This document shows, one piece after another, positions 1 to 64,000 of a stretch of 64,000 bases of DNA (the first letter of the stretch is position 1; each line of letters starts with the position of its first letter). The DNA is from Bifidobacterium breve. GTDB lineage: Bacteria > Actinomycetota > Thermoleophilia > Solirubrobacterales > Solirubrobacteraceae. Both the position numbers and the translations under genes were made by a program. Location of the stretch: contig CAMCUD010000010.1 of the NCBI GenBank assembly GCA_945878865.1, positions 1 to 64,000 of the forward strand, read 5' to 3'. The notes beneath the pieces were generated by a model that did not search any database, was not told the origin of the DNA, and saw only the letters and a list, made by a program, of their open reading frames with translations.

Positions 1-1
1 G

Positions 2-505
2 GGCGCCGCGGTGCTCGCGCTGGCCGCGCTGGCGTTCGCCGCCGGGGAGGAACGCGGCCCCGCGGTGGGGACGCCGACGACGGGGGCGACCGCCGAACGG
101 CTCGCCTCGGCCGACTCGAACCGCTACGCGTACTGGAAGGTCGCGCTGCGCGCGTTCGCCGACCACCCGGTCCAGGGCGTCGGCAGCGGCGGCTTCGCGG
201 TCGTCTGGCTGCGCGAGCGCGAGATCGACGACCCGGTGCGCGACGCACACTCGCTGCCGATCGAGACGCTCGCCGAGCTCGGCCTCGTCGGCGCCCTGCT
301 GCTCGCGCTGTTCGCCGGAGGTGTCCTGGCCGCGGGCGTGACGGCGCAGCGGCGCAGCGCGCTGGCGGCCGGGCCGATCGCCGTCGCCGTCGTCTACGCC
401 GTCCACGCCTGCGTGGACTGGGACTGGGAGATGCCCGCGGTGACGATCCCGGCGCTCGCGGCCGCCGGGCTGCTGCTTGCGCTCGCCGAGCCCGATGACC
501 TCTGA
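2..505 (+). CDS. O-antigen ligase/polymerase-like protein, C-terminal part (5' end outside window)
   Basis: This reading frame is open from the first bases of the window, so the N-terminal part of the gene lies upstream. What is visible is a periplasmic-loop-like stretch (SADSNRYAYWKVALRAF, then HPVQGVGSGGF) followed by the DAHSLPIETLAELGLVGALL segment and three or four hydrophobic helices. The 'H-x(5)-E-x(2)-AELGLVG' pattern is typical of the Wzy/WaaL-type O-antigen ligase family (Wzy_C), which polymerises or ligates surface polysaccharide in the cytoplasmic membrane. A flippase-like gene on the other strand (2213-3499) supports a polysaccharide role. The family call is good; the substrate is unknown. 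Confidence 0.65.
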   Translation, partial: GAAVLALAALAFAAGEERGPAVGTPTTGATAERLASADSNRYAYWKVALRAFADHPVQGVGSGGFAVVWLREREIDDPVRDAHSLPIETLAELGLVGALLLALFAGGVLAAGVTAQRRSALAAGPIAVAVVYAVHACVDWDWEMPAVTIPALAAAGLLLALAEPDDL

Positions 506-519
506 GGTAGGTGACCTCA
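503..519. promoter_or_regulatory. Palindromic operator candidate upstream of the XRE regulator
   Basis: TGAGGT and ACCTCA form a perfect 6-bp inverted repeat with a 5-base spacer. Its right arm overlaps a -35-like GTGACC (511-516) that sits 17 bases before the TAGCGT box at 534-539. This placement suits autorepression by the downstream helix-turn-helix protein. It overlaps the stop codon of the upstream gene, so a weak hairpin is the alternative reading. Confidence 0.4.
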
Positions 520-533
520 TGACGCCGGCCGGG

Positions 534-539
534 TAGCGT
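534..539 (+). promoter_or_regulatory. -10 box, probable leaderless promoter of the XRE regulator
   Basis: TAGCGT lies 7 bases before the ATG at 547 and no ribosome binding site is visible. Transcription starting about 7 bases after the box would begin at the start codon. Confidence 0.5.
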
Positions 540-546
540 CGGCGCG

Positions 547-1359
547 ATGACGACCGTGACCGCCGCGACGGGCGCCGGCCCGCTCCTGCGCGACTGGCGC
601 CGGCGCCGCCGGCTCAGCCAGCAGGAGCTCGCGCTGGAGGCGGGGGTGTCGGCGCGCCACCTGAGCTTCGTCGAGACCGGCCGGTCCCGTCCGAGCGCCG
701 AGATGGTCCTGCACCTCGCCGAGCACCTCGACGTGCCGCTGCGCGATCGCAACGCGCTGCTGCTCGCCGCCGGCCATGCGCCGGCGTACAAGGAGCTCGA
801 CCTCGAGGCCCCCGAGCTCGCAGGCGTCCGCGCGACGATCGACGAGCTGCTGCGCGCCCATGAGCCGGCGCCGGCGATCGTCGTCGACCGCCACTGGGAG
901 ATGGTCGCCGCCAACCGCATGGTCGGCCTGTTCCTCGGGTGGATGGACCCCGAGCTGCTCGCCCCGCCGATCAACGTCCTGCGCCTCACGCTGCACCCGA
1001 GCGGGATGGCGACGCACATCGAGAACCTGGACGAGCTGCGCCCGCACCTGCTCGAGCGCCTGCGCCACCAGGCGGTCTTCACCGGCGATCCCGCGCTGGA
1101 GGCGCTGCACGCCGAGCTGGCCGCCTACCCGGCGCCCCCGGACGCCGTCCGCGACGAAGACACGCCCGCGGACATCGCCATCTCGCTGGCGGTCCGCACG
1201 CCGGAGGGCCGGCGGCTGCGGTTCATCACGACGCTGGCGACCTTCGGCATCGCCGCGGAGGTCACGGCCAGCGAGCTCGCGCTCGAGACGTTCTTCCCGG
1301 CGGATCGGGCGACCCGCGCCTTCCTCGAGGACTACGCCGCGGCCCTACCCGCGGGGTAA
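547..1359 (+). CDS. XRE-family regulator with MmyB-like ligand-binding domain
   Basis: The 270-residue protein has an N-terminal helix-turn-helix of the XRE/Cro type at about residues 12-65 (RLSQQELALEAGVSARHLS followed by E-x-GRSRPS). A C-terminal region from about residue 105 contains VVDRHWEMVAANRMVG and an FITTLATFG segment, as in the MmyB-like ligand-binding domain (a PAS-like sensor common in actinobacteria). Members are usually local repressors or activators responding to small ligands, often next to oxidoreductases. Here the neighbour is a small membrane protein 60 bases downstream. The ligand and targets cannot be read from sequence. The palindrome at 503-519 suggests self-control. 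Confidence 0.85.
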   Translation: MTTVTAATGAGPLLRDWRRRRRLSQQELALEAGVSARHLSFVETGRSRPSAEMVLHLAEHLDVPLRDRNALLLAAGHAPAYKELDLEAPELAGVRATIDELLRAHEPAPAIVVDRHWEMVAANRMVGLFLGWMDPELLAPPINVLRLTLHPSGMATHIENLDELRPHLLERLRHQAVFTGDPALEALHAELAAYPAPPDAVRDEDTPADIAISLAVRTPEGRRLRFITTLATFGIAAEVTASELALETFFPADRATRAFLEDYAAALPAG

Positions 1360-1419
1360 TCGACGCGCTTCCCTCGGCGCGGGAAGCTCACGGCACACCA
1401 CAACCTGAGAGGTGCCGTC

Positions 1420-1833
1420 ATGTCCGCGTCCTACGCCAACGCCGTTCCCACCCAGCGCTCCGGGCTCCTGCGCCCCGCTCTGGTCGCTGACGCGGTCGTC
1501 AGTGCCGCCAACGGCGTCGCCTACCTCGCCGCGGCGGGGCCGATCGGCGACGCACTGGGCCTGTCGTCGGGGCTTCTGCGCGGCGTCGGGGCGTTCTTCC
1601 TCGTCTGGGCCGTCTGCGTCGCGCTCGTGGCACGGACGCCGCGACGCGGGGCCGTGACCGCGGTCATCGTCCTCAACGCCGTCTGGGTGGTCGACTCGCT
1701 CGTCGTCGCAGCGGCCGGCTGGGGCGACCCGACCACGGCCGGCACCGTCTGGATCGTCCTGCAGGCGCTGGCGGTCGCAGGGCTCGCGGCGGCGCAGGCC
1801 GTCGGGCGGCGCGAGCTCGAAGGCGCCGTCTAG
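1420..1833 (+). CDS. Small four-helix membrane protein, unknown function
   Basis: The 137-residue product has four hydrophobic segments (about residues 20-40, 50-70, 78-98 and 108-128), with no recognisable catalytic residues. A ribosome binding site GAGAGG lies 7 bases before the ATG, so the start is well supported. It follows the XRE regulator closely and may be its target, which is an inference from position only. Its TAG stop shares a CTAG tetranucleotide with the stop codon of the convergent TPR gene, so the two genes overlap end to end by four bases. Confidence 0.75.
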   Translation: MSASYANAVPTQRSGLLRPALVADAVVSAANGVAYLAAAGPIGDALGLSSGLLRGVGAFFLVWAVCVALVARTPRRGAVTAVIVLNAVWVVDSLVVAAAGWGDPTTAGTVWIVLQALAVAGLAAAQAVGRRELEGAV

Positions 1834-2216
1834 CGCCGCGCGGACCGCGGGTCGAGCTCGGCGAGCTTCGCTGCCGCCCGCCGCTGCAGATCGAGGTCGC
1901 CGCTCTCCCGGGCGGCGGCCGCGACCGTCCGCCAGGCCAGGAGGTTCTCCGGCTCGCGCTCGGCGAGGGGGAGGATCACCGCGGCCGCCTCGCGGGGGCG
2001 GTCGCCGAAGAGCAGGAGCTGCGCCTCGAGCACCCGCGGCTCGCCGGTGAGCGAGACGCGTCGCGCGGCGCGAAGGGCGTCCCGGGCCTCCCGAGCCGTC
2101 GCCGGGTCGCCCGCGAGTGCCTTGCCGCGCCGCAGGTCATGGTCCTCGAGCGCCTGCGGCACAAGGAAGGCGAGCGACGCCGCCGCGAGTGCGAGGAGGG
2201 CGAGCCGCCCGATCAC
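1830..2216 (-). CDS. Small membrane-anchored TPR-like protein
   Basis: The 128-residue protein begins with one hydrophobic helix (IGRLALLALAAASLAFLVP) and continues as helical repeats resembling tetratricopeptide units (for example AREARDALRAARRVS and LLAWRTVAAAARESGDLDLQ). The chosen GTG start overlaps the flippase stop as GTGA, which makes translational coupling likely; longer in-frame starts would run into the flippase gene. Such proteins often scaffold envelope polysaccharide machinery. That role is inferred from the neighbour only. Confidence 0.65.
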   Translation of the reverse strand: MIGRLALLALAAASLAFLVPQALEDHDLRRGKALAGDPATAREARDALRAARRVSLTGEPRVLEAQLLLFGDRPREAAAVILPLAEREPENLLAWRTVAAAARESGDLDLQRRAAAKLAELDPRSARR

Positions 2217-3499
2217 ACCGGTGCCTCGGCAATTGCGCCCTTCGGGGCGGCGCGGACCGCGAAGCCGAGCATCACGAGCGCGCACACCGACTGGACCGCG
2301 AGCACGACGAGGCCGAACGAGCGGAACCCGTCCCCGAAGGCGAGCAGACCCGCGAGCTCGGCCGTCAGCGCCGTGCCGAGGATGAAGAGGAACGTCCAGT
2401 GCCGCAGCGCGAGCAGGTACTGGCCGGCGAGGTAGCAGCAGGCCAGCAGCGTCATGGCCGTTCCGAGCGGGAAGAGGGCGGGGGCGGCGTCGGCGTACTC
2501 CTCGCCGAAACCGGCGCGGAGCAGCTGCTCCGGGGCGGCGAAGAAGATCAGGAGCACCGGGACGGCGAGCAGCCCGATCGCCCCGAGCGCCTGGGCCAGC
2601 GCGCCGAACGGCGCGTCGCCGCGCGCAGCGCGCCTGGACGCCTCCGGCACGACGTACACCGCGAGCCCGATCGCCACCCAGATGAGGACCTTCGCGGCGA
2701 CGGCGGCGGCGGTGTACGACCCGGCCTCGTCGTCGGGCAGCTCGTGCTTGGCGATGATGACGTCAAGGCTCTGCAGCGCCATGAGCAGCGTCAGCGCGAT
2801 GATCGCCGACCAGGCGCCCGCGGCGAGGCGATGCAGGGCCGGCGTCGCCTCGTCGCCCTGCGGCCGGCCCATCCGCTGCTGCAGGACGGCGAGCAGCGCG
2901 ACCGCGGCGATCGTGAACGACAGCGGGGTGCCCGCGAACGCGCCGGCGACGCCCGCGCCGGTGACGAGCAGCGCCAGGCCGCAGACCACCCGGCCCAGGG
3001 CCTCGCCCACGATGCTCCAGGCGACCGCCCCGATGGCTCCGGCGCCCTGCAGGACACCGCGCAGCAGGCAGAGGGCGAACCACGCGCACGCGCCGGGCAG
3101 CACGAGCGCGGCGGCCCAGACCTGGTCGACGCCGGTGATCGCGCCCAGCGGCTCCCGTGCGGCAACGCTCACAAGGGTCAGGACGACCGCGGCTAGGATG
3201 ACCGGACGGAGCCAACGCCGCGTGACGGCCGCGAGTTCCGGGCCGTCTCCGTACCGCCCCGCTGCCACGTCGCGCGCCGCCGCGACCTGGAGCGCGGACC
3301 CGGGGACGCCCAGGATGAGCAGCCAGGACGTCAACGCCGCCAAGGATCCGTAATCTTCCTCGCCAAGCACCCGCGCGAAGACGACCGTGAAGACGATCGC
3401 GAGGGCGTTTGCGGTGAGCGATGCGACGGCCAATCCAGCGACCTGGGGGCTATCGCGTCCGCGCCACCGGGAAGGATGGAGTCGCACGGCCCCGAACAT
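2213..3499 (-). CDS. Oligosaccharide flippase-like membrane protein (MATE/MOP superfamily)
   Basis: The 428-residue protein is almost entirely hydrophobic with about 12-14 predicted membrane helices, starting with VAGLAVASLTANALAIVFTV and the VFARVLGEEDYGSLAAL motif. That 'FARVLG-x(2)-x-YG' pattern after helix 1 is characteristic of Wzx-like polysaccharide flippases, which move lipid-linked sugar units across the cytoplasmic membrane. It is followed by a coupled TPR-like gene, and an O-antigen ligase-like gene lies nearby. The start is uncertain: the ATG at 3499 leaves only 10 bases to the divergent ATG at 3510, and a GTG at 3487 is also possible. Confidence 0.8.
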   Translation of the reverse strand: MFGAVRLHPSRWRGRDSPQVAGLAVASLTANALAIVFTVVFARVLGEEDYGSLAALTSWLLILGVPGSALQVAAARDVAAGRYGDGPELAAVTRRWLRPVILAAVVLTLVSVAAREPLGAITGVDQVWAAALVLPGACAWFALCLLRGVLQGAGAIGAVAWSIVGEALGRVVCGLALLVTGAGVAGAFAGTPLSFTIAAVALLAVLQQRMGRPQGDEATPALHRLAAGAWSAIIALTLLMALQSLDVIIAKHELPDDEAGSYTAAAVAAKVLIWVAIGLAVYVVPEASRRAARGDAPFGALAQALGAIGLLAVPVLLIFFAAPEQLLRAGFGEEYADAAPALFPLGTAMTLLACCYLAGQYLLALRHWTFLFILGTALTAELAGLLAFGDGFRSFGLVVLAVQSVCALVMLGFAVRAAPKGAIAEAPV

Positions 3500-3509
3500 T
3501 ACGACCGAG

Positions 3510-3941
3510 ATGCCCCTGAACGACACCCCCGCGATCCGTCGCCGCCTCCTGGCGGTGGTGCTCACCGGTGCGCTCGTGGCTCCGTCCCCGGCGTTCGCGC
3601 AGGGCGCAGGCGACGATCAGTACAAGGACCCGTTCCCCGAGACGACCGCCCAGGACGCCCAGTCGGGCTCCTCGACGTCGACCTCGAGCCAGGGCCTGTC
3701 GCAGACGCCGCCCTCGTCGACGACCGAGGGCTCGTCGTCCTCGGGTTCGACGGGGTCGACGAGCGGTGCCTCGGCCGGGACCACCGCAGCGGGTGACACG
3801 TCCGCGTCCACGACGACGTCGCAGGCGGCCAGCCTGGCGCGCACGGGCGACGATCCGTGGCTCATCGCGCTGGCGGGCGCGTCGCTGCTGCTGCTCGGCG
3901 CAGGCCTGCGGCTGCGCAGCGGTGCGCAGCGCCGTCACTGA
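3510..3941 (+). CDS. Secreted Ser/Thr-rich protein with LARTG sorting signal
   Basis: The 143-residue protein has a signal peptide (RRRLLAVVLTGALVAPSPAFA), a low-complexity Ser/Thr/Gly linker (about residues 45-108) and a C-terminal LARTG motif, a hydrophobic helix and a basic tail. LAXTG signals are known substrates of class E sortases in high-GC actinobacteria, which attach proteins covalently to the cell wall. The start is the ATG after which the signal peptide begins. The tsaE reading frame overlaps its last 20 bases. It is probably a cell-wall-anchored stalk; no binding domain is visible. Confidence 0.75.
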   Translation: MPLNDTPAIRRRLLAVVLTGALVAPSPAFAQGAGDDQYKDPFPETTAQDAQSGSSTSTSSQGLSQTPPSSTTEGSSSSGSTGSTSGASAGTTAAGDTSASTTTSQAASLARTGDDPWLIALAGASLLLLGAGLRLRSGAQRRH

Positions 3942-4356
3942 GACCGGCTCCGCGGAGGAGACCGCGGCGCTGGCCGCGGACCTGGCGCGGGAACTGACGC
4001 CCGGCGACGTCGTGCTCGTCAGCGGCGACCTCGGCGCCGGCAAGTCGACGTTCGTGCGCGGCGCGCTGCGCGAGCTGGGGGTGACCGGGCCCGTCACGAG
4101 CCCGACGTTCACGATCTCCCGCCGCTACCACGCCGGCGGCCGCGACCTCTCGCACCTCGACCTGTACCGCCTCGGCGATCTCGCCGCAGAGGACCCCTCG
4201 TTGCTCGAGGACGAGGTCGGCGGCGAGCGCATCGCCTTCGTGGAGTGGCCGGAGGTCGGCGACGCGTGGGCCGAGGAGCATGGCCGCGTCGCCGCGCGCG
4301 TCACGCTCGAGCACGCCGGAGGGGACCGCCGGGTCGTGACGGTGGAGCGCCCGTGA
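3922..4356 (+). CDS. tsaE: tRNA t6A biosynthesis ATPase TsaE
   Basis: TsaE is the P-loop ATPase partner of TsaB-TsaD in making threonylcarbamoyl-adenosine at position 37 of ANN-decoding tRNAs. The protein has 144 residues, normal for the family. It shows the Walker A loop GDLGAGKST, the SPTFTI motif and HLDLYRL, followed by the conserved FVEWPE segment. The only suitable start in frame is the GTG at 3922, inside the end of the previous gene. Its stop overlaps the tsaB start as GTGA, beginning a tightly coupled operon tsaE-tsaB-rimI-tsaD. Confidence 0.95.
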   Translation: MRSAVTETGSAEETAALAADLARELTPGDVVLVSGDLGAGKSTFVRGALRELGVTGPVTSPTFTISRRYHAGGRDLSHLDLYRLGDLAAEDPSLLEDEVGGERIAFVEWPEVGDAWAEEHGRVAARVTLEHAGGDRRVVTVERP

Positions 4357-5039
4357 CCGTCCTCGCATTTGACACCGCGACGCCGGCCACCGTCGTCGGC
4401 GTGCTGCGCGCCGACGGGACGCTCGTCGAGCGCCGCGACGATCCCGCGCCGCGCGAGCGCCCGCATCACACCGATCGCCTGCTCGGCCTCGCCGACGAGG
4501 CGCTCCGGGCCGCCGGCATGGCGTTCGCCGACGTCGCGCGCATCGGCGTGGGCGTGGGGCCCGGGAGCTTCACCGGGCTGCGGATCGGCGTCTCGACGGC
4601 CCGCGGGCTGGCCCAGGGGCTGGATGTCCAGCTCGTCGGCGTCTCCTCGCTGGCGGCGCTCGCGGGAGGCGCACGTGGTCACAGCCACGTCCTCGCGGTG
4701 CTCGATGCCCGCCGCGGCGAGGCGTTCGTCGCGGCCTACGAGGACGGGGTGGAGCGCCTGGCGCCGCGGGTCGCGCGGCCCGAGGAACTGCCTGCACTGG
4801 CGGCACGCCACGACGGCCAGGCGTGGGTGGCCGTGGGTGACGGCGCGCTACGCTTCTCCGAGGAGCTGGAACGGGGCGGCGCGACCGTCCCGGCGCCCGA
4901 CGACCCGGCGCACCGCATCGGCGCAGCCGCGGTCTGTGAGCTGGCCTCGCGGGCGCCGGACCTCGGGCGCGACGCGGTCGTCCCGGACTACCTGCGAGTC
5001 CCAGACGCCGAGATCACCCGACGAGCCCGCACCACGTGA
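4353..5039 (+). CDS. tsaB: tRNA t6A complex subunit TsaB
   Basis: TsaB is the non-catalytic ASKHA-fold partner that binds TsaD and TsaE in the cytosolic t6A complex. The 228-residue sequence begins with the family's VLAFDTAT strand and carries the GVGPGSFTGLRIG motif near residue 70, both diagnostic. The GTG start overlaps the tsaE stop and its own stop overlaps the rimI start, each by four bases. The length and gene order match other bacteria, so the call is firm. Confidence 0.95.
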   Translation: MTVLAFDTATPATVVGVLRADGTLVERRDDPAPRERPHHTDRLLGLADEALRAAGMAFADVARIGVGVGPGSFTGLRIGVSTARGLAQGLDVQLVGVSSLAALAGGARGHSHVLAVLDARRGEAFVAAYEDGVERLAPRVARPEELPALAARHDGQAWVAVGDGALRFSEELERGGATVPAPDDPAHRIGAAAVCELASRAPDLGRDAVVPDYLRVPDAEITRRARTT

Positions 5040-5539
5040 CGCAGCCCTTCGAGCTTCGCCGCCTCACCTACTCGGACCTTCCGCAGGTCATCGCGATCGA
5101 GCGCCGGGCGTTCCCGACGGCCTGGTCGCTGGCGATGTTCGTGCTGGAGCTCTCCAAGCCGTCCGGGGTCTGCCTGGCGGCGCTGCGCGACGGCAAGATC
5201 GTCGGCTACCTCATCTGCTCGAAGTACGACACGGTCTGGCACGTCATGAACGTCGCGGTGGACCCGGACGTCCGCCGGCAGCGCGTCGCCACGAGCCTCC
5301 TCGACGAGCTCCTGCGGCGCATCGGGGACCCGGAGGCGCGCTACACGCTGGAGGTCCGGCCCTCGAACGCGGGTGCGATCGAGCTCTACGAGCGCTACGG
5401 CTTCCGCTCGGCCGGGCGTCGGCGCCGGTACTACCAGGACAACGGGGAGGACGCCCTCATCATGTGGCGCACCCCGGCCACGCTCGAGGGGCGCCTCGAC
5501 GACGTCCCGGCTGCGGGCCCGGTGCAGCCGACGGCATGA
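5036..5539 (+). CDS. rimI: GNAT N-acetyltransferase RimI-like
   Basis: RimI-type enzymes transfer acetyl from acetyl-CoA to protein N-termini, classically ribosomal protein bS18. The 167-residue protein has the GNAT acetyl-CoA loop (VDPDVRRQRVATSLL), the RRAFPTAW segment found in RimI, and the closing motif LEVRPSNAGAIELYERYGF. It lies between tsaB and tsaD, the usual position in actinobacteria, joined by GTGA and ATGA overlaps. The substrate in this organism is not shown; a short Pro/Ala tail is unremarkable. Confidence 0.92.
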   Translation: MTQPFELRRLTYSDLPQVIAIERRAFPTAWSLAMFVLELSKPSGVCLAALRDGKIVGYLICSKYDTVWHVMNVAVDPDVRRQRVATSLLDELLRRIGDPEARYTLEVRPSNAGAIELYERYGFRSAGRRRRYYQDNGEDALIMWRTPATLEGRLDDVPAAGPVQPTA

Positions 5540-6525
5540 TCCTCGGCATCGAGACGAGCTGCGACGACACGTGCGCGGCGGTCCTTCGGGCCGACGGGAC
5601 GATCGCCAGCAACGTCATCAGCTCGCAGGGCATCCACGACCGCTACGGCGGTGTGGTGCCCGAGGTCGCCTCGCGCCATCACGTCGAGCTCGTCAACGCG
5701 GTCGTCGACGACGCGCTGCGCCGCGCGGATGTCGAGCTCGACGACGTCGAGCTCGTCGCGGTCACGCGCGGCCCGGGGCTCGTCGGCGCGCTCCTGGTCG
5801 GGGTGGCCACGGCGAAGAGTCTCGCGCTGGCCCGCGGGCTGCCGCTCGCGCCCGTCGATCACCTGCAGGGGCACGTGGCGGCGAACTTCGTGGCCCCGGA
5901 GCCGTTCGAGCCGCCGTTCGTGTGTCTGCTGGCCTCCGGCGGCCACACGCTGCTCGCGCGCGTGACCGAGCACGACGGGTTCGAGGTCCTCGGCCGGACG
6001 CTCGACGACGCGGCGGGGGAGGCCTTCGACAAAGGCGCGCGCCTGCTCGGCCTGCCCTACCCGGGCGGCCCGCACCTCGAGCGCCTCGCGCGCGAGGGCG
6101 ACCCGGAGGCGTTCGCGTTCCCCACCGCCCGGCAGGTCGACGGCCTGGACTGCTCGTTCAGCGGGGTGAAGACCGCGCTGCTGTACGCCGTGCGCGACCT
6201 CGGAGAGGACGAGGCCGCGCGTCGCGCCGCCGACCTGGCCGCCAGCTACCAGGCGGCGATCGTCCGCGCGCTCGTTGATCGGTGCACCCGGGCGCTCGAG
6301 GCCACAGGGCTCGACCGGCTGGCCCTCGGAGGTGGGGTGGCGGCCAACGGCCCGCTGCGCGACGCGGCGGCGGCGCTCGGCGCGACCCTGCACGTTCCCG
6401 ACCGGGCCCTGTGCACCGACAACGCCGCGATGATCGCCAGCGCCGCGCGCTGGGTCACGTCGCTCGCGCCGCCTGACTATCTCGCGATGGACGCCTACGC
6501 GAGCGGGGAGCGGGCGCTGGCGTGA
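5536..6525 (+). CDS. tsaD: tRNA N6-adenosine threonylcarbamoyltransferase TsaD
   Basis: TsaD transfers the threonylcarbamoyl group from the TsaC product to A37 of tRNA. The 329-residue protein opens with GIETSCDDTCAAV, has the metal-binding pair H109 and H113 (DHLQGH), the ASGGHT loop and the terminal LCTDNAAMIA with the conserved Asp. It is essential in most bacteria. The ATG overlaps the rimI stop (ATGA) and the TGA stop overlaps the next gene's GTG, so the operon continues. Confidence 0.97.
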   Translation: MILGIETSCDDTCAAVLRADGTIASNVISSQGIHDRYGGVVPEVASRHHVELVNAVVDDALRRADVELDDVELVAVTRGPGLVGALLVGVATAKSLALARGLPLAPVDHLQGHVAANFVAPEPFEPPFVCLLASGGHTLLARVTEHDGFEVLGRTLDDAAGEAFDKGARLLGLPYPGGPHLERLAREGDPEAFAFPTARQVDGLDCSFSGVKTALLYAVRDLGEDEAARRAADLAASYQAAIVRALVDRCTRALEATGLDRLALGGGVAANGPLRDAAAALGATLHVPDRALCTDNAAMIASAARWVTSLAPPDYLAMDAYASGERALA

Positions 6526-6761
6526 GGGCCCGCGTCGTGACGATCTACGGCCGGGAGGGCTGCCATCTCTGCGACGAGGCGCTCGCGCACCTGCGACGCC
6601 TGGAGCCCGAACTCGGGTTCTCGGTCGAGGAAGTCGACATCGAGGGCGACGATGACCTGCACGCGCGGTACCTCGAGCGCATCCCCGTCATCGCTTTGGA
6701 TGGCGAAGAGTTGTTCGACTTCTTCTTGGACGAGGGAGCTCTCCGCGCCGCGCTGGCGTAA
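6522..6761 (+). CDS. Glutaredoxin-like protein (DUF836 type)
   Basis: The 79-residue protein is a minimal thioredoxin fold with the redox motif CHLC (residues about 15-18) after the first strand VTIYGREG and the conserved cis-Pro loop RIPVIAL. Proteins of this family reduce disulfides or mixed thiols in the cytosol; the physiological electron donor is unclear. Its GTG overlaps the tsaD stop, and rex follows 12 bases later, so it links the t6A operon to a redox-sensing region. A catalytic or regulatory role with Rex is inference. Confidence 0.85.
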   Translation: MRARVVTIYGREGCHLCDEALAHLRRLEPELGFSVEEVDIEGDDDLHARYLERIPVIALDGEELFDFFLDEGALRAALA

Positions 6762-6764
6762 AGT
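6759..6764 (+). promoter_or_regulatory. -10 box, probable leaderless promoter of rex
   Basis: TAAAGT overlaps the stop codon of the glutaredoxin-like gene and lies 9 bases before the rex ATG, with no ribosome binding site between. It would allow rex to be transcribed separately from the upstream operon. Confidence 0.5.
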
Positions 6765-6773
6765 CGGGGGCGT

Positions 6774-7442
6774 ATGGCATCAGGGGACGTGATTCCACAG
6801 TCGGCCCGCGCCGACGGTACCGGGCAGGACCGCCTGTCGCTCGGCGTGGCCGCACGCCTGTCGCGCTATCTGCAGGTGCTCACGCAGGCCAAGAAGATGG
6901 GCAAGGAGACGATCTCCAGCCAGGAGCTCTCCGACTACACCCACGTGAACTCGACGCAGATCCGCCGGGATCTCTCGGGCTTCGGCAAGTTCGGCAAGCG
7001 CGGGGTCGGCTACAACGTCGACTCGCTCGTCTCGCAGATCCGCAAGATCCTGCGGACCGCCGGCCAGCACAACATCGCGCTCTTCGGCGCCGGGCACCTC
7101 GGCAAGGCGATCGCGTCGTCGGACATCTTCGCCGACCACGGGTTCCGCGTCGTGGCGATCTTCGACAGCGACCCGGCGAAGATCGGCGAGAAGGTCGGCA
7201 CCGTCACGGTGCGCCCCGCGGAGGACCTCAAGCACGTGGTGTCCGAGGAGGACATCGTCGTCGGCGTCCTCGCCGTCCCGGGGGCGGCGGCCCAGCCGAT
7301 CGCCGACCAGCTCGTCGAGGCGGGCGTGAAGATCATCTTCAACTACTCCGAGGCGCTGCTGCAGGTTCCGCCGGAGGTCACGGTGCACACGTCGTCGCCG
7401 GCCGTGGACCTGCTGTACGCGCTGTACTTCTACCTGACCTGA
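6774..7442 (+). CDS. rex: Redox-sensing transcriptional repressor Rex
   Basis: Rex represses respiratory and fermentative genes and leaves DNA when it binds NADH. The 222-residue protein has an N-terminal winged helix (about residues 25-85, with SSQELSDYTHVNSTQIRRDLS and FGKFGKRGVGY) and a Rossmann domain with the loop GAGHLGKA near residue 105. The C-terminal LYFYLT helix takes part in dimer swapping in the family. I do not see an obvious Rex operator (TTGTGAA...TTCACAA) immediately upstream, so autoregulation is not supported by the sequence. Confidence 0.96.
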   Translation: MASGDVIPQSARADGTGQDRLSLGVAARLSRYLQVLTQAKKMGKETISSQELSDYTHVNSTQIRRDLSGFGKFGKRGVGYNVDSLVSQIRKILRTAGQHNIALFGAGHLGKAIASSDIFADHGFRVVAIFDSDPAKIGEKVGTVTVRPAEDLKHVVSEEDIVVGVLAVPGAAAQPIADQLVEAGVKIIFNYSEALLQVPPEVTVHTSSPAVDLLYALYFYLT

Positions 7443-7455
7443 CGCCCGCTCTTTC

Positions 7456-8613
7456 GTGCCGATCGACCTGGACCACGCGCGCGAGGTCTTCGACGCCTCC
7501 CGTGACCTGACGGTGGGCCTCGAGGAGGAGTTCGCGCTGCTGGACCCGCGGACGCTCGACATGGTCCCGCGCTTCGAGCACCTGCGCGACGCCGCGGCCG
7601 CCGAGGACCCGCAGCTGCACGCGCAGATCACGGGCGAGCTCATCAGCTCGGAGCTCGAGATCGTCTCGGGTCCCGGCGCCGACATCCACGACGCGCTTGC
7701 CCGCCAGCGCGACATCCGCACCCGGCTCTTCGCGCACGCGGCCCGGCACGAAGTCGCCCTGGCGGCGACCGGCACCCATCCGTGGGCTGACTACCGCGAG
7801 CAGCCGAACATCGACACCGAGCACTATCGCCGCGTCGTCGACGGGCTGGGCTACGTCGCGCGGCGCAACAACACCTTCTCCCAGCATGTCCATGTCGGCG
7901 TGCGCGGCGCCGACCGCGCGGTGCGGGTGTGCGACCGGCTGCGGCCCGTGCTGCCGCTGCTGCTCGCGGTCTCGGCGAACTCGCCGTACGTCGACGGCCA
8001 TTTCACGAACCTGCACACCGCGCGCACGCAGACGTTCACGAAGTCGTTCCCGCGCTGCGGAATCCCCGACGCGTACGGGTCCTGGCAGGCCTACCACGAC
8101 TACCTCGACCTCCTCATCCGGACCCGCTCGATCGTCGAGTACACGCAGGTGTGGTGGTCGGTCCGGCCGCACTTCTCCTACGGGACGGTCGAGGTCCGGA
8201 TCTGCGATGCGCAGATGACCGCGGGGGAGTCCGACGACCTCGCGCGGCTCATCGTCGCCTGCGTCGCTCAGGCGATGCGTGACGAGGACGAGGCGCTCCC
8301 GCTCGAGCGCGTGCCGATGCGCCTGGTGGAGGAGAACATGTGGCGGGCCATTCGCTTCGGCCTCGACGGCGACATGCTCGACCTCGAGGCCGGGGTGACG
8401 TACCCCGCGGCGGAGATCGTCCCGCGCCTGGCGGCCTGGACGGCGCCGGTGCGCGCCGAGCTCGGGATCGAGCTCGTGAACCCGGCGGAGCGCGGCGGGA
8501 ACGGGGCCCAGCGGCAGTGGCGCGAGCACCAGGAGGGGGCCGACCTGCGTTCCGTCTACGCTGGAACCGTGCAGCAAACCGCTCGCAGCTACGGGATGGA
8601 GGTGCCCGCGTGA
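7456..8613 (+). CDS. Carboxylate-amine ligase, GCS2/YbdK family
   Basis: The 385-residue protein belongs to the glutamate-cysteine ligase type 2 family: VGLEEEFALLDP near the start holds the metal-binding glutamates, and GELISSELEI, THPWADY, NNTFSQHVHVG and GTVEVRICDAQ are family blocks. YbdK-type members have weak gamma-glutamyl-cysteine ligase activity; actinobacterial relatives (EgtA) serve ergothioneine synthesis. It stands beside rex and a glutaredoxin-like gene, which fits thiol metabolism, but the actual substrates are unknown. The GTG start lies 13 bases after rex, and its stop overlaps the next gene (GTGA). Confidence 0.85.
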   Translation: MPIDLDHAREVFDASRDLTVGLEEEFALLDPRTLDMVPRFEHLRDAAAAEDPQLHAQITGELISSELEIVSGPGADIHDALARQRDIRTRLFAHAARHEVALAATGTHPWADYREQPNIDTEHYRRVVDGLGYVARRNNTFSQHVHVGVRGADRAVRVCDRLRPVLPLLLAVSANSPYVDGHFTNLHTARTQTFTKSFPRCGIPDAYGSWQAYHDYLDLLIRTRSIVEYTQVWWSVRPHFSYGTVEVRICDAQMTAGESDDLARLIVACVAQAMRDEDEALPLERVPMRLVEENMWRAIRFGLDGDMLDLEAGVTYPAAEIVPRLAAWTAPVRAELGIELVNPAERGGNGAQRQWREHQEGADLRSVYAGTVQQTARSYGMEVPA

Positions 8614-9068
8614 GCTTCGCCGATCAACCGCCTGGCGGCATGCCAGGTGAAGGCCGACCGCCGACGGAGGAAGAGCTCCGCGCCGCCTACGAGGCGGAGA
8701 TCAAGCGCCTGCGGGTCGAGGACGTGATCGTCCAGACCGTCGTGTCGCTGATCAACCTGGGGGCCCGCAAGGCCGGGATCGCCCCCGGCACCGAGGACGA
8801 GAGCGACCCCGAGCAGCTCCAGCAGGCGATCGACGCCGCCCGCGCGCTGCTCCCGTTCGTGGAGACCGCGCTCGGGCCGGAGTCCGCGCAGCTGAAGGAC
8901 GCGCTCTCGCAGCTCCAGATGGCCTACACGCGCCAGGCAACCGGCGGCGCTCCGGCCGAGGAGGGCGCGGCGCCGCCGCCGTCCGAGCCGCAGGGCGGCC
9001 AGCCGCCGCAGGGGGAGGGGCAGGGCCCCGCGCAGTCCTCCGGCCGGCTCTGGGTTCCGGGGCAGTAG
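8610..9068 (+). CDS. DUF1844-like small acidic protein
   Basis: The 152-residue protein has a helical core at about residues 30-105 (VEDVIVQTVVSLINLGARKAG, then QQAIDAARALLPFVETAL and KDALSQLQMAYTR) that resembles DUF1844. It ends in a Pro/Gln/Gly-rich tail and has no membrane segment or catalytic motif. The GTG start overlaps the stop of the ligase gene by four bases, so it is likely co-translated with it. Its function is unknown; DUF1844 proteins are widespread in actinobacteria near translation genes. Confidence 0.75.
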   Translation: MSFADQPPGGMPGEGRPPTEEELRAAYEAEIKRLRVEDVIVQTVVSLINLGARKAGIAPGTEDESDPEQLQQAIDAARALLPFVETALGPESAQLKDALSQLQMAYTRQATGGAPAEEGAAPPPSEPQGGQPPQGEGQGPAQSSGRLWVPGQ

Positions 9069-9100
9069 CGCTCCACGCCGCATCGGAGGTGCCCGCGACC

Positions 9101-9106
9101 TAGACT
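9101..9106 (+). promoter_or_regulatory. -10 box upstream of the first APC permease
   Basis: TAGACT lies 9 bases before the TTG start at 9116 and fits the recurrent short-leader pattern of this window. No convincing -35 element is visible. Confidence 0.45.
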
Positions 9107-9115
9107 GCGGGCACC

Positions 9116-11020
9116 TTGGCCGAGCGTCGCCTCCACGGACTTCAGCGCGTCCTCGGCGTCAACGCGCTGTTCTCGACCGCCTACGGCAACGTCGGCTCGT
9201 CGATCTACTACGCGCTGGGCCTCGTCGCCGGCCTCGCGCTCGGGCTGACGCCGCTGGTGTTCGTCATCACCGGCGCGTTCTTCTTCTGCACCGCCGCGAC
9301 GTACGCCGAGGCCACCGCGATGTACCCGGAGGCCGGGGGATCCTCGAGCTTCGCCCGCCGCGCGTTCAACGAGTTCACCTCGTTCTTCGCCGCGTGGGGG
9401 CAGATGCTCAACTACCTCATCACGATCGCCATCTCGGCGTTCTTCGTGCCGCACTACCTCGGCGGGCTGTTCTGGGAGCCGCTGCGCAGCGCGCCGGGCG
9501 ACATCATCTTCGGGATCGTCGTGGTCATCGCCCTGGCCGCGGTGAACATCGTGGGGGTCAAGGAGTCCGCGGGGCTGAACATCTTCCTCGCGGTCGTCGA
9601 CTTCCTCACGCAGCTGCTGCTCGTGCTGCTCGGCTTCGTGCTCGTCTTCGCGCCCGGCGACCTCGTCGATCAGATCCAGTTCGGCGTCGCGCCGACGTGG
9701 GAGCAGTTCCTCGTCGCGATCCCGCTCGGCATGATCGCCTACACCGGCATCGAGACCATCTCGAACATGGCCGAGGAGGCCAAGGACGAGGCGAAGACGA
9801 TCCCCGCGGCGATCAACCGCGTCCAGATCGCCGTCTTCGCCATCTACTTCACCCTCCCGGCCATCGCGCTGAGCGCGCTGCCGGTGACGTTCAACGAGAA
9901 GACCGGGGAGTACCAGACGCTGCTGGGCCTGCCCGAGGACGAGGGCGGCTACGCCGGCGACCCGATCCTCGGTGTGGTCAAGGCCATCGACCTCGGCCCG
10001 CTCCAGCACGCCGCCGAGATCTACGTCGGCCTGCTTGCGGCGACGATCCTCTTCCTCGCGACGAACGCGGGCATCATCGGGGTCTCGCGCCTCGTCTACT
10101 CCATGGGCATCCACCGCCAGATGCCCGATCAGCTGCGCCAGCTGCACCCGAAGTACGGCACGCCGTGGATCGGGATCATCGTCTTCGGGGCGATCGCGTG
10201 CATCGCGATCATCCCGGGCCAGGCCGACTTCCTGGGGAACATGTACGCCTTCGGCGCGATGCTGTCGTTCACGATCGCGCACGTGTCGCTCATCGTGCTG
10301 CGCGTCCGCCAGCCAGACGTCGCCCGGCCATACACGGGCCCGTGGAACGTGCGGATCCGCGGCCACGAGATCCCGCCGACGGCCATCATCGGCGGGCTCG
10401 GGACCGCCACGGCGTTCGTCGTCGTCACTGTGCTCAACCCGGCGGTCGCGATCGCCGGCGTCCTCTGGCTGGCGATCGGGATCGCCGTGTACATGCTGTA
10501 CCGCCGCAACCAGGGACTCGACCTGAAGACCACGGTGAAGGTCGCCATCCCGCGGCCGGTCGTCGAGACCGAGGCGGAGTACGACTCGATCCTCGTCGCG
10601 CTCGAGGTGCGCGCCGACTACGACCCGGACGCGCTGGCGACGGCGGTGCGGCTCGCCGCGCGGAGGCGGCGCGGGATCTACGTCATGGTCCTCATCACCG
10701 TCCCCGCCTCGTCCCCGATCGGGGCGGCGATGCCGGCCAAGGAGGCGCAGGCCCGCGCGATCATCGAACAGGCCCGCCTGCAGGGCGGGCGCCGGGTGAC
10801 GGGCCGCTGGGTCAAGGTCCGGGCCGGCCAGGCCGGCAGGGCGATCGTGGAGGAGGCAAAGACCATGCGCGCCCGCGCCATCGTCATGCCGCTGCCACCG
10901 CGCACCACCGGCGCCAGCGTGTTCGGCAAGACGCTCGAGACGGTGCTGGCCGAGCGGCCGTGCCGGGTGATCATCGAGTCCGAGCCCGAGCACCCCCGGC
11001 GCGAGCCCGTCCGCGTCTGA
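9116..11020 (+). CDS. APC-family permease with C-terminal universal-stress-protein domain (paralogue 1)
   Basis: The 634-residue protein has a 12-helix APC permease core (residues about 10-470), with the AYGNVGSSIYYALG loop of helix 1 and the AYTGIETISNMAEEAKDE motif of helix 6-7. A cytosolic domain follows from about residue 480 (YDSILVALEV ... GRAIVEEAKTMRARAIVMPL ... ERPCRVIIE) resembling UspA. APC transporters with such a tail include cation-coupled amino acid carriers and KimA-type potassium importers. A TTG start directly after a short leader is the best choice. A second copy of this architecture lies at 13242 and TrkA-like genes follow. The substrate is unproven. Confidence 0.85.
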   Translation: MAERRLHGLQRVLGVNALFSTAYGNVGSSIYYALGLVAGLALGLTPLVFVITGAFFFCTAATYAEATAMYPEAGGSSSFARRAFNEFTSFFAAWGQMLNYLITIAISAFFVPHYLGGLFWEPLRSAPGDIIFGIVVVIALAAVNIVGVKESAGLNIFLAVVDFLTQLLLVLLGFVLVFAPGDLVDQIQFGVAPTWEQFLVAIPLGMIAYTGIETISNMAEEAKDEAKTIPAAINRVQIAVFAIYFTLPAIALSALPVTFNEKTGEYQTLLGLPEDEGGYAGDPILGVVKAIDLGPLQHAAEIYVGLLAATILFLATNAGIIGVSRLVYSMGIHRQMPDQLRQLHPKYGTPWIGIIVFGAIACIAIIPGQADFLGNMYAFGAMLSFTIAHVSLIVLRVRQPDVARPYTGPWNVRIRGHEIPPTAIIGGLGTATAFVVVTVLNPAVAIAGVLWLAIGIAVYMLYRRNQGLDLKTTVKVAIPRPVVETEAEYDSILVALEVRADYDPDALATAVRLAARRRRGIYVMVLITVPASSPIGAAMPAKEAQARAIIEQARLQGGRRVTGRWVKVRAGQAGRAIVEEAKTMRARAIVMPLPPRTTGASVFGKTLETVLAERPCRVIIESEPEHPRREPVRV

Positions 11021-11023
11021 CGG

Positions 11024-12898
11024 TCAGGCCCGCGCGGCCTCCCGCGCGGCCACCTCGGCGAGGACGACCTCCACGACCTCCGGGTCGAACTGCGTTCCGG
11101 CGCAGCGGGCGAGCTCGGCCAGCGCCGCCTCCGGCGACATCCCCGCGCGGTAGGGACGGTCGCTGACCATCGCGTCGAGGGCGTCGCAGACGCCGACGAT
11201 CCGCGCGCCGAGCGGGATCTGCTCGCCGGCGAGCCCGTCGGGGTAGCCGCCGCCGTCCCAGCGCTCGTGGATGGCGCGCACGAGGGGCGCCACGCTGCGC
11301 AGGAACGGGATGCCGGCGAGCAGCCGGCCGCCGACCTCGCTGTGGGCCTTGACCTGCTCGAACTCGTCGTGGGTGAGCTTCGCGGGCTTGCGCAGCAGGT
11401 CGCTGGGCACGGCGATCTTGCCGATGTCGTGCAGGAGCGCCGCGTAGCGGACATCCCGCAGGGTGCGCGTGTCCATCCCGAGGCGCTCGCCTACCCGGAT
11501 CGACAGGTCGACCACGTCGCGCGCGTGCTGGGCGGTGTACGCGTCCTTGGCCTCGAGCACGTCGACGAGGGTGCTGAGCGTCGTCGCGACGGTGCCTTCG
11601 AGCTCGGCGGTGAGCTGGACGCGGTGCAGCGCCGCGCCGACCTGCGCGGCGATGACCTCGGCGAGGAGCAGGTCGTCGCCGTCCAGCGCGCCGGTCGCCT
11701 CCTGCTCGAGGTTCAGGACGCCCCAGACCTCGCCGTCGACGTGAATGGGCAGCGCGAGCTCCGAGCCGGGATCGATCCGCGGGTCACGGCGCAGGTAGTC
11801 GGGATCGTGGCGGGTGTCGGGGATGAGCGCGGGCCGCCCGGTCCGCGCGACCCGGCCGTTGACGCCCTCGTGCAGGCGCTGCTCGATCGCGAGGAAGACC
11901 GGGTCGGAGGCCAGCGGGCCGGCGGCGCCGACGACCCGCAGCACGCCGCCCTCCAGCCGCTGGATCACCGCGAGGTAGAAGTCGAACGACCGGTGCAGCT
12001 CGCAGACCGTCCGCTCGGCGATCGCGCGGACGTCGCCCAGGGGTGCGAGCTCCACGGAGAGACGGCTGGCGACGGCCAGCCGCTCGTGCTGGCGGCGCGC
12101 GGCCGGGATCGGACCGCTGGCGCGCCGGGCGCGCTTGGCGGCATACAGGCGCTCGTCGGCGACGGCCAGGAGGGTCTCGCGGCTGTCGCCGTCCTGCGGC
12201 CAGCAGGCCACGCCTGCGCTCAGTCCGACGCGCCGATCCACGCGTGCGACGGCGTCGCGCGCGCGGTCGGCCACCGTCGCGGCCTCGTCCGGGCCGGCTC
12301 CCGGCAGGATGCAGGCGAACTCGTCGCCGCCGATGCGAAAGCACGGGTCGTCGGCCCGGCAGGCCCCCGACAGCGCTGCGGCCACCGCCCGCAGCACGCG
12401 GTCGCCCTCGGCGTGGCCGTGGCCGTCGTTGACCGACTTGAAGTGGTCGAGGTCCAGGAGCAGAACGGCGAACGGCCGCCGGGGCCCGGTGACGCGGTCG
12501 GCGCGGCGCAGCCAGTCATGGAACTCCCGGTGGTTGCGCAGGCCGGTCAGCGGGTCGTGGCGCGCCAGCGCGGCGTGCTCCTCCAGCAGGGAGGCGTTGG
12601 CCAGGGCCAGTGCCGCGTGGTCGGCGAAGTCGCACAGGTCCTCGAGTTCGTCGGGGCCGAGCACCTGCTCCGGCGCCGCCGTGCCGTGCAGCCAGCCGAC
12701 CAGGTGCCCGCGGGCCACGAGCGGCACCGCGCCCTCGGGCGGCGTCGGGCCGCTGGAGAGATGGAGCGTCAGGCCGAGGCCGGGGAAGAGACCGTGGGCA
12801 TGGCGGCAGACCTCCGCAGCGGTCTCGTCGAGATGCGGCCGCGCGCAGATGTCGCGAAGGGCGTCGAGGAGGGCACGGCGGCCCGGGGTCGTAGGCAC
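11024..12898 (-). CDS. Dual GGDEF/HD-GYP signalling protein with GAF domains
   Basis: In order, the 624-residue protein has a GAF-like region (1-110), a GGDEF domain (about 115-275) with intact GGDEF motif and an RADD inhibitory site five residues before it, a second GAF domain (290-445), and an HD-GYP domain (450-615) with HDIGK and RWDGGGYPDG. GGDEF domains make cyclic di-GMP and HD-GYP domains hydrolyse it, so both activities may be present and gated by the GAF sensors. It appears soluble, with no membrane helix. The GTG at 12898 is preferred; an ATG at 12991 would add a tail without domain character. Only three bases separate it from the convergent permease. Confidence 0.88.
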   Translation of the reverse strand: MPTTPGRRALLDALRDICARPHLDETAAEVCRHAHGLFPGLGLTLHLSSGPTPPEGAVPLVARGHLVGWLHGTAAPEQVLGPDELEDLCDFADHAALALANASLLEEHAALARHDPLTGLRNHREFHDWLRRADRVTGPRRPFAVLLLDLDHFKSVNDGHGHAEGDRVLRAVAAALSGACRADDPCFRIGGDEFACILPGAGPDEAATVADRARDAVARVDRRVGLSAGVACWPQDGDSRETLLAVADERLYAAKRARRASGPIPAARRQHERLAVASRLSVELAPLGDVRAIAERTVCELHRSFDFYLAVIQRLEGGVLRVVGAAGPLASDPVFLAIEQRLHEGVNGRVARTGRPALIPDTRHDPDYLRRDPRIDPGSELALPIHVDGEVWGVLNLEQEATGALDGDDLLLAEVIAAQVGAALHRVQLTAELEGTVATTLSTLVDVLEAKDAYTAQHARDVVDLSIRVGERLGMDTRTLRDVRYAALLHDIGKIAVPSDLLRKPAKLTHDEFEQVKAHSEVGGRLLAGIPFLRSVAPLVRAIHERWDGGGYPDGLAGEQIPLGARIVGVCDALDAMVSDRPYRAGMSPEAALAELARCAGTQFDPEVVEVVLAEVAAREAARA

Positions 12899-13028
12899 AA
12901 CCGACTCTGTCGGCGTCCGACGAGACGTCCTGCATGTCCACACGGTCGAAGGTCGATCACCGCGATGTCGAGACGGCCCGGGAAGCCGCATGCTGCGGGC
13001 CGGAGATAGGTCACACAGCGGCGCCGTT

Positions 13029-13034
13029 TACGCT
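13029..13034 (+). promoter_or_regulatory. -10 box, probable leaderless promoter of the small membrane protein and second permease
   Basis: TACGCT lies 7 bases before the GTG at 13042 without an intervening ribosome binding site. Confidence 0.5.
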
Positions 13035-13041
13035 GTCGCCC

Positions 13042-13242
13042 GTGCCCGACCCCGCGTCCGTCCACCGCGCCAGCACCCGCATCATGTCGACGATCCTCGT
13101 GGTCCTCGGGGTCGTGCTGATCGTCAGCACGCTCGCGCAGGGCGGCGGGCCGCTGTCGGTCGGCGTGGTGTTCGGCCTGCTGCTCGGTGGCGCCGGCGCC
13201 GCGCGGCTCTGGCTCGAGCGGGCACGGGAGCGCAACCGCTGA
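13042..13242 (+). CDS. Small two-helix membrane protein
   Basis: The 66-residue protein has two hydrophobic helices (STILVVLGVVLIVSTLA and VGVVFGLLLGGAGAARLWL) and a basic end (ERARERNR). Its TGA stop shares one base with the ATG of the second APC permease (TGATG), so it is likely co-translated with that transporter and may be an accessory subunit. This is inferred from coupling only, and no family is recognised. The GTG start is chosen because of the promoter box just before it. Confidence 0.7.
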   Translation: MPDPASVHRASTRIMSTILVVLGVVLIVSTLAQGGGPLSVGVVFGLLLGGAGAARLWLERARERNR

Positions 13243-15188
13243 TGCCGACGTCCGACCGGCTCGGCCGGCGCTGGCTCGGCGCGCCCACGCTGTTCGCGGT
13301 CATCTGGACGTCCCTGGCGAGCGCCATCTACTTCTCTCTCGGTGTCATCGCCGAGCGCGCGCTGGGGATGACGCCGGCCGTCTTCCTCGTGGCCGGCGTG
13401 GTGTTCGCGCTGACGGCCATGACGTACGTCGAGGGCGCCTCGCTGCACCAGGAGCGCTCGGGCTCCACGGTGTTCGCCCGCTACGCCTTCAACGAGCTGT
13501 GGAGCTTCGTCGCGGGGTGGGCGGTCCTCCTGGACTTCCTCATCCTCATCGCCGTCACGGCCCTGTCGGCGACGAACTACCTCGCGACGTTCTGGTCGCC
13601 GCTGGGCGAGGGAGCGGCGGAGACGGCGCTGTGCATCGGGATCATCGCGTACGTCGCCGTCCGCAACATCCGCGGGTTCAGCGCCACGCGCGCCCGCCGC
13701 ATCGCGGGCCTCGTGATCGCCGACCTGTTCCTCCAGGCGCTGATCATCGTGCTCGGGCTGCTGCTGTTCCTCCAGCCCGGCGTGCTCGTCGAGTCGATCG
13801 ACCTCGGCAGCGCCCCGACGTGGACCGACCTCATCTTCGCGCTCACGCTGACGACCGTCGCGTTCACGGGCCTGGAGTCGGCCTCCGGCCTGGCCGGGGA
13901 GCTGCGGGTGGGCCGTGCGGCGCTGCGCCGCCTGATCTCCAGCGCGGCGGGCTCGGTGCTCGTCATCTACACCGGCATCGCGATCGTGGCCGTCTCCGCG
14001 CTGCCGATCGAGGGCGACACGACCCCGCTCTCGGACAACGTCGACGCTCCCGTCGTCGCCGTGGTCGACGCCTTCGACCCGGCGTGGCTGGCCGACGCCC
14101 TGACGTACGTCGTGGCCGCGTTGGCCGCCGTGACGCTCATCGCCGCGGCGAACTCGGCGATGCTCGGCCTCTCCCGCCTGGCCTACTCGCTGGCGACCAA
14201 CCGGCAGATCCCGCGGCGCGTCGGACGGCTGCACCCGTCGCGCGCGACGCCGTACGTGGTGATCCTCGTGGCCGCCGTGCTCGCGGTGCTCCTCGTGCTG
14301 CCCCAGGACCTGGAGTTCCTGGTGGGCATCTACGCGTTCGGGGCGCTGCTCGCCTTCACGCTCGCGCACCTGTCGATCATCGTGCTGCGCTACCGCGAGC
14401 CGGCCCTCCCGCGCCCGTACCGCATCCCGTTGAATCTCAAGATCGGCGGCGGTGAGCTGCCGGTCCCGGCGGCGCTCGGCTTCGTCATCTCGCTGCTGCT
14501 GTTCGGCAGCGTGCTCGTCTTTCATGACCCTGCGCGGTACGTCGGGGTCGGATGGCTCGCGGTCGGCCTCGTGATGTATCTCGGCTACCGGCGGGTTAGC
14601 GGCATGCCGGTCCTCGAGCGCGTGCAGGTGCCCGAGGCGGCGCTGCGGACCGAGCCGCAGCGCGCGGAGTTCGGCTCGATCCTCGTCCCGGTGTTCGGCA
14701 ACGCGCTGGACGACGACATCATCCAGACGGCCGGCCGGCTCGCCGCCGACGAGGTCGACCCGGACGAGGGGGAGGGGTCGACGATCGAGGCGATCTGGGT
14801 CTTCGAGGTCCCGATGTCGCTGCCGATCGACGCGGCGCTCCCCGATGAGCAGCTCGCGCGCGCCCGCGCCGCCCTCGCGCGAGCCAAGGCGGTGGGCGAG
14901 GAGTACGAGGGCGTCGAGGTCGCGACTGCCACGGTGCGGGCCCGCCGGATCGGCCAGGCGATCGTCGAGGAGGCACGGCGGCGTGGGGTGGAGGCCATCG
15001 TCCTCGCGGCGGAGGAGCCGTCGCGCATCCGGGGCGGCGCCCGCCTCGGCGGGCGCGGCGGGCCGCTCGACAACTTCGTCGGCGAGGCCACGAAGTACGT
15101 GCTGCAGAAGGCGCCGTGCCGGGTGATCCTGACCGCTCCGCCGGCCGAGGCGATGCCGAGCCCGACCGCTGAGCAGGCCGGCCCGTGA
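13242..15188 (+). CDS. APC-family permease with C-terminal universal-stress-protein domain (paralogue 2)
   Basis: The 648-residue protein repeats the architecture of the gene at 9116: a 12-helix APC core (LASAIYFSLGVIAERALG in helix 1, AFTGLESASGLAGELR in helix 6-7) and a cytosolic UspA-like end from about residue 475 (FGSILVPVFGNALDDDIIQ ... GQAIVEEARRRGVEAIVLA ... KAPCRVIL). The two copies share order and motifs but have clearly diverged, so this is an old duplication. Its partner genes are a small membrane protein upstream and two TrkA-like genes 43 bases downstream. Potassium or amino acid uptake are both possible. Confidence 0.85.
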   Translation: MPTSDRLGRRWLGAPTLFAVIWTSLASAIYFSLGVIAERALGMTPAVFLVAGVVFALTAMTYVEGASLHQERSGSTVFARYAFNELWSFVAGWAVLLDFLILIAVTALSATNYLATFWSPLGEGAAETALCIGIIAYVAVRNIRGFSATRARRIAGLVIADLFLQALIIVLGLLLFLQPGVLVESIDLGSAPTWTDLIFALTLTTVAFTGLESASGLAGELRVGRAALRRLISSAAGSVLVIYTGIAIVAVSALPIEGDTTPLSDNVDAPVVAVVDAFDPAWLADALTYVVAALAAVTLIAAANSAMLGLSRLAYSLATNRQIPRRVGRLHPSRATPYVVILVAAVLAVLLVLPQDLEFLVGIYAFGALLAFTLAHLSIIVLRYREPALPRPYRIPLNLKIGGGELPVPAALGFVISLLLFGSVLVFHDPARYVGVGWLAVGLVMYLGYRRVSGMPVLERVQVPEAALRTEPQRAEFGSILVPVFGNALDDDIIQTAGRLAADEVDPDEGEGSTIEAIWVFEVPMSLPIDAALPDEQLARARAALARAKAVGEEYEGVEVATATVRARRIGQAIVEEARRRGVEAIVLAAEEPSRIRGGARLGGRGGPLDNFVGEATKYVLQKAPCRVILTAPPAEAMPSPTAEQAGP

Positions 15189-15217
15189 GGGGCCGGCGGC
15201 CCGCGCCGGAGACGTAC

Positions 15218-15223
15218 TAGAGT
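15218..15223 (+). promoter_or_regulatory. -10 box, probable leaderless promoter of the TrkA pair
   Basis: TAGAGT lies 8 bases before the ATG at 15232 with no ribosome binding site between. Confidence 0.5.
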
Positions 15224-15231
15224 CCGGCCCC

Positions 15232-15657
15232 ATGCTCGTCTTGATCGTGGGCGCCGGCCGTGTCGGCTCGTCCGTCGCCCGTGCTGCCCTGGCTGCCGGC
15301 CACGAGGTGTCGGTGCTCGACGACGACCCGCTCAGTCACGAGCGGCTCGACGCCGGGATGGACACCAGTTGGGAAGAGGCCGGCGGGCGCTTCACCGTCG
15401 GCACCGCCCTCGAGGTCGAGGCGCTGACGGCGGCGGGCATCGAGGAGGCCGACGTCTTCATCGCGTCGACGAACGGTGACAACACGAATCTCACGATCGC
15501 CCAGATCGCGCAGCGGCGGTTCGGCGTCGAGCGTGTCATCGTGCGCGTCATGGACCCGGCCCGATCGGACTGGTACCGCGAGCAGGGCCTCAACACGATC
15601 TGCCCGACGAAGCACGCCATCGAGATGTTCAACGCGTCCCTGGGGCTGACCGCCTGA
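15232..15657 (+). CDS. TrkA-N (RCK) protein lacking the TrkA-C domain
   Basis: The 141-residue protein is a single NAD-binding RCK fold with the dinucleotide loop VGAGRVGSS at the start, the acidic end of strand 2 (VLDDD) and the conserved STNGDNTN segment. TrkA/KtrA proteins gate potassium channels and transporters by binding NAD(H), ATP or ADP in the cytosol. It lacks the usual TrkA-C domain, while the next gene has one, and the two overlap by one base (TGATG). They probably form one regulatory ring. No TrkH/KtrB membrane subunit is present in the window. Confidence 0.85.
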   Translation: MLVLIVGAGRVGSSVARAALAAGHEVSVLDDDPLSHERLDAGMDTSWEEAGGRFTVGTALEVEALTAAGIEEADVFIASTNGDNTNLTIAQIAQRRFGVERVIVRVMDPARSDWYREQGLNTICPTKHAIEMFNASLGLTA

Positions 15658-16331
15658 TGTACGTCGTCATCGTCGGAGGCGGCAAGGTCGGCCTCAACCT
15701 CGCCCGCGAGCTCCTGCGCAACCAGCATGAGGTCACCCTCGTCGAGCAGAACCGCTCCACCTACCTGCGGCTCGAGCAGGAGCTCGAGCACGTCGTCCAG
15801 TACGGCGACGGCACGGAGCTGTGGGTTCTCGAGCGGGCCGGGATCGGCCGCGCGGATCTCGTCGTGGCGGTCACCGGTGACGATGAGGACAACATCCTCA
15901 TCTGCCAGGTGGCGAAAGAGAAGTATCTCTGTGAGCGGATCATCGCCCGCTGCAACAACCCGCGGAACCTCCAGCACTTCCGGCTGCTGAACATCATGCC
16001 GGCGGTCTCCGCCACGGACCTGATCCTCAACCTCATCGAGCACGAGGTGCCGGGCCACGGCCTGGTCCACCTGCTCGACCTGCCCGACGAGCAGCTGGAG
16101 ATCATCGAGGTCGAGGTCACGCAGGGCGCCCCCGCAGAAGGCCGTCGCGTCGCGGACATCGACCTGCCGGACGGCAGCCTGATCATCTCGGTGCTTCCGG
16201 CCGGCGGCGGCGGATTCGTCCCGAAGCCCGACACGGTCGTCAACGCCGGCGACGAGGTGCTCGTCGTCCTCGACCCGGGGTTGGAGGACGCGATCACCGC
16301 GCAGTTCTCGAAGAATGGATCCCATGGCTGA
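15657..16331 (+). CDS. TrkA protein with RCK-N and TrkA-C domains
   Basis: The 224-residue protein has an RCK-N Rossmann domain (residues 1-130, VGGGKVGLNLA, then VEQNR and AVTGDDEDN) and a TrkA-C domain (about 140-215, PAEGRRVADIDLPDGSLI ... NAGDEVLVV) that binds ligands such as cyclic di-AMP in some homologues. It is the natural partner of the shorter RCK protein upstream. The pairing with two APC-Usp permeases 5' suggests potassium homeostasis; this is an inference from gene order. Confidence 0.9.
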   Translation: MYVVIVGGGKVGLNLARELLRNQHEVTLVEQNRSTYLRLEQELEHVVQYGDGTELWVLERAGIGRADLVVAVTGDDEDNILICQVAKEKYLCERIIARCNNPRNLQHFRLLNIMPAVSATDLILNLIEHEVPGHGLVHLLDLPDEQLEIIEVEVTQGAPAEGRRVADIDLPDGSLIISVLPAGGGGFVPKPDTVVNAGDEVLVVLDPGLEDAITAQFSKNGSHG

Positions 16332-17565
16332 CCGGCACGTCGATGTCCTCCTCGTCGGTGGTGGCGTGGCCAGCGCGAGCTGCGCCAAGGCCCTGCGCGA
16401 TCGCGGGTTTCCCGGCAGCATCCTGCTCGTCGGCCGCGAACCCGACCCGCCCTACGAGCGCCCGCCGGCCAGCAAGGAGTACCTCGCCGGCAAGAGCGCC
16501 AAGGAGGACGCGTTCCTGCACCCCGAGGGGTGGTACGCCGAGCACGACATCGAGCTTCTGACTCGCACGAGCGTGATGAAGCTCGACACCGAGGCGAAGG
16601 AGGCGACGCTCTCCACGAAGCAGACGGTCTCGTTCGAGCACGCGCTCATCGCGTCGGGCGCGAACGTCCGCCGCCTTCCCGTCGACGGGTCGGACCTCGA
16701 GGGCATCCACTACCTGCGCGCGCTGCGCAACAGTGATGCCATCCGCGACGACGTCGACGAGGCCGCGAACGTCGTGCTCGTCGGCGGTTCGTACATCGGG
16801 TGCGAGGTCGCCGCGACGCTCACGTCACTGGGCAAGCAGTGCACGGTCGTCATGCAGGAGGATCTGCCGCTCTCGCGCGGCTTCGGCGATACGGCCGGCC
16901 GGTTCTTCCAGGGGCTGTTGGAGTCCAAGGGCATCCGGTTCGTCGGCGGCGCGGAGGTCGATCGCTTCGAGGGCGAGGGCCAGAGCGTCGACCGCGTCGT
17001 CCTGAAGGACGGCACGACGCTCGAGGCCGACGCGGTCGTGCTCGGCGTGGGCGCCGTCCCGGACGTCATGCTCGCGCGGTCGGCCAAGCTCGAGCTCGGC
17101 CCGGGCGGGGGCGTCCTGTGTGACGACCGGCTGCGGACGAGCGCGCCCGGCATCTACGCCGCGGGCGACATGTGCGAGTACGAGAGCGCCATCCACGGCC
17201 GCCACGTCCGCATCGAGCACTTCGAGGTCGCCGTCGCGCACGGCAAGACCGCTGCGGCGAACATCCTCGGAGACGACGTCGCGCACACCGAGGTCCCGTA
17301 CTTCTGGAGCGACCTCGCCGATTGGGCGACGCTCGAGTCCGTCGGCCCGGCGCTGGACGGGTTCGACGACGAGGTCGTCCGCGGCTCCGTCGAGGACGGC
17401 GAGTTCACGCTGTGGCTGCTCAAGGAGGGCCGGCTCGCCGCCGCGCTCACCGTGGGGCGCGGCGGCGACCTCGAGCACGCCCGCCGGTTCCTCACCGCGC
17501 ACACGCCGCTGGGCGAGCACACGGCGACGCTCGCCGATCCCGCCTCGGACCTCTCGTCGATCTAG
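16324..17565 (+). CDS. FAD-dependent NAD(P)H oxidoreductase, ferredoxin reductase-like
   Basis: The 413-residue protein is a two-dinucleotide-fold flavoprotein: the FAD loop VGGGVASASCA near residue 12, PPYERPPASKEYL, the NAD(P) loop VLVGGSYIGCEVA near residue 155, and the second FAD signature APGIYAAGDMCEY. This is the layout of rubredoxin/putidaredoxin/ferredoxin reductases, which pass electrons from NAD(P)H to a small iron-sulfur protein. Two P450 genes lie elsewhere in the window and could be served indirectly, but no ferredoxin gene is visible. The ATG overlaps the trkA end by eight bases. Confidence 0.85.
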   Translation: MADRHVDVLLVGGGVASASCAKALRDRGFPGSILLVGREPDPPYERPPASKEYLAGKSAKEDAFLHPEGWYAEHDIELLTRTSVMKLDTEAKEATLSTKQTVSFEHALIASGANVRRLPVDGSDLEGIHYLRALRNSDAIRDDVDEAANVVLVGGSYIGCEVAATLTSLGKQCTVVMQEDLPLSRGFGDTAGRFFQGLLESKGIRFVGGAEVDRFEGEGQSVDRVVLKDGTTLEADAVVLGVGAVPDVMLARSAKLELGPGGGVLCDDRLRTSAPGIYAAGDMCEYESAIHGRHVRIEHFEVAVAHGKTAAANILGDDVAHTEVPYFWSDLADWATLESVGPALDGFDDEVVRGSVEDGEFTLWLLKEGRLAAALTVGRGGDLEHARRFLTAHTPLGEHTATLADPASDLSSI

Positions 17566-17837
17566 ACCGCGGGCCGCGCCCCGCTGCCCCGGCGGCCCGC
17601 GAACCACCGGTAGACGCCGAGGAGCAGCATCACGCCGATGACGGCGCCCACGAGGCCGCCGAGGTCGAACATGTCGCTGTCGCCGATGCCGAGCAGCTCG
17701 GTGAACAGGAAGAACCCGACCACCGCGCCCGCCAGGCCGAGCAGGATCGTGACGAAGAACCCGCCCGGGTCATCGCCCGGCATGAGGGCTTTGCCGATGA
17801 ACCCGGCCACCAGGCCGAGGATGAGTGCGCCGATCAT
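17562..17837 (-). CDS. GlsB/YeaQ/YmgE-family small membrane protein
   Basis: The 91-residue protein consists of three glycine-rich helices (IGALILGLVAGFIGKALMPG, FVTILLGLAGAVVGFFLF, LVGAVIGVMLLLGVYRW), the pattern of the transglycosylase-associated/GlsB family linked to general and acid stress. The G-K-x-L-M-P-G-D-D-P-G-G-F-F signature after helix 1 is diagnostic. A ribosome binding site AGAGGA precedes the ATG. Its stop codon shares CTAG with that of the convergent oxidoreductase gene. Confidence 0.88.
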   Translation of the reverse strand: MIGALILGLVAGFIGKALMPGDDPGGFFVTILLGLAGAVVGFFLFTELLGIGDSDMFDLGGLVGAVIGVMLLLGVYRWFAGRRGSGARPAV

Positions 17838-17913
17838 GGGGTCCTCTCGGTTGTGAGCGCGACGGGCCGCGGGTACCCGGGGAGGCAGCGGGCGAACCGG
17901 GGGTCGCACCGGC

Positions 17914-17919
17914 TAAGCT
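17914..17919 (+). promoter_or_regulatory. -10 box upstream of tRNA-Gln
   Basis: TAAGCT lies 13 bases before the mature tRNA 5' end. No clear -35 element is seen. Confidence 0.4.
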
Positions 17920-17932
17920 GTCCGTCGCCGAT

Positions 17933-18004
17933 TGCGGGATGGTGTAATTGGCAACACGCATGATTCTGGTTCATGAATTTGGGGTTCGAGTCCCTGTCCC
18001 GCAG
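17933..18004 (+). tRNA. tRNA-Gln, anticodon CTG
   Basis: The 72-base gene folds as a complete cloverleaf. The acceptor stem pairs TGCGGGA (17933-17939) with TCCCGCA (17997-18003), with discriminator G at 18004. The anticodon stem CATGA/TCATG encloses the loop TTCTGGT with anticodon CTG, and the T arm contains GGTTCGAGTCC. The CCA end is not encoded and must be added after transcription. A strong hairpin follows seven bases later. Confidence 0.95.
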
Positions 18005-18010
18005 TACGTC

Positions 18011-18033
18011 GAAGGCCGCCCCGGGCGGCCTTC
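18011..18033. terminator. Intrinsic terminator-like hairpin
   Basis: A perfect 10-bp stem (GAAGGCCGCC with GGCGGCCTTC) encloses a CCG loop, followed by the weakly T-rich GTCGTTC. It lies between the tRNA and the 3' end of the convergent methyltransferase gene and could serve both strands. Confidence 0.75.
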
Positions 18034-18039
18034 GTCGTT

Positions 18040-18906
18040 CTAGGCCGCGCGCGCGTCGCCCAGCCGCGCCCCGGCGACCTCGATCGCCTCGGCCGACTCG
18101 TCCACTAGCACGAACCGCCGGCCCAGCTGCGCGGCGACCGCGCCGAGCGTCCCCGACCCGCAGAACGGGTCCAGGCACCAGCCGTCCGGTCGTGAGGACG
18201 CCGTGACGATCCGCCGCAGCACGCCCTCCGGCTTCTGGGTCGGATAGCCGGTGCGCTCGCGGCTCGTGGTTCCGACGATCGTGTGCCACCACACGTCCGT
18301 GGGCAGCTTCCCCCGTGCCGCGCGCTCCGGCGTCTGCAGGCCGGGGGCCATGTACGGCTCGCGGTCGACCTCCTCGCTGTCGAACCAGTACGCCGCCGGG
18401 TCCTTGACGTAGACGAGGATCGTGTCGTGCTTGGCCGGCCAGCGCCGCCGGGTTCGAGCTCCGAAGTCGTACGCCCAGACGATCTCGTTGAGGAAGCAGT
18501 CGCGGCCGAAGATGTCGTCGAGCAGGATCTTCGCGTAGTGGCTCTCCCGCGGATCGAGGTGCAGGTACAGCGTGCCGTGCTCGGCGAGGAGTTCGCGGCA
18601 GCGCTCCAGCCGCGGGCCGAGGAACGCCAGGTAGTCATCGAACACGTCGGCAAACGCCCGCCGCACCACCTCTTCGGTCGCGTAGCGCCGCCCGCCGAAG
18701 CCCGTGCGTCCGCCCTCGGGATCCGCTCGCACCCGAAGCGTCGTCCGCTCCTGCGCGCGGCCCGTGTTGAACGGCGGGTCGAGGTAGACGAGGTCGAACG
18801 CCCCGGCGGGCAGGCGGCCGAGCACGTCGAGGTTGTCCCCGTGGACGAGCAGGTCGTCGTCGAGGGCGATGGGGTCCGGGAGCGTGACGGCGCTGAACGT
18901 GCGCAT
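18040..18906 (-). CDS. Orphan DNA methyltransferase, beta class (N6-adenine or N4-cytosine)
   Basis: The 288-residue protein has catalytic motif IV DPPFNTG at residues 43-49 before the AdoMet-binding motif DPFCGSGT at 246-253. This is the beta-class order seen in CcrM and type III Mod enzymes, with a target-recognition region between. DPPF/Y favours N6-adenine methylation. No restriction gene is adjacent, so it looks like a solitary epigenetic enzyme; cell-cycle or mismatch roles would be speculation. The ATG is preceded by a TAGGGT box 10 bases upstream. The frame stays open further upstream, but that part has no methyltransferase features. Confidence 0.88.
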   Translation of the reverse strand: MRTFSAVTLPDPIALDDDLLVHGDNLDVLGRLPAGAFDLVYLDPPFNTGRAQERTTLRVRADPEGGRTGFGGRRYATEEVVRRAFADVFDDYLAFLGPRLERCRELLAEHGTLYLHLDPRESHYAKILLDDIFGRDCFLNEIVWAYDFGARTRRRWPAKHDTILVYVKDPAAYWFDSEEVDREPYMAPGLQTPERAARGKLPTDVWWHTIVGTTSRERTGYPTQKPEGVLRRIVTASSRPDGWCLDPFCGSGTLGAVAAQLGRRFVLVDESAEAIEVAGARLGDARAA

Positions 18907-18916
18907 GCGCCCCCGG

Positions 18917-18922
18917 ACCCTA
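18917..18922 (-). promoter_or_regulatory. -10 box of the methyltransferase gene
   Basis: Read on the minus strand, TAGGGT lies 10 bases before the ATG at 18906 with no ribosome binding site. Confidence 0.4.
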
Positions 18923-18926
18923 CGGC

Positions 18927-20396
18927 TCACCGCACCCGGATCGTGCCCTGCGCGGTCGCCGCACCCTGGCTGACCTTCACCGCGAGCGTGACGCCCCGCA
19001 GCCGCGAGATCCGGCGCTTGGCCTTCGGGGTGAGCTTCAGCGTCGCCTTGGCCACGCCGGCCGCCTTGGCGGTGCCGCTGCCGCGGGCGCCCCCGGTCGC
19101 GCCGGCCGTGGTGCCGGACGCGCCGAGGACGCGCAGGTCGAACCCGCGCAGCCCCAGGCGGCCGGCGACGCGCTTGGGCAGGGTGGCGACGACGTCGAAG
19201 CGCCCGGCCTTCGGCACGCGGACCGACACCGGCAGGCCCTTGCGCAGCGCCGCTCGCGTCGTGCTGCCCGCAAGCTGCAGGCCCAGCGACGAGCCGGCCG
19301 CGCCGCCGTTCGTGCCGCCCGCATTGCCGCCGGCTCCGCCGCCCTGCGGGCCCTGGCCGCCGGTCTGCCCGCCGGGGGCTCCCGGACCGCCCGGCCCGCC
19401 GGGCGTGCCGCCGCCGAGCCACGCGGCCGGGTCCGCGCCGCCGAGCGCCGGGGCCTTCCCGGACGCGCTGATGACGCGCACGGGGGCGCTCAGCGCGCAG
19501 TCGTCCGTCCCCGCCGCGAGGTTCGGCGCGCCCGCGACCTTCACCCCCTCGTCGTCGTGCCACGCGACGAGCGTGCCGTCGTAGGAGAACGTCACGTTGC
19601 CCGAAGCGCCCACGGTGGGCAGCTTGCAGACGCCCGAGATGCTCCCGGGGATGGTGCCGCCGTGCTCGCCGACGTAGATGCCGTTCGTGCTGTCGCCGCT
19701 GGTGCGCGAGTACCACTCCAGCGCGACCTGCCGCCCGGTCATGGCGACCTCCGCGCGGCGGAAGTTCAGGTTGTTGTTCGGCCCGCTCAGCCAGCCCTGG
19801 TAGCCCGTCGTGAACGGGGCCTCAGGCACGTCGGGCTGGATGAACAGGCTGCCGCCGGAGTCCGAGGAGATGACCCGCTCGCCGTAGAACGAGGGGAAGA
19901 ACGCGTCGGATGCGCCCTGCGGGTTCGTGGGGTATGCGCCCTGGTTGTCGGAGAACGTCAGCCAGTAGCCGCGGTAGATCGACGTGCAGGCAAAACCGCA
20001 GTACGAGTAGCCGTACGCGACGGCGCGCCCCTGCCAGTCCATGTCCAGGCCGATCGGGTAGACCGGCGCGGTGGCGCTCGAGGACACCGGCATGACGTTG
20101 CCGTGCGTGACCTTGCCCGAGGCGTCGTAGCGGTAGAGGACCGGCCGCTCGCTCTTGCCCCCGTCGAACGCCTCCTTGTGGACGGCGACGGTGCTCCCGT
20201 CGGGCGCCTGGGAGGGCACTTGGAAGGGCCGGTCCGCCGTCCCTGTCGTCGTGATCTGCCGTTTCTGGCTGCCGTCGACGGAGGAGAACCAGAGATTCCC
20301 TCCGTCGATGTAGGCGATCGTCGATGGAGCGGCGACCGCCGGCGTCGCGGCGAGGAGCAGGGCGGCGGTGGTGGCGAGCAGCGTGCGAGTGACCAT
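18927..20396 (-). CDS. Secreted WD40/PD40-like protein with Gly/Pro linker
   Basis: The 489-residue protein has a clear signal peptide (RTLLATTAALLLAATPAVA). Its first 300 residues hold blade-like repeats of the TolB/PD40 type (IAYIDGGNLWFSSVDGSQKRQIT, SYDGTLVAWHDDEGVKV). A Gly/Pro-rich linker (about 320-360) leads to a beta-rich end (VSVRVPKAGRFDVVATLPK ... VTLAVKVSQGAATAQGTI). Such proteins are exported and often bind envelope components; no enzymatic residues are visible. The ATG is preceded by TACGGT seven bases upstream. Confidence 0.7.
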   Translation of the reverse strand: MVTRTLLATTAALLLAATPAVAAPSTIAYIDGGNLWFSSVDGSQKRQITTTGTADRPFQVPSQAPDGSTVAVHKEAFDGGKSERPVLYRYDASGKVTHGNVMPVSSSATAPVYPIGLDMDWQGRAVAYGYSYCGFACTSIYRGYWLTFSDNQGAYPTNPQGASDAFFPSFYGERVISSDSGGSLFIQPDVPEAPFTTGYQGWLSGPNNNLNFRRAEVAMTGRQVALEWYSRTSGDSTNGIYVGEHGGTIPGSISGVCKLPTVGASGNVTFSYDGTLVAWHDDEGVKVAGAPNLAAGTDDCALSAPVRVISASGKAPALGGADPAAWLGGGTPGGPGGPGAPGGQTGGQGPQGGGAGGNAGGTNGGAAGSSLGLQLAGSTTRAALRKGLPVSVRVPKAGRFDVVATLPKRVAGRLGLRGFDLRVLGASGTTAGATGGARGSGTAKAAGVAKATLKLTPKAKRRISRLRGVTLAVKVSQGAATAQGTIRVR

Positions 20397-20403
20397 GACC
20401 CGA

Positions 20404-20409
20404 ACCGTA
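20404..20409 (-). promoter_or_regulatory. -10 box, probable leaderless promoter of the secreted propeller protein
   Basis: On the minus strand TACGGT lies 7 bases before the ATG at 20396 without a ribosome binding site. Confidence 0.45.
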
Positions 20410-20465
20410 GGAACGGGCCGCCGTCGCCACATCGGGAGGCCCCCTAAGAGGCCACCCCAGTCTTT

Positions 20466-21878
20466 CTACGCCGCGACCGGTGCGGGGGAGGCCGCCCGCG
20501 CCGCGCCGGGCGTCGGGACGGCCAGCGCCGCGAGGAACGCGAGACCCACGGCGCCCGCGCTGATCGCGAAGCCGGCGGTGAACCCGGTCTCCAGCGGGAG
20601 GCCGCTCGCCGCGACGTTGGCCGTCAGGACGCTCGCCAGGATCTGCGCGCCCAGCGAGCCGCCGACGGTCCGCGTGATGCTGTTCATCCCGGTCGCGGCG
20701 CCCGTCTGCCGCGGGTCGACGAAGCCGACGATGAGGTTCGCCATGGACGCGAACGCCATGCCGATGCCGACGCCGAGGAGCGCCGAGGCGGCGTAGAGGT
20801 CGATCTCCGCGCCGTGCGCGACGGCGAGGACGACGAACGACAGCGATGCGCACGCCGTCCCGATGACCAGCGGGACCTTCGCCCCGACCCGTTCGGTCAG
20901 CCTGCCGGCGATGGGACTGACCACGAGCATCATGAGCGTCGTCGGCAGCATGAACAGGCCGGACTGCGTGACGGTCGCGCCGAAGCCGTAGCCGGAGGAG
21001 GCCGGGAGCTGCGCGAGTTGGGGGATGAGGACGAACGCGCCGAACATGCCGAACCCGAGCAGCAGGCCCGTGAGGTTCGTCGTCCAGACGCCGCGCTGGC
21101 GCAGCATCTGCATGTCGATGAGCGGATCGGACGCGCGGAACTCGACGCGGACCCACGTGGAGGCCAGTCCCGCGGCAAGTGCCATGAGGCCGAGGAACTG
21201 CGGCGAGGTCCAGCCCCAGGCCGAGGCCCGGCTGATGCCGTAGAGCAGCGCGACGAGCCACGACGAGAGGAGGGCGGCGCCGAGCCAGTTGATGCGCCCC
21301 GGCGTCTTGACGGGCGACTCGGGGACGAACCGCACCGTGGTGATCAGCGCGATCGTGATCGCGACGAGCGGGAACCAGAAGAGCCAGTGGTAGGAGAGCC
21401 CGTCGACGATCGGGCCCGCCAGCACGATGCCGGCGCCCGCGCCGATGCCCATGATCGCCGACACCATCGCGATCCCGGTCGGGATGCGGTGCGCCGGGAA
21501 CTCGTCGCGGATGATGCCGAACGACAGCGGGAAGACGGCGCCGCCGAGCCCCTGGATCAGCCGCCCCGCGATCATCACCTCGATGGACGACGCCAGCGCG
21601 GCGACGAGCGTGCCGATCCACAGGCCGCCGAGCGCGACGAGCAGCATCCGCTCCTTGCCGAACATGTCGCCGAGGCGCCCGAGGATCGGGGTCGCGACCG
21701 ACGCCGCCAGCAGGAAGCCGGTGAGCACCCAGGTGACCGCGCTCGTGGTCGTGCCCAGCTCCCGCTGGATCTCCGGCAGGGCCGGGGAGACCATCGACTG
21801 CAGGAGCGTGAACGCGATGGCGCCGGTGGCCAAGGCGAAGAAGGTGAGGTTGTAGTGCGAGCGCTTGGTGTCGGTCAT
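20466..21878 (-). CDS. MFS drug exporter, DHA2-like
   Basis: The 470-residue membrane protein has 12-14 helices, the motif A loop LGRLGDMFGKERM between helices 2 and 3, and the motif C-like stretch GIGAGAGIVLAGPIVDG in helix 5, typical of proton-driven drug antiporters. It is divergent from the TetR gene at 21973 across a 94-base region with two palindromes. The likely role is efflux induced when TetR binds the toxic substrate, as in QacA/QacR-type pairs. The substrate is unknown. Confidence 0.88.
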   Translation of the reverse strand: MTDTKRSHYNLTFFALATGAIAFTLLQSMVSPALPEIQRELGTTTSAVTWVLTGFLLAASVATPILGRLGDMFGKERMLLVALGGLWIGTLVAALASSIEVMIAGRLIQGLGGAVFPLSFGIIRDEFPAHRIPTGIAMVSAIMGIGAGAGIVLAGPIVDGLSYHWLFWFPLVAITIALITTVRFVPESPVKTPGRINWLGAALLSSWLVALLYGISRASAWGWTSPQFLGLMALAAGLASTWVRVEFRASDPLIDMQMLRQRGVWTTNLTGLLLGFGMFGAFVLIPQLAQLPASSGYGFGATVTQSGLFMLPTTLMMLVVSPIAGRLTERVGAKVPLVIGTACASLSFVVLAVAHGAEIDLYAASALLGVGIGMAFASMANLIVGFVDPRQTGAATGMNSITRTVGGSLGAQILASVLTANVAASGLPLETGFTAGFAISAGAVGLAFLAALAVPTPGAARAASPAPVAA

Positions 21879-21885
21879 GACGAGA

Positions 21886-21907
21886 ATGCGGAACGGCGGC
21901 TCCGCTT
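21886..21907. promoter_or_regulatory. Second, imperfect TetR operator
   Basis: ATGCGGAA and CTCCGCTT are spaced by six bases, matching the palindrome at 21930 in six of eight left-arm positions and all eight right-arm positions. Its centre is 44 bases from that of the perfect copy, on about the same helix face. Confidence 0.5.
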
Positions 21908-21929
21908 TGTGTCCGGGCACCGTAGCAGC

Positions 21930-21951
21930 AAGCGGAGCAGGAACTCCGCTT
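21930..21951. promoter_or_regulatory. Perfect palindromic operator between MFS and TetR genes
   Basis: AAGCGGAG and CTCCGCTT form a perfect 8-bp inverted repeat with the spacer CAGGAA. It lies 21 bases before the TetR start and just upstream of a TACGGT box for the minus-strand MFS gene, so one dimer could repress both genes. Confidence 0.7.
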
Positions 21952-21972
21952 CGTCTGCGAGAATTGGACGAC

Positions 21973-22629
21973 ATGGCGACGACGCCCGTACCCCTGCGCC
22001 GCGACGCACAGCGCAATCTCGAACGGATTCTCGACGCCGCGCAGGAGGCGTTCGCCGCCGACGGCATCGAGATCGGCGTCGACGAGATCGCCCGCCGCGC
22101 GGGGGTCGGGGTGGGCACGCTCTACCGGCGGTTTCCCACGAAGGACGCGCTCATCGACGCGATCGTCGAACGGCGCACCGAGGAGATCGCCGCGCTCGCT
22201 GCCGAGGCCGAGGCGACCGACGAGCCGTGGGCCGGCGTCGAGCTGCTGCTCGGCGGGCTGCTCGAGCGCCACGCCACCGACCGCGGCTTCAAGGCGCTCA
22301 TCGCCGACCGGACCGTCGCCACGGGCAAGCCGACCATCCGGGCCCGCCTGCGGCCGCAGTTCGCCCGCGTCATCACCCGGGCGCAGCGCGACGGATCACT
22401 GCGCGACGACATCACGGTCGAGGACGTCACCACGCTGATCTGGGGCGCCGGTCGCGCCGTCGAGGTCACCAGCGAGATCGTCCCCGATCACTGGCGGCGG
22501 CACCTGGGGATCCTCCTGGATGGCCTGCGCGCGCCGCGCGCCACGCCCCTTCCCGGCACGCCGCCGACCATCGCGCAAGGGGACGCGCTGTCCGTCGCCT
22601 GGGCGGCCTCATGCCGCAGCGGCCGGTGA
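21973..22629 (+). CDS. TetR-family repressor of the divergent exporter
   Basis: The 218-residue protein has a TetR helix-turn-helix (about residues 10-57: ILDAAQEAFAADG ... VDEIARRAGVGVGTLYRRFPTKDAL) and an all-helical ligand domain. It faces the MFS exporter across two palindromes, so it most likely represses that gene and itself. Its last bases overlap the start of an acetyltransferase gene as GTGA, making the latter part of the same unit. Confidence 0.9.
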   Translation: MATTPVPLRRDAQRNLERILDAAQEAFAADGIEIGVDEIARRAGVGVGTLYRRFPTKDALIDAIVERRTEEIAALAAEAEATDEPWAGVELLLGGLLERHATDRGFKALIADRTVATGKPTIRARLRPQFARVITRAQRDGSLRDDITVEDVTTLIWGAGRAVEVTSEIVPDHWRRHLGILLDGLRAPRATPLPGTPPTIAQGDALSVAWAASCRSGR

Positions 22630-23165
22630 CGGAGCTGCGCACCGCGCGGCTGCTGTTGCGCCCGCCCGAGCCGCGCGACCTCGAGCCGTTCGCCCTCATG
22701 TGCGCGGACCCGGAGGTCATGGAGCACATCGGCCTCGGCCGCCCGCTCGACCGCGCCAGCGCGGAGCTCGGCTTCGCCACGCTGCTGGAGCGCTGGCGCC
22801 GCGACGGCGCCGGCCTCTTCACCGTCGTGCGTCTCGAGGACGACGCCTACCTCGGCTTCGCCGGGACCGCGCCCGTCCCCCAGCACAGCGTCGCGGGAGG
22901 GGAGACCGAGGTGGGGTGGCGCCTGCGCCGAAGTGCGTGGGGCGTCGGCGTCGCCACCGAGGCGGCCCGCGCGGTCCTCGCAGACGTCGTGGACCGGCGG
23001 CCGGACGCGCGGGTCGTCGCGCTCATCCGCCCGGCGAACGCGAGGTCGCGGCGGGTGGCCGAGAAGCTCGGGCTCGTGGAGGAGACCACGGGGGCGGGTC
23101 CTCGCGGCGAGACCGTCGTCGTCTACGGCGGTCAGGCCGCCGCCTGCTCCATCCAGTCGCGGTAG
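22626..23165 (+). CDS. GNAT acetyltransferase, RimJ/RimL type
   Basis: The 179-residue protein has TARLLLRPPEPRDLE at the start and the acetyl-CoA region WRLRRSAWGVGVATEAARAVL, followed by ARSRRVAEKLGLVEE, as in RimJ/L-like acetyltransferases. The GTG at 22626 is preferred over an ATG at 22611 because it overlaps the TetR stop as GTGA and the family usually starts just before 'TARL'. Its 3' end runs 34 bases into the convergent ABC transporter gene. It might detoxify a compound handled by the exporter; that is inference. Confidence 0.85.
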   Translation: MTELRTARLLLRPPEPRDLEPFALMCADPEVMEHIGLGRPLDRASAELGFATLLERWRRDGAGLFTVVRLEDDAYLGFAGTAPVPQHSVAGGETEVGWRLRRSAWGVGVATEAARAVLADVVDRRPDARVVALIRPANARSRRVAEKLGLVEETTGAGPRGETVVVYGGQAAACSIQSR

Positions 23166-24925
23166 AGCCGCCAGTACGCGCCCTCGGCGGCGAGCAGCTC
23201 CTCGTGCGTGCCCTGCTCCACGATCCGGCCGTGCTCGAGCACCACGATCCGGCCGGCCTGCCGGATGGTCGACAGGCGGTGGGCGATCACGATCGCCGTG
23301 CGCCCCGCCAGCAGCCGGCGCAGCGCCTGCTCGATCTTCGTCTCGGTGTGCAGGTCGACGTTAGACGTCGCCTCGTCGAGGATCAGCAGCCGCGGATCGG
23401 CGACGAGCGCCCGGGCGAACGCGACGAGCTGGCGCTGCCCGGCCGACAGCTGGACGCCGCGCTCGCCGACCTCGGTGTCGTAGCCGTGCTCGAGCCGGCT
23501 GATGAACTCGTCGGCGCCGACCGCCCGCGCCGCCGACCGGATGTCCTCGTCGGAGGCGTCGGCCCGGCCGAACGCGATGTTGTCGCGCACGGTGCCGCTG
23601 AACAGGAAACCCTCCTGCGGCACGATCCCGAGCTGACCGCGCAGCGACGCGCTCGTGATGTCACGCAGGTCGTGCCCGTCGACGAGGACCGCGCCCTCGG
23701 TGGGGTCGTAGAACCGCGCGACGAGCTTGGCGAACGTCGACTTGCCTGCGCCGGTCGACCCGACGAGCGCGACGGTCTGCCCGGGTGGGATGTGCAGGGA
23801 GATCCCGTCCATGGCGGGCGCATGGTCGGGCTCGTCGGTGCGGTAGCGGAAGACGACGTCGCGGAACTCGATCTCGCCGCGCAGCGTGGGGAGCTCCTTG
23901 GCGCCCGGGGCGTCGACGAGGTCGGGCTCCTCTGCGAGCAGCTCGAAGATCTTGTCGAGCGCCGCCATGCCCGCCTGGTACGTCGTGTAGAGCTGGGAGA
24001 GCTGCTGGATCGGGTCGAAGAACCCGTTCAGCGCACCGATGAACGCGACGAGCACGCCGATCGTGATGTCGCCCTGCACGGCCTGGGCGCCACCGAACAG
24101 GATCACGGCGACCGTGGCGGCCGAGCCGACCATCTCCACCGCGGGGAAGTACGCGGCGTTGAGGTTGACCGTCGTCATGTTCGCGTCGTTGTTGGCCTGG
24201 TTGAGCTCGCCGAACTGCCGGACGTGGCACGGCTCCTGGCCGAAGGTCCGCACGACGCGGATGCCCGAGAGCGTCTCCTGCAGGTACGCGGTGATCGCGC
24301 CGATCGTCTCGCGGGTGCGCCGGTACGCGTCCGCGCTGATGACGCGGAAGGCCAGCGACGCCAGGAACATGATCGGGAAGATGAGGAAGACGAGCAGCGC
24401 CATCTGCACGTCGAGCAGGAGCAGGATCACGATCGTCCCGGCGAGCGTGAGCGTCGCCTGGAACAGCGTCGTGACCGAGTCGGTGACGAGCGAGTCGAGC
24501 GCCTGGACGTCGTTCGTCAGGCGGCTGATGAGCACGCCTGCACGGCGGCGCTCGAAGAAGCCGACGGGCATCTTCTGCAGGTGGGCGAACATCTCCATGC
24601 GCAGGTCCTGCAGCGCGCGCTGGCCCACCCAGCCCGTGAGATAGGTCTGCAGGTACGTCGCCAGCCAGTAGATGACGGCGCTCGCGATGAAGACCGCGGT
24701 GACGATGTAGAGCGTCGTCTCGTCGCCGGCGCTGATGCCGTTGTCGATCGCGAACTTCACGAGCGGCGCCGGCACCAGGGACGCCGCGGTCGCGAAGATC
24801 AGCGCGACGAACATCACCGTGACCTTGGCCCGGTAGGGACGCAGCAGCCGCAACAGGCCGCGGAGCTTGGTGCCGCGCCCGCCCGTCTGGCGCCAGCGGC
24901 GCGCGATGTCCTGGCGCAGGCTCAC
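23132..24925 (-). CDS. ABC exporter half-transporter, catalytically canonical subunit
   Basis: The 597-residue protein has six membrane helices (residues about 35-320) and an ATPase domain with Walker A GSTGAGKST, a normal Q-loop (IVPQEGFLF), signature LSAGQRQ, Walker B LLILDEATS with catalytic Glu, and the H-loop AHRLST. It pairs with the coupled gene at 24922, whose Walker B is altered, forming a heterodimeric lipid or drug exporter of the TM287/288 or LmrCD style. The GTG start overlaps the partner's stop (GTGA). Confidence 0.92.
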   Translation of the reverse strand: MSLRQDIARRWRQTGGRGTKLRGLLRLLRPYRAKVTVMFVALIFATAASLVPAPLVKFAIDNGISAGDETTLYIVTAVFIASAVIYWLATYLQTYLTGWVGQRALQDLRMEMFAHLQKMPVGFFERRRAGVLISRLTNDVQALDSLVTDSVTTLFQATLTLAGTIVILLLLDVQMALLVFLIFPIMFLASLAFRVISADAYRRTRETIGAITAYLQETLSGIRVVRTFGQEPCHVRQFGELNQANNDANMTTVNLNAAYFPAVEMVGSAATVAVILFGGAQAVQGDITIGVLVAFIGALNGFFDPIQQLSQLYTTYQAGMAALDKIFELLAEEPDLVDAPGAKELPTLRGEIEFRDVVFRYRTDEPDHAPAMDGISLHIPPGQTVALVGSTGAGKSTFAKLVARFYDPTEGAVLVDGHDLRDITSASLRGQLGIVPQEGFLFSGTVRDNIAFGRADASDEDIRSAARAVGADEFISRLEHGYDTEVGERGVQLSAGQRQLVAFARALVADPRLLILDEATSNVDLHTETKIEQALRRLLAGRTAIVIAHRLSTIRQAGRIVVLEHGRIVEQGTHEELLAAEGAYWRLYRDWMEQAAA

Positions 24926-26700
24926 AGGCCGCCCACCACCCGCGGCTCGACGGGGTTGCGCGTGAGGAAGACCTGGTCGGGCAGGCCCTTCTCGACGATC
25001 TCGCGGTACAGGGCGTTGTGCTCGAGCAGCTCGTCGTGGCTGCCGTGGCACGCCAGCTCGCCGTCCTCGAGCACGGCGATCTCGTCCGCGAGGGCGATGG
25101 TGGAGAGGCGGTGGGCGATGATGAACGTCGTCCGGCCGGCCATCGCCTCGCGCAGCGCGAGCTTGATCTGCTGCTCGGTCGACGCGTCCACGGACGACGT
25201 CGCGTCGTCGAGCACGAGGATCCGCGGCTCGGCGAGCAGCGCGCGGGCGATCGCGATCCGCTGGCGCTGGCCGCCGGAGAGCGTCAATCCCCGCTCGCCG
25301 ACCATCGTGGCGAACCCGTCGGGCAGGCGCTCGATGAAGCTGAGCGCCTGCGCGCGGCGCGCGGCGTCCTCGACCTGTTCGTCGGTCGCGTCCGGCCGCG
25401 CATAGGCGATGTTGTCGCGGACCGTCGCGCTGAAGAGGAACGGGTCGTCGTCGACCACGGCGATCTGCGCGCGCAGGTCGTCGAGGTCGACGCCGCGCAC
25501 GTCGGCGCCGTCGATCAGCACCTCGCCCGCCGTCGGGTCGTACAGGCGGGGGAGCAGGGAGACGAGCGACGTCTTCCCCGAGCCGGTGCCGCCGACCAGC
25601 GCGATCGTCGTCCCCGCGTCGACGGTGAGATCGATGCCGCGGAGTGCCGGCGCCGTGTCCGCGGCCTCGTCGTAGTCGAGCGTCACGCCGCGCAGCTCGA
25701 CCTTCCCCGCGCCGTCGGGCAGCGGCGCGGCGTCAGACGCGTTGGTGATCTGCGGCTCGCGGTCGAGGATCTCGAACAGCCGCGCGCCCGAGGCGACGGC
25801 GCGCTGGGCCATCCCCAGCGCCATGCCGAGCATGCGCATCGGGCCGAGCAGGGTCACGAGGTACGTGTAGAAGGCGGTGAAGTGCCCGAGCGTCATCGAG
25901 CCGTTGATGACCTGGGTCCCGCCGACGACGAGCAGCAGGCCGAGGCCGAGCTGGGGGAGGAACCCGATGAGCGGCTGGTAGAACGCGCGCAGCCGGGTGG
26001 CGTACATCGACTGGTCGAAGACGCGGGCGACGGCGTGGGCGAAGCGGTCCTGCTGACGGTCCTCGCGGGCGAACGCCTTGACGATGCGCACGCCGCCGAT
26101 CGTCTCCTCCGCCTCGGCGGTCGTCTCGGCGATGCGCTGCTGGACCTCCTGCTGCGCGGGCCGCGCGACCCGGCCGAAGCGGAACGCGATCCACACGACG
26201 AAGGGGACCGGCGTCAGCGAGATCACGGCGAGGACGGGGTCGATGATGAACATCGCGACCGCGGTGAAGACGATGGTCAGCGCCGACTGCGTGATGAAGA
26301 TGAGGCCGTAGCCCAGGAAGAACCGCACGGACTGCAGATCGACGGTCGCCCGGGACATGAGCTGCCCGGTCTGCTGGCGGTCGAAGAAGCCCAGCTCCAG
26401 CCCCTGGAGATGGACGTAGACGCGCTGGCGCAGGTCCTGCTCGACCCCGAGTGACACCCGGCCGGCGATGAGGCGCCGGATGACGGTGAGCACCCAGCGC
26501 AGGACGGCGGCGCCCAGGATGTACAGGCCGTACTGGGTGACCTTCTCCTGGTTGCCCTCCTGGATCGCGTTGACGACGACGCCCGTGAGCGCCGGGATCG
26601 CGACGCCGAAGCCCATCGCGCCGATCGCGAAGACCAGGGACCACCACACGCCCGTCCGGTGCGGGCGCAGGAAGCCGAGCAATCTCCAGAAGATCTCCAT
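24922..26700 (-). CDS. ABC exporter half-transporter with degenerate ATP site
   Basis: The 592-residue protein has six membrane helices and an ATPase domain with Walker A GGTGSGKTS, signature LSGGQRQ and H-loop AHRLST. The Walker B reads ILVLDDATS, with Asp in place of the catalytic Glu, and the Q-loop region reads AVVDDDPFLF without the usual Gln. In known heterodimeric exporters such changes mark the non-hydrolysing site. It is the first gene of a two-gene operon. The ATG is preceded by TAGACT nine bases upstream and by a perfect inverted repeat. Confidence 0.92.
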   Translation of the reverse strand: MEIFWRLLGFLRPHRTGVWWSLVFAIGAMGFGVAIPALTGVVVNAIQEGNQEKVTQYGLYILGAAVLRWVLTVIRRLIAGRVSLGVEQDLRQRVYVHLQGLELGFFDRQQTGQLMSRATVDLQSVRFFLGYGLIFITQSALTIVFTAVAMFIIDPVLAVISLTPVPFVVWIAFRFGRVARPAQQEVQQRIAETTAEAEETIGGVRIVKAFAREDRQQDRFAHAVARVFDQSMYATRLRAFYQPLIGFLPQLGLGLLLVVGGTQVINGSMTLGHFTAFYTYLVTLLGPMRMLGMALGMAQRAVASGARLFEILDREPQITNASDAAPLPDGAGKVELRGVTLDYDEAADTAPALRGIDLTVDAGTTIALVGGTGSGKTSLVSLLPRLYDPTAGEVLIDGADVRGVDLDDLRAQIAVVDDDPFLFSATVRDNIAYARPDATDEQVEDAARRAQALSFIERLPDGFATMVGERGLTLSGGQRQRIAIARALLAEPRILVLDDATSSVDASTEQQIKLALREAMAGRTTFIIAHRLSTIALADEIAVLEDGELACHGSHDELLEHNALYREIVEKGLPDQVFLTRNPVEPRVVGGL

Positions 26701-26709
26701 CCACGCTCC

Positions 26710-26715
26710 AGTCTA
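26710..26715 (-). promoter_or_regulatory. -10 box, probable leaderless promoter of the ABC exporter operon
   Basis: On the minus strand TAGACT lies 9 bases before the ATG at 26700. Confidence 0.45.
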
Positions 26716-26729
26716 GTTGCCCGTGCAAC
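26716..26729. promoter_or_regulatory. Palindromic operator candidate for the ABC exporter operon
   Basis: GTTGC-CCGT-GCAAC is a perfect inverted repeat that touches the -10 box, exactly between where -35 and -10 elements would lie. A bound repressor would block transcription. Its regulator is not identified. Confidence 0.5.
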
Positions 26730-26760
26730 CACCCGGGCCCGACAGGGCGCAAGAACGACG

Positions 26761-26784
26761 ACGGGCGCCCACAGGGGCGCCCGT
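26761..26784. terminator. Terminator-like hairpin after the LPXTG protein gene
   Basis: ACGGGCGCCC and GGGCGCCCGT form a perfect 10-bp stem around ACAG. On the minus strand, the direction of the LPXTG gene ending 26 bases upstream, it is followed by CGTCGTTCTTG. Confidence 0.7.
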
Positions 26785-26810
26785 AGTACGACGGATCGGC
26801 GGGTGCGCGA

Positions 26811-27113
26811 TCAGTTGCGCGCGAGGCGGCGCATCGCGACGCCGGTGCCGACGAGCAGCGCGCCGGCCAGGGCGATGATGACCTCGTCGCCGCCGGTGAA
26901 CGGCAGGCTCGCGGCGGTCGTGGCCTGGGTGGTCGGCGAGGCGGACTCACCCGCGACGGCCGGCTCTTCCTGGGTCTCGGTCGACTCCGTGACCGTCTCC
27001 TGGACCTGGCCGCTGGTGTCGCCGTACCCGTCCGAGTCCTGGGCGAAGGCAGCCGCGCCCGGCAGCGCGAGCAGCGCCACGACGGCGAGAACGATGATGC
27101 GGTGAAGGCTCAT
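26811..27113 (-). CDS. Small LPXTG cell-wall-anchored protein
   Basis: The 100-residue protein has a signal peptide (RIIVLAVVALLALPGAAAFA), an acidic Thr/Glu/Ser-rich linker and the sorting signal LPFTG followed by a hydrophobic helix and the basic tail RRLARN. Sortases cut LPXTG between Thr and Gly and attach the protein to peptidoglycan. With only about 50 mature residues, it is more likely a spacer or wall-packing protein than an adhesin. The sortase-like gene at 53537 is the only candidate enzyme visible here. Confidence 0.85.
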   Translation of the reverse strand: MSLHRIIVLAVVALLALPGAAAFAQDSDGYGDTSGQVQETVTESTETQEEPAVAGESASPTTQATTAASLPFTGGDEVIIALAGALLVGTGVAMRRLARN

Positions 27114-27204
27114 AAACGGTTGGTTCCCTTCGGAGGTCTCCCGGACGAAAACTGGTGAGTCCGGCATCGTACCGGCTGGTCCGGGCGGGTGCGTCGCGGA
27201 TGCG

Positions 27205-27210
27205 TAAAGT
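27205..27210 (+). promoter_or_regulatory. -10 box upstream of the small cysteine protein
   Basis: TAAAGT lies 11 bases before the ATG at 27222; no ribosome binding site is visible. Confidence 0.4.
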
Positions 27211-27221
27211 GGCCGACCGTC

Positions 27222-27407
27222 ATGGTTCTCGCGGGTCTCTGCGACTCCTGCGCCCTGCAACGCATCGTGCGGACGGGGCGCGGGTCCGAGTTCTCCATGT
27301 GCCTGCGGCACAAGGACGATCCGCGCTACCCGAAGTACCCGCGGATCCCGGTCGCCGCGTGCCCCGGCTTCACACCGCGGGAGCCGCAGTCGTCGCCACC
27401 CCGGTGA
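27222..27407 (+). CDS. Small four-cysteine protein, possible metal-binding knuckle
   Basis: The 61-residue protein contains CDSC near residue 8, a third Cys in SMCLRH, and a fourth in the AACPGF segment, with the phrase DPRYPKYPRIPV between. The Cys spacing suggests a small zinc- or iron-binding fold. I do not recognise a named family, though similar short Cys/Pro proteins occur in actinobacteria. Its last 38 bases overlap the end of the convergent TetR gene on the other strand. Confidence 0.65.
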   Translation: MVLAGLCDSCALQRIVRTGRGSEFSMCLRHKDDPRYPKYPRIPVAACPGFTPREPQSSPPR

Positions 27408-27990
27408 AGAACAGCGTGAGCATCTGCCCGAACATCTCCTCGGGCGTGTCCTCAGGGTCGAGGAGCTGCTCGATCGCGACGCCGTGGCCCATCGCCAGCG
27501 CCATCTGCGCCACCGACGACGCCGGGATGCCCGGCTCGACGCCGAGCTCGGCGGCACGCCGCTCGAGCAGGGCGGTGATGCCCTCGCGCAGGCGCCGGTG
27601 CCGCGCGACGAACTCGCGACGGAAGTCCTCGTGGCGCGAGGCGTGCGACGCGAACTCCAGGAAGAGCCGGCACCACTCCTCGTCGCCGCGCAGCGCCGCC
27701 ACGAAGTCGTCCCCGGCGCGGCGCACCTGGGTGAGGAGGTCCGGGCCGCCGGACGTCACCTGCTCGAGCGCGGCGAGGCGCTCGGAGAAGTGCTCGTCGA
27801 GCATGACGAGGAACAGCTCCTCCTTGCTCTTGAAGTTGGCGTAGAACGCGCCCTTCGTGTAGCCGGCTTCGCCGGCGATGTCGTCGATCGAGGCGCGGTG
27901 CAGGCCTTTGCAGGCGAAGACGCGCTGGGCCGACGCCAGGAGCGTCGAGCGCGTCCGGGCCTGCTGCTCCTTGCGGGTCAGCCGGTGCAT
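27370..27990 (-). CDS. TetR-family regulator of the cyclase-P450 operon
   Basis: The 206-residue protein has a TetR DNA-binding domain (residues about 12-58: STLLASAQRVFACKG ... IDDIAGEAGYTKGAFYANFKSKEEL) and a C-terminal ligand domain. It is the last gene of an operon with a class III cyclase and a P450, each junction overlapping by one base (TGATG). The palindromes at 29953-29992 upstream of the operon are the most likely binding sites, giving autoregulation. The inducer is unknown, perhaps the P450 substrate. Confidence 0.9.
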   Translation of the reverse strand: MHRLTRKEQQARTRSTLLASAQRVFACKGLHRASIDDIAGEAGYTKGAFYANFKSKEELFLVMLDEHFSERLAALEQVTSGGPDLLTQVRRAGDDFVAALRGDEEWCRLFLEFASHASRHEDFRREFVARHRRLREGITALLERRAAELGVEPGIPASSVAQMALAMGHGVAIEQLLDPEDTPEEMFGQMLTLFFTGVATTAAPAV

Positions 27991-29339
27991 CAGGCGGCGA
28001 CCGCCTCCGGGGCCTGCGTCCGCGGCGCGTGGGTGCGGCGGCCCTCGACGATGACCTCGGTCCGGCGGGCGGGCGTCAGCGTGATCGCGCGCCGCGCGAC
28101 CCGCTCCGGCGCGGGGTCCGTGGCCCGCAGCTCCAGGTCCTGGACGACGGCGGGGAGGACCTGCTGCATCTCGAACAGCGCGAAGCTCGCGCCGAGGCAC
28201 CGGCGGATGCCGCCGCCGAACGGGATCCAGGTGTACGTTCCGGGCTTCGTGCCGAGCCAGCGCTCGGGGCGGAACGCGTGCGGGTCGGGGTACACGTCGG
28301 GGTTGCGGTGCGCCAGGGTGATGCTCACGGCGATGCGCGTGCCGGCGGGGAGGGGGCGGCCGCCGATCTCCACGTCGGCCTGCAGGTCGCGGACGACGAC
28401 GGGCAGGACGGGCCGCAGCCGCAGCGTCTCCTGGATCACGGCATCCAGGTACTCGGTGTTGCCCGCGTCGAGGTCGTCGCGCAGGTCGGCGAGCGCCTGG
28501 GGATGGCGGATCAGACGCTCGACGGCCCAGCTCAGCGCCGTGGCTGTCGTCTCGTGCCCCGCCACCAGGAGCGTCATGAGCTCGTCGCGCAGCTCCTGGT
28601 CGCTCATCGGGCTGCCGTCCTCGTGGCGGGCCTGGAGCAGGAGGGAGAGGATGTCCTCGCGCTCGGCGAGGTCGGGGGCGTCGCGGCGGCGCGAGAACTC
28701 CTCGAGCAGCGCGGCGTCGGCCGGGGCGAGCGTGTCGCGGACGATCTTCGCCTTGCGCATCCCGTCGGGGCCCAGCGCGAGCGCCAGCAGGAACGTCACC
28801 GGATGCATGACGCGGTCGAGCATCGTCAGCAGCGCGCCGCGGACGTGGTCGAGCTCGGCGCCCTCGCGCATGCCGAAGACCGCGCGCATGATCACCTCGA
28901 GCGTGACGTCCTGCATGCGCGGCGCAAGCTGCAGCGGCTCGCCGACGGGCCACGACGCGACCTCGCGCTCGGCCACCTCCCGCATGAGCTCGCCGTACCG
29001 GGCCATCCGCTCTCCGTGGAAGGGGGGCAGCAGGAGCTTGCGCTGGCGCAGGTGGGCGGCGTCGTCAAGCAGGAGGACCGAGTTGTCACCGAGCAGCGGC
29101 AGCAGCACGCGGTTGCCCTTGCCGGCATGGAACACGGCCGGGTCCCCGGTGAAGATCTCCCGCACGTGGTCGGGCTGGGAGAAGATCACCCACGGCTTCT
29201 CGTCGGCGATGTTGACCTCGAAGACGTCGCCATGGCGGGCGCGCTGCTTGGCCATGAACGGCGTGGTGCGCGCGATGAAGCCGAGCGCCTGCACGGGCCG
29301 CGGCATCCGCGGACCCGGAATACCGGGGACGGTGGGCAT
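27990..29339 (-). CDS. Cytochrome P450 (first)
   Basis: The 449-residue protein has the oxygen-activating I-helix motif AGHETT (260-265), the ExxR motif ETLR (304-307) and the haem loop FGGGIRRCLG with Cys381. It has no membrane anchor, so it is a soluble bacterial monooxygenase needing ferredoxin and a reductase. The AGHETT/IPFGGGIRRCLGASFA style is common to P450s acting on fatty acids and terpenoids, but the substrate cannot be assigned. It lies between the cyclase and TetR genes in one operon. Confidence 0.95.
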   Translation of the reverse strand: MPTVPGIPGPRMPRPVQALGFIARTTPFMAKQRARHGDVFEVNIADEKPWVIFSQPDHVREIFTGDPAVFHAGKGNRVLLPLLGDNSVLLLDDAAHLRQRKLLLPPFHGERMARYGELMREVAEREVASWPVGEPLQLAPRMQDVTLEVIMRAVFGMREGAELDHVRGALLTMLDRVMHPVTFLLALALGPDGMRKAKIVRDTLAPADAALLEEFSRRRDAPDLAEREDILSLLLQARHEDGSPMSDQELRDELMTLLVAGHETTATALSWAVERLIRHPQALADLRDDLDAGNTEYLDAVIQETLRLRPVLPVVVRDLQADVEIGGRPLPAGTRIAVSITLAHRNPDVYPDPHAFRPERWLGTKPGTYTWIPFGGGIRRCLGASFALFEMQQVLPAVVQDLELRATDPAPERVARRAITLTPARRTEVIVEGRRTHAPRTQAPEAVAA

Positions 29340-29953
29340 CAGTGAGCTCCCTGGATGGTGTGGCGGAAGGGGCAGAGCAGCTCGCGGATCCAGCGCTGGG
29401 CCCGGCGCTCCGGGCGGGCGACCGGCAGGGGCGCGGCTGCGACCTGGGCCGGCCGGGCGGGGACGGGTGCGTCGAGGTGCTTGAGCCGGTGCAGGCGAAG
29501 GTCGCCGAAGTCGATGCCGTGGGGCGCGCCGGCGAGCGCGACGGCCTGGTCGCTGACGAGGACCTCGCCGGCGTCGGCGGCGTCGCAGAGCCGTGAGGCG
29601 ACGTTCACCGTCGTGCCGTACCAGTCGCCGTCGCGGTGGACGGCCGGCCCGGCGTGGACGCCGACGCGCACGGGCGGCACGTCGGCGAGCGCCTCGACCG
29701 TCTCGGTGATCGCCACGCCGAGCCGGACCGCACCGGCGGGATCCTCGCAGCGGATCATGAGGCCGTCGCCGAGGGACTTGAGCTCCGCGGCGGCCGGCTC
29801 GGCCGGCAGCAGGCCGCGGACGGCGCGGTGGAAGCGGGTCGCCACGTCGGCGCCCCGCTCGTCGCCGTGCGCGGCGGTCAGCGCGGTGAAGCCGACGAGG
29901 TCGGCGAAGAGGAACGCGTGCGGGGTGGGCGTCACGGCTTCCACATCCCGCAT
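29339..29953 (-). CDS. Class III adenylate/guanylate cyclase, soluble
   Basis: The 204-residue protein is a single cyclase domain: metal-binding Asp18 (FLFADLVGFT) and Asp63 (LKSLGDGLM), and the transition-state pair Asn117 and Arg121 (GTTVNVASR). These residues are all present, so it is probably active, making cAMP or cGMP. The tail (about 160-204) is Pro/Arg-rich and ends in CPFRHTIQGAH. The ATG at 29953 is preferred over one at 29980, because the latter would place the operator inside the gene. It is unusual that a cyclase leads a P450 operon. Confidence 0.85.
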   Translation of the reverse strand: MRDVEAVTPTPHAFLFADLVGFTALTAAHGDERGADVATRFHRAVRGLLPAEPAAAELKSLGDGLMIRCEDPAGAVRLGVAITETVEALADVPPVRVGVHAGPAVHRDGDWYGTTVNVASRLCDAADAGEVLVSDQAVALAGAPHGIDFGDLRLHRLKHLDAPVPARPAQVAAAPLPVARPERRAQRWIRELLCPFRHTIQGAH

Positions 29954-29968
29954 GGTATGCGGATACCA
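29953..29968. promoter_or_regulatory. Palindrome at the start of the cyclase-P450-TetR operon
   Basis: TGGTAT and ATACCA flank GCGG as a perfect 6-bp inverted repeat that overlaps the first base of the cyclase start codon. Together with the adjacent repeat it probably forms the operator of the operon's own TetR. Confidence 0.55.
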
Positions 29969-29969
29969 G

Positions 29970-29992
29970 CCGGTATGCAAGTCGCGTACCGG
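29970..29992. promoter_or_regulatory. Second palindrome upstream of the cyclase operon
   Basis: CCGGTA and TACCGG are separated by 11 bases. A further related half site GGGTATG lies at 29994-30000, so the 55-base gap holds a cluster of GGTATG-type half sites. Confidence 0.5.
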
Positions 29993-30008
29993 CGGGTATG
30001 TGACACCG

Positions 30009-31007
30009 TTATCCGGTGCTGCCGCCGGCCGTACTGGACTTCGACGTCAGCAGTGAGCTCATCGGCTCCAGGACGACGAAGATCTGCGCCTCCCCGTTGG
30101 CCGGCTCGAGCGTCCAGTCGTAGCGGTTGGGGGTCGTCAGGCTCTGGACGCGGCCCGCGTCCGGCGAGCGCGTGATCGACTGGATCGTCGGCACGCTGGG
30201 GCTGACGGTCGCGCTGAGCGGCCGGTTGAGCAGCGGCTCGACGTCCTTGCGCTCGAAGTGCAAGGCCTGCGGCTGAGGGGTGGGCAGCTCCACGCGCTTG
30301 CCGCTCTTCTGATCGACGATCTCGCGGATCGGCGGGAGGAAGACGACGACCTGGTCGACGTCGTCGAGGTAGCGGAACGAGTAGAGCGCCAGCTCGAGCG
30401 CCTCGCGGTTGAGCAGCAGCGCCCGCCCCTGGCTCGGCTTGCCGCGGTCGAACGAGCAGTTCTTCCCCAGCCCGCACAGCCGGTACAGCACCCCGTCGCC
30501 CTTGGGGAAGACGATCTCCCCGCCCGCGTCAGCAGGCTCGCGCAGGGCGACCTTCATCGGCACCGGCCCGGCGGTTGGGTCGTTCCACGTCAGCGGGCCG
30601 CCGTCGACGGCGACGAGCTGGACCCCGCCGTTCATCTTGTAGCGCGGTGCGACGTGTGCGGCGATCTCGTCGGCGCCCTTGTCGATCGAGTCGTCCGCCG
30701 GCTTCCACGAGGACCAGTTCTTCACCGTCTCAGACCCGGAATCCGGGGAGCTCGTCGTCAGCGCGAACACGACCGCGCCGATCGCCACGATCGCGACCGC
30801 GGCAAGCGCGCCGAAGAGGAACTGGAAGCGCGCCGCGTGCGGTGCCGGCGCGGCCTCGTGGACCTCGACCTCGGCCGCGGGGCGCGGCTCGGGCAGCCGG
30901 TCGGGCTCGGCGCTCTCGGGTGCGGGGTCGCTCGCGCGCGCGGGGACCTCCTCGGACGAGGACGGCACGTCGGGCAGCTCGGAGGTGGGGTCGTCGGGCT
31001 CGGTCAC
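30009..31007 (-). CDS. Single-pass membrane protein coupled to the FtsH-like gene
   Basis: The 332-residue protein has an acidic, Pro/Glu-rich cytosolic N-terminus (1-60), one membrane helix (FLFGALAAVAIVAIGAVVFAL) and an extracytoplasmic domain of about 245 residues with a pair of Cys (LCGLGKNC). No family is recognised. Its GTG overlaps the stop of the FtsH-like gene as GTGA, so it is almost certainly made together with it. A substrate adaptor or inhibitor of the protease, comparable in position to HflK/C or YccA, is a reasonable inference. Confidence 0.75.
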   Translation of the reverse strand: MTEPDDPTSELPDVPSSSEEVPARASDPAPESAEPDRLPEPRPAAEVEVHEAAPAPHAARFQFLFGALAAVAIVAIGAVVFALTTSSPDSGSETVKNWSSWKPADDSIDKGADEIAAHVAPRYKMNGGVQLVAVDGGPLTWNDPTAGPVPMKVALREPADAGGEIVFPKGDGVLYRLCGLGKNCSFDRGKPSQGRALLLNREALELALYSFRYLDDVDQVVVFLPPIREIVDQKSGKRVELPTPQPQALHFERKDVEPLLNRPLSATVSPSVPTIQSITRSPDAGRVQSLTTPNRYDWTLEPANGEAQIFVVLEPMSSLLTSKSSTAGGSTG

Positions 31008-33409
31008 AGGCGGGGCCAGATGTCAGGATCGGTCAGATCGATCTCGGGCTTGACGAGATGCTGCTCGTCGAGGAGTTCGACGACCTCGTCGCCGTGCAGC
31101 TCACGGCGCTGGATGAGGACCTCGGCGACGCGTTCGGTCGCGTCGCGGTTGGCCTCGATGAGGCACCGCGCGGCGAGATAGGCCTGCCCGAGGATCTGCG
31201 TGGCGGCCTGCTTCTTGCCGCGGTCGGCGAGGACCGTCGCGAAGGGGTCCCCGGCGATGCCGCCGCTCTGGCCGCGGTTGATGATCCGCTCGCCGATGCG
31301 CTCGAAGCGTTTCATGATCGCGTCCTCGCGCTCCTCGACCTCGTCGTCGGGCACGCGGCCGCGGAGATCGACGGGCTCGGGGCCCATGCCGCACATGCCG
31401 ACCATCCAGGCGGCCCGCGCCGTGGCCGACTGGACGTCGCCGCCGACGCCGGAGGAGTTCTCGCCGTAGAACACGTGCTCGGCCGCCATGGCGCCGAGGG
31501 TCCACACGAGGTTGGCGAACTCCTCATGACGCCACGAGCTGAAGCGCTCGTCCTTCTCGATCGCCTGGTGATGCCCGAGCGAGTTGCCGCGCTTGCGGAT
31601 CGAGAGGCGCGTGGAGAGCGTGTCCTCCATGTAGACGTGGCTGGCGACCGCATGGCCCGCCTCGTGGATCGCCACGGCCCGGGTCTCCTTGGCGACGTAC
31701 TCGACCTGCTGAGCCGTGCCCGACTCGATCGTCGTCATCGCTTCGATCATGTCCTCCCAGCGGAACTCGCGCCGGCCATCGGAGTGCGCGAGCGTCAGCG
31801 CCATCGAGCAGACCTGCTCGATCATGGCGGGGGAGTAGCCGTTGGTGATGCGCGCGATCTCGTCGCGCTTCTTCGGCGTGTCGAGCTCGGGCACGTGGGC
31901 GACCTTGCGCATGTAGAGGTCGAAGATGTCGCCGCGGTCGTCCTTCGTCGGCGTGCGGAACCAGATGTGGCGTCCCATCCGGCCCGGCCGGATGAGCGCC
32001 GGGTCGAGCGCGTCGATCGCCACGTTCGTCGCGCCGATGAAGTAGATCTGCTCCGAGCGCGGCTTCGGCGTCGGGATGCGCAGGCTCAGCCCGCCGACCT
32101 TCTGCGGGACGACGTAGAGCGCGTCGGCGAACGTGTTGAGCTTCTTCGTGAAGAACTTGCGGAAGAACGGCGGGTTATCGACGCCGTCCATCTGCACGAG
32201 CAGCTGGTTGAGCGCCATGCCGCCGCCCATGCCGCCCATGCCGCCGGGGGCGATGAAGCCCTGGACCCGCGCGATCCACCACGGCGCCGGCTTCGGCGGC
32301 GGGGTGTCGCGCTGCTCGAACAGCCGCTCGCGCCAGGCGCGGGTTTCGAGGACGAGGTCGCCGCTGGGGTTCAGCGCGCCCCACGGCCCGTGGAACGCCC
32401 AGTCGTGGAAGGACTGCGCAGGCTCGTGCCCGGTGGCCCCGCCGCCCGCCAGCGCCTGGCGCCGCAGGCCGACCGCGTCGATCTCGTCGATGAAGATGAT
32501 GCACTGACCGCCCCACTTACGGGCCAGCCGGCGCGCCCGGGCGATCATGATCATCACGACGATGACGTCCATGCCGATGAACGTCTGGGCGAAGCCCGAC
32601 CCCGGCATGAGCATGATCGGGCAGTTGAACGACGTCGCGATGGCCTTGGAGAGCATCGTCTTGCCGGTGCCCGGCTTGCCGAGGAAGAGCAGGCCGCGCT
32701 CGGGCTTGCCGCCGGCCTTCTGGAACTCCTCGCCGGACTGCCACAGCGCGATGACCCGCGTGACCTCCTCCTTCGGCTCGGCCTGGCCGCGCACGTCGGC
32801 CAGCCGCACGCCCCAGTCCGCGTCGCCCGGCTCGTAGGCCTTCATCTGCATGAGGCCGAAGACGAGCATCGGCCCGAACAGGATCGCGAAGTTGATGAAG
32901 AACAGCAGCGGGAAGATCAGCAGGTACGGCAGGAACATCAGGAGGATCTGCGGGGTGAACTCCACGAGGAGGTCCCACGTCTCGCTGATGCCGCTGCTGG
33001 CCCCGAACAGGATCAGCGCGAAGTTCAGGAGCAGGAACAGGCCGCCGATGACGAACAGCGCCGTGCCCCAGCGGCGGTACTTCGTCCGCCAGTACCAATG
33101 GCGCCGCCGCGCGATGACGTCCTCGGCCTGGAGCTCCTGCTCGGCGCCGTAGAGGCTCGCGCGCGGGATCAGGCGGTTGGCGATGACGTCGACGAGTCCG
33201 CGGAACGCGACGACGGCGAAGATGCTCAGCAGCACGGAGAGCCACACCGGCAGCTCCATGCGCGTGTGCAGGAAGAGGTAGAAGGCGGGCGCCGTCAGGA
33301 CCGCGACGAACGTCGCCACCCGACCCAGGCGCCGCCATTCGCTCGCAAGCGCGCGCTGCTCCTCCCTGAAGCCGGTGCCGAGCGCCGGCCGTTCCTCCGC
33401 GTAGGCCAT
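31004..33409 (-). CDS. Divergent FtsH-like membrane AAA+ metalloprotease
   Basis: The 801-residue protein is longer than normal FtsH (about 640). It has four or five membrane helices (residues about 31-72, 114-136, 152-186), an AAA+ module with Walker A GKPGTGKT (244-251), Walker B IIFIDEID and the second region of homology (ATN ... LIRPGRMGR, 461-480), then an M41 protease domain with HEAGH (582-586) and probable third ligand Asp658. About 70 extra residues follow the Walker B region and about 35 more follow MDGV. All catalytic residues are kept. FtsH degrades damaged or regulatory membrane proteins; this version probably has special substrates. Confidence 0.88.
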   Translation of the reverse strand: MAYAEERPALGTGFREEQRALASEWRRLGRVATFVAVLTAPAFYLFLHTRMELPVWLSVLLSIFAVVAFRGLVDVIANRLIPRASLYGAEQELQAEDVIARRRHWYWRTKYRRWGTALFVIGGLFLLLNFALILFGASSGISETWDLLVEFTPQILLMFLPYLLIFPLLFFINFAILFGPMLVFGLMQMKAYEPGDADWGVRLADVRGQAEPKEEVTRVIALWQSGEEFQKAGGKPERGLLFLGKPGTGKTMLSKAIATSFNCPIMLMPGSGFAQTFIGMDVIVVMIMIARARRLARKWGGQCIIFIDEIDAVGLRRQALAGGGATGHEPAQSFHDWAFHGPWGALNPSGDLVLETRAWRERLFEQRDTPPPKPAPWWIARVQGFIAPGGMGGMGGGMALNQLLVQMDGVDNPPFFRKFFTKKLNTFADALYVVPQKVGGLSLRIPTPKPRSEQIYFIGATNVAIDALDPALIRPGRMGRHIWFRTPTKDDRGDIFDLYMRKVAHVPELDTPKKRDEIARITNGYSPAMIEQVCSMALTLAHSDGRREFRWEDMIEAMTTIESGTAQQVEYVAKETRAVAIHEAGHAVASHVYMEDTLSTRLSIRKRGNSLGHHQAIEKDERFSSWRHEEFANLVWTLGAMAAEHVFYGENSSGVGGDVQSATARAAWMVGMCGMGPEPVDLRGRVPDDEVEEREDAIMKRFERIGERIINRGQSGGIAGDPFATVLADRGKKQAATQILGQAYLAARCLIEANRDATERVAEVLIQRRELHGDEVVELLDEQHLVKPEIDLTDPDIWPRL

Positions 33410-33415
33410 GGCGGA

Positions 33416-33421
33416 AGCGTA
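33416..33421 (-). promoter_or_regulatory. -10 box, probable leaderless promoter of the FtsH-like operon
   Basis: On the minus strand TACGCT lies 6 bases before the ATG at 33409. Confidence 0.45.
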
Positions 33422-33516
33422 CTCAGGCGGCCACCCGATTCCACCCGCACACGGACAAGAACGGCGCTCTCAGGCTCGACATCCTGGCGATATCGGCCGA
33501 CAAGCCGGAACGTGGC

Positions 33517-33542
33517 GTTTCACGGCACGTCGAACGGGATAC
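33517..33542 (+). promoter_or_regulatory. Stress-sigma-like promoter (GTTT-N15-GGGATA)
   Basis: GTTT at 33517-33520 and GGGATAC at 33536-33542 resemble the actinobacterial SigB/SigF pattern GTTT...GGGTAT, ending nine bases before the ATG of the small membrane protein. The match is imperfect. Confidence 0.3.
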
Positions 33543-33551
33543 GTCCCGGCC

Positions 33552-33707
33552 ATGATCTCCATTCTCATCGCCATCCTCGTCGCCGCGCTGGCCTACGCGC
33601 TCTGCGTCGCGCTCGGTCTGCCGTCCATCGTCGGCATCGTCGCCGCCGTCCTCGTCCTTCTGGCGGGTGTCCCGGCGGGTCTGCGCGGGCGAGGAACCAA
33701 CGTCTGA
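33552..33707 (+). CDS. Small hydrophobic protein of 51 residues
   Basis: The protein consists of two closely spaced hydrophobic helices (ISILIAILVAALAYALCVAL and IVGIVAAVLVLLAGVPAGL) and a short basic tail. No family is recognised. It has a single clear ATG start, is bounded by genes on the other strand, and has a stress-sigma-like promoter. The adjacent STAS gene makes a general stress link plausible but unproven. Confidence 0.6.
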   Translation: MISILIAILVAALAYALCVALGLPSIVGIVAAVLVLLAGVPAGLRGRGTNV

Positions 33708-33713
33708 TCGCGC

Positions 33714-34070
33714 CTACCGGCGCTGGAAGCGCGACACGGGGCGCTGCAGCTCCCAGATCGCGCCGTCGAGCGAGGCGCTGAGGCCGAAGTCCCGGCCGAC
33801 GCGCATCGCCCGCAACCTGCGCAGCTCGCCTTCGGCGCAGACGACCACCATGCGTGCGCCGTCGCGCCGAAGGCGGACTGCCACCGCCTGCAGCACGCCG
33901 AACAGCGGCGACGTGATGGCCGGCACCTCACGCGCGTCGACAATGCCGCTGCCGCCCTCGTAGGCGCGGGTGAGGACGTCGAGCAGCGCGGACGTGTCCA
34001 CGTCGGCAGCCGTGCCGCCCAGCTCGACGACCGCCGGGCCGTCTCCGGCGCGGATCGACCTCACCTCCAT
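33714..34070 (-). CDS. STAS-domain protein, anti-anti-sigma factor type
   Basis: The 118-residue protein is one STAS domain: VVELGGTAADVDTSALLDVL, the GIVDAREVPAITSPLFGVL segment corresponding to the phosphorylatable loop of SpoIIAA/RsbV (Ser candidates in AITSP), and MVVVCAEGELRRLRAMRVG. Such proteins bind anti-sigma kinases in partner-switching stress pathways. No kinase or sigma gene lies nearby, so its partner is elsewhere. A -10 box with a GTGACA -35 precedes the ATG. Confidence 0.8.
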   Translation of the reverse strand: MEVRSIRAGDGPAVVELGGTAADVDTSALLDVLTRAYEGGSGIVDAREVPAITSPLFGVLQAVAVRLRRDGARMVVVCAEGELRRLRAMRVGRDFGLSASLDGAIWELQRPVSRFQRR

Positions 34071-34077
34071 GGCCCGG

Positions 34078-34107
34078 ACGCTACCCCGCCGCCCGGCGGC
34101 GTGTCAC
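34078..34107 (-). promoter_or_regulatory. Promoter of the STAS gene
   Basis: On the minus strand GTGACA (34107-34102) and TAGCGT (34083-34078) are spaced by 18 bases, and the -10 ends 7 bases before the ATG, predicting a leaderless transcript. Confidence 0.5.
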
Positions 34108-35573
34108 GGCGCGGCGCGCGGGAGGGTCTCGGAGACCGGCGGGATGGGCGGCGTGACCGGGATGGCCTCGCGCGCGGCCTCCGCCCGTGAGCGCGGCAGC
34201 GTCCACGCCGAGACGATCGCTCCGAGCAGCACGAGGACCGCGGCGCCGACGAGGCCGGTCACGTGCCCGTCGAGGAACGCGTCCTGCGGCGACGACCCCT
34301 CGGCCAGGGCGCTGGCCTGCCGTGCGGCCAGGATCGCCCCGATGAGCGCGATGCCGAGGACGCCGGAGATCTCACGTGCGACGGCCACGACCGCAGAGCC
34401 GATCCCGGCGCGATCCTCGGGCATGACGCCGAGGATCGCCGAGGTCAGCGGCGTGGTCAGGCCCGAGCCCAGTCCGACGATCGCGCAGCCCAGCACCTGC
34501 TGGGAGACGCCCGCGCCGAGGACGACGATCGGCAGGAGCCCGATCGCGATGACGACCATGCCCGCGGTCACCGTCACGTTGGCCCCGAACATCGTGACGA
34601 GCTTCGGCGCGATCGCCACGCCGAGCACGAGGGTCAGCGCGAGCGGGACGAAGACGAGACCCGCCTGCGTCGGCGAGAGGTCAAGGACGTCCTGCATGAA
34701 CAGCGACGTGAAGAAGAAGACGCCGTTGATGCTCAGGCCCCACAGCACCTGCGCGGCGGTCCCCCCGGCGAACACGCGATTGCGGAACAGCGACACGTCC
34801 ACGAGGGGATACCGGGCTCGGGTCTCCACGACCATGAAGGCGATCGAGGCCGCCACGGCGACCGCGAACGCGGCGACGATCGGCGTCGAGGCGAACCCGT
34901 CGTCGTTGCCCTGCACGAGCGCGTAGGTGATGCCGAGCAGCGCCACCGTCGAGAGGACGAGACCCGGCGGATCGAGCCGCGCGAGCACGTCGCCCTGCGC
35001 TCGAGGTCCGCGGTCCGGGATGTTCGCGACGACCAGCACCATCGCCACGGCGGCGACCGGCACGTTGAGGAAGAAGATCCAGCTCCAGTGCAGGTACTCG
35101 CTGATCGCCCCGCCCACGACCGGGCCGACGAACAGGGCGATCGCGATCGACGCCGTCCAGATCCCGGCGCCCAGGTCGCGCGCTTCGCCCTCGAGATCCG
35201 AGGCGATCACCGACAGCGACGCCGGCAGGATGAGGGCGGCGCCGATGCCCTGCACCACGCGGGCGGCCACGAGCGCGCCGCCCGTGGGCGCCAGGCCGGC
35301 GGCGAGCGACGCCAGCGCGAAGACGAGGAAGCCCAGGAGCATCGCGCGGCGCCGGCCGATGATGTCCGTCAGCCGCCCGCCGACGAGCAGCAGGCTCGAG
35401 AAGGCGAGGATGTAGCTCGTCACCGCCCACTGCAGGCCCGACAGGCCGAGGCCGAGGTCGGCGCGCAGCGCGGGCGCGGCGATGTTGATGACCGTGTTGT
35501 CGAGTGACGTGATGAACGCGGCGAGCGCGACGGGGGCCATCACCCACATCGGAGACCGCTCCATCACCGTCAC
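34104..35573 (-). CDS. MFS exporter (DHA2/EmrB-like) at the end of the PKS operon
   Basis: The 489-residue protein has about 14 helices with the DHA2 signatures: SLDNTVINIAAPALRADL in helix 1, VGGRLTDIIGRRRAM (motif A) and FVGPVVGGAISEYLHWSWIFFLNVP (motif C region). Such proteins export hydrophobic compounds by proton antiport. The GTG at 35573 overlaps the esterase stop (GTGA), though an ATG at 35564 is possible. Its coupling to a lipid-making operon suggests it carries the PKS product or a precursor across the membrane, in the place held by MmpL3 in mycobacteria. That is inference. Confidence 0.88.
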   Translation of the reverse strand: MTVMERSPMWVMAPVALAAFITSLDNTVINIAAPALRADLGLGLSGLQWAVTSYILAFSSLLLVGGRLTDIIGRRRAMLLGFLVFALASLAAGLAPTGGALVAARVVQGIGAALILPASLSVIASDLEGEARDLGAGIWTASIAIALFVGPVVGGAISEYLHWSWIFFLNVPVAAVAMVLVVANIPDRGPRAQGDVLARLDPPGLVLSTVALLGITYALVQGNDDGFASTPIVAAFAVAVAASIAFMVVETRARYPLVDVSLFRNRVFAGGTAAQVLWGLSINGVFFFTSLFMQDVLDLSPTQAGLVFVPLALTLVLGVAIAPKLVTMFGANVTVTAGMVVIAIGLLPIVVLGAGVSQQVLGCAIVGLGSGLTTPLTSAILGVMPEDRAGIGSAVVAVAREISGVLGIALIGAILAARQASALAEGSSPQDAFLDGHVTGLVGAAVLVLLGAIVSAWTLPRSRAEAAREAIPVTPPIPPVSETLPRAAP

Positions 35574-36571
35574 CCGTCGAGCCCGAGCCCGCGCGCGAGG
35601 ACCGGCCAGGAGCGGGCGAACTCGCGCTCCCAGTACGGCCAGGTGTGCGTGCCGCCGCGGTAGAGGTCCGTCGTCACCGGGATCCCGAGCTCGTCGAGGC
35701 GCCGGACGAACGTGCGGGAGTTGTTCCAGCTCCACTCCTCGATCGGGTTGCCGAGGATGTTGAGGTCGTCCGGCTTCTCGAACGGCCCCGGCGTGCCGTT
35801 CCCCGAGGACACGAAGAGCTCGGTGCCGCGCAGCTTCTCGGCGAGGTCGTACGGGTTGACGCTGCGCCAGATGCGCGCCTGCTGGGCGGGCGAGCCCCAC
35901 AGCTGGAAGAAGTCGCGGTTGGCCCGCACGCGGATCGTCGAGACGACCATCCACGTCTTGTCGTAGCGCAGGTGCAGCAGCCCGGAGTAGGACGCGGCCG
36001 CACCGAACAGACCGGGGTGCCGGGCCGCGTACGCCATCGCGCCGTAGCCGCCGATCGAGATCCCCGCGACCGCCCTGCGGGTCGTCGAGCGGTACGCGCG
36101 CTCGAGGATCTGCGGCAGCTCGACGGTGTGGAACGTCTCGTAGTCCACGCCGCCGCGCCGTCCGTAGTTCCATTCCTTCGTGTAGAAGCCGCTGCTGCCG
36201 TCCGACGGCATGACCGTGAGGACCGGCTTGTCGGCGAGGAACGACTCGACGTCGGTGAACTGGGTCCAGCTGCGGTAGTCGACCCACTCGTTGGCGCCGT
36301 GGAGCAGGAAGAGCGCGGGGTAGTTGCGCGACGGGTTGGTGAACCAGTCGGGCGGCAGCATGAGGCGGACGCTTGCCGTGCGCTTGGCCGCGGGCGACCA
36401 GACCTGCAGGTCGACGGTGCGCGCGTCGACGACGGTCTCCCCGACGACCTTCGCGCCGTCATCGGCGACAGCCTTCGACAGGTCGCCGATGCTCGCCGCG
36501 GACGCGGCGGGCGCGAGCGCGGTCAGCAGGGCGGCCGCGACCAGCGCGGCCAGGGTGGACAGGCGGATCAC
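35570..36571 (-). CDS. Secreted esterase of the antigen 85 / esterase D superfamily
   Basis: The 333-residue protein has a signal peptide (LSTLAALVAAALLTALAPAASA) and an alpha/beta-hydrolase fold with the nucleophile elbow GISIGGYG (Ser172) and a late His in GTHTWPYW, close to the GxHSWxYW block of mycobacterial antigen 85 mycolyltransferases. Those enzymes move mycolate between trehalose molecules and to arabinogalactan outside the cell. The GTG start overlaps the PKS stop (GTGA). Acyl transfer of the PKS product is the attractive role; simple hydrolysis (FrmB-like) is the alternative. Confidence 0.82.
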   Translation of the reverse strand: MIRLSTLAALVAAALLTALAPAASAASIGDLSKAVADDGAKVVGETVVDARTVDLQVWSPAAKRTASVRLMLPPDWFTNPSRNYPALFLLHGANEWVDYRSWTQFTDVESFLADKPVLTVMPSDGSSGFYTKEWNYGRRGGVDYETFHTVELPQILERAYRSTTRRAVAGISIGGYGAMAYAARHPGLFGAAASYSGLLHLRYDKTWMVVSTIRVRANRDFFQLWGSPAQQARIWRSVNPYDLAEKLRGTELFVSSGNGTPGPFEKPDDLNILGNPIEEWSWNNSRTFVRRLDELGIPVTTDLYRGGTHTWPYWEREFARSWPVLARGLGLDG

Positions 36572-39500
36572 AGCGCGACATCCCTTCGCGGTTCAGTGAC
36601 GTTCGGACGGCCGTTCGGCTCGCGGCGGAACCGGTGCGTCTCGTGGTGGCGGTGCTCGGCCAGCTCGGCGACCTCGGCGAGCGCCGGCACCTCGGTGAAG
36701 ACCACCCCGAGATGCTCGGCGATGATGTCGACGTTGGGCCGGTCGATGATCTGCGTGTGGTCGCCCGTGACGCGGACGACCTCCAGCGTGCTGCACAGCA
36801 GGTCCCAGCCGAGGCTGTCCTCCTGCCGCGCGTAGCGCGGGTCGAGCGTCGTCGTCAGGCCGCGATCGCTGGCGCGGTAGAGGACCACGCGCCCGTCGTA
36901 GGGCTGCGGCCGGTAGCGCTCGGCGATCCGGGCGTCGACGTACGACGTGCGCTGGTGCTCGAGCACGCCGGGGCTCATGCCCAGACCGGAGCTCGCGACG
37001 GCCTCCATGAACGTCGAGATCTGCTCGTCCTCCGGCAGCGCCATGAGCGCGTCGAGGTCGAGATCGAGCGTGACCTCGTACGTCGTCTCGAGGTACTCCA
37101 CGAACCGCTCGAAGCGGCCGCGGATCGCCTCCTGCTCGTCGTCGACGAGCGAGTGGTCGGGCAGGATCGTGTCGATCATGACCACGACCTCGACGTCCTC
37201 CCCGGCGGCGCGAAGCTGCCGGGCGGCGTCGTAGGCCAGGCACCCGCCCAGCGACCAGCCGCCGAGGCGGTAGGGACCTGAGGGCTGCAGCTCGCGCACG
37301 GTCTCGAGATAGAAGGCGGACTTCTCCTCGATGGTGTGCAGGTGGTCGATCCGCTCGAAGCCGATGACCGCAACGTCGCCGGGGAGCAGGTCGGCCAGCG
37401 GCTGGTAGACGGCGGTGGTCCCGCCAGCGGGGTGGAAGAGGAACAGCGGCCGCGCATCCTCGCCGGCCTCGCGCAGCGTCCGGACCGGCGATCCGCCGTT
37501 GTCCTCGATGATGGCCCGCAGGACGTCGGCCTGGGAGGCGACGGTCGCGCCGTCGGCGAAGAGGCCGTCGATCGTGACGTCCGCGCCGAGACGGTCGCGG
37601 ACGCGTGCGAGCACGCGCTCCGCGACCGCCTCATCGGCGGGCGGGCAGAGCGGCTCCGTGGCGCCGATGGGGCGACGCCCGAGCTCCTCTTCCCACACCC
37701 CGGCAAGCCAGCGTTCGGTGGTGTCGCGTGGCTCGACGAAGCGCGCGGCATCGGCCTGGGCCGCCGCGGTGGGCGCCTTCAGGCCGAGTTCTCCGGCGAT
37801 GAACGCCTCGATGTCGGCGAGGCTCGCGTCCTGCAGGAGCAGGCGCACCGGCAGGACGACCCCGAAGTCGTGCTCCACCGCGTTCTTCGCGCGGACGGCG
37901 ATGAGCGAGTCGGCGCCCAGCGAGGTCAGCGGGGCGCGCACGTCGATCTGCTCGGGCCGGTAGGCCATGATCGTCGCGACGCGCTCGAGCAGCCGCGCGC
38001 CGAGCAGACGCTGCGCCTCCTCCGGCGCTGCGGCACGCAGGCCCTCGACGCCGACCCAGTCGCCGCTGTCGTCGTCGGCGGCCGGGGCCTCGCGCTCGAG
38101 CAGGTCGGCGAAGAACGCCACGTCGCGCAGGCCGGGGAGCAGCTCGACGGCGCGTCGCGCGTCGAGCCGGACCACGCCGGTCTGGGCGCGGCCGCTGCGC
38201 AGCACCGCGTCGAGCGCCGCGACGCCCTCCTCGGGCGACAGCGACTCGAGCAGCGCGTTGTCGGTCTCGGCGACGCCGCCGACCTGCGACCACGCGCCCC
38301 AGTTGATCGTCGTCGCGGCGAGACCCTGCGCGCGGCGCCAGGCGACAAGCGCATCGATCCACGCGTTGGCCGTGGCGTACGCGAGCTGCCCGGGCGACCC
38401 CAGCAGGCCCGCGGCGGACGAGAACATGAGCCAGAGGTCCGGGCGATGGTCGGTCGTCGCGCGGTGGAGGTTCCACGCGCCGATGACCTTCGGCGCCCAG
38501 ACGCGCTCGACGGCGCCGGCGGTCAGCCGCGCGACGACCTCGTCTTCGAGGGCGCCGGCGGCGTGGACGACGCCGCGCAGCGCGACCCCGCCTTCGGTGG
38601 CGGCACGCACCATCGTGTCGACGTCGGCGGGTCGCACGACGTCACCGCGCACGACCTCGACGTCGACGCCGCCCGTCCGCAGCTCGTCGATGACCTCCTG
38701 CGCGGGCGCCGACGGCGCAGAGCGGCCGTTGAGCACCAGGCGCGTCGCGCCCTCGGCGGCCAGCCAGCGGGCGACGACGAGACCGAGGCCGCCCAGGCCA
38801 CCGGTGATGACGTACGCCCCCTCGCCGACCGGCGGGGTGGCGGAGGCCGGTGGGACGAGCGCGACCCGGGCGAGCCGCCGGACGTGCCGGGCGCCGTCGC
38901 GCCACGCGACTTCGTCGTCGGGGCCGTCGGCGAGGAGCTCGCGCACCGCGCATCCCAGAGTGTCGACGTCATCGAGGTCGACGACGGTGGCCCGCAGGGC
39001 CGGATGCTCGAAGGCGAGCACGCGGACGGCGGCCCGCAGCGCCGCGAGCGCGGGCTGTCCGGACTCGCCGTCGGCGAGCGCCGCGCCGCCGCGGGTGAGG
39101 ATCCACAGCCGCACGGGCGCGTCGAGCTCCGCCTCGGCGGTGACGCGGGCGACCCGCGCCGCCGAGACGACGAGGTGCTCGGCGAGCTCGCGGGCGGCGT
39201 CGGAACCGACGTCGTCGGCCGCGAGGGCGGGGGCGACGAGGACGACGCCGCGCGGCGGGCGGTCGTGGTCGGCCGCGAGCGTCGCGACGGCGTCGGCGAC
39301 CTCGTGCTCGGAGGCGTGGCCGCCCAGGTCGATGCGCTGTCCGGCGTCGCGCAGCTCGCGGGCGAGCTGCTCGACCGGGACGGCGTGCTCGGTCGCGTTG
39401 CCTGCGAGCACGAGCCAGCGGCCTGACGACGGTTCGGCCGGCGCCTCGACCTCCGAGGCGAGCCACGCCGCGTCGAACAGCTTGTCCGACAGCGGCGTCG

Positions 39501-42500
39501 GGATCGCGTCACGCGAGAGCCGGCGGAGATAGACCTCGTCGGCCTCGAGCAGCACCTCGCCGTCGTCGCCCAGCAGGCGCAGGGTGCCCGACAGGCCGGT
39601 GCCCTCGTCGTCGAGCGGACGAAGCGTCGCGACGCACCGGCCCCCGGCGTGCGGGTCGCCGGCGACGCGCAGCGCGCCGATGCCCAGCGGCAGGTAGAGC
39701 TCCATGTCGCGGTCCCCGAGATGGGCCTGCGCGGCGACGCCGAGCGTCTGCAGGCACACGTCGAGGAGCGCGGGGTGCACGCGGTAGCGCGGATCGGCCG
39801 CTGCGGCCTCCGGCAGGCGCACGCGTGCGGTCGCGACGCCGCCCGCGTGCAGCCGGGCGTCGCTGACGCCGGTGAACGCGGCGCCGTAGCGGTGGCCGGC
39901 CGCCTTGAAGGCGCCGTACAGGTCGACCGGCTCGCCGGCGTCCTGCGGAAGGTCCGGGCCGCCGTCGGCGGGCAGCGGCACGCGGGAGACCGTGGCCGTC
40001 GCATGGCGGGTCATCGGGGTGCCCGGCGCAGCGGATTCCTCCCGGGCATGGACCTCGACCCGAGCGTCGCCAGCCTCCGTGATCGTCACCGACGTCGTGA
40101 CGTCCGTACGGGCCGCGAGCGGCAGGACCTGGTCGAGCTCGAGCCCGCGCAGCACGAGATCCGCCGGATCGCCGCCGAGGACCTCGGCCGCGGCGCTCAG
40201 CGCCATCTCCGCGTACGCGGCGCCCGGAAGGACCGGCACGCCGTGGACGGCGTGGTCGGCCAGCCACGGCAACGCGTCGACCCCCGCGTCGGCGCGCCAC
40301 AGATGGCGGCCGCCCTCGGGCAGCTCGACGTGCGCGCCCAGCAGCGGGTGGCCGGCGGGCGCCGCGGCGGGCTGATGGTCGACCCAGAGACGCTCGTGGC
40401 GCCAGGCCGGCAGCGGCAGGTGGGCGTGGCGCCCACGAGGCACGAGCGCGTCCAGATCGGGCGCGGGGCCGCGCAGCTCCAGCAGCGCGGCGTGCGTGCG
40501 GAACGTGACACCCTCGTCGCCCTTGCGGCGCAGCGTCGGCGTCACCGTGACGGCGTCGGCGCCCTGGGCCTTGGCGGTCTGGGCGACCGCGGCCGCGGCG
40601 ACCGGGTGGGCGGAGATCTCCACGAAGCTCGTGAAGCCGTCGTCGACGGCGGCCGCCACCGCGTGGCGGAAGCGCACCGGCTGCCGGGCGTTGGCGCGCC
40701 AGTAGGCAGCGTCGAACGCGGGCGTCTCGCGCGGGTCCCCGTGCACGGACGTGTAGACCGGCACCGCGGGGGCCTGGGGCCGCAGCGCGGCGAGGCCCTC
40801 CTCGAGGTCGTCGAGGATCGGGTCGACCGCGGCGGAGTGCCCCGCGCCGCTGACCTTCAGGATCCACGCGCCCCGGCCGAGGCTCTCGACGTGCTCGGCG
40901 AGCCGGCGGACCTGCTCGGCGTCACCGGCCACGGTCTGCTGGCCCGGCGACGCGAACACCGCCACCTGCACGTCGGGGAAGGTCTCGCCGAGCTCTTCGA
41001 GCTCCTCGGCGGAGATCTCCATGACCGCCATCGCGCCGCCCCCGAGGGCGTTGATGCTCTGCAGCAGCCGGGAACGCAGGGAGATGACCCGCACGCCCTC
41101 CGCCGGCGTCAGCGCGCCCGTCGCGACCGCGGCGGCGACCTCGCCCATCGAATGGCCGATGACGGCCGCCGGCTCGCGGCCATAGGACCGCCACAGCGCG
41201 GCGAGCGCCACCTGCATCGCGAAGACCTTGACCTGCGTCTGGTCGACGGTCTCCTCACCGGAGGGCGCGCGGAGCGCCTCGACGAGGGAGAAGCCCGCTT
41301 CGGCGCGGACGAGCGGCTCGAGCTCGTCGATCGCCGCCGCGAACGCCGGCTCCTCGTCGAGCAGCTGCGCGCCCATGCCGGCCCACTGCGAGCCGAAGCC
41401 CGAGAAGACCCACACGTCGCCGCGCGCCGACGCGGCGCGGCGGGGCGCCGAGACCGGTCCGGCCTGGCCCGGCAGGTCGCCCTCGCCGGTGGCGGCGAAC
41501 GCCTCGAGCCCGTCCGCCAGCGCGTCGCGCCCGCGTGCGGTGAACGCGGCGCGCACCGCGGCGACGTCCCGCCGGCGGGCCAGCGTGTGCGCGACGTCTC
41601 CCAGCGGCGCGGCCCGCCCGGCATCGGAGCGCAGCCACCTGGCGAGCGCCTCCGCCTCGTCGCGCAGGCGCGGCGCGGACGCCGCCGAGAGCGCGAGCGT
41701 CACGGGAGCGTCGCCGTCCTCGGCGGCGGCGTCGGAGACGACGGCCGCGGCGGGCTCCTCGATGACGACGTGCGCGTTCGTGCCGCCGAAGCCGAACGCC
41801 GACACCCCGGCGCGCGCGACGCCGTCGTAGCGCGGCCACGCGCGCTCTTCGTCGACGACGCGCAGCCGCGCCTCGTCGAACGGGATGTGCGGGTTGGGAC
41901 CGGCGTAGTTGATGCTGCGCGGCAGCCGGTCGTGCTGCATCGCCAGGACGAGCTTGACCAGCCCCGCGACGCCGGCGGCGCCCTCGAGGTGGCCGAGGTT
42001 GCTCTTCACCGAGCCGAGCAGGAGCGGCCGCTCGGCGTCGCGGCCCGCCCCGAGGACGGCCGCCAGCGCGCCCGCCTCGATCGGATCGCCGAGCAGCGTG
42101 CCCGTGCCGTGCGCCTCGACGTAGTCGACCGCCGAGGGGTCGACGCCCGCCCGCGCGTAGACGTCGCGCAGGAGCGCCTCCTGCGCCAGCGGGTTCGGCG
42201 CCATCATGCCGTTGGAGCGGCCGTCCTGGTTGACCCCGGTCCCGCGGATCACCGCGAGGACGTGGTCACCGTCGCGTCGCGCGTCGCGCAGGCGCTTGAG
42301 GACGACGACGCCGCAGCCCTCGGCGCGCACGATGCCGTCGGCGTCGCTGCTGAACGGCTTGCAGCGGCCGTCCGGAGCCAGCGCGCCGCCCATCTCGAAG
42401 TTTATGGTGATCGCGGGGGCGAGCAGGAGGTTCACGCCGCCGACGACCGCCTGGTCGATCTCGCCACCCTCGATCGCCCGCGTCGCCTGATGCACGGCGA

Positions 42501-43347
42501 CGAGCGACGACGAGCACGCGGTGTCCGTCGTCATGCTCGGCCCGCGCAGGTCGAGCAGGTAGGACAGGCGGTTGGCCGCGATGCTCAGCGCCGAGCCGGT
42601 GCTCGTCCACGCGTCGATGCGCGCGAGGTCGGCGGTCGTGAGGTGGCTGTACTCGTTGGCGCACATGCCGACGTACACGCCGGTCGCGGTGCCCCGCAGC
42701 GACGACGGCGCGATGCCGGCGTGCAGCAGCGCCTCGTGCGCGACCTCGAGCAGCATGCGCTGCTGCGGGTCCATGAGCTCGGCCTCGCGCGGGGTGATGC
42801 CGAAGAACTCGGCGTCGAACCCGGCGACGTCGTCGAGGAAGCCGCCGCGGTGCTGCGCGGCGTCGACGATCGCCTGCGCCGCGGGATGCGCGGGCGTGAA
42901 CTGCTCCCAGCGCCCCTCGGGCACCTCGCCGACCGCGTCGCCGCCGGCGAGGAGGAGGTCCCAGAACTCGGCCGGCCCGGTGGCGCCCGGCAGGCGGCAG
43001 CCGAGGCCGACGATGGCGACCCGGTCGTCGTCGTCGGCGGGATCGCTCGTGACGGTGATCGCAGTGGCCGGCGCCGTCTCCTGCTCGACGGCCTCGTCGC
43101 CGTGGATGAGCCGGCGCGCGATGAGCGTGATCGTCGGCGTCTTCCAGACGAGCGTCGCGTCGAGGTCGCGGTCGAGGTGGTCCTCGAGGTCGCCGACGAG
43201 GCCGACGGCGTCGCGGCTCGACAGACCGAGCTCGGTCAGCGGGCGATCGGGGTCGATCGCGTCGGCGTCGAGGTCGAGCACGTCGGCGATGGCCTCGCGC
43301 AGCCAGGCGACGAGCTCGAGCTCCCGGGGATCGGACGTGCTGGTCAT
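36568..43347 (-). CDS. Type I polyketide synthase, Pks13-like with added DH and KR
   Basis: The 2259-residue enzyme has, in order: N-terminal carrier protein (about 10-80, Ser44 in GLSSRD), KS (109-530; Cys278, His413, His453), AT (645-935; Ser733 in GHSMG, His837), DH (1000-1280; His1032 in HxxxGxxxxP and Asp1196), KR (1285-1690; GGLGGLG 1516-1522, Ser1643, Tyr1657), carrier protein (1785-1855; Ser1814 in GADSL), a carrier-like stretch without Ser (1870-1945), and a thioesterase (1965-2220; Ser2032, Asp2059, His2197). The ACP-KS-AT...ACP-TE frame and the GLSSRD site match mycobacterial Pks13, which condenses two fatty acyl chains into mycolate. DH and KR could reduce and dehydrate the beta-keto product; no ER is present. 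The ATG overlaps the FAAL stop (ATGA). Confidence 0.93.
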
Positions 43348-45146
43348 GACCGTCCTCCGACGGGGCGCAGAGCGCCTTCGAGGTACTGCGCCCGCGTGGC
43401 CTGCCGCGCGATCTTCCCGCTGGACGTGCGGGGAACCGTGTGCGGCTCCACGAGGACGAAGTCGTGCAGGCTCACCGCCTGCTGCAGCGACACCGCCTGC
43501 TTGGCGGCGGCCGCGATCTCGGCGAGCGACGCGGCGGCGTCCGCCGCGTCACGGTGCTGTTCGGCGACGACGACAAGGCCCTCCGTGTCGCCGGTCTCGA
43601 CCGCGAACGCGGCGAGCCGGTGCGCGGCGATGGCGTCGTGCGCCTCTTCGACCGACGCTTCGACGTCGTTGGGGTAGATGTTGCGGCCGTCGATGATGAT
43701 CGTGTCCTTCAGGCGGCCCGTGATGTAGAGCTCACCGTCGATGCGGACTCCGAGGTCACCGGTTCGCAGCCAGCCCGAAGGCGGCAGCCCGACCGGATCG
43801 GCCAAGCGCCCGTCGAAGGTCGAGGCGCTCTCGCGGGCGTCGCCCCAGTAGCCGGCTCCGACGTTCTCGCCGTAGACCCAGACCTCGCCGACCGTTCCGT
43901 CGGGAAGCAGCTCGGCGGTCGCCGGATCGACGAGCGCGACCTCCTGCCCGAACGCGATGCCGCACGAGACGAGCTCGGTGGTGCGCGCGTCGGGACCGCT
44001 CGGCGGGATGGCGCGATGGGCCTGCAGCGCAGCGGCGTCGACCTCCGTGATCCGCGCCGGCCGACCGCTCGGCGTCGTCGAGACGAACACCGTCGCTTCG
44101 GCCAGGCCGTAGGACGGACGGACGGCCTCGGCGCGCAGGCCCTGCGGCGCGAACGTCTCGATGAACTGGCGGACCGTCCGCGGGTGGACGGGCTCTGCGC
44201 CGTTGAGCATCGCCTTGACGCCCGAGAGGTCGAGCGCCTCGCGATCGGAGGCCTTCACGCGCTTGGCCGCGTAGCCGTAGGCGAAGTTCGGCGCGGCGGT
44301 GTACGTGTGGGGCTGGCGGGCGATCTCGCGCATCCACCGCACGGGGCGCTGGATGAAGGCCAGGGCGTCGAAGATCCCGGACGTCGCCGCCGTGACGATC
44401 GGCAGCACGATGCCGAGCAGCAGGCCCATGTCGTGGAACAGGGGCAGCCAGCTGATCGCGGCGTTGTGGTCGCACGGGTCGACGTCGAACGCCTGCATGA
44501 GCTGGCGGGCGTTGACGACGAGGTTGTGGTGCGTGAGCTCGACGCCGGCGGGCGTGCGCGTGGACCCCGACGTGTACTGCAGGTAGGCGAGCGCGTCCCG
44601 GCGCAGCGTGGACGGCCGCTCGTACGTGTCGGCGCGGACGTCGTCGCGCAGCGCGTCGACGGCGATGACGGCGGGATCCAGGCCGGGGAGGTCGGCGACG
44701 AGCGCCTCGACGGCGGCGACGTGGGCGTCGGTCGTCAGGACGACCGTCGGCCGGCAGTCGGCGAGCACACCGCGCAGCCGGTCGCCCTGCCCGAGGTGCT
44801 CGGGCTCGAACAGCGGCACGCCGACGGCGGCGGAGCTGAGCGCGCCGGCGAACGCGGCCATGTAGCCGGGGCCCGCGGGGGTGAGGATGGCGGCCCGGTC
44901 ACCCGGGGCGGTCAGCTCGCCGATGCGCACAGCGATCGCCCGCGCCCAGCGCTCGAGCTCGGCGAACGTGACGAGATGCTCGACGCCGTCGCGCTGCGTG
45001 GAGAAGTCGGTGAAGCGCATGGCGACGCGGTCGCCTTCGGTCCGCGCCCAGTAGGCGAGGTAGTCGGGCAGGAGCGCGTCGTCGCCGAGCCGGGAGATCG
45101 GGCCGAACAGGGCGTCGGGATGGGCGCTGGTCTGCAGCTCGGTCAC
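43344..45146 (-). CDS. Fatty acyl-AMP ligase, FadD32-like (FAAL 1)
   Basis: The 600-residue enzyme activates a fatty acid as acyl-AMP and should load it on the N-terminal carrier of the adjacent PKS. It has the ATP loop LQYTSGSTRTPAGVELTH, SYGLAEATVFVS followed by the long FAAL-type insertion, WLRTGDLG, and the C-terminal catalytic Lys in RTSSGKIAR. The GTG at 45146 is preferred to the one at 45152: GGAGG sits six bases before the former and directly against the latter. It is the first gene of the operon FAAL-PKS-esterase-MFS, joined by 4-base overlaps. Confidence 0.93.
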   Translation of the reverse strand: MTELQTSAHPDALFGPISRLGDDALLPDYLAYWARTEGDRVAMRFTDFSTQRDGVEHLVTFAELERWARAIAVRIGELTAPGDRAAILTPAGPGYMAAFAGALSSAAVGVPLFEPEHLGQGDRLRGVLADCRPTVVLTTDAHVAAVEALVADLPGLDPAVIAVDALRDDVRADTYERPSTLRRDALAYLQYTSGSTRTPAGVELTHHNLVVNARQLMQAFDVDPCDHNAAISWLPLFHDMGLLLGIVLPIVTAATSGIFDALAFIQRPVRWMREIARQPHTYTAAPNFAYGYAAKRVKASDREALDLSGVKAMLNGAEPVHPRTVRQFIETFAPQGLRAEAVRPSYGLAEATVFVSTTPSGRPARITEVDAAALQAHRAIPPSGPDARTTELVSCGIAFGQEVALVDPATAELLPDGTVGEVWVYGENVGAGYWGDARESASTFDGRLADPVGLPPSGWLRTGDLGVRIDGELYITGRLKDTIIIDGRNIYPNDVEASVEEAHDAIAAHRLAAFAVETGDTEGLVVVAEQHRDAADAAASLAEIAAAAKQAVSLQQAVSLHDFVLVEPHTVPRTSSGKIARQATRAQYLEGALRPVGGRS

Positions 45147-45195
45147 GGACACCCTCCGATCCGCGGCGTGCGGGCGCGATCATCGGCGCTGGCCA

Positions 45196-45208
45196 GCCGG
45201 AATCCGGC
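45196..45208. promoter_or_regulatory. Palindrome in the leader of the FAAL-PKS operon
   Basis: GCCGGA-A-TCCGGC is a perfect 6-bp inverted repeat with one central base, 50 bases upstream of the FAAL start. It lies within the roughly 200-base leader predicted from the promoter at 45361-45388. Its function is unknown. Confidence 0.3.
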
Positions 45209-45360
45209 CTCCCGCACCGCATCCGCATACGCGACGGATCGGTGGTGCGCACGGCATGGACAGCTGCCCTGACAGTAGACACGTAGCAAGCGATTCACCC
45301 CCCTAGGAATCGTCCGCGCGGTGCTCCCCCCATGGTGCTGCGCGGGTCTTGCTCCCCTGG

Positions 45361-45388
45361 AACCTAGCATTACCGACCGGACGGTCAA
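45361..45388 (-). promoter_or_regulatory. Promoter of the FAAL-PKS-esterase-MFS operon
   Basis: On the minus strand TTGACC (45388-45383) and TAGGTT (45366-45361) are separated by 16 bases, one of the best -35/-10 pairs in the window. Transcription would start near 45354, leaving a leader of about 200 bases. Confidence 0.65.
45375..45386. promoter_or_regulatory. TetR-type operator overlapping the operon's -35 element
   Basis: GACCG-GA-CGGTC is a palindrome of the class bound by many TetR-family lipid regulators. It covers most of the -35 hexamer, so binding would exclude RNA polymerase. No TetR gene lies next to this operon. Confidence 0.6.
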
Positions 45389-45405
45389 GAGCAAGTTCCA
45401 TGAGA

Positions 45406-45420
45406 CTGACGGGGTGTCAG
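45406..45420. promoter_or_regulatory. Inverted repeat at the end of the PPTase gene
   Basis: CTGAC-GGGGT-GTCAG is a perfect 5-bp inverted repeat overlapping the PPTase stop codon, upstream of the FAAL promoter. The 12-mer TGACGGGGTGTC inside it recurs before the second FAAL gene. It may be an operator or a short hairpin. Confidence 0.35.
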
Positions 45421-46154
45421 ACCTCCGCTCGACGCACCGTCCGGTCCACAGACGTACCACCGGCGGGGACGGCGACGGCGGCCACGGCGCCGTCGAGGGC
45501 CACGTCGGCGACGCGCACGGCGCCGAGCCCGTCGGGGAGATCGGCGGCGTGCCACCCGTCGGCATCGGCGCCGGCTGCGACGAGCACCCGCTCGAGGCCA
45601 AGCGCGACCCCGTGGCCGGTGACCTTCGATGCCGCCTCCTTGCGCGACCACGCCGCGAGGCGGGCGGCGGCGGGATCTGGCGCGTGCGCGCTTGCGTCCC
45701 ACTCGGCATCAGAGAAGACGTGCCGTCGCGCGCGCTCCCAGTCGACGTCGGGTCGCGCGTCCTCGACGTCGACCCCGACGGGGCCGTCCACGCTCAGCGC
45801 GACCACGGCGAACCGACCTGCGTGAGACAGGCTGATCGCCGGGGCGGTCGGGACGTCGAGCTCGGGCTTGCCGTGGTCGGTCGCTCCGCACGTGGGGCAG
45901 GTGCGGCGCAGCCGCAGGTCGGCGGCCGGCACGCCGAGCGCCGCCGCGGCCCGGCGGCGCAAGATGCCGTGGGCGACGAGCGCCCGGAGGCGGTCATCGG
46001 GGCGCACGAGCGCGGCGATCCGGTCGCGTGTCGCGGCGTCGAGCGTGGCGCGCAGCGTGTCGAGCTGCGCGGGGGAGAGGTCGATCGGGCTCCACCACAC
46101 CTCGACGGTGCCGGCGGCGACAGTCGCACGGGCGATGGACATGCGGAGCATCAT
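45417..46154 (-). CDS. Sfp-type 4'-phosphopantetheinyl transferase
   Basis: The 245-residue enzyme converts apo carrier domains to the holo form using coenzyme A. It shows AISLSHAGRFAVVALS, the Mg-binding VGVDVED and the WSRKEAASK motif, all diagnostic of the Sfp/PptT group. A CPTC pair in the N-terminal half is unusual. It lies 270 bases upstream of the FAAL-PKS operon in the same direction, so the PKS carriers are its obvious targets, as PptT serves Pks13. Start codons at 46154, 46151 or 46142 are all possible. Confidence 0.93.
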   Translation of the reverse strand: MMLRMSIARATVAAGTVEVWWSPIDLSPAQLDTLRATLDAATRDRIAALVRPDDRLRALVAHGILRRRAAAALGVPAADLRLRRTCPTCGATDHGKPELDVPTAPAISLSHAGRFAVVALSVDGPVGVDVEDARPDVDWERARRHVFSDAEWDASAHAPDPAAARLAAWSRKEAASKVTGHGVALGLERVLVAAGADADGWHAADLPDGLGAVRVADVALDGAVAAVAVPAGGTSVDRTVRRAEV

Positions 46155-46276
46155 CGCGCCGAACGCGATTCGGTGGTGGAACGGAAAACTGGTTGGTACC
46201 CTCCGTGGACGAGCACCGGGCGGGGGGAACGGCCGGACGCGCTCAAGGGAACCTGTCCGGTCTGTCTGAGGGGTGC

Positions 46277-47875
46277 ATGTTGCGACGACTGCTTGCGGTC
46301 GCTCTGTCGAGTCTTGTGGTGCTGGGCGTCGCCGCGCCGGCGGCGTCTGCCGCGCCGACGACGCCCAAGTGGGTGTCGATCACGAGCACCGACGGCGTGA
46401 AGATCCACGCCATCGTCTTCCTGCCGCCGCGCCGCGAGCCCGGCGTCAAGCCGCCGGCGATCGCGTTCGCCGCCGCCTGGAACGGCGGGGCCGAGCAGAA
46501 CTCGGTGCCGGCCTACCAGCTGGCCCGCCGCGGCTACATCGTGGTGAGCTACACGACCCGCGGCACCGGCAAGGACGGCCAGGGCAAGATCGACATGGGC
46601 GGCCCGAAGGACCTCGCCGACATGTCGGCCGTCATCGACTGGATGATCGACACCCAGGGCGCCGACCCGGCCCGCATCGGCGCCGCGGGCATCTCCTACG
46701 GCGCCGGCATCGCGCTCATGGCCTCAGGGGTGGACAAGCGGATCCGCACCGTGGTCTCCATGAGCGGCTGGACCGATCTCGGCCGCGCGCTCTATCCGAA
46801 CGAGACCCGCAACTCGTGGGCCGGCTTCATCCTGTGGGCGTCCGCCCGGCAGGCGTCGCACGTCGGGCCCGACTTCCTCGGCGTGTTCAATGACTTCTTC
46901 GAGCACCGCGACCCCGAGAAGACCCTGGCCTTCGCGCGCGGGCGCTCGGCGGTGTCGTTCATCGACCGGATCAACGCCAACCGGCCGGCGGTCATGCTGT
47001 CGCAGAACTGGAACGAGCTCGCGTTCCCGCCGGACCAGATCATCGACTTCTACGGGCAGCTGCAGGGCCCGAAGCGCATGTATCTGCGTCCCGGTGACCA
47101 CGTCGGGCAGGAGACATTCGGCCTGCTCGGCTCGCCGAACGTCGTGCTCAGCCGCATGTACACCTGGTTCGACCGCACGCTCAAGGATCCGGCGCAGGCT
47201 GAGACGGCCGGCTCGGAGATCGAGATCCAGCCGCGCGCGCCCTACGGCGACCGGACCCTGGAGACCTACACGGACTGGTCGCAGGTGAGCACCGGCACCC
47301 GCCGCTGGTACCTCGGCGGCGTCGCCACGAAGAAGGGCGACGGCGCCGCTGCCGCCGACCCGCAGACGGGCTGGTCGACGACGATCAAGCCCGGCTTCAA
47401 CGTCGTCAACCACGTCGGCGGCCCGATCGTCTCGCACTGGACCGAGGTCTGGTGGGGCCGGCCGGTCTGGACCGAGCCGAAGTTCATCGACCGCACGACC
47501 AGCGCGACGTGGCTGAGCGAGCCGATGACCGAGTGGGTCAAGCTGCGAGGTGCCCCGAAGGTCCACGTGACCATCACGCCGACCAAGAGCAAGGGCTTCC
47601 TCGACTTCGTCCTGTGGTCGGTCACGCAGGCCGGATCCGGCCGGCACATTACCCACGCGCCGATCACGTGGCGCGACAAGACGCCGGGCGTGCCGTTCAC
47701 GCTCGATCTGCCGCTGCGCCCGAACGCGTTCAACATCCCGCCGGGTGAGCGGCTGCTCCTGGCCGCCAGCACGTACGAGCTGAACTACTACCTCGAGCGC
47801 AACGACAAGGGCGCGCGCTTCACCTTCAGCTCGCCGGCAGCCGACCCGTCGTGGGTCGAGCTGCCGACGCGCTGA
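46277..47875 (+). CDS. Secreted alpha/beta hydrolase of the CocE/X-Pro peptidase (S15) type
   Basis: The 532-residue protein has a signal peptide (RRLLAVALSSLVVLGVAAPAASA), an alpha/beta-hydrolase core with nucleophile GISYGAG, the YTTRGTG oxyanion region and a late PGDHVGQE His segment. A C-terminal jelly-roll-like domain (about 340-532, ending LLLAASTYELNYYLE) follows, as in CocE/NonD hydrolases and X-Pro dipeptidyl peptidases. It acts outside the cell on an ester or peptide. A strong site GAGGGG stands just before the ATG. Its end is seven bases from the convergent FAAL 2 gene. Confidence 0.82.
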   Translation: MLRRLLAVALSSLVVLGVAAPAASAAPTTPKWVSITSTDGVKIHAIVFLPPRREPGVKPPAIAFAAAWNGGAEQNSVPAYQLARRGYIVVSYTTRGTGKDGQGKIDMGGPKDLADMSAVIDWMIDTQGADPARIGAAGISYGAGIALMASGVDKRIRTVVSMSGWTDLGRALYPNETRNSWAGFILWASARQASHVGPDFLGVFNDFFEHRDPEKTLAFARGRSAVSFIDRINANRPAVMLSQNWNELAFPPDQIIDFYGQLQGPKRMYLRPGDHVGQETFGLLGSPNVVLSRMYTWFDRTLKDPAQAETAGSEIEIQPRAPYGDRTLETYTDWSQVSTGTRRWYLGGVATKKGDGAAAADPQTGWSTTIKPGFNVVNHVGGPIVSHWTEVWWGRPVWTEPKFIDRTTSATWLSEPMTEWVKLRGAPKVHVTITPTKSKGFLDFVLWSVTQAGSGRHITHAPITWRDKTPGVPFTLDLPLRPNAFNIPPGERLLLAASTYELNYYLERNDKGARFTFSSPAADPSWVELPTR

Positions 47876-47882
47876 GCGCAGA

Positions 47883-49652
47883 TCAGCGGGGGAGGACCCG
47901 CACGAGCTCGCCGGTGAGGTAGGCCGCGCGGGCGCCGTGGCGGGCGATCTTCCCGCTCGACGTCCGCGCGATCGTGTCGGGCTCGACGAGGACGACGTCA
48001 TCGAGCGCGACCGCGTGCTCGGTCGACACGGCGGCGCGGACGGTCGCGGTGATCTCGTCGAGGCGCTCGGCGGCGTCCTCGGCGGTCCGGTGGCGCTCGG
48101 CGACGACGATGACGTCCTCGCCCGTCGCGCCCGGGACCGCGAACGCCGCCAGGCGGTGCGCGGCGATGGCCGGATGGGCGTGCTCGACCGTGAGCTCGAG
48201 ATCGTGCGGGTAGACGTTGCGCCCGTCGACGATGATGAGGTCCTTGCGGCGGCCCGTGACGTAGAGGTCCCCGTCGGCGATCGCGCCGAGGTCGCCGGTG
48301 CGCAGCCACGGGCCCTCGGGCAGGTCGCCCGGGTCGGCGAGCGTTCCGCCGAAGGTCTCGCGGGATGCGTCCTCGTTCTGCCAATACGCGCGGCCGACGT
48401 TGGGGCCGCAGACCCAGATCTCGCCGACCTGCCCATCCGGCAGGCGCGACCCGTCCACGCCGACGATCGCGACGTGCTGGCCGTCGACCGGCGCGCCGCA
48501 GGACACGAGCCGCAGCGCCCGCGCGCCGTCCGCGGCGTCCTCGAGCCGGCCGTGCTGCAGGGCCGACGCGTCGAACCCGCGCACCGTCGGGCCCTCGCCC
48601 GGGCGGCTGCGCGTGACGAACACCGTCGCCTCGGCCAGGCCGTAGGACGGGAAGCACGCGTCCGCGCGGACGCCGACCGGCCCGAACGTCTCGAGGAACC
48701 GGTCGACCGTCGCCGGAAGCACCGGCTCGGCGCCGTTGAGCAGCGCGATGACCCCGGAGAGGTCGAGGTTGACCCGGTCCTCCTCCTTCATCCGCTTGGC
48801 GACGTAGCCGTAGGCGAAGTTCGGCGCCGCGCTGATCACGTGCGAGAGGCCGTGCATCGCCCACATCCAGCGCTGCGGCTTCATGAGGAACGCGAGCGGA
48901 TCCATGAGATGCGCGTGCGCGCCGCAGACGATCGCGCCGGGCGCGCCGATGAGCAGCCCCATGTCGTGGAAGAGCGGCAGCCAGCTGACGGCGTTGGTGT
49001 CGCCGTAGTGCAGCTCGTAGCCCTCGATGATCTGCCGGGCGTTGGCGAGCAGGTTGCCGTGCGTGAGCTCCACGCCCGCGGGCGCGCGCGTGGAACCCGA
49101 CGTGTACTGCAGGTAGGCGACATCCTCCGGGCGGATGTCGTCGGGACGCACGAACGCGTCGGCGAGCGCCGCGCCCTCCGCGCCCTCGAGCTCGTCGACG
49201 CAGATGACACGGGCATCCGGCCCGGCGACCTCGGCAACGAGATCGCGCTTCTCCGAGACGGTGAGCAGGCACGCCGGCTCGCAGTCGGCGAGCACGCCGT
49301 GCAGGCGGTCGCCGTGGCCGGGCATGTCCGGCGAGAAGAGCGGCACGCCGATCACGCCCGCGCGCAGCGTGGCGGCGAACGCAACGACGTAGCCCAGCGA
49401 CTGCGGGCAGACGATCGCCACGCGATCGCCGCGTCCGGCCCGCAGGCCGATGGCGACCGCGACGGCGCGCGACCAGCGGTCGAGTTCGGCGTACGTGATG
49501 CTCCGCGTCACGCCCTTGCGGCTGACGAGGTAGTCGGTGAACGTCTGCGCGACGGCGTCCGGCCGTTCGCGCGCCCAGTGCTCGAGATAGTCGGCGACGA
49601 GCACGCCGTCAACGCCGGCGAGCGGATCCGCCGGACGGGTGATGCTGATCAT
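47883..49652 (-). CDS. Second fatty acyl-AMP ligase (FAAL 2)
   Basis: The 589-residue enzyme is a paralogue of FAAL 1 with the same landmarks: LQYTSGSTRAPAGVELTH, SYGLAEATVFVTRS plus the FAAL insertion, WLRTGDLG and the catalytic Lys in RTSSGKIAR. No PKS or NRPS lies beside it, so its carrier partner is either the PKS of this cluster or one elsewhere. A strong site AAGGGGGG stands four bases before the ATG. It is divergent from acpS. Confidence 0.92.
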   Translation of the reverse strand: MISITRPADPLAGVDGVLVADYLEHWARERPDAVAQTFTDYLVSRKGVTRSITYAELDRWSRAVAVAIGLRAGRGDRVAIVCPQSLGYVVAFAATLRAGVIGVPLFSPDMPGHGDRLHGVLADCEPACLLTVSEKRDLVAEVAGPDARVICVDELEGAEGAALADAFVRPDDIRPEDVAYLQYTSGSTRAPAGVELTHGNLLANARQIIEGYELHYGDTNAVSWLPLFHDMGLLIGAPGAIVCGAHAHLMDPLAFLMKPQRWMWAMHGLSHVISAAPNFAYGYVAKRMKEEDRVNLDLSGVIALLNGAEPVLPATVDRFLETFGPVGVRADACFPSYGLAEATVFVTRSRPGEGPTVRGFDASALQHGRLEDAADGARALRLVSCGAPVDGQHVAIVGVDGSRLPDGQVGEIWVCGPNVGRAYWQNEDASRETFGGTLADPGDLPEGPWLRTGDLGAIADGDLYVTGRRKDLIIVDGRNVYPHDLELTVEHAHPAIAAHRLAAFAVPGATGEDVIVVAERHRTAEDAAERLDEITATVRAAVSTEHAVALDDVVLVEPDTIARTSSGKIARHGARAAYLTGELVRVLPR

Positions 49653-49715
49653 GTTCCCCCCTTGGACAGGCCCTTCGTCCGCGCCGTTCCCCGCGGGCGG
49701 ACGAGAGGTCGCCGC

Positions 49716-49721
49716 ATCATA
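49716..49721 (-). promoter_or_regulatory. -10 box of FAAL 2
   Basis: On the minus strand TATGAT is a near-consensus -10 about 64 bases before the FAAL 2 start; no strong -35 is visible. Confidence 0.4.
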
Positions 49722-49722
49722 T

Positions 49723-49734
49723 TGACGGGGTGTC
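49723..49734. repeat. 12-mer shared with the region upstream of FAAL 1
   Basis: TGACGGGGTGTC occurs here and at 45407-45418, in the same orientation relative to both FAAL genes. I did not find a third copy by eye. Confidence 0.45.
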
Positions 49735-49828
49735 GAGGAGGGAAGGGGCGGATCGGCCACGCGGAACCGCCGTCGCATCTCTCCAGGCGAGGCGCGGTGT
49801 CCGGCCGGAGGCCGATACTTTGCGGGAT

Positions 49829-49855
49829 ATGAGACAGGGGAACCACAGGCCGTGA
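49829..49855 (+). other. Possible leader mini-ORF coupled to acpS
   Basis: ATG at 49829 opens an eight-codon frame (MRQGNHRP) whose TGA overlaps the acpS GTG as GTGA. The ATG sits seven bases after a TACTTT box, the usual leaderless spacing in this window. It may drive coupled translation of acpS or be chance. Confidence 0.25.
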
Positions 49856-50289
49856 GCGTCCTGGGCATGGGCTTGGACGTCGTGGACGTCGCCGGCTTCG
49901 AGCAGCGGCTCGAAGCGGACCCGGCGCTCGTGGACGCCACCTTCACACCAGGGGAGCGGGCCGACGCGGACTTCGGCGACGGCGCGGACCGCGTCCGGCG
50001 GCTGGCCGGGCGGTTCGCTGCCAAGCAGGCGTTCCTGAAGGCCTGGTCGGCGTCGCGGTACGGGCGTCCGCCGGCGCTCACCCGCGTGGACCTGCGCGCG
50101 ATCGAGGTGCGCCTCGACGGCCAGGGACGTCCGGCGATCGTGCTGCACGGCGAGGTGGCCGAGGAGGTCGCGGCGCTCGGGGTGCAGCTCGAGCTGCGCG
50201 GCGACGTCGCCACGCACGTCTCGATCAGCCATGACGGCGGCATCGCCGCTGCGGTCGTGCTTCTGAGCGCCACGCCGCTGGCGGGCTGA
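49852..50289 (+). CDS. acpS: Holo-[acyl-carrier-protein] synthase AcpS
   Basis: The 145-residue protein has GMGLDVVDVAGF with the Mg-binding Asp, the RFAAKQAFLKA motif (usually RFAAKEA, with Gln here in place of Glu) and a closing SISHDGG. AcpS activates the fatty acid synthase carrier protein. Its place beside FAAL 2 puts both kinds of phosphopantetheinyl transferase in one lipid cluster. The GTG start follows a possible eight-codon leader. Confidence 0.9.
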   Translation: MSVLGMGLDVVDVAGFEQRLEADPALVDATFTPGERADADFGDGADRVRRLAGRFAAKQAFLKAWSASRYGRPPALTRVDLRAIEVRLDGQGRPAIVLHGEVAEEVAALGVQLELRGDVATHVSISHDGGIAAAVVLLSATPLAG

Positions 50290-50466
50290 CCCCGTCGCGC
50301 TCCGGCCGCGGGTCGTGCGGTCAGACGGAATGTTTGTACCACCTGTCTAATCCGGGGCGCGTGGGCCTCTGACACGATCGGCGCCGGCTGCCGCCGCCCC
50401 TTCGCGCTCGCGCGACCGGCGGCCCCCGCCATCGCTCAGACCACCACCACCCGAAGGACCCTCCCC

Positions 50467-53400
50467 GTGCGCCCGACCTCTCATCCGAGGCGGACGCCCC
50501 GTACCCGCGCACGACGCGCGGGTGGGGCGCTCCTGTCCTCGGCCGGCCTGCTGTTCGCGCTCGCGAGCCCGGCTGACGCCGTCAACACCGTCACGACCGC
50601 CAACACCGTCGAGTGGGGCGTTCACGACGCCTCGCGGCCCGGCCTGGACACCGGCAGCATCCGCAGCACGACGAACAACTCGCTCGTCGGCTTCGGCAAC
50701 CTTCGGATCGTCGTCTCCGACGTCCCGGACACGGATCCGACGAAGCGCTTCAACGGCGAGATGCTCCGCGGGTTCGGCCTGCGATTCGACGGCGAGGACG
50801 GATCGGACCCGACGTTCGCGACGACGAAGCCCGTCACGCTCGGCGGCGTCGAGGTGACCCGCACGCTGAAGGTCCTCTCCGCGACGAATGCGGTGCGCTG
50901 GTTCGACACGTTCACCAACACGACCGATCGCACGCTGACGGTCGCGACGTCATTCGGCGGCACCGCCGGCACGACGAACGCGTCGACGCACAGCAAGATC
51001 GTCGACACCGGCAGCGGCGACGCGACGGCAACCTCCGCCGACGCGTGGGTCGAGGTCGCCACGCCGCACAGCAGCGCGACGACGCTGACGTCGGGCCCGA
51101 CGGTCAGCGGCCCGAGCGCCGTCGTGCTCGGCACGCCGACCGCGGCGTTCAACATCAGCGGGCTCGGCGTGCAGCAGTACAACCCGTTCGCCACGGCGCT
51201 GCCGACGAGCCCGTCGGACACGCTGAAGGACAGCTTCTACGGGTACACCCAGACGCTCACGCTCACACCGGGTCAGACGAAGTCGCTGCTGCGCTTCGTC
51301 GTCGCCGGGCGCGGAGAGAAGACGACGCCGGCGAGCACGCTGCCCGCTCCGGGCACCGAGATCGCCGCGGTGAAGACCGGGGCGTCGGCGCTGAGCGCGG
51401 CTCCGGACCTCGCGGGCGTCGCGTTCAAGGACATCTGCACGCTGGCCAACTGGAACCTCGCGGCGCTGCCGGGCTTCAACGAGAGCCTGTGTGAGGAGGT
51501 CGACACGACCGTCGAGCCGAGCGCGAAGCCCACGAAGCTTCCCGTGACGAGCTCGCCGTACGACGTCGTCGGGAAGTCGCTCTCCGAACTCGAGGAGGAC
51601 ATGGAGGCCGGCAAGACGACGTCGCAGGAGATCACCCGCGCCTACCTCGACCGCATCGCCGCCTACGACACCGGGCAGTTCGGCCTGCACAGCTTCATCA
51701 CCGTCGCTGGCGACGCGATGGAGCAGGCCAAGAAGGCCGACGAGCGCCGCAAGGCAGGGGAGACCGGCGACCTGCTCGGCATCCCGATCGCGGTCAAGGA
51801 CCTCTACGACACGAAGGACATGCCGACGACCGACGGCACGCTGGCCCTCGACGGCTGGCGGCCCAAGCGCGACGCGTTCCAGGTCAAGAAGCTCCGCGAG
51901 GCCGGCGCGGTCATCCTCGGCAAGACGAACCTCTCGGAGTTCGCGAACTCCGGCAGCTACTCCGAGTCGGGCTACGGCATGACGTGGAACGCGTTCAAGC
52001 CGTCGAAGACGACGCTCGGCTCGTCGGGTGGCACGGCGTCCGCGCTGGCCTCGAGCTTCGCGGCGATCGGCATGGGCTCGCAGACCGGCGTCTCCCTCTA
52101 CGCGCCGTCGACGGGCGCGGGCCTGGTGTCGATGCGCGGGACCGACGGCGTCGCCTCGGGCGCCGGCGTGATGCCGCTGACCTGGCTGCAGGACTTCGCC
52201 GGGCCGATCGGCCGCACCGTCGAGGACGTCGCGCGGTTCCTCAACGTCACGACGGGCCCCGACCCCGACGACGTCTTCACCATCCACAACGACGCGGGCG
52301 AGAAGGCGCCTGACGACTACACCGACTTCCTCGACGAGGACGCGCTGGTCGGCAAGCGCATCGGGTACATCCCGTCGGCGTTCACCGGCAGCCCGAGCTA
52401 CGGCCAGGACAGCGGCACGATGGACGCGATGGTCGGCAAGCTCCAGGAGTTCGTCGACGCCGGAGCGACGCTCGTGCCGATCGACACCGCGGTGAACCCG
52501 GTGCCGTCGACCGGCAGCGCGGGCTCGCTGACGGGCAACCGCACGATCGAAGGCTGGAAGCGCTACCTCGACCTGCACGAGGACCCGCCGTACGACAGCG
52601 GTGCGCAGATCCTCTCCTCGCCGAAGGTCCTGCCGTACAACCGCCGCACCCAGGCCGACGTGCCGGGGCTGACCGATGCGGACGTCGACAAGATCCTCGC
52701 CTCGCGCGACGTGTCGAAGGACCGCATCAAGACCTGGATGGACACGCTGAACGTCGACGCGGTCGTCTACCCGGGCTTCCGGTCGGACATCTACGACAAC
52801 GACGGCGCGCAGACGCTGTCGTCGGACCGCAACAGCGGCGTGCTGACGTCGAACTACGGCCTGCCGACGGCGATCATCCCGGTCGGCCCGAACCCGAGCG
52901 GCGACGCGATGACGCTGCAGATCGTGGGCCGAGCCTTCGACGACGGCAAGATCCTCGGCTACGGCTACGCGCTGGAGCAGGAGGTCGGCGCCGTCGGCAA
53001 GATGGTGCCCGCGACGACGCCGAAGCTCGCCTACGAGCCCGGCGCGACACCGGCGCCCATCGAGCCCGATCGTCCGACGGAGCCGGTCACGACGCCGAGC
53101 GCGCCGGACCCGATCTCCAACGCGTCGGCGCCGTTGCCCGCGTCGCAGACCGCGAAGCCGAAGACGGGCGTGACGATCACGAAGACCGCGCGCCTGCGCG
53201 GCGGGCGTGTCGGCCTGACGCTGAAGAACACGACGGGCCAGACCCTCACGGGCACCGTGGTGATCAAGGGCAGGGCGACGAAGAACGGCCGGACGGGCAC
53301 CTACACGTTCGGCAGCGCGAAGGCCACGATCGGACCCGGTGGGACGAAGGTCGTCTCGGTGAAGCTCGGGCCGACCGGCCGCAAGGCGTTCGCCCGGCGC

Positions 53401-53487
53401 TCCGGACTGAAGCTCAGCGTCCGGTTCTCCGGACGCCCGGCACCCGCGGCATCGACCGTGAGCGGGACCGTCACGGTCACGAAGTAG
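50467..53487 (+). CDS. Large secreted amidase with beta-rich flanking domains
   Basis: The 1006-residue protein has a long basic signal peptide (to about residue 40), a beta-rich N-terminal domain (40-310), an amidase-signature domain (about 350-880) and a C-terminal beta domain rich in Thr/Lys (910-1006). The catalytic triad Lys444 (IAVKD), Ser519 (GSSGG) and Ser543 (TGVS) is present, with the same 75- and 24-residue spacing as in FAAH. The usual GGS loop reads GVS. It probably hydrolyses an amide outside the cell; the substrate is unknown. Confidence 0.82.
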   Translation: MRPTSHPRRTPRTRARRAGGALLSSAGLLFALASPADAVNTVTTANTVEWGVHDASRPGLDTGSIRSTTNNSLVGFGNLRIVVSDVPDTDPTKRFNGEMLRGFGLRFDGEDGSDPTFATTKPVTLGGVEVTRTLKVLSATNAVRWFDTFTNTTDRTLTVATSFGGTAGTTNASTHSKIVDTGSGDATATSADAWVEVATPHSSATTLTSGPTVSGPSAVVLGTPTAAFNISGLGVQQYNPFATALPTSPSDTLKDSFYGYTQTLTLTPGQTKSLLRFVVAGRGEKTTPASTLPAPGTEIAAVKTGASALSAAPDLAGVAFKDICTLANWNLAALPGFNESLCEEVDTTVEPSAKPTKLPVTSSPYDVVGKSLSELEEDMEAGKTTSQEITRAYLDRIAAYDTGQFGLHSFITVAGDAMEQAKKADERRKAGETGDLLGIPIAVKDLYDTKDMPTTDGTLALDGWRPKRDAFQVKKLREAGAVILGKTNLSEFANSGSYSESGYGMTWNAFKPSKTTLGSSGGTASALASSFAAIGMGSQTGVSLYAPSTGAGLVSMRGTDGVASGAGVMPLTWLQDFAGPIGRTVEDVARFLNVTTGPDPDDVFTIHNDAGEKAPDDYTDFLDEDALVGKRIGYIPSAFTGSPSYGQDSGTMDAMVGKLQEFVDAGATLVPIDTAVNPVPSTGSAGSLTGNRTIEGWKRYLDLHEDPPYDSGAQILSSPKVLPYNRRTQADVPGLTDADVDKILASRDVSKDRIKTWMDTLNVDAVVYPGFRSDIYDNDGAQTLSSDRNSGVLTSNYGLPTAIIPVGPNPSGDAMTLQIVGRAFDDGKILGYGYALEQEVGAVGKMVPATTPKLAYEPGATPAPIEPDRPTEPVTTPSAPDPISNASAPLPASQTAKPKTGVTITKTARLRGGRVGLTLKNTTGQTLTGTVVIKGRATKNGRTGTYTFGSAKATIGPGGTKVVSVKLGPTGRKAFARRSGLKLSVRFSGRPAPAASTVSGTVTVTK

Positions 53488-53536
53488 GCAGGAGGACCGG
53501 TCACGCGCGGGCGCTGCGGCGCCCGCGCGTTCGGTG

Positions 53537-55942
53537 TCAGGCGGGCCGCGCGGTGACGACGATGTTGTCGCGGTAGTGGCCCGTCTGCTCGTTGAACGGA
53601 CCGCCGCAGGTGACCAGCACGAGCCGGCGCTCGCCGGTGCGGGTGAAGATCCCGGTTGGCAGGTCGGCCTTGCGGGTGCGGCGCATGCCCGTGACCTTCC
53701 AGCGGCGCGTCTTGCCGTCGTCCGAGCTCAGCAGCACGGTGTCGCCGCGCCGGGCGCTCTTCAGGGCGTAGAACGCGCCCGCGCCCGCCTTCGCGCTGTC
53801 GACGTGGCCGGCGAGCAGGATGGTCCCTTCGTCGTCGCCGGGGGAGGCGCCGTCACGCCACCAGCCGACGCGGTCGATGTTCTTCGGGATGCCGAGGGCG
53901 CCGGTGGCGAGGTCGATGTCGGCGCTGGCGATCGGCGCCCGGATGCCCAGACGTGTGAGCTCGACCCGGGTCGGGACCGGCCGGTCGCCGTCAGCGGCGG
54001 CCCGCGCCGAGCCGGTGGGCCGGACCTGCACGTCGCCGCGGCCCGTGAGGATGAGCGGCGCGGCGAGGGAGGTCTCGGCCTCGACCCCGCAGCGCTCCTC
54101 GGTCGCGGCAACGAGGTCGCTGCCGACGATCGACTCCACGTAGGTGTAGAACCCGGCGCGCTTGACCTGGGTCTTCGGCGAGCGCACCTCGCCGTCGCCC
54201 TTGACGTCGACCGTGCCCTTCCAGGTCGGGGCGCCCTTGCACGTCATGTCCGCGCGTGTCGCGTACGGCCCGTACAGCTTCACCTCGACGGTCGCGGGAG
54301 TCGCGCCCAACCCGCTGACCTTGATGCGGTCGTAGAGCTCGGCGCCGGGCTTGACGACGGCGTCGGAGGCGATCGTCGTGACCTTCGGCGCGGCTCTGGC
54401 GAACGTCGTCTCGCTCGCCTCGCCGCAGGCCGTCTGCACGCCGCCGAACGCGGGTGACTCGGCGATCGACTCGCGGTACGTGTAGTAGCCGGCGGACGGG
54501 ATCGTCACCGGCTCGGTCGTGTACGAGCCGTCGCCGTTCGCGGTGAACGTGCCCTTCCATGCGGGCTCGCCCTGGCACGTCATCGCGTCGCGCGAGGCGT
54601 ACGGCCCCCAGAGCTCGACGTTCACCGTCGCGGTGAGCACGCCCAGGCCCGAGACGACGGCCGTATCGGTGATCTTCGCGCCCGGCGCCGTCTCAGCCGC
54701 GCTGATCTGGGTGGTGATCGCCGGCGTCCCGCGGACGACGGTCGTCTCCGCAGCCTCGCCGCAGGCGGTCTTCGCCGCGGCGACGCGATCGGTCTGGTCG
54801 ATCCACTCGACGTAGGTGTAGTACCCCGGGGTCTGCAGCGTGACCGGGTCGGTCGTGTACGTCCCGTCGCCGTCGGCGGTGAACGAGCCCTGCCACACGG
54901 GCGTCGCGTCACACTTCAGCTGGTCGGCCGCCGAGGCGGGCCCGTAGAGCGCGGCGTTCACGGTGACGCGCTGACCGGCCAGGCCCGAGACCTGGACGCT
55001 GTCGGTGATCTGCGCGCCGGGCACGGTCGTCTGCTGGCTGATCTGCGTGACGACCTTCGGCGTCACCCGGACGGGCGCCTCGACCGCGTCACTGACCGTG
55101 GCGGTGGCGCGGCCGGCGAGCCGCTGACCGCTGCGCGCCGCCTCGCCGCGGGTCGGGACGTAGAGCGCGGGCAGCTGCGCGGCCACCTCGGCCTTCGCGG
55201 TGACCTTCAGGCCGTCGGCGGTGGTGGGAGTGAGCGGGACCTTCGCGATCCCCTTCGCGTCGGTGCGCGCCTTCGCGTCCAGGCCGTCGGCGCCCTGGCC
55301 GTCGAGCGCCACCGGCACGTCGGAGAGCGCCGCGCCGGAGCTCGACGTCACCTTCACCGTCAGCGTGGTCTGCTGGCCGACCGTGAGGTCGGCGGGAAGC
55401 GAGGCCTCGACCGTGGAGGGCCCGGCCAGGCGCTCGGCCGCGCGGGCGATCGCCTTGTAGCGCCGCTCCACCGCCGGACCGATCGCATCGGGGGCGGCCT
55501 CGCCCGGCTCGGCGTCGCCCATGAGCCCGTGGACGTAGAGCATCATCGCGCCCTGCTGCGCACGGTCGCTCGACCGGCCGAAGCGCCACAGGGCGAACGC
55601 CATGCGGCGCAGCTTGTCCGCCGAGACGGCGTCACCGTCGCGGTTCTTCAGGCCGGCGGCCGAGCGGCGCTCGTAGCCGAAGCGCTTCGCCGGGTACCAG
55701 AACCGCAGATCCACGCAGAACAGCGGGTCGTCGACGCCCGCCACCGCGCCGCGGTAGTCGCCGAACCAGCGGATGCCATAGCGGTAGGTGCGGTACGCGC
55801 CGACCCCGGTGGTGTCGCACGTGTTGCGGCCCGCGCGCGAGCACGGGTCGTTCTGGTTCGGCGGTTCGGCGGCGGCCGCGACGGCCGGAGCCACGCACGC
55901 GGCGACGAGGAAGATGAGCGAGACGGACAGGAAACGAGACAC
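53537..55942 (-). CDS. Class F-like sortase fused to adhesin-like repeats
   Basis: The 801-residue protein has a signal peptide (RFLSVSLIFLVAACVAPAVA), an N-terminal domain (30-170) with CSRAG, CDTTG and FCVDLRFWYP that resembles actinobacterial thioester adhesin domains, an Ig-like domain (170-290), three repeats of about 100 residues (each with LYGP or LWGP, a Cys, W-x-G-T/S-F/V, and YYTY or FYTY), and a C-terminal class F-like sortase domain (about 660-801) with His713, Cys779 (VTCGG) and Arg791. Sortases attach proteins to the wall. Here enzyme and surface domains are one chain. No LPXTG signal or C-terminal membrane helix is seen. Confidence 0.8.
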   Translation of the reverse strand: MSRFLSVSLIFLVAACVAPAVAAAAEPPNQNDPCSRAGRNTCDTTGVGAYRTYRYGIRWFGDYRGAVAGVDDPLFCVDLRFWYPAKRFGYERRSAAGLKNRDGDAVSADKLRRMAFALWRFGRSSDRAQQGAMMLYVHGLMGDAEPGEAAPDAIGPAVERRYKAIARAAERLAGPSTVEASLPADLTVGQQTTLTVKVTSSSGAALSDVPVALDGQGADGLDAKARTDAKGIAKVPLTPTTADGLKVTAKAEVAAQLPALYVPTRGEAARSGQRLAGRATATVSDAVEAPVRVTPKVVTQISQQTTVPGAQITDSVQVSGLAGQRVTVNAALYGPASAADQLKCDATPVWQGSFTADGDGTYTTDPVTLQTPGYYTYVEWIDQTDRVAAAKTACGEAAETTVVRGTPAITTQISAAETAPGAKITDTAVVSGLGVLTATVNVELWGPYASRDAMTCQGEPAWKGTFTANGDGSYTTEPVTIPSAGYYTYRESIAESPAFGGVQTACGEASETTFARAAPKVTTIASDAVVKPGAELYDRIKVSGLGATPATVEVKLYGPYATRADMTCKGAPTWKGTVDVKGDGEVRSPKTQVKRAGFYTYVESIVGSDLVAATEERCGVEAETSLAAPLILTGRGDVQVRPTGSARAAADGDRPVPTRVELTRLGIRAPIASADIDLATGALGIPKNIDRVGWWRDGASPGDDEGTILLAGHVDSAKAGAGAFYALKSARRGDTVLLSSDDGKTRRWKVTGMRRTRKADLPTGIFTRTGERRLVLVTCGGPFNEQTGHYRDNIVVTARPA

Positions 55943-55987
55943 GAGGGCGCGATGTCTATCAGTCGCGCCCGCTGGACCCGGGTCCGC

Positions 55988-56620
55988 TCAGCCGCCCGGC
56001 TCGAGTACCCGCCAGACGACCTCCGTGAGCGCCCCCACGGCGCGGTCGTCCGCGTCCGCGTCGGCCTCCGGGCCGGGAAGCATCTTGTGGCAGACGCGCT
56101 CGACCATCCAGGCGAGCGCCTCGGCGACCGTGTCGGGGTCGGCGTGCTCGGACTCCCGGCCGGCCCAGCGCATCCGGAGGTGGTCGGCGACGGTCGCGGC
56201 CATCCCGCCGATCGTCGCCTGCCAGGCGTCCTGCGCTGCGTCGTCGTACTCGGCCAGCTCGATGATCGCCGCGCCGACCATCGCGTGCTCGTGCCAGTTG
56301 GCCACGAGCTGGCGCATCACCCGCTCGACGTCGGCGCGGCCCGATGCCGGGTCGGCGAGCACCGGCTCGGCGAGCGCCATCCACGGCTCGGAGTCCTCCG
56401 CCGCGAGCCGCGCGATGAGCTCGGTCTTGTCCGGGAAGTGGGCGTAGAACGTCGACCGCGAGACGCCAGCGGCCTCGCAGATGCGGTCGACGCTCATCGC
56501 GGCGACCGGCGACCCGGTCTCCAGGAGGGCCCGGAACGCCGCGAGGATGCGCTCCTGCGTCGCCTCGCGGCGGCGGCGGCCCGCCTGGGCCTGGACGGTG
56601 AAGGCCCGCGCCGTCGTCAC
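55988..56620 (-). CDS. TetR-family regulator coupled to the second P450
   Basis: The 210-residue protein has a TetR DNA-binding domain (about residues 18-65: ERILAAFRALLETG ... VDRICEAAGVSRSTFYAHFPDKTEL) and a helical ligand domain. The GTG overlaps the P450 stop as GTGA. The palindrome at 57905-57921 in the P450 promoter is its likely operator. The inducer is unknown. Confidence 0.9.
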   Translation of the reverse strand: MTTARAFTVQAQAGRRRREATQERILAAFRALLETGSPVAAMSVDRICEAAGVSRSTFYAHFPDKTELIARLAAEDSEPWMALAEPVLADPASGRADVERVMRQLVANWHEHAMVGAAIIELAEYDDAAQDAWQATIGGMAATVADHLRMRWAGRESEHADPDTVAEALAWMVERVCHKMLPGPEADADADDRAVGALTEVVWRVLEPGG

Positions 56621-57861
56621 GCCGGCTGCGGCGTGAAGCGGACCGGGAACTCCTTGAGCTGGTTGACGAAGCAGGACTTCGTATACCGCGGCTCCCCGTT
56701 GAGCTGCATGTCCGGGAACCGGCGCAGCGTCTCCTCGAACAGGATCTTCAGCTCCATGCGCGCGAGCGCCGCGCCGAGGCAGAAGTGGCGGCCTCCGCCG
56801 CCGAACGCCTGGTGCTTCGGGCTGAGATCGCGATGGATGTCGAACACGTCGGCGTCGGGGAAGACGGTGTCGTCGCGGTTGCTCGCCACGTACCACATGA
56901 GCAGCTTGTCGCCCTCGCGGATCGTCTGGCCGTGGAGCTCGACGTCGCGCTGGGCCGTGCGCCGGAAGTGCGCGAACGCCGGGAAGCACCGCAGGCACTC
57001 CTCGACGGCGTTCGGGATGAGCGACGGGTCGGCGACGAGCTGGCTGCGGGACTCCTCGTCCCGGAGCAGCTGGAGCATGCCCGAGGCGAACGTCGACCGG
57101 GTCGAGTCGTTGCCCGCGGCGCCGAGCAGGCCGATCCCCATGAAGATCTCGAAGTCCTGCAGGCGCTCACCGTCGACGACCGCGTGCGCGAGAACGCTGA
57201 TGAGGTCGTCCTGCGGGTCGGCGCGCCGCTCCTCGAGGACCTCCATGAACTCCTGGATGGATTCCTGGATCATCGCCGCGTTCTCCTCGAACCCGGACGA
57301 GACCTCCTCGTCGCTGAAGGCGAGGATCATGTTCGCGCGCTCGGCGTTCTTCTTGTCGTCCTCCTCCTCGCTGCCGATGAAGGAGCCGATCACGCGCGAG
57401 ACGACCGGCTGCGCGATGTCGTCGACGAGGTCACACTCGCCCAGCGGAGCGACGCGGTCGAGCACGCGGGTGACGATCTCGCGGATGCGCTCCTCGTGCT
57501 GGGCGATGCGCGCGGGGGTGAACCCGCGCTGGAACAGCGCCTTGAGCCGGTCGTGACGCGGCGGGTCCATCGAGATCATCTGCTGCTGCTGGGCCTCGAG
57601 CGGCAGCCCGATGTCGTTGAGCATGAGCACGCCACCGCGCTCGGAGCTGAACGTCTGGAAGTCCTTCGTGATCGCGTCGACGTCGGCCCAGCGCGTGATG
57701 GACCAGAAGCCCGCCTCGTCGGGGTACTGGTTCAGCGGACTCCAGTGCACCGGCGCTTCGGCGCGCAGGCGGGTAAACAGCCAGTGCGGCGGCCCGTCCT
57801 GCCACAGCGACAGATCGCTGACGTCGATCGACTGAAGATCCTGCTCGATGGCCAGACCCAT
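56617..57861 (-). CDS. Cytochrome P450 (second)
   Basis: The 414-residue protein has the I-helix motif AGNDS (249-253), ExxR at 288-291 (ECLR) and the haem loop FGGGGRHFCLG with Cys361. AGNDS-type I helices are common in actinobacterial P450s that hydroxylate sterols and other lipids (CYP125/CYP142-like style), but a substrate cannot be assigned. A strong site GGAGGAGG stands four bases before the ATG. It forms a two-gene operon with TetR. Confidence 0.94.
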   Translation of the reverse strand: MGLAIEQDLQSIDVSDLSLWQDGPPHWLFTRLRAEAPVHWSPLNQYPDEAGFWSITRWADVDAITKDFQTFSSERGGVLMLNDIGLPLEAQQQQMISMDPPRHDRLKALFQRGFTPARIAQHEERIREIVTRVLDRVAPLGECDLVDDIAQPVVSRVIGSFIGSEEEDDKKNAERANMILAFSDEEVSSGFEENAAMIQESIQEFMEVLEERRADPQDDLISVLAHAVVDGERLQDFEIFMGIGLLGAAGNDSTRSTFASGMLQLLRDEESRSQLVADPSLIPNAVEECLRCFPAFAHFRRTAQRDVELHGQTIREGDKLLMWYVASNRDDTVFPDADVFDIHRDLSPKHQAFGGGGRHFCLGAALARMELKILFEETLRRFPDMQLNGEPRYTKSCFVNQLKEFPVRFTPQPA

Positions 57862-57904
57862 GCGTCCTCCTCCAAGAACGTCCGAAGCACTCGCGCGGTG
57901 AACC

Positions 57905-57921
57905 GTACCACCTGGTCGGAC
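57905..57921. promoter_or_regulatory. Imperfect palindrome in the second P450 promoter
   Basis: GTACCACC and GGTCGGAC match as inverted repeats at six of eight positions around a central T. The site overlaps a minus-strand TACGGT -10 box. The half site GTACCACC recurs at 50336-50343 before the secreted amidase. Confidence 0.45.
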
Positions 57922-57941
57922 AGGGTGTTCGAAACTGAGAC

Positions 57942-58214
57942 TCAGCCGGCCACGCACGTGGCGAGCAGGCCGGCGGTCAGGTAGGTCGAGCAGCTCGTGA
58001 GCGGCTGCACCGCGGCCGCATCGCTGAGCGCGTGGCCCAGCGCGTCGTACGGATCACCCTGCACGCTCTGGATCGGCGCGCCGAGCACCTGGCCGTTGAG
58101 CTGGGAGATCGACTGCCCGACGTTCGGGTTGGGCAGGGTCAGGTACGCCGCCTGCGCCGGGGCCGCGCCGGCGAGGACGAGGACCATGGCTAGCAGCGCG
58201 ATGCGCGCGGTCAT
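57942..58214 (-). CDS. Small secreted RebB-like protein, divergent copy
   Basis: The 90-residue protein has a signal peptide (RIALLAMVLVLAGAAPAQA) and a core NPNVGQSISQLNGQVLG that parallels the NPQITDAVTQANVKVLG core of the gene upstream. Both proteins end in nearly the same segment, YLTAGLLATC here and YLTAALLVTC there. It therefore looks like a shortened paralogue of a RebB-like protein. The ATG overlaps the upstream stop as ATGA, so the two are made together. Function is inferred only from this similarity. Confidence 0.65.
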   Translation of the reverse strand: MTARIALLAMVLVLAGAAPAQAAYLTLPNPNVGQSISQLNGQVLGAPIQSVQGDPYDALGHALSDAAAVQPLTSCSTYLTAGLLATCVAG

Positions 58215-58651
58215 CCCGCGGCCTCCGCCGCGCACGTGACGAGGAGCGCGGCGGTGAGGTACGGCGCGCACCGGTCACGGAAGACCGCGGTGACCGCGGA
58301 TGGCGTCGACGCCGTGTCGACGCTGTAGAGCAGCGCGACGGACTGGGTGGTCGACGCCTGCTGGTCGATGTTGGTGTCCTGGCCGGCGCTGGAGGCGTTG
58401 GCGATCGCCAACGCCCCGGCCGTCGTCGCGAAGATCTGGCCCATCGCCATGCCCGGGGCGTCGCCCAGCACCTTGACGTTCGCCTGGGTGACCGCATCGG
58501 TGATCTGCGGGTTGACCGTCGTCAGCGGCGTGTCCTGGGCCGGCGCCAAGGTGATCTGGCTGTTCACGGCGGTCGGCCAGGCGGCGTGCGCGTCGGCGGC
58601 GCAGATCAGCAGGAGCGTGCAGGCCATCGCAGCGAGGCGGGCGGCGGTCAT
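58211..58651 (-). CDS. Secreted RebB (R-body structural protein) homologue
   Basis: The 146-residue protein has a signal peptide (AARLAAMACTLLLICAADAHA) and then PTAVNSQIT ... NPQITDAVTQANVKVLGDAP, GMAMGQIFATTAGALAIANAS and STTQSVALLYSVDTASTPSAV. These blocks are the RebB ('killing trait') family signature: DAVTQ-x-NVKVLG-x-AP-x-MAMG and TT-x(4)-LYS-x-DTA. RebB builds R-bodies, protein ribbons that unroll and can burst cells. Known Reb proteins lack signal peptides, so export is unexpected. An extra VNSQIT-like block before the core is a partial duplication. The C-terminal Cys pair is added. Confidence 0.75.
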   Translation of the reverse strand: MTAARLAAMACTLLLICAADAHAAWPTAVNSQITLAPAQDTPLTTVNPQITDAVTQANVKVLGDAPGMAMGQIFATTAGALAIANASSAGQDTNIDQQASTTQSVALLYSVDTASTPSAVTAVFRDRCAPYLTAALLVTCAAEAAG

Positions 58652-58709
58652 GCGATGCACGTCGGCGTGTCGGGTCCGCCGCTGAAGCACAGACGCCGCG
58701 ACCTCGACG

Positions 58710-59672
58710 TCAAGACAGGTGCTTGACGATCTCGCAGTTGCGGATCGTGGAGTGGCCGGGGCGGTAGTAGACGGTGTCGCGGCCCGGCCCGCAGTCGATG
58801 ACGTCACGGCCGGTCCACGAGGAGCGGATGACGTCGTTGCCGGCCCCGCCGTCCATCCGGTCGTCGCCGTAGCCGCCCTTCAGCTCGTCGTCTCCGTCTC
58901 CGCCGCGCAGCACGTCGTTGCCGCGATCGCCGGTCATCTCGTCGTCGCCGGAACCGCCCTCGATCACGTCGTCGCCCTTGCGACCGGACAGGACGTCGTC
59001 GCCCGTGCCGCCGTCGAGGCGGTCGTCGCCGCCCGCGCCCTCGACCTCGTCGTTGCCGCCGAGCGCCTCGCAGACGTCGTCGCCGTCGGTGCCGTAGACC
59101 CGCTCGGCGTCGTCGCTGGCCTCCTCGTCGCACGGGACGGCCGGGGTGTCCTCGTCCTCCTCGATCGTCTCCTCGCACCCGGTCATGCGCTCGAGGTCCG
59201 ATTCGAGGTTGTAGTAGGCGATGTCGTCGCCCGGCCCGCAGTCGATGGTGTCGGGGCCGGTGCCGCCCTTGATGATGTCGTCGCCCGCGCCGCCGAAGAT
59301 GGTGTCGACCCCGCGATTGCCGTCGATGACGTCGTCGCCGGCGCCACCCCGCAGGACGTCGTCGCCGTAGCGCGATTCGATGATGCGGTCGTCACCCGGC
59401 CCGCCGTCGACGTGGTCGTTGCCGTCCCCGCCGTCGATGGTGTCGCGGCCGGTTCCGCCGAGGATGCGGTCGTTGCCGTCACCGCCGCGCAGGATGTCGT
59501 CGCCGCCGAACCCGAGGATGCGGTCGTTGCCGCCCAGGCCGAGCAGGCGGTCCGCGCCGCCGGAGCCCGCCATGCGGTCGACGCCCGCGCTGCCCGCACG
59601 GGCGAGGGCGACGCCGGCCGGCCCGAGCAGGGCGGCGACGGCCAGGAGGGTGAGAAGCGAGCGGCGGAGCAT
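58710..59672 (-). CDS. Secreted RTX-type calcium-binding repeat protein
   Basis: The 320-residue protein has a signal peptide (RRSLLTLLAVAALLGPAGVALA) and two blocks of GGxGxD nonapeptides (residues about 35-150 and 200-300), separated by an acidic Cys-containing stretch (CEETIEEDEDTPAVPC). Such repeats fold into a parallel beta roll when Ca2+ binds. It has no enzymatic domain and is exported by Sec rather than type I secretion. The two RebB-like genes follow 58 bases downstream in the same direction, possibly as one operon. Confidence 0.9.
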   Translation of the reverse strand: MLRRSLLTLLAVAALLGPAGVALARAGSAGVDRMAGSGGADRLLGLGGNDRILGFGGDDILRGGDGNDRILGGTGRDTIDGGDGNDHVDGGPGDDRIIESRYGDDVLRGGAGDDVIDGNRGVDTIFGGAGDDIIKGGTGPDTIDCGPGDDIAYYNLESDLERMTGCEETIEEDEDTPAVPCDEEASDDAERVYGTDGDDVCEALGGNDEVEGAGGDDRLDGGTGDDVLSGRKGDDVIEGGSGDDEMTGDRGNDVLRGGDGDDELKGGYGDDRMDGGAGNDVIRSSWTGRDVIDCGPGRDTVYYRPGHSTIRNCEIVKHLS

Positions 59673-59687
59673 CTGGTGCAGTCATCG

Positions 59688-59701
59688 CCCCGGCGCCGGG
59701 G
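59688..59701. promoter_or_regulatory. 14-bp perfect palindrome upstream of the RTX gene
   Basis: CCCCGGCGCCGGGG lies 15 bases before the ATG at 59672. It is self-complementary and could be an operator or form a cruciform in the leader. Confidence 0.35.
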
Positions 59702-59762
59702 AGGACCCAGCGCGAGGGGCGCAGATGGACCGATGACGGGGTCGGGGGTCCCCGCACCAGGA

Positions 59763-59780
59763 CCGATCCGCTCGGATCGG
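59763..59780. terminator. Terminator-like hairpin after the secreted hydrolase gene
   Basis: CCGATCCG and CGGATCGG are perfectly complementary across CT. The hairpin lies about 30 bases past the stop codon of the minus-strand gene ending at 59812. Confidence 0.5.
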
Positions 59781-59811
59781 CGCGTTGCCGCTCAGCTCAC
59801 GGCGTCGAGCG

Positions 59812-61191
59812 TCAGCCGCCGGCCCGGATCTTGCGCAGCCACGGGGCGACGGTCGCGACGAAGTCGTTGCGCCCCTCGGCTGCGAGCAGCGGATCGAGGT
59901 GGGCGTACGTCGTGCGCCGGTTGACGACCGTGACGCTGGGGATCCGCGACCGCCGCTGGAAGTCCTTCGCGCCGCGTGCGAGCGCGTTGCCGCGACCGGC
60001 CAGCTCGGCCTGGAACGCGTAGTAGGGCACGTCGACCCCGGCGACGTGCCGGACGCGCAGGTCCAGGAGCTTCGACACCGCCGTGCCCGGGTTCGACCTC
60101 GCCGCTCGCGCGTCGATGCTCAGGCGGGACGGGAAGTACCAGGCCTGCGCGGTGAGACGCGGGCTGGTGAAGGCCTGCGCGAGGTTGCCGATGGGGGTGA
60201 TGCCGTCGTCGACCCAGTCGCGCAGCGGGCCCTGCGGCGCGATCGCGCCGGAGTGGATGTGGATGAGCGCGAGCGCCTGGGGCGAGGTCTTCACGTCGAA
60301 CGCGAAGCCCAGGGCCGCCCGATTCGTCAGCGGCTCGGGGGCCTTGAACGAAGGCGGCAGCAGGGGGAACGCCTGGAGGATCGAGGGCTCGGTCGGCGCG
60401 CGCAGGGCGGCGGCCGCGGCGATCTCGCCGAACGCGCCCGCCGTCCACGGCAATCCGAGGCCGAGCAGGTCGGTCCACGGCCCCTTCGTGTCCAGCTCGG
60501 CGAGCTGCGACCGCGCCTGCGCGGGGGTGACGCGCTGATCGGCGACGGTCCAGCCGCCGTCGATCGCGACCACGCCGGCGATGTCCCGATACCCGGGGCG
60601 GCCGTTGAAGTCCCAAGTGGGGTAGATCGCCGCCTCAGCGCCGCCGAGCGAGTGCCCGCCGAGGATCACGGTGCGCTTCCCGCCGTCCCGCGCGCGCAGG
60701 ACGATGCGGCGGAGATCCTCCATCGCCACCCGCAGACCCCAGCGCTTCGCAAAGGCGGTCTCGGCGTTCGTCCACGGCCGGTACCGCGGCTGGATCGACG
60801 GATCGGCGACCCATCCGAGGTAGTAGTCGAGCGCCTGCTTGGGCGTCGCCTGCCCGGCACGGACCTTGGCCAGGAGCGCCGTGTCCTCGAGCGCGTTCTC
60901 ACGGCGGTCCTGGGCCCAGACCTGCAGGCCGGGCACCTTGCGCACGAGTTGCGGGGCCACGATGTCGAACGTCCCCGCGCCGGCGAGGGTGCCCGGGACG
61001 AGCACGAGCACCTTGTTCGCGTCGGCCGGCCCGTAGCGGCGGTAGGAGACGCGGTTGTACTTCGCCGGGGAGCCGGGAGCGCTCCAGCCCTTGATCGTGA
61101 CGTCCCGCGTCGCGACCGCGGCGTCGGCCGCAGGTGCCGCGAACGCCGCCGTCGTGACCAGCGCCGCAAGCGCCAGCATCCGTGCCTTCAT
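59812..61191 (-). CDS. Secreted alpha/beta hydrolase, lipase-like
   Basis: The 459-residue protein has a signal peptide (ARMLALAALVTTAAFAAPAADA), the oxyanion strand VLVLVPGTLAGAGTF and the nucleophile elbow GGHSLGGAEA. An acidic residue is likely in VAIDGG, and the late YAHLDPL holds a candidate catalytic His. It resembles exported lipases and esterases. A strong site GGGAGGAG lies upstream of the ATG. No partner genes are visible; it is followed by a hairpin. Confidence 0.82.
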   Translation of the reverse strand: MKARMLALAALVTTAAFAAPAADAAVATRDVTIKGWSAPGSPAKYNRVSYRRYGPADANKVLVLVPGTLAGAGTFDIVAPQLVRKVPGLQVWAQDRRENALEDTALLAKVRAGQATPKQALDYYLGWVADPSIQPRYRPWTNAETAFAKRWGLRVAMEDLRRIVLRARDGGKRTVILGGHSLGGAEAAIYPTWDFNGRPGYRDIAGVVAIDGGWTVADQRVTPAQARSQLAELDTKGPWTDLLGLGLPWTAGAFGEIAAAAALRAPTEPSILQAFPLLPPSFKAPEPLTNRAALGFAFDVKTSPQALALIHIHSGAIAPQGPLRDWVDDGITPIGNLAQAFTSPRLTAQAWYFPSRLSIDARAARSNPGTAVSKLLDLRVRHVAGVDVPYYAFQAELAGRGNALARGAKDFQRRSRIPSVTVVNRRTTYAHLDPLLAAEGRNDFVATVAPWLRKIRAGG

Positions 61192-61296
61192 GCCTCGATC
61201 TCCTCCCGGGACGACCCCATGCGTGCATCTCAACGTACGGACCACGTCAGCGCGCCGGTTCTCAACCGGCCGCCGGCTCGTGCCGATCACCCGGGC

Positions 61297-61689
61297 ATGC
61301 GTCTCGTCACGACTCGTCTTCGCGCCCTGACCGCGCTCGCGCTGACCGCCGTGGCCGTGCTGGCCGCGACCGCTCCCGCCACCGCGGGGGGTCTGCGCGT
61401 CAAGGTCTCGGGCACCAGCTCGCGTCCGTCCGTCGGCGACCGGTGGACGCTGACCGTCACGGCGAAGAAGAACGGGAAGCCCGCCGCCGGGCGGGTGCGC
61501 GTCGACGTCCTGATGGGCGGCAAGGTCGTCCGCACCGTGGCGGCGAACGACAGGCTGTCGGGCGGCCGCTGGAGCATCACCCAGAAGTGGCCCGGGATCG
61601 CCAAGGGCCGCTCGATGACCTTCCGCGGCACTGTGACGTCGGGCGGCAGCCGGGGCACAGGGGCGTTCACCGTGCACGTGCGCGGCTGA
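61297..61689 (+). CDS. Small secreted Ig-like domain protein
   Basis: The 130-residue protein has a signal peptide (LRALTALALTAVAVLAATAPATA) and one compact beta domain (LRVKVSGTSSRPSVGDRWTLTV ending in GAFTVHVRG) with the alternating pattern of a bacterial Ig-like fold. No enzymatic residues or anchor are seen. The ATG at 61297 is the only start that includes the signal peptide. Confidence 0.7.
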   Translation: MRLVTTRLRALTALALTAVAVLAATAPATAGGLRVKVSGTSSRPSVGDRWTLTVTAKKNGKPAAGRVRVDVLMGGKVVRTVAANDRLSGGRWSITQKWPGIAKGRSMTFRGTVTSGGSRGTGAFTVHVRG

Positions 61690-61700
61690 ACGCCGACGTT

Positions 61701-61715
61701 CTGACACGCTGTCAG
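61701..61715. other. Hairpin between the Ig-like gene and the LuxR regulator
   Basis: CTGACA-CGC-TGTCAG is a perfect 6-bp inverted repeat, 12 bases past the stop codon. It may end the upstream transcript or act as an operator for the regulator; the CTGAC...GTCAG arms also occur at 45406-45420. Confidence 0.4.
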
Positions 61716-61766
61716 CACGGTCGCCGTTCCGTAGTTGCTCCGCTGTCCCTCGCCGGGGCGCGGATC

Positions 61767-61772
61767 TAGCGT
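61767..61772 (+). promoter_or_regulatory. -10 box, probable leaderless promoter of the LuxR regulator
   Basis: TAGCGT lies 7 bases before the GTG at 61780, exactly as in front of the regulator at 547. Confidence 0.5.
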
Positions 61773-61779
61773 CCCCAGC

Positions 61780-63990
61780 GTGATCGCGGCTCCGCTGCTC
61801 ACCCCGGATCAGGGGACGCCGGCCGACGGCCTCGTCCCGCGCGACGTCCTCGTCGACCGGCTCCGCACGGCTCGCTTCGCGTCGCTCGTGGCCGTGGTCG
61901 CGCCGGGTGGATACGGCAAGACGACGCTCCTGCACCGCTGGGCCGAGGCCGAGGATCGCCGGATGATCCGCCGCACGCTGGTGCGCGCCGACGACGAGCC
62001 CGTGCGGCTCCTCGGCGGGCTCCTCGACGCCCTCGCCGAGGCCGAGCCCATCGACGAGGACGTACGGGTCGCGCTCGACGCTCCCGGCGTCGAGGTGCAG
62101 ACGGTGGTCCTGCCGCGCGTCGCCGAGGAGCTCGCACGCCTGCGCACGCCGGTCGTGGTCGCGCTCGACGACGTGCACCTGCTGACCTCGCGCCCCGCCG
62201 TCGCCGTCCTGCGGGTGTTCGCCGAGCACCTGCCGTCCGGCTCGACGCTCGCGCTCTTCTCACGGCGGTCGGTCGCGTTTCCCGTGGCCCGCCTGCGCGT
62301 CGCACGGCGCCTGCTCGAGCTCCGGTCCGCCGACCTGGCGATGGACGAGGACGAGGCGGCCGGGCTGCTGCGCGGCCTGGGCCTCGACCTCACCCCGGAG
62401 CAGGCCCGTGCGCTCTGGCGGCACACGGAGGGCTGGCCGGCCGGCCTGGTGCTCGCCGGCCGCGCGGTCGTGGCCGACGGCGACCCGGAGACGGCGATCG
62501 CGCGCTTCACCGGCTCGGATCGCGCCGTCGCCGACTACCTGCGCGAGGAAGTCCTCGCGCGCCTGCCCGAGGACGACCGGGCGTTCCTGGCGCGGACGGC
62601 GATCCTCGATCGCCTCGACGGCCCGGTATGCGACGCCGTGGCCGGCCGCGCGGGCTCCGCCGAACTGCTCCGTCGCCTGGCGGGGGACAACATCCTGCTC
62701 GAGCCCATCCGTGCGGGCGCGACGACGTTCCGCCTGCACAGCCTCCTGCGCGAGATGCTGCTCGACCACCTCCATGAGCACGACGCGATGGACGAGCGCG
62801 AGCTGCACCGGCGGGCGGCGCAGTGGTTCCTCGCCGCCGAGGACCCCGACCGCGCCGCCGAGCACGCGGTCGCGACGGGCGATCCGGCGTTCGCCGGCGA
62901 CGTGCTCTGGACGCACCTGCCGCACTTCGTCACCGAAGGGCGCAACGCGATGCTCCTGCGCTGGCTCGCGGCGTTCACCCAGCGCGACATCGGCGCCTCA
63001 CCGGCGCTCGCCCTGACGGCCGCCCATGCGCAGGTCGCCCTCGGCCGCCTCGACGTCGCGGTGCGGTGGCAGCTCGTCGCCGAGGAGCTGCTGGACCGGC
63101 ACGGTGAGGACCACCAGGTCGCCAGCCTGCGGGCGGGTGCCCTGACAGTGCGCGCGGCCGCCTGCGAGCACGGCGTCGCGCAGATGGCCGCTGACGCCCG
63201 TCACGCGTACGAGATCGAACCGGCGTCGAGCTACTGGCGCGCGCCCGCGGCGATGTTCACCGGCATCGCCTGCCACCTCGCGGGCGACCGCGACCAGGCT
63301 CGCGACTGGCTCGACGAAGGCGTGCACCGGGCCGTCGCCACGCCGAACGTCGCCACACTCTGCCGGGCGCAGCTGGCGCTGCTGATCTGCGAGCAGGAGG
63401 GACCCGAGGCGGCGGTGGACCTCGTCGACGACGCGCTCGCCCTGCTCACGGACCACCGGCTCGGGGAGTACCCGACCTCCGCGCTCGTCCTCGCCGCCGC
63501 GGGTCTCGTCCACGCCGAGGTCGGCCGGCGCGAGCACGCCAAGCGCGAGCTGACCGACGCGCTTCGCCTGCTCGCGGTCCTGCGCGACACGACGCCGTGG
63601 TACGCCGCGTCGACGCGCCTCGCGCTCGCGAACGTCGCCGTCGCGCTCGCCGACCCGGAGCTCGCGCGGAGTCTCGTCACGGAGGCGTCGCGATCCGCCC
63701 GTCGGGTCCAGGGCGCCGTCGTCCTCCACGCGTGGGCCGATCTTGTCTGGTCAGCGCTGGACGAGCGAGCAGACGCCGTCCTGCACGGCTCCGCGAACCT
63801 CACGATGGCCGAGCTGCGGATCCTGCGCTTCCTGCCGACGCACATGTCGTTTCGCGAGGTCGGCCTGCGGCTGCACGTCTCGCCGAACACCGTGAAGACG
63901 CAGGCGCGCGCCATCTACCGCAAGCTCGAGGTGACGTCCCGGTCGGAGGCCGTCGCGCGAGCGCGCCAGCTCGGCCTCCTGGATCCCTGA
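61780..63990 (+). CDS. MalT/LAL-type LuxR-family transcriptional regulator
   Basis: The 736-residue protein has a STAND ATPase module with Walker A APGGYGKTT (41-49) and Walker B VVVALDDVH (about 125-133), a helical sensor region with TPR-like repeats (about 350-650), and a C-terminal LuxR helix-turn-helix (about 675-730: MAELRILRFLPTHMSFREVG, then LHVSPNTVKTQARAIYRKL). Such regulators form ATP-dependent oligomers on ligand binding and activate transport or secretion genes. The targets are unknown; the secreted proteins upstream are candidates only by position. The gene ends just before the window edge. Confidence 0.93.
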   Translation: MIAAPLLTPDQGTPADGLVPRDVLVDRLRTARFASLVAVVAPGGYGKTTLLHRWAEAEDRRMIRRTLVRADDEPVRLLGGLLDALAEAEPIDEDVRVALDAPGVEVQTVVLPRVAEELARLRTPVVVALDDVHLLTSRPAVAVLRVFAEHLPSGSTLALFSRRSVAFPVARLRVARRLLELRSADLAMDEDEAAGLLRGLGLDLTPEQARALWRHTEGWPAGLVLAGRAVVADGDPETAIARFTGSDRAVADYLREEVLARLPEDDRAFLARTAILDRLDGPVCDAVAGRAGSAELLRRLAGDNILLEPIRAGATTFRLHSLLREMLLDHLHEHDAMDERELHRRAAQWFLAAEDPDRAAEHAVATGDPAFAGDVLWTHLPHFVTEGRNAMLLRWLAAFTQRDIGASPALALTAAHAQVALGRLDVAVRWQLVAEELLDRHGEDHQVASLRAGALTVRAAACEHGVAQMAADARHAYEIEPASSYWRAPAAMFTGIACHLAGDRDQARDWLDEGVHRAVATPNVATLCRAQLALLICEQEGPEAAVDLVDDALALLTDHRLGEYPTSALVLAAAGLVHAEVGRREHAKRELTDALRLLAVLRDTTPWYAASTRLALANVAVALADPELARSLVTEASRSARRVQGAVVLHAWADLVWSALDERADAVLHGSANLTMAELRILRFLPTHMSFREVGLRLHVSPNTVKTQARAIYRKLEVTSRSEAVARARQLGLLDP

Positions 63991-64000
63991 GGTCCGTCTC

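What the first reader, a model, noticed from the sequence alone, without database searches (positions are those of the whole stretch)
34104..45146. Mycolate-like lipid assembly and export operon: FAAL, Pks13-like PKS, antigen-85-like esterase, MFS
Seen: four genes in one direction joined by 4-base overlaps (ATGA, GTGA, GTGA), with a strong promoter in front and an Sfp-type PPTase upstream. Known: in Mycobacteriales FadD32 loads meromycolate on Pks13, PptT activates it, and antigen 85 enzymes transfer the product outside the cell. Inference: this operon follows the same logic in an organism that does not look like a mycolata, with DH and KR built into the PKS and an MFS protein in place of MmpL3. 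It may make an unrecognised beta-hydroxy or unsaturated branched envelope lipid.
Basis: partly seen in the sequence, partly recalled or inferred. Interest (0 to 1): 0.82.

Follow-up and report, generated by a model that had tools for sequence, protein, structure and literature searches.

The report
Mycolate-style lipid operon outside mycolate bacteria
A bacterium far from the tuberculosis group carries a gene cluster built like the one that makes and places that group's hallmark waxy lipids, with two extra chemical steps, so it may make an unrecognised branched surface lipid.

Summary
Four minus-strand genes joined by 4-base overlaps encode a FAAL, a 2,259-aa PKS (ACP-KS-AT-DH-KR-ACP-TE), a secreted antigen-85-fold esterase and an MFS exporter, with a PPTase upstream. 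The window lies in the genus Svornostia (Thermoleophilia). The kinship to the mycolate machinery is real: TE and FAAL trees group the operon proteins with Pks13 and FadD32; a joint KS clade is not rejected; the predicted esterase structure matches mycoloyltransferases first. Relatives in the same order carry FAAL-PKS-AccD, the order of fadD32-pks13-accD4. It is not a one-off: of the 80 best loci by TE similarity, 41 lie in genera not known for mycolates (Frankia, Saccharopolyspora, Amycolatopsis, Streptomyces and others); 40 of 41 have the FAAL, 36 DH, 34 KR, 26 AccD, 27 the esterase, 23 the MFS. The 39 mycolate loci have no DH or KR. Best reading: a Pks13-type one-step condensation giving an alpha-branched, beta-hydroxy or alpha,beta-unsaturated acyl ester, exported and transferred outside the cell. 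It is not Pks13 or FadD32 by NCBI's cut-offs, and arabinosyltransferases are absent. Product, extender unit and acceptor are unproven. New variant of a known kind.

The parts
45417..46154 (-). Sfp-type 4'-phosphopantetheinyl transferase (longest ORF)
   Evidence: PF01648 2.1e-12 and PF22624 4.4e-06; homologues upstream of the FAAL in both sister species
45348..45395 (-). Promoter-like block TTGACC-N16-TAGGTT flanked by inverted repeat CTTGCTC/GAGCAAG
   Evidence: Conserved in 3 of 3 Svornostia species aligned, except one base of the second hexamer (G or C) and two of the spacer; coordinates read; consensus scan found no site
43344..45146 (-). FadD32-like fatty acyl-AMP ligase (FAAL); GTG start at 45146 by comparison with S. 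abyssi, 45152 is the longest ORF
   Evidence: Best solved relative FadD32 8.5e-135, next FadD23 1.2e-113; tree sister to FadD32; NCBIfam FadD32 556.8 bits, below cut-off 975
36568..43347 (-). Pks13-like PKS, 2,259 aa, ACP-KS-AT-DH-KR-ACP-TE
   Evidence: Pfam domains; NCBIfam best hit mycolic_Pks13 1466 bits, cut-off 2100; TE 1.5e-57 to Pks13 TE, next non-Pks13 6.6e-25
35570..36571 (-). Secreted antigen-85/mycoloyltransferase-like esterase (N-terminal signal-like stretch read by eye)
   Evidence: phmmer best PS1 (MytA) 1.4e-46; AF2 pLDDT 86.1, top 22 structural rows all mycoloyltransferase family, MytA Z 35.9, rmsd 2.6, 290 aligned; Ser-Glu-His motifs
34104..35573 (-). MFS exporter, DHA2/EmrB type
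   Evidence: PF07690 1.8e-49; TIGR00711 239.5 bits, cut-off 230.2
47883..49607 (-). Second FAAL (core), paralogue of the operon FAAL; the 849-aa ORF (to 50432) is probably too long at its 5' end
   Evidence: FAAL match over residues 276-845 of the ORF; groups with two S. abyssi paralogues (99) and with the Svornostia operon FAALs (84)
49852..50289 (+). AcpS-type phosphopantetheinyl transferase, opposite the 5' part of the FAAL2 ORF
   Evidence: PF01648 1.1e-11; homologue L024:3143-3604 5.4e-10

Best explanation
The operon is a Pks13-type lipid condensation and surface-transfer system outside the mycolata. Proposed steps: the PPTase arms both carrier domains; the FAAL activates a fatty acid as acyl-AMP and loads the N-terminal ACP; the AT takes an alpha-carboxyacyl-CoA onto the second ACP; the KS makes one decarboxylative Claisen condensation to a 2-alkyl-3-keto thioester; the built-in KR reduces it and the DH probably removes water, giving a branched beta-hydroxy or 2-alkyl-2-enoyl chain; the Pks13-like TE releases it onto a polyol (trehalose is a candidate); the MFS exports the ester; the secreted antigen-85-like enzyme moves the acyl group to a final acceptor. 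Shown here: gene order, domain order, catalytic motifs, kinship. Inferred: every reaction, the substrates, the acceptor and the location of the product.
For: TE tree: 42 operon-family rows (window included) plus 9 mycolate Pks13 rows against 18 other TEs, support 98. FAAL tree: 98 for the branch holding operon FAALs and FadD32. KS: AU test does not reject operon KSs plus Pks13 as one clade, p 0.644, held tree 6.1 log units better. Solirubrobacterales relatives L033-L036 carry FAAL-PKS-AccD, the fadD32-pks13-accD4 order; operon AccDs and AccD4 share a branch (90). Esterase structure: top 22 rows all mycoloyltransferase family. AT: G in the first motif position (GAGH) as in Pks13 (GASH), 33 of 41 operon-family rows (window included) and 9 of 9 mycolate rows. 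DH and KR motifs intact in the window. Trehalose-6-phosphate synthase family in 5 of 5 genomes.
Against: AT is nearest to MAS and PpsA (273.8 and 252.8 bits) and only then Pks13 (205). No AccD in the Svornostia operon, and none of the window genome's 6 AccD-family matches falls in the operon/AccD4 clade. DH motifs are intact in only 17 of 41 rows. In one Mycolicibacter genome another KS (558 bits) scores above its Pks13 (533). The branch joining operon esterases with mycoloyltransferases is weak (72). No Emb arabinosyltransferase in 5 of 5 genomes, so no arabinogalactan anchor is expected. No lipid data.
Confidence: 0.62

Rival explanations
1. Single extension with a short extender: the AT uses methylmalonyl-CoA (or a small alkylmalonyl-CoA), so the product is an alpha-methyl, beta-hydroxy or 2-methyl-2-enoyl fatty acyl ester, closer to MAS-type chemistry than to mycolates.
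For: AT closest to MAS and PpsA among solved structures; no dedicated AccD in the Svornostia operon, and none of the genome's AccDs in the operon/AccD4 clade.
Against: AT motif GAGH shares the leading G with Pks13 rather than MAS's VASH; relatives co-encode an AccD that groups with AccD4.
Confidence: 0.25
2. A secreted specialised metabolite, not a structural lipid: the PKS makes a lipidic natural product, the MFS is its efflux pump, and the esterase matures or inactivates it outside.
For: Patchy distribution (strong TE match in 3 of 299 class genomes; 18 of 396 phylum genomes at E<=1e-45, 14 of them in one family with Pks13-sized ORFs); MFS is of the DHA2 drug-efflux type.
Against: The esterase lies structurally with mycoloyltransferases; the same gene set recurs in many genera; no further tailoring gene was found inside the four-gene run.
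Confidence: 0.2
3. Ordinary iterative PKS with chance resemblance to the mycolate genes.
For: The DH-KR stretch makes the whole protein align best with MAS by continuous length.
Against: TE, FAAL and AccD trees, the KS test and gene order all point to the Pks13 family.
Confidence: 0.03

Closest known systems
fadD32-pks13-accD4 locus with fbpA/fbpD of the mycolata
   Same: FAAL then Pks13-type PKS; AccD next in relatives; antigen-85-type match of >=55 bits close by in 30 of 39 mycolate loci; same N-ACP and TE type
   Different: Built-in DH and KR (0 of 39 mycolate loci); no AccD in Svornostia; esterase and MFS downstream; no Emb; proteins below NCBI's Pks13 and FadD32 cut-offs
C. glutamicum mycoloyltransferase A (MytA/PS1, 6sx4)
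   Same: Best sequence and structure match of the esterase; Ser-Glu-His triad and GTHxWPYW motif
   Different: 32% identical over the structural alignment; the window protein lacks the rest of the 589-residue chain; donor and acceptor unknown
Mycocerosic acid synthase (MAS)
   Same: KS-AT-DH-KR order and nearest AT
   Different: MAS has an ER, no N-terminal ACP, no TE of this type, and iterates (general knowledge)

Membership tests
Pks13 | NCBIfam NF040607 equivalog cut-off (2100 bits) | tested here: not met
   1466.3 bits, though it is the best NCBIfam hit
Pks13 | N-terminal ACP, KS, AT, C-terminal ACP, TE | tested here: met
   Pfam; N-ACP motif GLSSRD shared
Pks13 | No reductive domains | tested here: not met
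   DH and KR present with intact motifs
Pks13 | TE and KS group with Pks13 | tested here: met
   TE 98; KS clade with Pks13 not rejected, p 0.644. Whether Pks13 nests inside or is sister is undecided (p 0.499)
Pks13 | Long carboxyacyl extender | not testable with these tools
   AT motif suggestive, nearest AT is MAS
FadD32 | NCBIfam NF038339 cut-off (975 bits) | tested here: not met
   556.8 bits
FadD32 | Groups with FadD32 apart from most other FAALs of the same genomes | tested here: met
   98; two further Mycolicibacter FAALs, L206 and L217, lie inside this branch
Antigen 85 / mycoloyltransferase | Fold and Ser-Glu-His triad | tested here: met
   Z 35.9 to MytA, top 22 rows all of this family, other esterases from 28.9; motifs
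Antigen 85 / mycoloyltransferase | One clade with mycolate enzymes apart from other esterases | tested here: inconclusive
   Support 72 only
Mycolic acid cell wall | Arabinogalactan arabinosyltransferase (PF04602) | tested here: not met
   0 of 5 genomes; control rings in C. glutamicum
Mycolic acid cell wall | Mycolic acids in the cells | not testable with these tools
   Conexibacter woesei is reported without mycolic acids (PMC3035278, passage seen); no data seen for Svornostia

The most novel reading that the evidence does not exclude
Mycolic acid synthesis is the stripped-down branch of an older, wider actinobacterial system: a FAAL-PKS(DH-KR)-AccD-transferase-exporter cluster that makes alpha-branched beta-hydroxy or unsaturated surface esters in bacteria held to lack mycolates, including Thermoleophilia, and from which the mycolata derived Pks13 by loss of DH and KR.
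Probability: 0.3. Interest if true: 0.88.

Novelty: new variant of a known kind. Interest (0 to 1): 0.72.

Why it matters
Mycolates and antigen 85 enzymes are taught as the private property of the mycolata. A conserved sister system in Frankia, Saccharopolyspora, Amycolatopsis, Streptomyces and Thermoleophilia would give an outgroup for the origin of mycolic acids, a set of culturable carriers in which to look for a missed lipid class, and natural variants (with and without KR, DH, AccD) of a major drug-target enzyme.

Tried and rejected
Rejected: chance synteny with an ordinary PKS (trees and test). Considered: that the KS tree alone shows Pks13 nested inside the family; the first tree suggested it (84), but the AU test does not decide (p 0.499), so the order of gain and loss of DH-KR is left open. 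L084 (Streptomyces fildesensis) was first put in the mycolate group and moved in later calls; L010 and L190 were dropped as long branches. In the FAAL tree L033, L039 and L213 dropped out for coverage or stops; in the esterase tree 15 of 43 operon-family loci had no row. The label 'non-mycolate' for genera is recalled chemotaxonomy, not a call.

Led nowhere: consensus promoter and terminator scan; paper searches for Pks13 with Thermoleophilia, Frankia, Saccharopolyspora or Amycolatopsis, for mycolyltransferases with such genera, for Pks13 with ketoreductase and dehydratase, for 'Pks13-like' and similar phrases, for Svornostia, and for Patulibacter with mycolic acid (open-access PMC only). None of the listings showed this cluster; I read passages of PMC3848822, PMC3670865, PMC9210659, PMC3035278 and PMC11927696 and one section of PMC3848822, the rest as listings. 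PMC3848822 mentions a type I PKS kept in all Frankia strains studied, which may or may not be this operon (supplements not readable).

Limits: the genome scan kept the best 80 of 351 relatives, so rarer carriers and Corynebacterium are not in the counts. All trees are 'quick' ones with SH-aLRT support. Whole-protein search puts MAS above Pks13 because of the DH-KR stretch.

Full report
What is there. On the minus strand, FAAL 43344-45146, PKS 36568-43347, esterase 35570-36571 and MFS 34104-35573 overlap by four bases at each junction (ATGA, GTGA, GTGA). Pfam reads the PKS as ACP-KS-AT-DH-KR-ACP-TE. An Sfp-type PPTase lies about 265 bases upstream (45417-46154). The gap carries a TTGACC-N16-TAGGTT element inside an inverted repeat, conserved in three species, although the simple consensus scan found no promoter. 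A second FAAL and an AcpS-type PPTase lie further upstream.

Where it comes from. The window's genome (G000) has a same-genus relative, G001, that matches Svornostia abyssi J379 (CP088295.1) in place and almost in length; NCBI places Svornostia in Thermoleophilia, Solirubrobacterales. The two sister genomes keep FAAL-PKS-esterase-MFS, with the PKS at about 80% identity.

Kinship of the parts. The TE matches Pks13 TEs at 1.5e-57; the next other protein is at 6.6e-25. The FAAL matches FadD32 at 8.5e-135, FadD23 at 1.2e-113. N-ACP plus KS gives Pks13 573 bits; the only higher row (7zma, 627.5) sums two KS domains of 301 and 323, and the next is CurL at 438. The AT is an exception: MAS 273.8, PpsA 252.8, Pks13 205. 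The esterase matches MytA (PS1) at 1.4e-46 and MytC (Cmt1) at 3.5e-28, then an esterase at 4.8e-18; its predicted structure (pLDDT 86.1) fits MytA at Z 35.9, rmsd 2.6, 290 residues, and the first 22 rows are all of the mycoloyltransferase family, with S-formylglutathione-hydrolase-type esterases from 28.9 down.

Trees. TE: 42 operon-family rows and 9 mycolate Pks13 rows on one side of a branch, 18 other TEs on the other, support 98. FAAL: operon FAALs and FadD32 share a branch (98) that leaves out a six-row group with five of the Mycolicibacter FAALs, though two other Mycolicibacter FAALs lie inside it. KS: grouping of operon KSs with Pks13 is not rejected (p-AU 0.644), and in the first tree the joint branch had 88-91 with one other mycobacterial KS (L175) in the same open fork. 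AccD: operon AccDs and mycolate AccD4 share a branch (90); Svornostia has no AccD of that group. Esterase: 24 operon esterases and one identical row form a clade (98), mycolate ones another (99), and the branch that joins them against other esterases is weak (72); four operon esterases (L042, L053, L057, L065) fall elsewhere.

A family, not a one-off. A scan with the TE alignment found 351 relatives and kept the best 80. Of 41 loci in genera that I know as non-mycolate, 40 have the N-ACP, KS and FAAL (L072 is a short contig), 36 DH, 34 KR, 26 AccD, 27 the esterase, 23 the MFS; of 39 mycolate loci 36 have the FAAL (three are cut short), 39 AccD, none DH or KR, and 30 an antigen-85 match of at least 55 bits within reach. 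Four Solirubrobacterales loci (L033-L036) have DH but no KR, and an AccD right after the PKS. Three Streptomyces loci (L064, L068, L084) have neither DH nor KR, the plain Pks13 order, with AccD and esterase. Pseudofrankia and Frankia AgB1.9 (L037, L041) share the exact Svornostia order FAAL-PKS-esterase-MFS. In the class, 3 of 299 sampled genomes have a strong match (over 600 bits), 17 others only weak ones up to 116 bits; 5 of 61 near relatives, the own genome included, carry both the N-ACP-KS and the TE (G024 on two contigs). In the phylum sample 18 of 396 pass E 1e-45: the window's own, 14 of one family with Pks13-sized ORFs, two of another, one weak.

How it probably works. FAAL loading of the N-ACP, one condensation, release on a polyol and outside transfer follow from what is known of FadD32, Pks13 and antigen 85 (PMC9210659, passages; PMC11927696, passages). 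The window's DH and KR keep their catalytic motifs, so a beta-hydroxy or 2-enoyl product is expected; both DH motifs are intact in 17 of 41 rows, so the family probably makes both kinds. The AT has GAGH where Pks13 has GASH and MAS VASH; the leading G is found in 33 of 41 family rows (window included) and 9 of 9 mycolate rows. That fits a bulkier extender but does not prove it, and AT similarity points to MAS. Trehalose-6-phosphate synthase is present in 5 of 5 genomes, Emb arabinosyltransferase in none: an arabinogalactan-bound mycomembrane is not expected. Many MMPL proteins exist, so the MFS need not be the only exporter.

Verdict. It works, most likely, like the mycolate condensation and transfer system, and belongs to the same wider enzyme family, but is not Pks13 or FadD32 by NCBI's cut-offs and has extra domains. 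I found no paper describing it in ten searches of the open-access library; subscription papers, MIBiG and supplements were not searched.

Noticed in passing
window 45348-45395 (-): Promoter-like TTGACC/TAGGTT block flanked by inverted repeat CTTGCTC/GAGCAAG, the best-conserved stretch of the PPTase-FAAL gap in three species; possible operator.
   Followed up: partly
window 47883-50432 (-) and 49852-50289 (+): Second FAAL of the same lineage, with an AcpS-type PPTase on the other strand of its over-long 5' end; homologues in sister genomes.
   Followed up: partly
L021:6661-7402: The S. abyssi PPTase homologue matches in two frames: a frameshift in the gene or in the sequence.
   Followed up: no
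L064, L068, L084: Three Streptomyces loci with the plain Pks13 domain order (no DH, no KR) plus AccD and an antigen-85-like esterase.
   Followed up: partly
L072 / L028: A second, more distant type in a Solirubrobacterales MAG, grouping with Sciscionella in the TE tree; PPTase and MFS follow the TE.
   Followed up: no
G000:C9:40866-52766: A 5,034-aa frame with three KS matches to the Pks13 model in the window's genome: a separate large PKS.
   Followed up: no
window 53537-55942 (-): 801-aa protein with a C-terminal class F sortase-like domain and a weak Ig-like match.
   Followed up: no

Follow-up and report, generated by a model that had tools for sequence, protein, structure and literature searches.

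What does a sortase do at the end of an adhesin-like chain, and on which substrate does it act? The question is raised by a gene on the minus strand of the window, that is, the whole stretch of 64,000 nucleotides that was analysed; the gene (53537..55942) has a GTG start and an open frame of 801 codons plus stop (coding 53540-55942, stop codon 53537-53539). As the original prediction claimed, a thioester-domain (TED)-like head and a complete sortase are joined in this single 801-residue chain, in the N- to C-terminal order of signal peptide, TED head, three Cys-pair repeats, motif, linker and terminal sortase (the features of the gene given below are all on the minus strand). Three roles had been offered for such a chain, namely a sortase working at a distance from the membrane, one that attaches itself, and a cross-link to a host or neighbour surface; it is self-attachment that the evidence favours, and the distant sortase is unlikely. 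In the reading proposed here, which stands about an even chance of being correct, the protein is a secreted class II TED adhesin that ends in a class F-like sortase of its own, where the C-terminal sorting signal would otherwise stand, and that thereby sorts itself.

Export of the chain is suggested by its N-terminus. Residues 1-24 (55871..55942) form a putative signal peptide, probably cleaved before AEPPNQ as judged from the AxA pattern, and nearly all members of the family have AxA-type sites directly ahead of a conserved mature N-terminus. Lipoprotein anchoring via Cys16 (VAAC) was considered and rejected, because Cys16 is not conserved among the relatives. In Kyte-Doolittle profiles with a 19-residue window, the mature protein contains no stretch of transmembrane strength (maximum 1.33), and, signal peptides aside, no clear stretch of this kind is found in any member, the top value being 1.73, reached by a strand in the stalk of G748. 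Sigma-70 promoters and terminators were sought around the gene, and none was found.

The head (residues 25-290 as modelled, 55073..55870) was identified by its fold. An AlphaFold2 model built with the head alignment (pLDDT 86.2, pTM 0.86) has the order of secondary structure of a TED, with three helices and, ahead of strands P and Q, an inserted beta-sandwich. In comparisons by VIA-align, this model matches the class II TED crystal structures from Bacillus anthracis (6fwv; Z 10.4, 204 residues, rmsd 4.7) and Staphylococcus aureus (6fx6; Z 10.0, 200 residues, rmsd 4.3), with sequence identities of only 8-10%. Because these Z-scores are tied with those of rows that match the Ig part alone, the weight of the TED match lies in its coverage: among the matches listed, only 6fwv and 6fx6 span model residues 20-266, and nearly all of the 50 cover just the Ig part (about 85-97 residues). 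An Ig-like domain had also been predicted and is indeed present as a Big_1-like match at residues 190-252 with a Pfam score under the cut-off. It is better read as part of the head than as a separate stalk unit. In class II TEDs, according to an excerpt of PMC6194298, a beta-sandwich separates the helices from the strand that bears the bond-forming Gln; the same order of helices, sandwich and Gln strand indicates that the head and the Ig-like domain together make up one class II TED. The best reading of the model is therefore a class II TED with the Ig-like domain (residues ~177-263, 55154..55414, as delimited by Pfam, model and fold comparison) as its insert.

Searches other than VIA-align did not name this fold. 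The Pfam TED model PF08341 has no match in the window protein or elsewhere in its genome, nor in the control genomes, and it also misses both outgroup TED-like proteins described below (G573 and G600), so its silence here is uninformative. Compared with PDB sequences, the head profile had 14 matches at E values of up to 10; the best were of Ig type (intimin) and none was named a TED, so it is the fold that carries the TED match. A Foldseek search with the head model likewise gave mostly Ig-type structures and no TED among the 50 matches listed.

Within this fold, Cys76 (55715..55717) and Gln273 (55124..55126) are the probable thioester pair, as judged from their conservation. In the head alignment of the window protein and 26 others, the Cys76 column is Cys in 27/27 rows, and the Gln273 column (SGQRL) is Gln in all 26 heads that reach it, the 27th row being cut off by a contig end. 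FCVD at residues 75-78 agrees with the [YFL]C-hydrophobic-hydrophilic motif of class II TEDs, and the residue before the thioester Cys is W in some members of the family. For the last strand of the domain the expected pattern is a weak hydrophobic-Q-hydrophilic-hydrophobic-hydrophobic motif, and the residue preceding the Gln273 column is G, A or S, which is not clearly hydrophobic; an obvious motif in the Gln strand is often absent from class II TEDs, according to passages of PMC4450167. The helix corresponding to the TQxx-hydrophobic-W motif reads AQQGAMMLY in the window protein and lacks Trp, and according to the same source, in the part cited here, conservation of this motif is incomplete and the thioester bond can do without it. 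A thioester Gln within this TQxA-like helix (AQQGA, 128-132) was also considered and rejected, because the position is T in G020 and the Gln of the TQxA helix is not the bond-forming Gln of TEDs (PMC4450167, in excerpt). The mature head contains three cysteines (34, 42 and 76), and its earlier description as Cys-rich is thus too strong.

Three repeats of about 100 residues had been predicted to follow the head, and they were found, each 109 residues long and with a pair of cysteines: repeat 1 at residues 295-403 (54734..55060; Cys344/Cys394), repeat 2 at 407-515 (54398..54724; Cys456/Cys506) and repeat 3 at 519-627 (54062..54388; Cys568/Cys618). The Cys pairs probably form disulphides in the exported stalk. 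An adhesin-like protein from a further genome of the order (L012, 1480-2406) also has Cys-pair repeats, distant relatives of these, ahead of repeats of other kinds.

The C-terminal domain (residues 657-801, 53540..53974) is a complete sortase by its profile match and is assigned to a class F-like group by NCBIfam and the tree. The Pfam Sortase profile (PF04203) is covered from position 4 to 124 of 125 by residues 663-800 (E 4.8e-19, 68.8 bits against a cut-off of 26.6). The NCBIfam class F model matches residues 654-799 (E 4.5e-31, 107.6 bits) below its 166-bit cut-off, and the domain is therefore termed class F-like rather than class F. In a tree of 65 sortase domains, obtained by a quick search with no bootstrap, the 26 fused sortases lie on one side of one branch with SH-aLRT 95.

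His713 (53804..53806), Cys779 (53606..53608) and Arg791 are located where the original prediction placed them, and His713 and the presumptive nucleophile Cys779 are invariant among the fused sortases (26/26). That Arg791 is the catalytic Arg is open to doubt, since in both sequence alignments Arg197 of S. aureus SrtA falls on Asn793 (53564..53566), which is invariant (26/26), and no SrtA-like catalytic Arg is in register; residue 791 is Arg in 22/26 and K, V, L or E in the other four. The Asn and the variable residue 791 would suit a domain that has lost catalysis and serves as a binding anchor for the wall or for the motif. This is highly improbable, however, given the invariant His and Cys and the presence of the same Asn in stand-alone class F-like domains, which makes it look like a trait of the family rather than decay. 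Among 44 rows from stand-alone class F loci, which include some chance matches and short frames, 25 have a readable x-[DE]-N motif, with Arg at the 791 position in nine of these 25, and a further set of stand-alone class F-like rows reads Y-x-G-N. Across the stand-alone class F-like sortases L102-L138, Asn (Y-x-[D/G]-N) is apparently conserved at the position of the SrtA Arg and the residue two earlier varies.

Between the last repeat and the sortase lies the sequence PLILTGR (residues 629-635, 54038..54058), followed by a linker of low conservation (residues 636-656, 53975..54037). In the 27 proteins with the strong head, described below, the consensus after the last repeat is P-[L/A/G]-[I/V]-x-[T/G]-G, mostly with R next: G634 and I or V at 631 occur in 27/27, P629 in 26/27, T633 in 24/27 (Gly in the remaining three) and R635 in 22/27, and position 630 is L in 18, A in 7 and G in 2. 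The motif has a mean entropy of 0.70 bits, compared with 2.54 for the linker, 1.37 for the last repeat and 1.22 for the sortase; with rank 29 among 283 seven-residue windows, the conservation of the motif is high and not unique. In a full-length structure model built from nine sequences, in which confidence in the sortase region is low to middling, residues 629-653 have pLDDT under 50; the Foldseek matches of this model, with TM-scores of 0.1-0.2, are mostly multi-Ig proteins and not informative.

P-[L/A/G]-I-x-T-G-R resembles a sorting motif in which Ile has taken the place of Pro. Replacement of the Pro is known from class E sortases, which use LAXTG (PMC5148588, in excerpt). The departures from LPXTG are Ile at position 2 and a residue other than Leu at position 1 in 9/27, and in place of a complete LPXTG sorting signal there is LILTG with neither a hydrophobic stretch nor a basic tail; the literature covered contains no class F sortase substrate with this motif. 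The motif also resembles the start of another repeat, P-x-[IV]-x-T, from which it probably derives, and its P, I and T may be a mere remnant of such a start. Among 78 repeat starts caught by a script that excluded any start reading as the motif itself, none has G after T and one has L after P.

The same architecture recurs across Thermoleophilia. The head profile gave 20 matches (13 strong and 7 weak) in an order sample of 232 genomes, where the weak ones begin in the Ig part, and 29 (24 strong and 5 weak) in a class sample of 399 genomes; as the two samples overlap, the strong matches come from 27 distinct genomes. All 27 holders have a sortase at the end, and a sorting signal stands in its place in none of them. 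Head and sortase lie in one open frame in 24/27, and in G002, G038 and G658 they are on two contigs, whose pieces were kept apart; contig ends truncate G136 a few residues short and G748 at the signal peptide. The window comes from a soil-type actinobacterium closely related to Svornostia abyssi: the best named match to the window protein, from that species (L019), has 75% identity, and G001, of the same genus, gives the same 75% match; identity of this level within the genus, together with the same architecture across the class, indicates that the architecture is not due to chance. A phylum sample of 396 genomes yielded two remoter TED-like heads, G573 and G600, both from outside the class, whose tails consist of LAHTG or LARTG, a hydrophobic stretch and basic residues, with no sortase domain. 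Because the remoter heads end in a sorting signal and the 27 holders in a sortase, the sortase replaces the sorting signal. That these chains form a class-wide family of natural self-sorting adhesins, in which enzyme, sorting motif and cargo are combined and a single sortase turn attaches each molecule, is conceivable at slightly less than an even chance.

This position also bears on where the enzyme sits. TEDs are almost always N-terminal and the wall anchor C-terminal (PMC4450167, in the passages cited), so a sortase in the place of the C-terminal anchor should be cell-proximal. The original prediction had instead imagined the enzyme on a stalk, at a distance from the membrane, an arrangement that an uncleaved N-terminal hydrophobic segment acting as a membrane anchor would produce. 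The AxA-type sites just before the mature start in nearly all members do not agree with this, nor does the mature chain, which has no segment of membrane-anchor strength; moreover, as the head directly follows the N-terminal segment, the TED would be buried at the membrane, contrary to the usual layout. Of all the readings, this display of the sortase at a distance is the least likely and is extremely improbable.

The sortase could also serve other surface proteins, the TED and stalk fixing the enzyme covalently to a surface or a neighbour. Such action in trans, which is unlikely, would correspond to the usual habit of sortases of acting on separate substrates, and a LARTG-type surface protein is encoded on the same contig as the fused gene, with a similar one in G001 (L148). 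This 184-residue secreted-type protein (window 3387-3941, plus strand) ends in SLARTGDD, a hydrophobic stretch and RRH, and the G001 protein has the same tail. However, the window genome has one further, separate sortase, which by its sequence we take to be class E-like, and the LARTG-type protein is probably a substrate of that enzyme. Nor is there a conserved neighbour substrate gene: no neighbour gene or operon is conserved, and no cluster is found in more than three of 23 loci. The fused sortase is the only PF04203 match in 11/27 holders, namely G020, a single-contig genome of 5.5 Mb, and every one of the ten family f5 holders (G423, G515, G552, G650, G658, G679, G682, G694, G698 and G718); in the other 16, the window genome included, another sortase is present or possibly present. 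The search behind these counts is incomplete: in G197 and G206 it did not pick up even the known fused gene. In G020 and G423, the best sorting-signal match (one examined in each) is not a genuine sorting signal, which also argues against substrates in trans; matches to the LPXTG-anchor model TIGR01167 mean little, because this weak model matches in 14/14 control genomes. A search of G000, G001 and G030 for L-I-x-T-G-R gave 19 pattern matches, three of them in the TED-sortase family, and none of the other 16 has a C-terminal sorting signal in the context viewed; in the stalk-linker position, the pattern occurs only in members of this family.

Two other products are encoded near the gene. A 320-residue protein (58710-59672, minus strand) consists of GGxGxD repeats, which are presumably calcium-binding and RTX-like, after a signal-peptide-like start. 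The gene at 50467-53487 (plus strand), convergent with the adhesin gene, encodes a 1006-residue secreted-type protein whose middle part we take to be amidase-like.

With a sortase in the place of the sorting signal, a motif before it, no other sortase match in many holders and no conserved partner gene, action of the sortase on its own chain is the simplest reading. After export, the predicted thioester head would be held out on the Cys-pair repeat stalk, with the sortase at the cell-proximal end of the chain. Cleavage at L630-I-L-T-G634, in cis or in a neighbouring copy, would leave a thioacyl enzyme on Cys779, and the stalk would be handed to an amine of a cell-wall precursor or of another protein, so that every adhesin molecule would supply its own attaching enzyme. 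Whether the enzyme makes such a cut between T633 and G634 in its own chain, with transfer of the stalk to an amine, is in our estimate evenly balanced between right and wrong. The weak points of this self-sorting are the unusual motif, the presumed nucleophile, a soluble sortase domain with no membrane anchor, which is unusual in itself, and the predicted activity.

Where the amine belongs to the next copy of the adhesin, at its AEPPNQ N-terminus or at a lysine, the cut stalks would be joined into a pilus-like chain. The motif and sortase evidence is identical for such a polymer, and A-E-P-P-N-Q is invariant at the mature N-terminus in 11 rows of one head alignment, though variable in remoter members. 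This conservation is more simply structural, however, and the known pilus assemblers are class C sortases, not class F (PMC13251363, in excerpt); a polymer-forming adhesin is thus quite unlikely.

If the self-sorting reading is true, one chain would combine two covalent chemistries: at its tip a thioester that bonds to the target, and at its base a sortase by which the chain anchors itself. Wall anchoring would then be possible as a one-protein, single-turnover process, self-cleaving sortase tags made by engineering would have a natural counterpart, and a sortase would be available together with a matching motif other than LPXTG. Class F sortases have physiological roles described as unknown, and deletion of all four of them in Actinoplanes missouriensis gave no phenotype (both from an excerpt of PMC13251363); because a probable substrate is built into the chain, function of the class F type becomes directly testable here. 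The open-licence literature yielded no description of a TED adhesin with a built-in sortase and no sortase paper on Thermoleophilia.

Each part of the chain has a counterpart in known systems. Like the class II TED adhesins BaTIE (6FWV), SaTIE (6FX6), EfmTIE86 and TIEpLS20 of the Bacillus subtilis plasmid pLS20, the window protein has an N-terminal head after the signal peptide, an Ig-type insert before the Gln strand and a repeat stalk, and its Cys-Gln spacing of 197 compares with 195 in BaTIE (Cys71-Gln266), 204 in EfmTIE86, 171 in SaTIE and 188 in TIEpLS20, as given in excerpts of the sources. It differs from them in a stalk with a conserved Cys pair instead of the described isopeptide domains and in the sortase domain where the sorting signal stands; TIEpLS20 is described, in an excerpt of PMC8092201, as having neither a sorting signal nor a sortase. 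With stand-alone class F sortases, the domain shares the sequence family, the His and Cys and the Y-x-D-N motif, but it has no membrane anchor of its own, stands behind an adhesin, lies on a separate branch and scores below the cut-off. An ectodomain and a class F-like sortase also share one open frame in other actinobacteria, in a chain with a DUF4397 ectodomain (L138, 1454-3301, plus strand) and in L137 (1996-3675, minus strand), which are possibly fused substrate and sortase genes; unlike the window protein, these are joined via two hydrophobic stretches with RRR between and lack a TED. In fusions of the BISOP type, the sortase reportedly frees or transfers the part preceding its own motif. 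Such engineered self-cleavage fusions (e.g. BISOP; PMC2901362, in excerpt) likewise place the sortase in the same chain as the target and the sorting motif, but they are man-made and combine SrtA with LPXTG, whereas the window protein is natural, predicted to be secreted and predicted to act on I-x-T-G-R.

Follow-up and report, generated by a model that had tools for sequence, protein, structure and literature searches.

A single-gene, cysteine-bearing RebB-family protein predicted to be exported in a putatively actinobacterial genus

R-bodies are described as intracellular machines made of several paralogous Reb proteins, which form spring-like ribbons. Those characterized experimentally contain two or more Rebs, namely RebA and RebB in Caedibacter and RebP1 and RebP2 in Pseudomonas aeruginosa PA14 (PMC8322103, PMC3583457). 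The 2026 survey of the family describes QITD and KXXXD/E motifs and a QQ(Q) signature of domain 3, which is not absolute in Rebs, and uses the rarity of cysteine as an argument against disulfide linkage in R-bodies (PMC13430693).

The window analyzed here, i.e., the whole stretch of 64,000 nucleotides, comes from a host whose GC content (about 72%) and gene content are consistent with an actinobacterium. It carries, on the minus strand, a reb gene (P1) and a shorter relative (P2), with orthologues of P1 in two sister genomes of the same genus (G001 and G002). The features considered are as follows.

58710 to 59672, minus strand: RTX-type calcium-binding repeat protein upstream of P1, 320 aa (PF00353, 179.8 bits)
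58211 to 58651, minus strand: P1, predicted exported RebB-family protein, 146 aa, with ATG at 58651 and stop at 58211-58213; signal peptide in residues 1-23, RebB domain in residues of about 50-115, C128-x11-C140 tail
58583 to 58651, minus strand: P1 signal peptide, MTAARLAAMACTLLLICAADAHA, with predicted cleavage before AWPTAVNSQIT
58232 to 58270, minus strand: C-terminal CX11C tail of P1, CAPYLTAALLVTC, with CX11C and YLTA conserved in P1, P2, and the G001 and G002 orthologues
57942 to 58214, minus strand: P2, predicted exported half-Reb, 90 aa, with ATG at 58214 and the stop ending at 57942; signal peptide, segment resembling Reb helix 1, CX11C tail, second Reb helix missing altogether
56617 to 57867, minus strand: cytochrome P450 (PF00067), the downstream syntenic flank, 89% identical to its neighbor counterpart in G001

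The RebB domain of P1 and its half-length neighbor

The Pfam search matched P1 to PF11747 (RebB; cut-off, 24 bits) with 69.3 bits and an E value of 3e-19 over all 68 model positions (1-68), and the two sister orthologues scored 104.6 and 94.4 bits. The RebB homology of the original prediction, for which the lack of a profile match had been named beforehand as the refuting outcome, was thus borne out; the positions given there, 58211 and 57942, are the stop ends of P1 and P2. The RebB blocks DAVTQANVKVLGDAPGMAMG and LYSVDTAST are both present in P1, as are the QITD and KXXXD/E motifs in the form of PQITDAV and KVLGD, which occur likewise in both orthologues; all three species retain the whole 68-residue domain with these motifs, the core of G001 being close to canonical. 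As for the QQQ of domain 3, G001 and G002 have it, whereas the aligned position in P1 reads GQD, with QQ a few residues further on.

Convergence of an Ala/Thr-rich sequence, the other way in which the homology might have failed, is excluded by matches of 69 to 105 bits and by the 78-79% identity of the G001 orthologue to Rebs of Xanthomonas and Hydrogenophaga, and the profile scores together with shuffles rule out low complexity as the source of the Reb likeness. NCBIfam matches of RibD and a thioesterase were far below the cut-off and were taken as chance. No Reb relative was found by sequence among the solved structures of the PDB, and the AlphaFold models are helical and of low confidence (pLDDT of about 65, pTM of 0.27-0.28), so that they are uninformative on assembly. 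In P1, an inserted N-terminal partial repeat (58487-58582; AWPTAVNSQIT-LAPAQDTPL-TTVNPQITDAV) duplicates the mature N terminus and has no counterpart in the orthologues.

The stop of P1 and the start of P2 overlap as ATGA, so that the two genes are probably translationally coupled. No PF11747 match was returned for P2 by the Pfam search even at an E value of 1. The mature part of P2 scored 27.2 bits against a profile of the three orthologues and 17.6 bits against a canonical Reb profile, the best of about 1000 shuffles reaching 11.2 and 13.6 bits, respectively; since its support consists of profile scores over shuffles, we call P2 Reb-derived and not a RebB member. It occurs in this species only, of the three, and is absent from both sister loci. 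In keeping with the earlier description of P2 as a coupled neighbor with a shortened core, P2 has the core of helix 1 and the CX11C tail in common with P1, and it may be read as a duplicated, shortened, and divergent exported Reb.

Predicted export and the paired cysteines

Signal peptides and cleavage sites were predicted from the sequence, according to the presence of Arg, a hydrophobic stretch, and the AxA rule, and from hydrophobicity. As had been claimed, both P1 and P2 show classical signal peptides with these three elements, and that of P1 is conserved, with a Sec-type signal peptide on 3/3 orthologues of the genus. With cleavage by the AxA rule, the N termini divide into MTAARLAAMACTLLLICAADAHA and AWPTAVNSQIT in P1, MPAFRAVLLAAAFALVAATPAGA and AYPTAVNSQITD in G001, and MRVLRLAMLAGLVTLAVSAPAAA and QTVNSQITD in G002, while canonical Rebs begin with MAFPTAVNSQITD. 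In particular, the predicted cleavage in G001, the most canonical orthologue, leaves AYPTAVNSQITD..., almost exactly the canonical N terminus (M)AFPTAVNSQITD..., and the form A[FYW]PTAVNSQIT of the mature N terminus is shared with the Rebs of Xanthomonas, Stenotrophomonas, Roseateles, and Hydrogenophaga. Other Pseudomonadota Reb groups also start with MAIPTPVN or MADNTPVN. A wrong start codon as the cause of the apparent signal peptide was ruled out, because P1 and both orthologues lack an in-frame start codon where canonical Rebs have theirs, and the signal peptide is where translation must start.

Among the matches listed (80 loci), none of 244 canonical Reb open reading frames has a signal peptide. 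Secreted Rebs were likewise absent among the loci examined from 349 genomes of the Xanthomonas phylum, from 164 genomes of the phylum to which a Verrucomicrobiales MAG belongs, and from 161 genomes of that of a cyanobacterial MAG. One candidate, locus L043, was discarded: a tblastn alignment starting at residue 2 had been misleading, and the Rebs of L043 start with MAFPT.

The C-terminal tail is a second distinctive feature. The original prediction had noticed matching Cys-containing ends in P1 and P2, which are indeed shared; their form, given there as YLTA-x-LL-x-TC, is better described as C-x-x-YLTA-x-(L/M)-x-x-x-C, i.e., CX11C, in P1, P2, G001, and G002. Canonical Rebs lack this tail, and a cysteine is found in only 3 of their 244 open reading frames (80 loci, among the matches listed). 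A conserved cysteine pair on an exported Reb fits an oxidizing compartment, where it may form disulfides; as a 12-residue spacing cannot close in one continuous helix, the tail would have to bend or the bonds would have to form between subunits. Taken together, the RebB homology, the signal peptides in three species, and the Cys-containing tails strongly support the export of the P1 orthologues, which almost certainly work outside the cell membrane, presumably after cleavage of the signal peptide. The location proposed at first is retained as far as export is concerned.

A related arrangement was found in a different family of this class, in a short protein and two proteins with pentapeptide repeats; two of these three are partial matches from the class genomes, and the remaining one was found by profile. 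Here, a signal peptide directly precedes, as in P1, a segment of some 25-30 residues that resembles Reb helix 1; different from P1, the likeness is confined to these residues, without the second helix and without CX11C. All three profile scores exceeded those of their own shuffles, while in a whole-protein Pfam scan two of the proteins reached 23.5 and 23.7 bits, under the cut-off of 24. The comparison suggests that a Reb helix is exported in a second lineage too. The three coding regions are L089:1307-2254 on the plus strand, a minus-strand frame of L117, and a minus-strand open reading frame of L090 ending near 1366 (VNPEITDAVSQANTKTVGEQP; ANPQVTDGVTQANVNAV; SINAEVLGDAPAIAVGNVFVATS).

Locus, distribution, and origin

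The order on the minus strand is the RTX protein (59672-58710), P1 (58651-58211), P2 (58214-57942), the cytochrome P450, a TetR regulator, and a protein with Ig-like and sortase domains. The RTX protein has a signal-peptide-like start and several cysteines, and the distance from its stop to the reb start is exactly 58 nucleotides, in the same order, in the P1 genome, G001, and G002; by synteny, a role of the RTX protein as a co-secreted partner of the Reb is plausible. The gap is identical at 29 of 58 positions across the three species, a value equaled in none of 20000 shuffles, which ignore relatedness. Within it (58652-58709), the blocks CGTCGAG and GCCGACGT are shared just upstream of the ATG and possibly represent a promoter or translation element. 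The cytochrome P450, looked at for an empty-site comparison, proved to be a paralogue specific to the genus, with no more than 59% identity to sequences from elsewhere, and probably lies outside the Reb function. Among the neighbors examined, none was recognizable as a known partner or regulator of reb.

Further downstream, the 801-aa protein at 53537-55942 (minus strand) carries on a single chain both an Ig-like (Big_1) region and, at the C terminus, a sortase domain, and a homologue lies in a sister genome at L004:12348-14747, downstream of reb, P450, and TetR. It is unusual for a sortase domain to be joined to an ectodomain of its own.

Within the sampled genomes, on which the distribution rests, RebB occurs in 3/3 genomes of the genus, with one PF11747 match each at the same site between the RTX protein and the P450, whereas no other full-length RebB was found in the 58 other relatives (61 searched), in the other 395 of 396 genomes of the phylum, or in 399 genomes of the class, the last yielding two partial matches only. 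Contamination was ruled out by the same-site orthologue in a single-contig sister genome of 5.06 Mb and by a GC3-rich codon usage like that of the surroundings (0.96 in P1 and 0.95-0.97 in the reb genes). A phage origin was rejected as well: P1 is matched by a PHROG family without an assigned function, but by none of the phage records, and the IMG/VR scan gave one weak locus.

Among the matches listed, the G001 core is about 80-87% identical to Rebs of Xanthomonas, Stenotrophomonas, and Roseateles, the highest value being that for Stenotrophomonas (up to 87%), and it shares 83% identity with a Reb encoded on a plasmid of Eleftheria terrae. In the tree, the G001 core nests inside the Pseudomonadota clade of Xanthomonas/Stenotrophomonas/Roseateles-type Rebs, while P1 and G002 form long unresolved branches that do not group with it. 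These relationships point to a horizontal acquisition of reb, with the signal peptide added afterwards. One acquisition followed by uneven divergence would be the simplest account, because the signal peptide, the tail, and the syntenic site are shared, an argument independent of grouping in the tree; repeated replacement or conversion of reb is a conceivable alternative.

The dN/dS ratio, calculated with a dS that is uncertain at such divergence and GC3, is 0.49-0.65 for reb, 0.25-0.42 for the RTX gene, and 0.27 for the P450 gene. Being below 1 but above its neighbors, reb appears to be under selection with moderate constraint, evolving faster than RTX and P450. This moderate ratio, together with the divergence of P1 and the half-length P2, could also be expected of a decaying horizontally acquired gene with an accidental signal peptide and a functionless product. 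We regard such decay as very improbable, since open frames, signal peptide, CX11C, synteny, and the 58-nucleotide spacing are kept in three species and codon usage is GC3 rich throughout.

Possible roles and comparison with R-bodies

It is possible to hypothesize that an ancestor of the genus gained a single reb of the Xanthomonas/Stenotrophomonas/Roseateles type from Pseudomonadota, that a signal peptide was fused at the site of the canonical start methionine, and that the CX11C tail was added. Sec would carry the product across the membrane, where cleavage would leave an N terminus close to that of canonical Rebs, and the protein could then associate with itself outside the membrane through the conserved Reb helices, as a sheet, a ribbon fragment, or an oligomer, locked by disulfides in the oxidizing exterior. 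It may be produced along with a secreted matrix that includes the upstream RTX protein, perhaps within this matrix, and in this species P2 may cap or modulate the assembly. Self-association is proposed because assembly is the known role of the conserved domain in relatives; polymerization, a surface location, and any weapon role would be inferences. An exported helical assembly at the surface or in a matrix, probably stabilized by disulfides, is the reading that we favor. Taken as a whole, this explanation of an acquired, exported, disulfide-locked, and self-associating Reb could prove right or wrong with about equal probability; one full Reb per genome, moderate constraint, and the lack of the usual QQQ and the N-terminal insertion in P1 speak against it. 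Its strongest form, in which the R-body fold was domesticated as a disulfide-locked ribbon or surface lattice of one exported subunit, i.e., a Reb polymer outside the cell, is doubtful.

The same observations leave considerable room for an exported protein that does not polymerize, namely a secreted helical protein of small size, be it an adhesin, a protein of the envelope or of the stress response, or a partner of the RTX protein, for which the Reb fold is only a scaffold. One gene per genome, the loss of QQQ in P1, the fast evolution of reb relative to its neighbors, and the retention of helix 1 only in P2 and in the exported proteins of the other family would agree with it, although a full Reb domain with both motifs in all three species and a nearly canonical core in G001 are less easily reconciled with a mere scaffold. 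We consider this non-polymeric role a serious possibility, if short of probable.

The original prediction went further, to possible ribbons and to a surface polymer or contact weapon. Rebs number 4-10 per genome in nine canonical genomes, against one full Reb per genome in the genus (plus P2 here); given also the two or more Rebs of the R-bodies characterized experimentally and the lack of recognized usual partners among the neighbors examined, classical R-bodies are unlikely, and neither ribbon formation nor a weapon found support in this gene content, the weapon having no positive evidence in its favor. A genuine R-body-like ribbon outside the cell, or a contact weapon, extending on stimulus, would draw on the near-canonical mature sequence, above all in G001, but its Sec-exported subunit would need to assemble outside and would do so without the paralogue set and the known partners and regulators; we hold it to be improbable. 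A weapon is less plausible than a role at the surface or in a matrix.

The open surveys consulted (PMC3583457, PMC13430693, PMC8322103) make no mention of signal peptides or of Rebs that are exported, bear cysteines, and stem from a single gene, and orphan exported Rebs would escape the taxonomic figure of 2026, in which a taxon needs at least three reb genes to be counted. Compared with described systems, the Rebs of Xanthomonas, Stenotrophomonas, Roseateles, and Hydrogenophaga (PF11747) have the Reb domain and the QITD and KxxxD/E motifs in common with the genus, and the RebB of Caedibacter taeniospiralis has a homologous domain 49% identical to the G001 core. However, the Xanthomonas-type canonical Rebs lack a signal peptide, are nearly free of cysteine, and occur in genomes with 4-10 paralogues, whereas the genus has a single full Reb, predicted to be exported and bearing CX11C. 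It thus lacks the cluster of several reb genes (three or more in the 2026 survey) typical of R-bodies, and its three orthologues depart from the cysteine-poor Rebs without a signal peptide that characterize them. Furthermore, RebA/RebB of Caedibacter and RebP1/RebP2 of PA14 form intracellular ribbons, while the genus has one full Reb, almost certainly exported (plus the half-Reb here). The family is known, and the exported, cysteine-bearing, single-gene Reb would be a new form of it, in which the fold has moved to another compartment under a signal peptide, and which would offer a minimal one-subunit system for testing Reb self-assembly.
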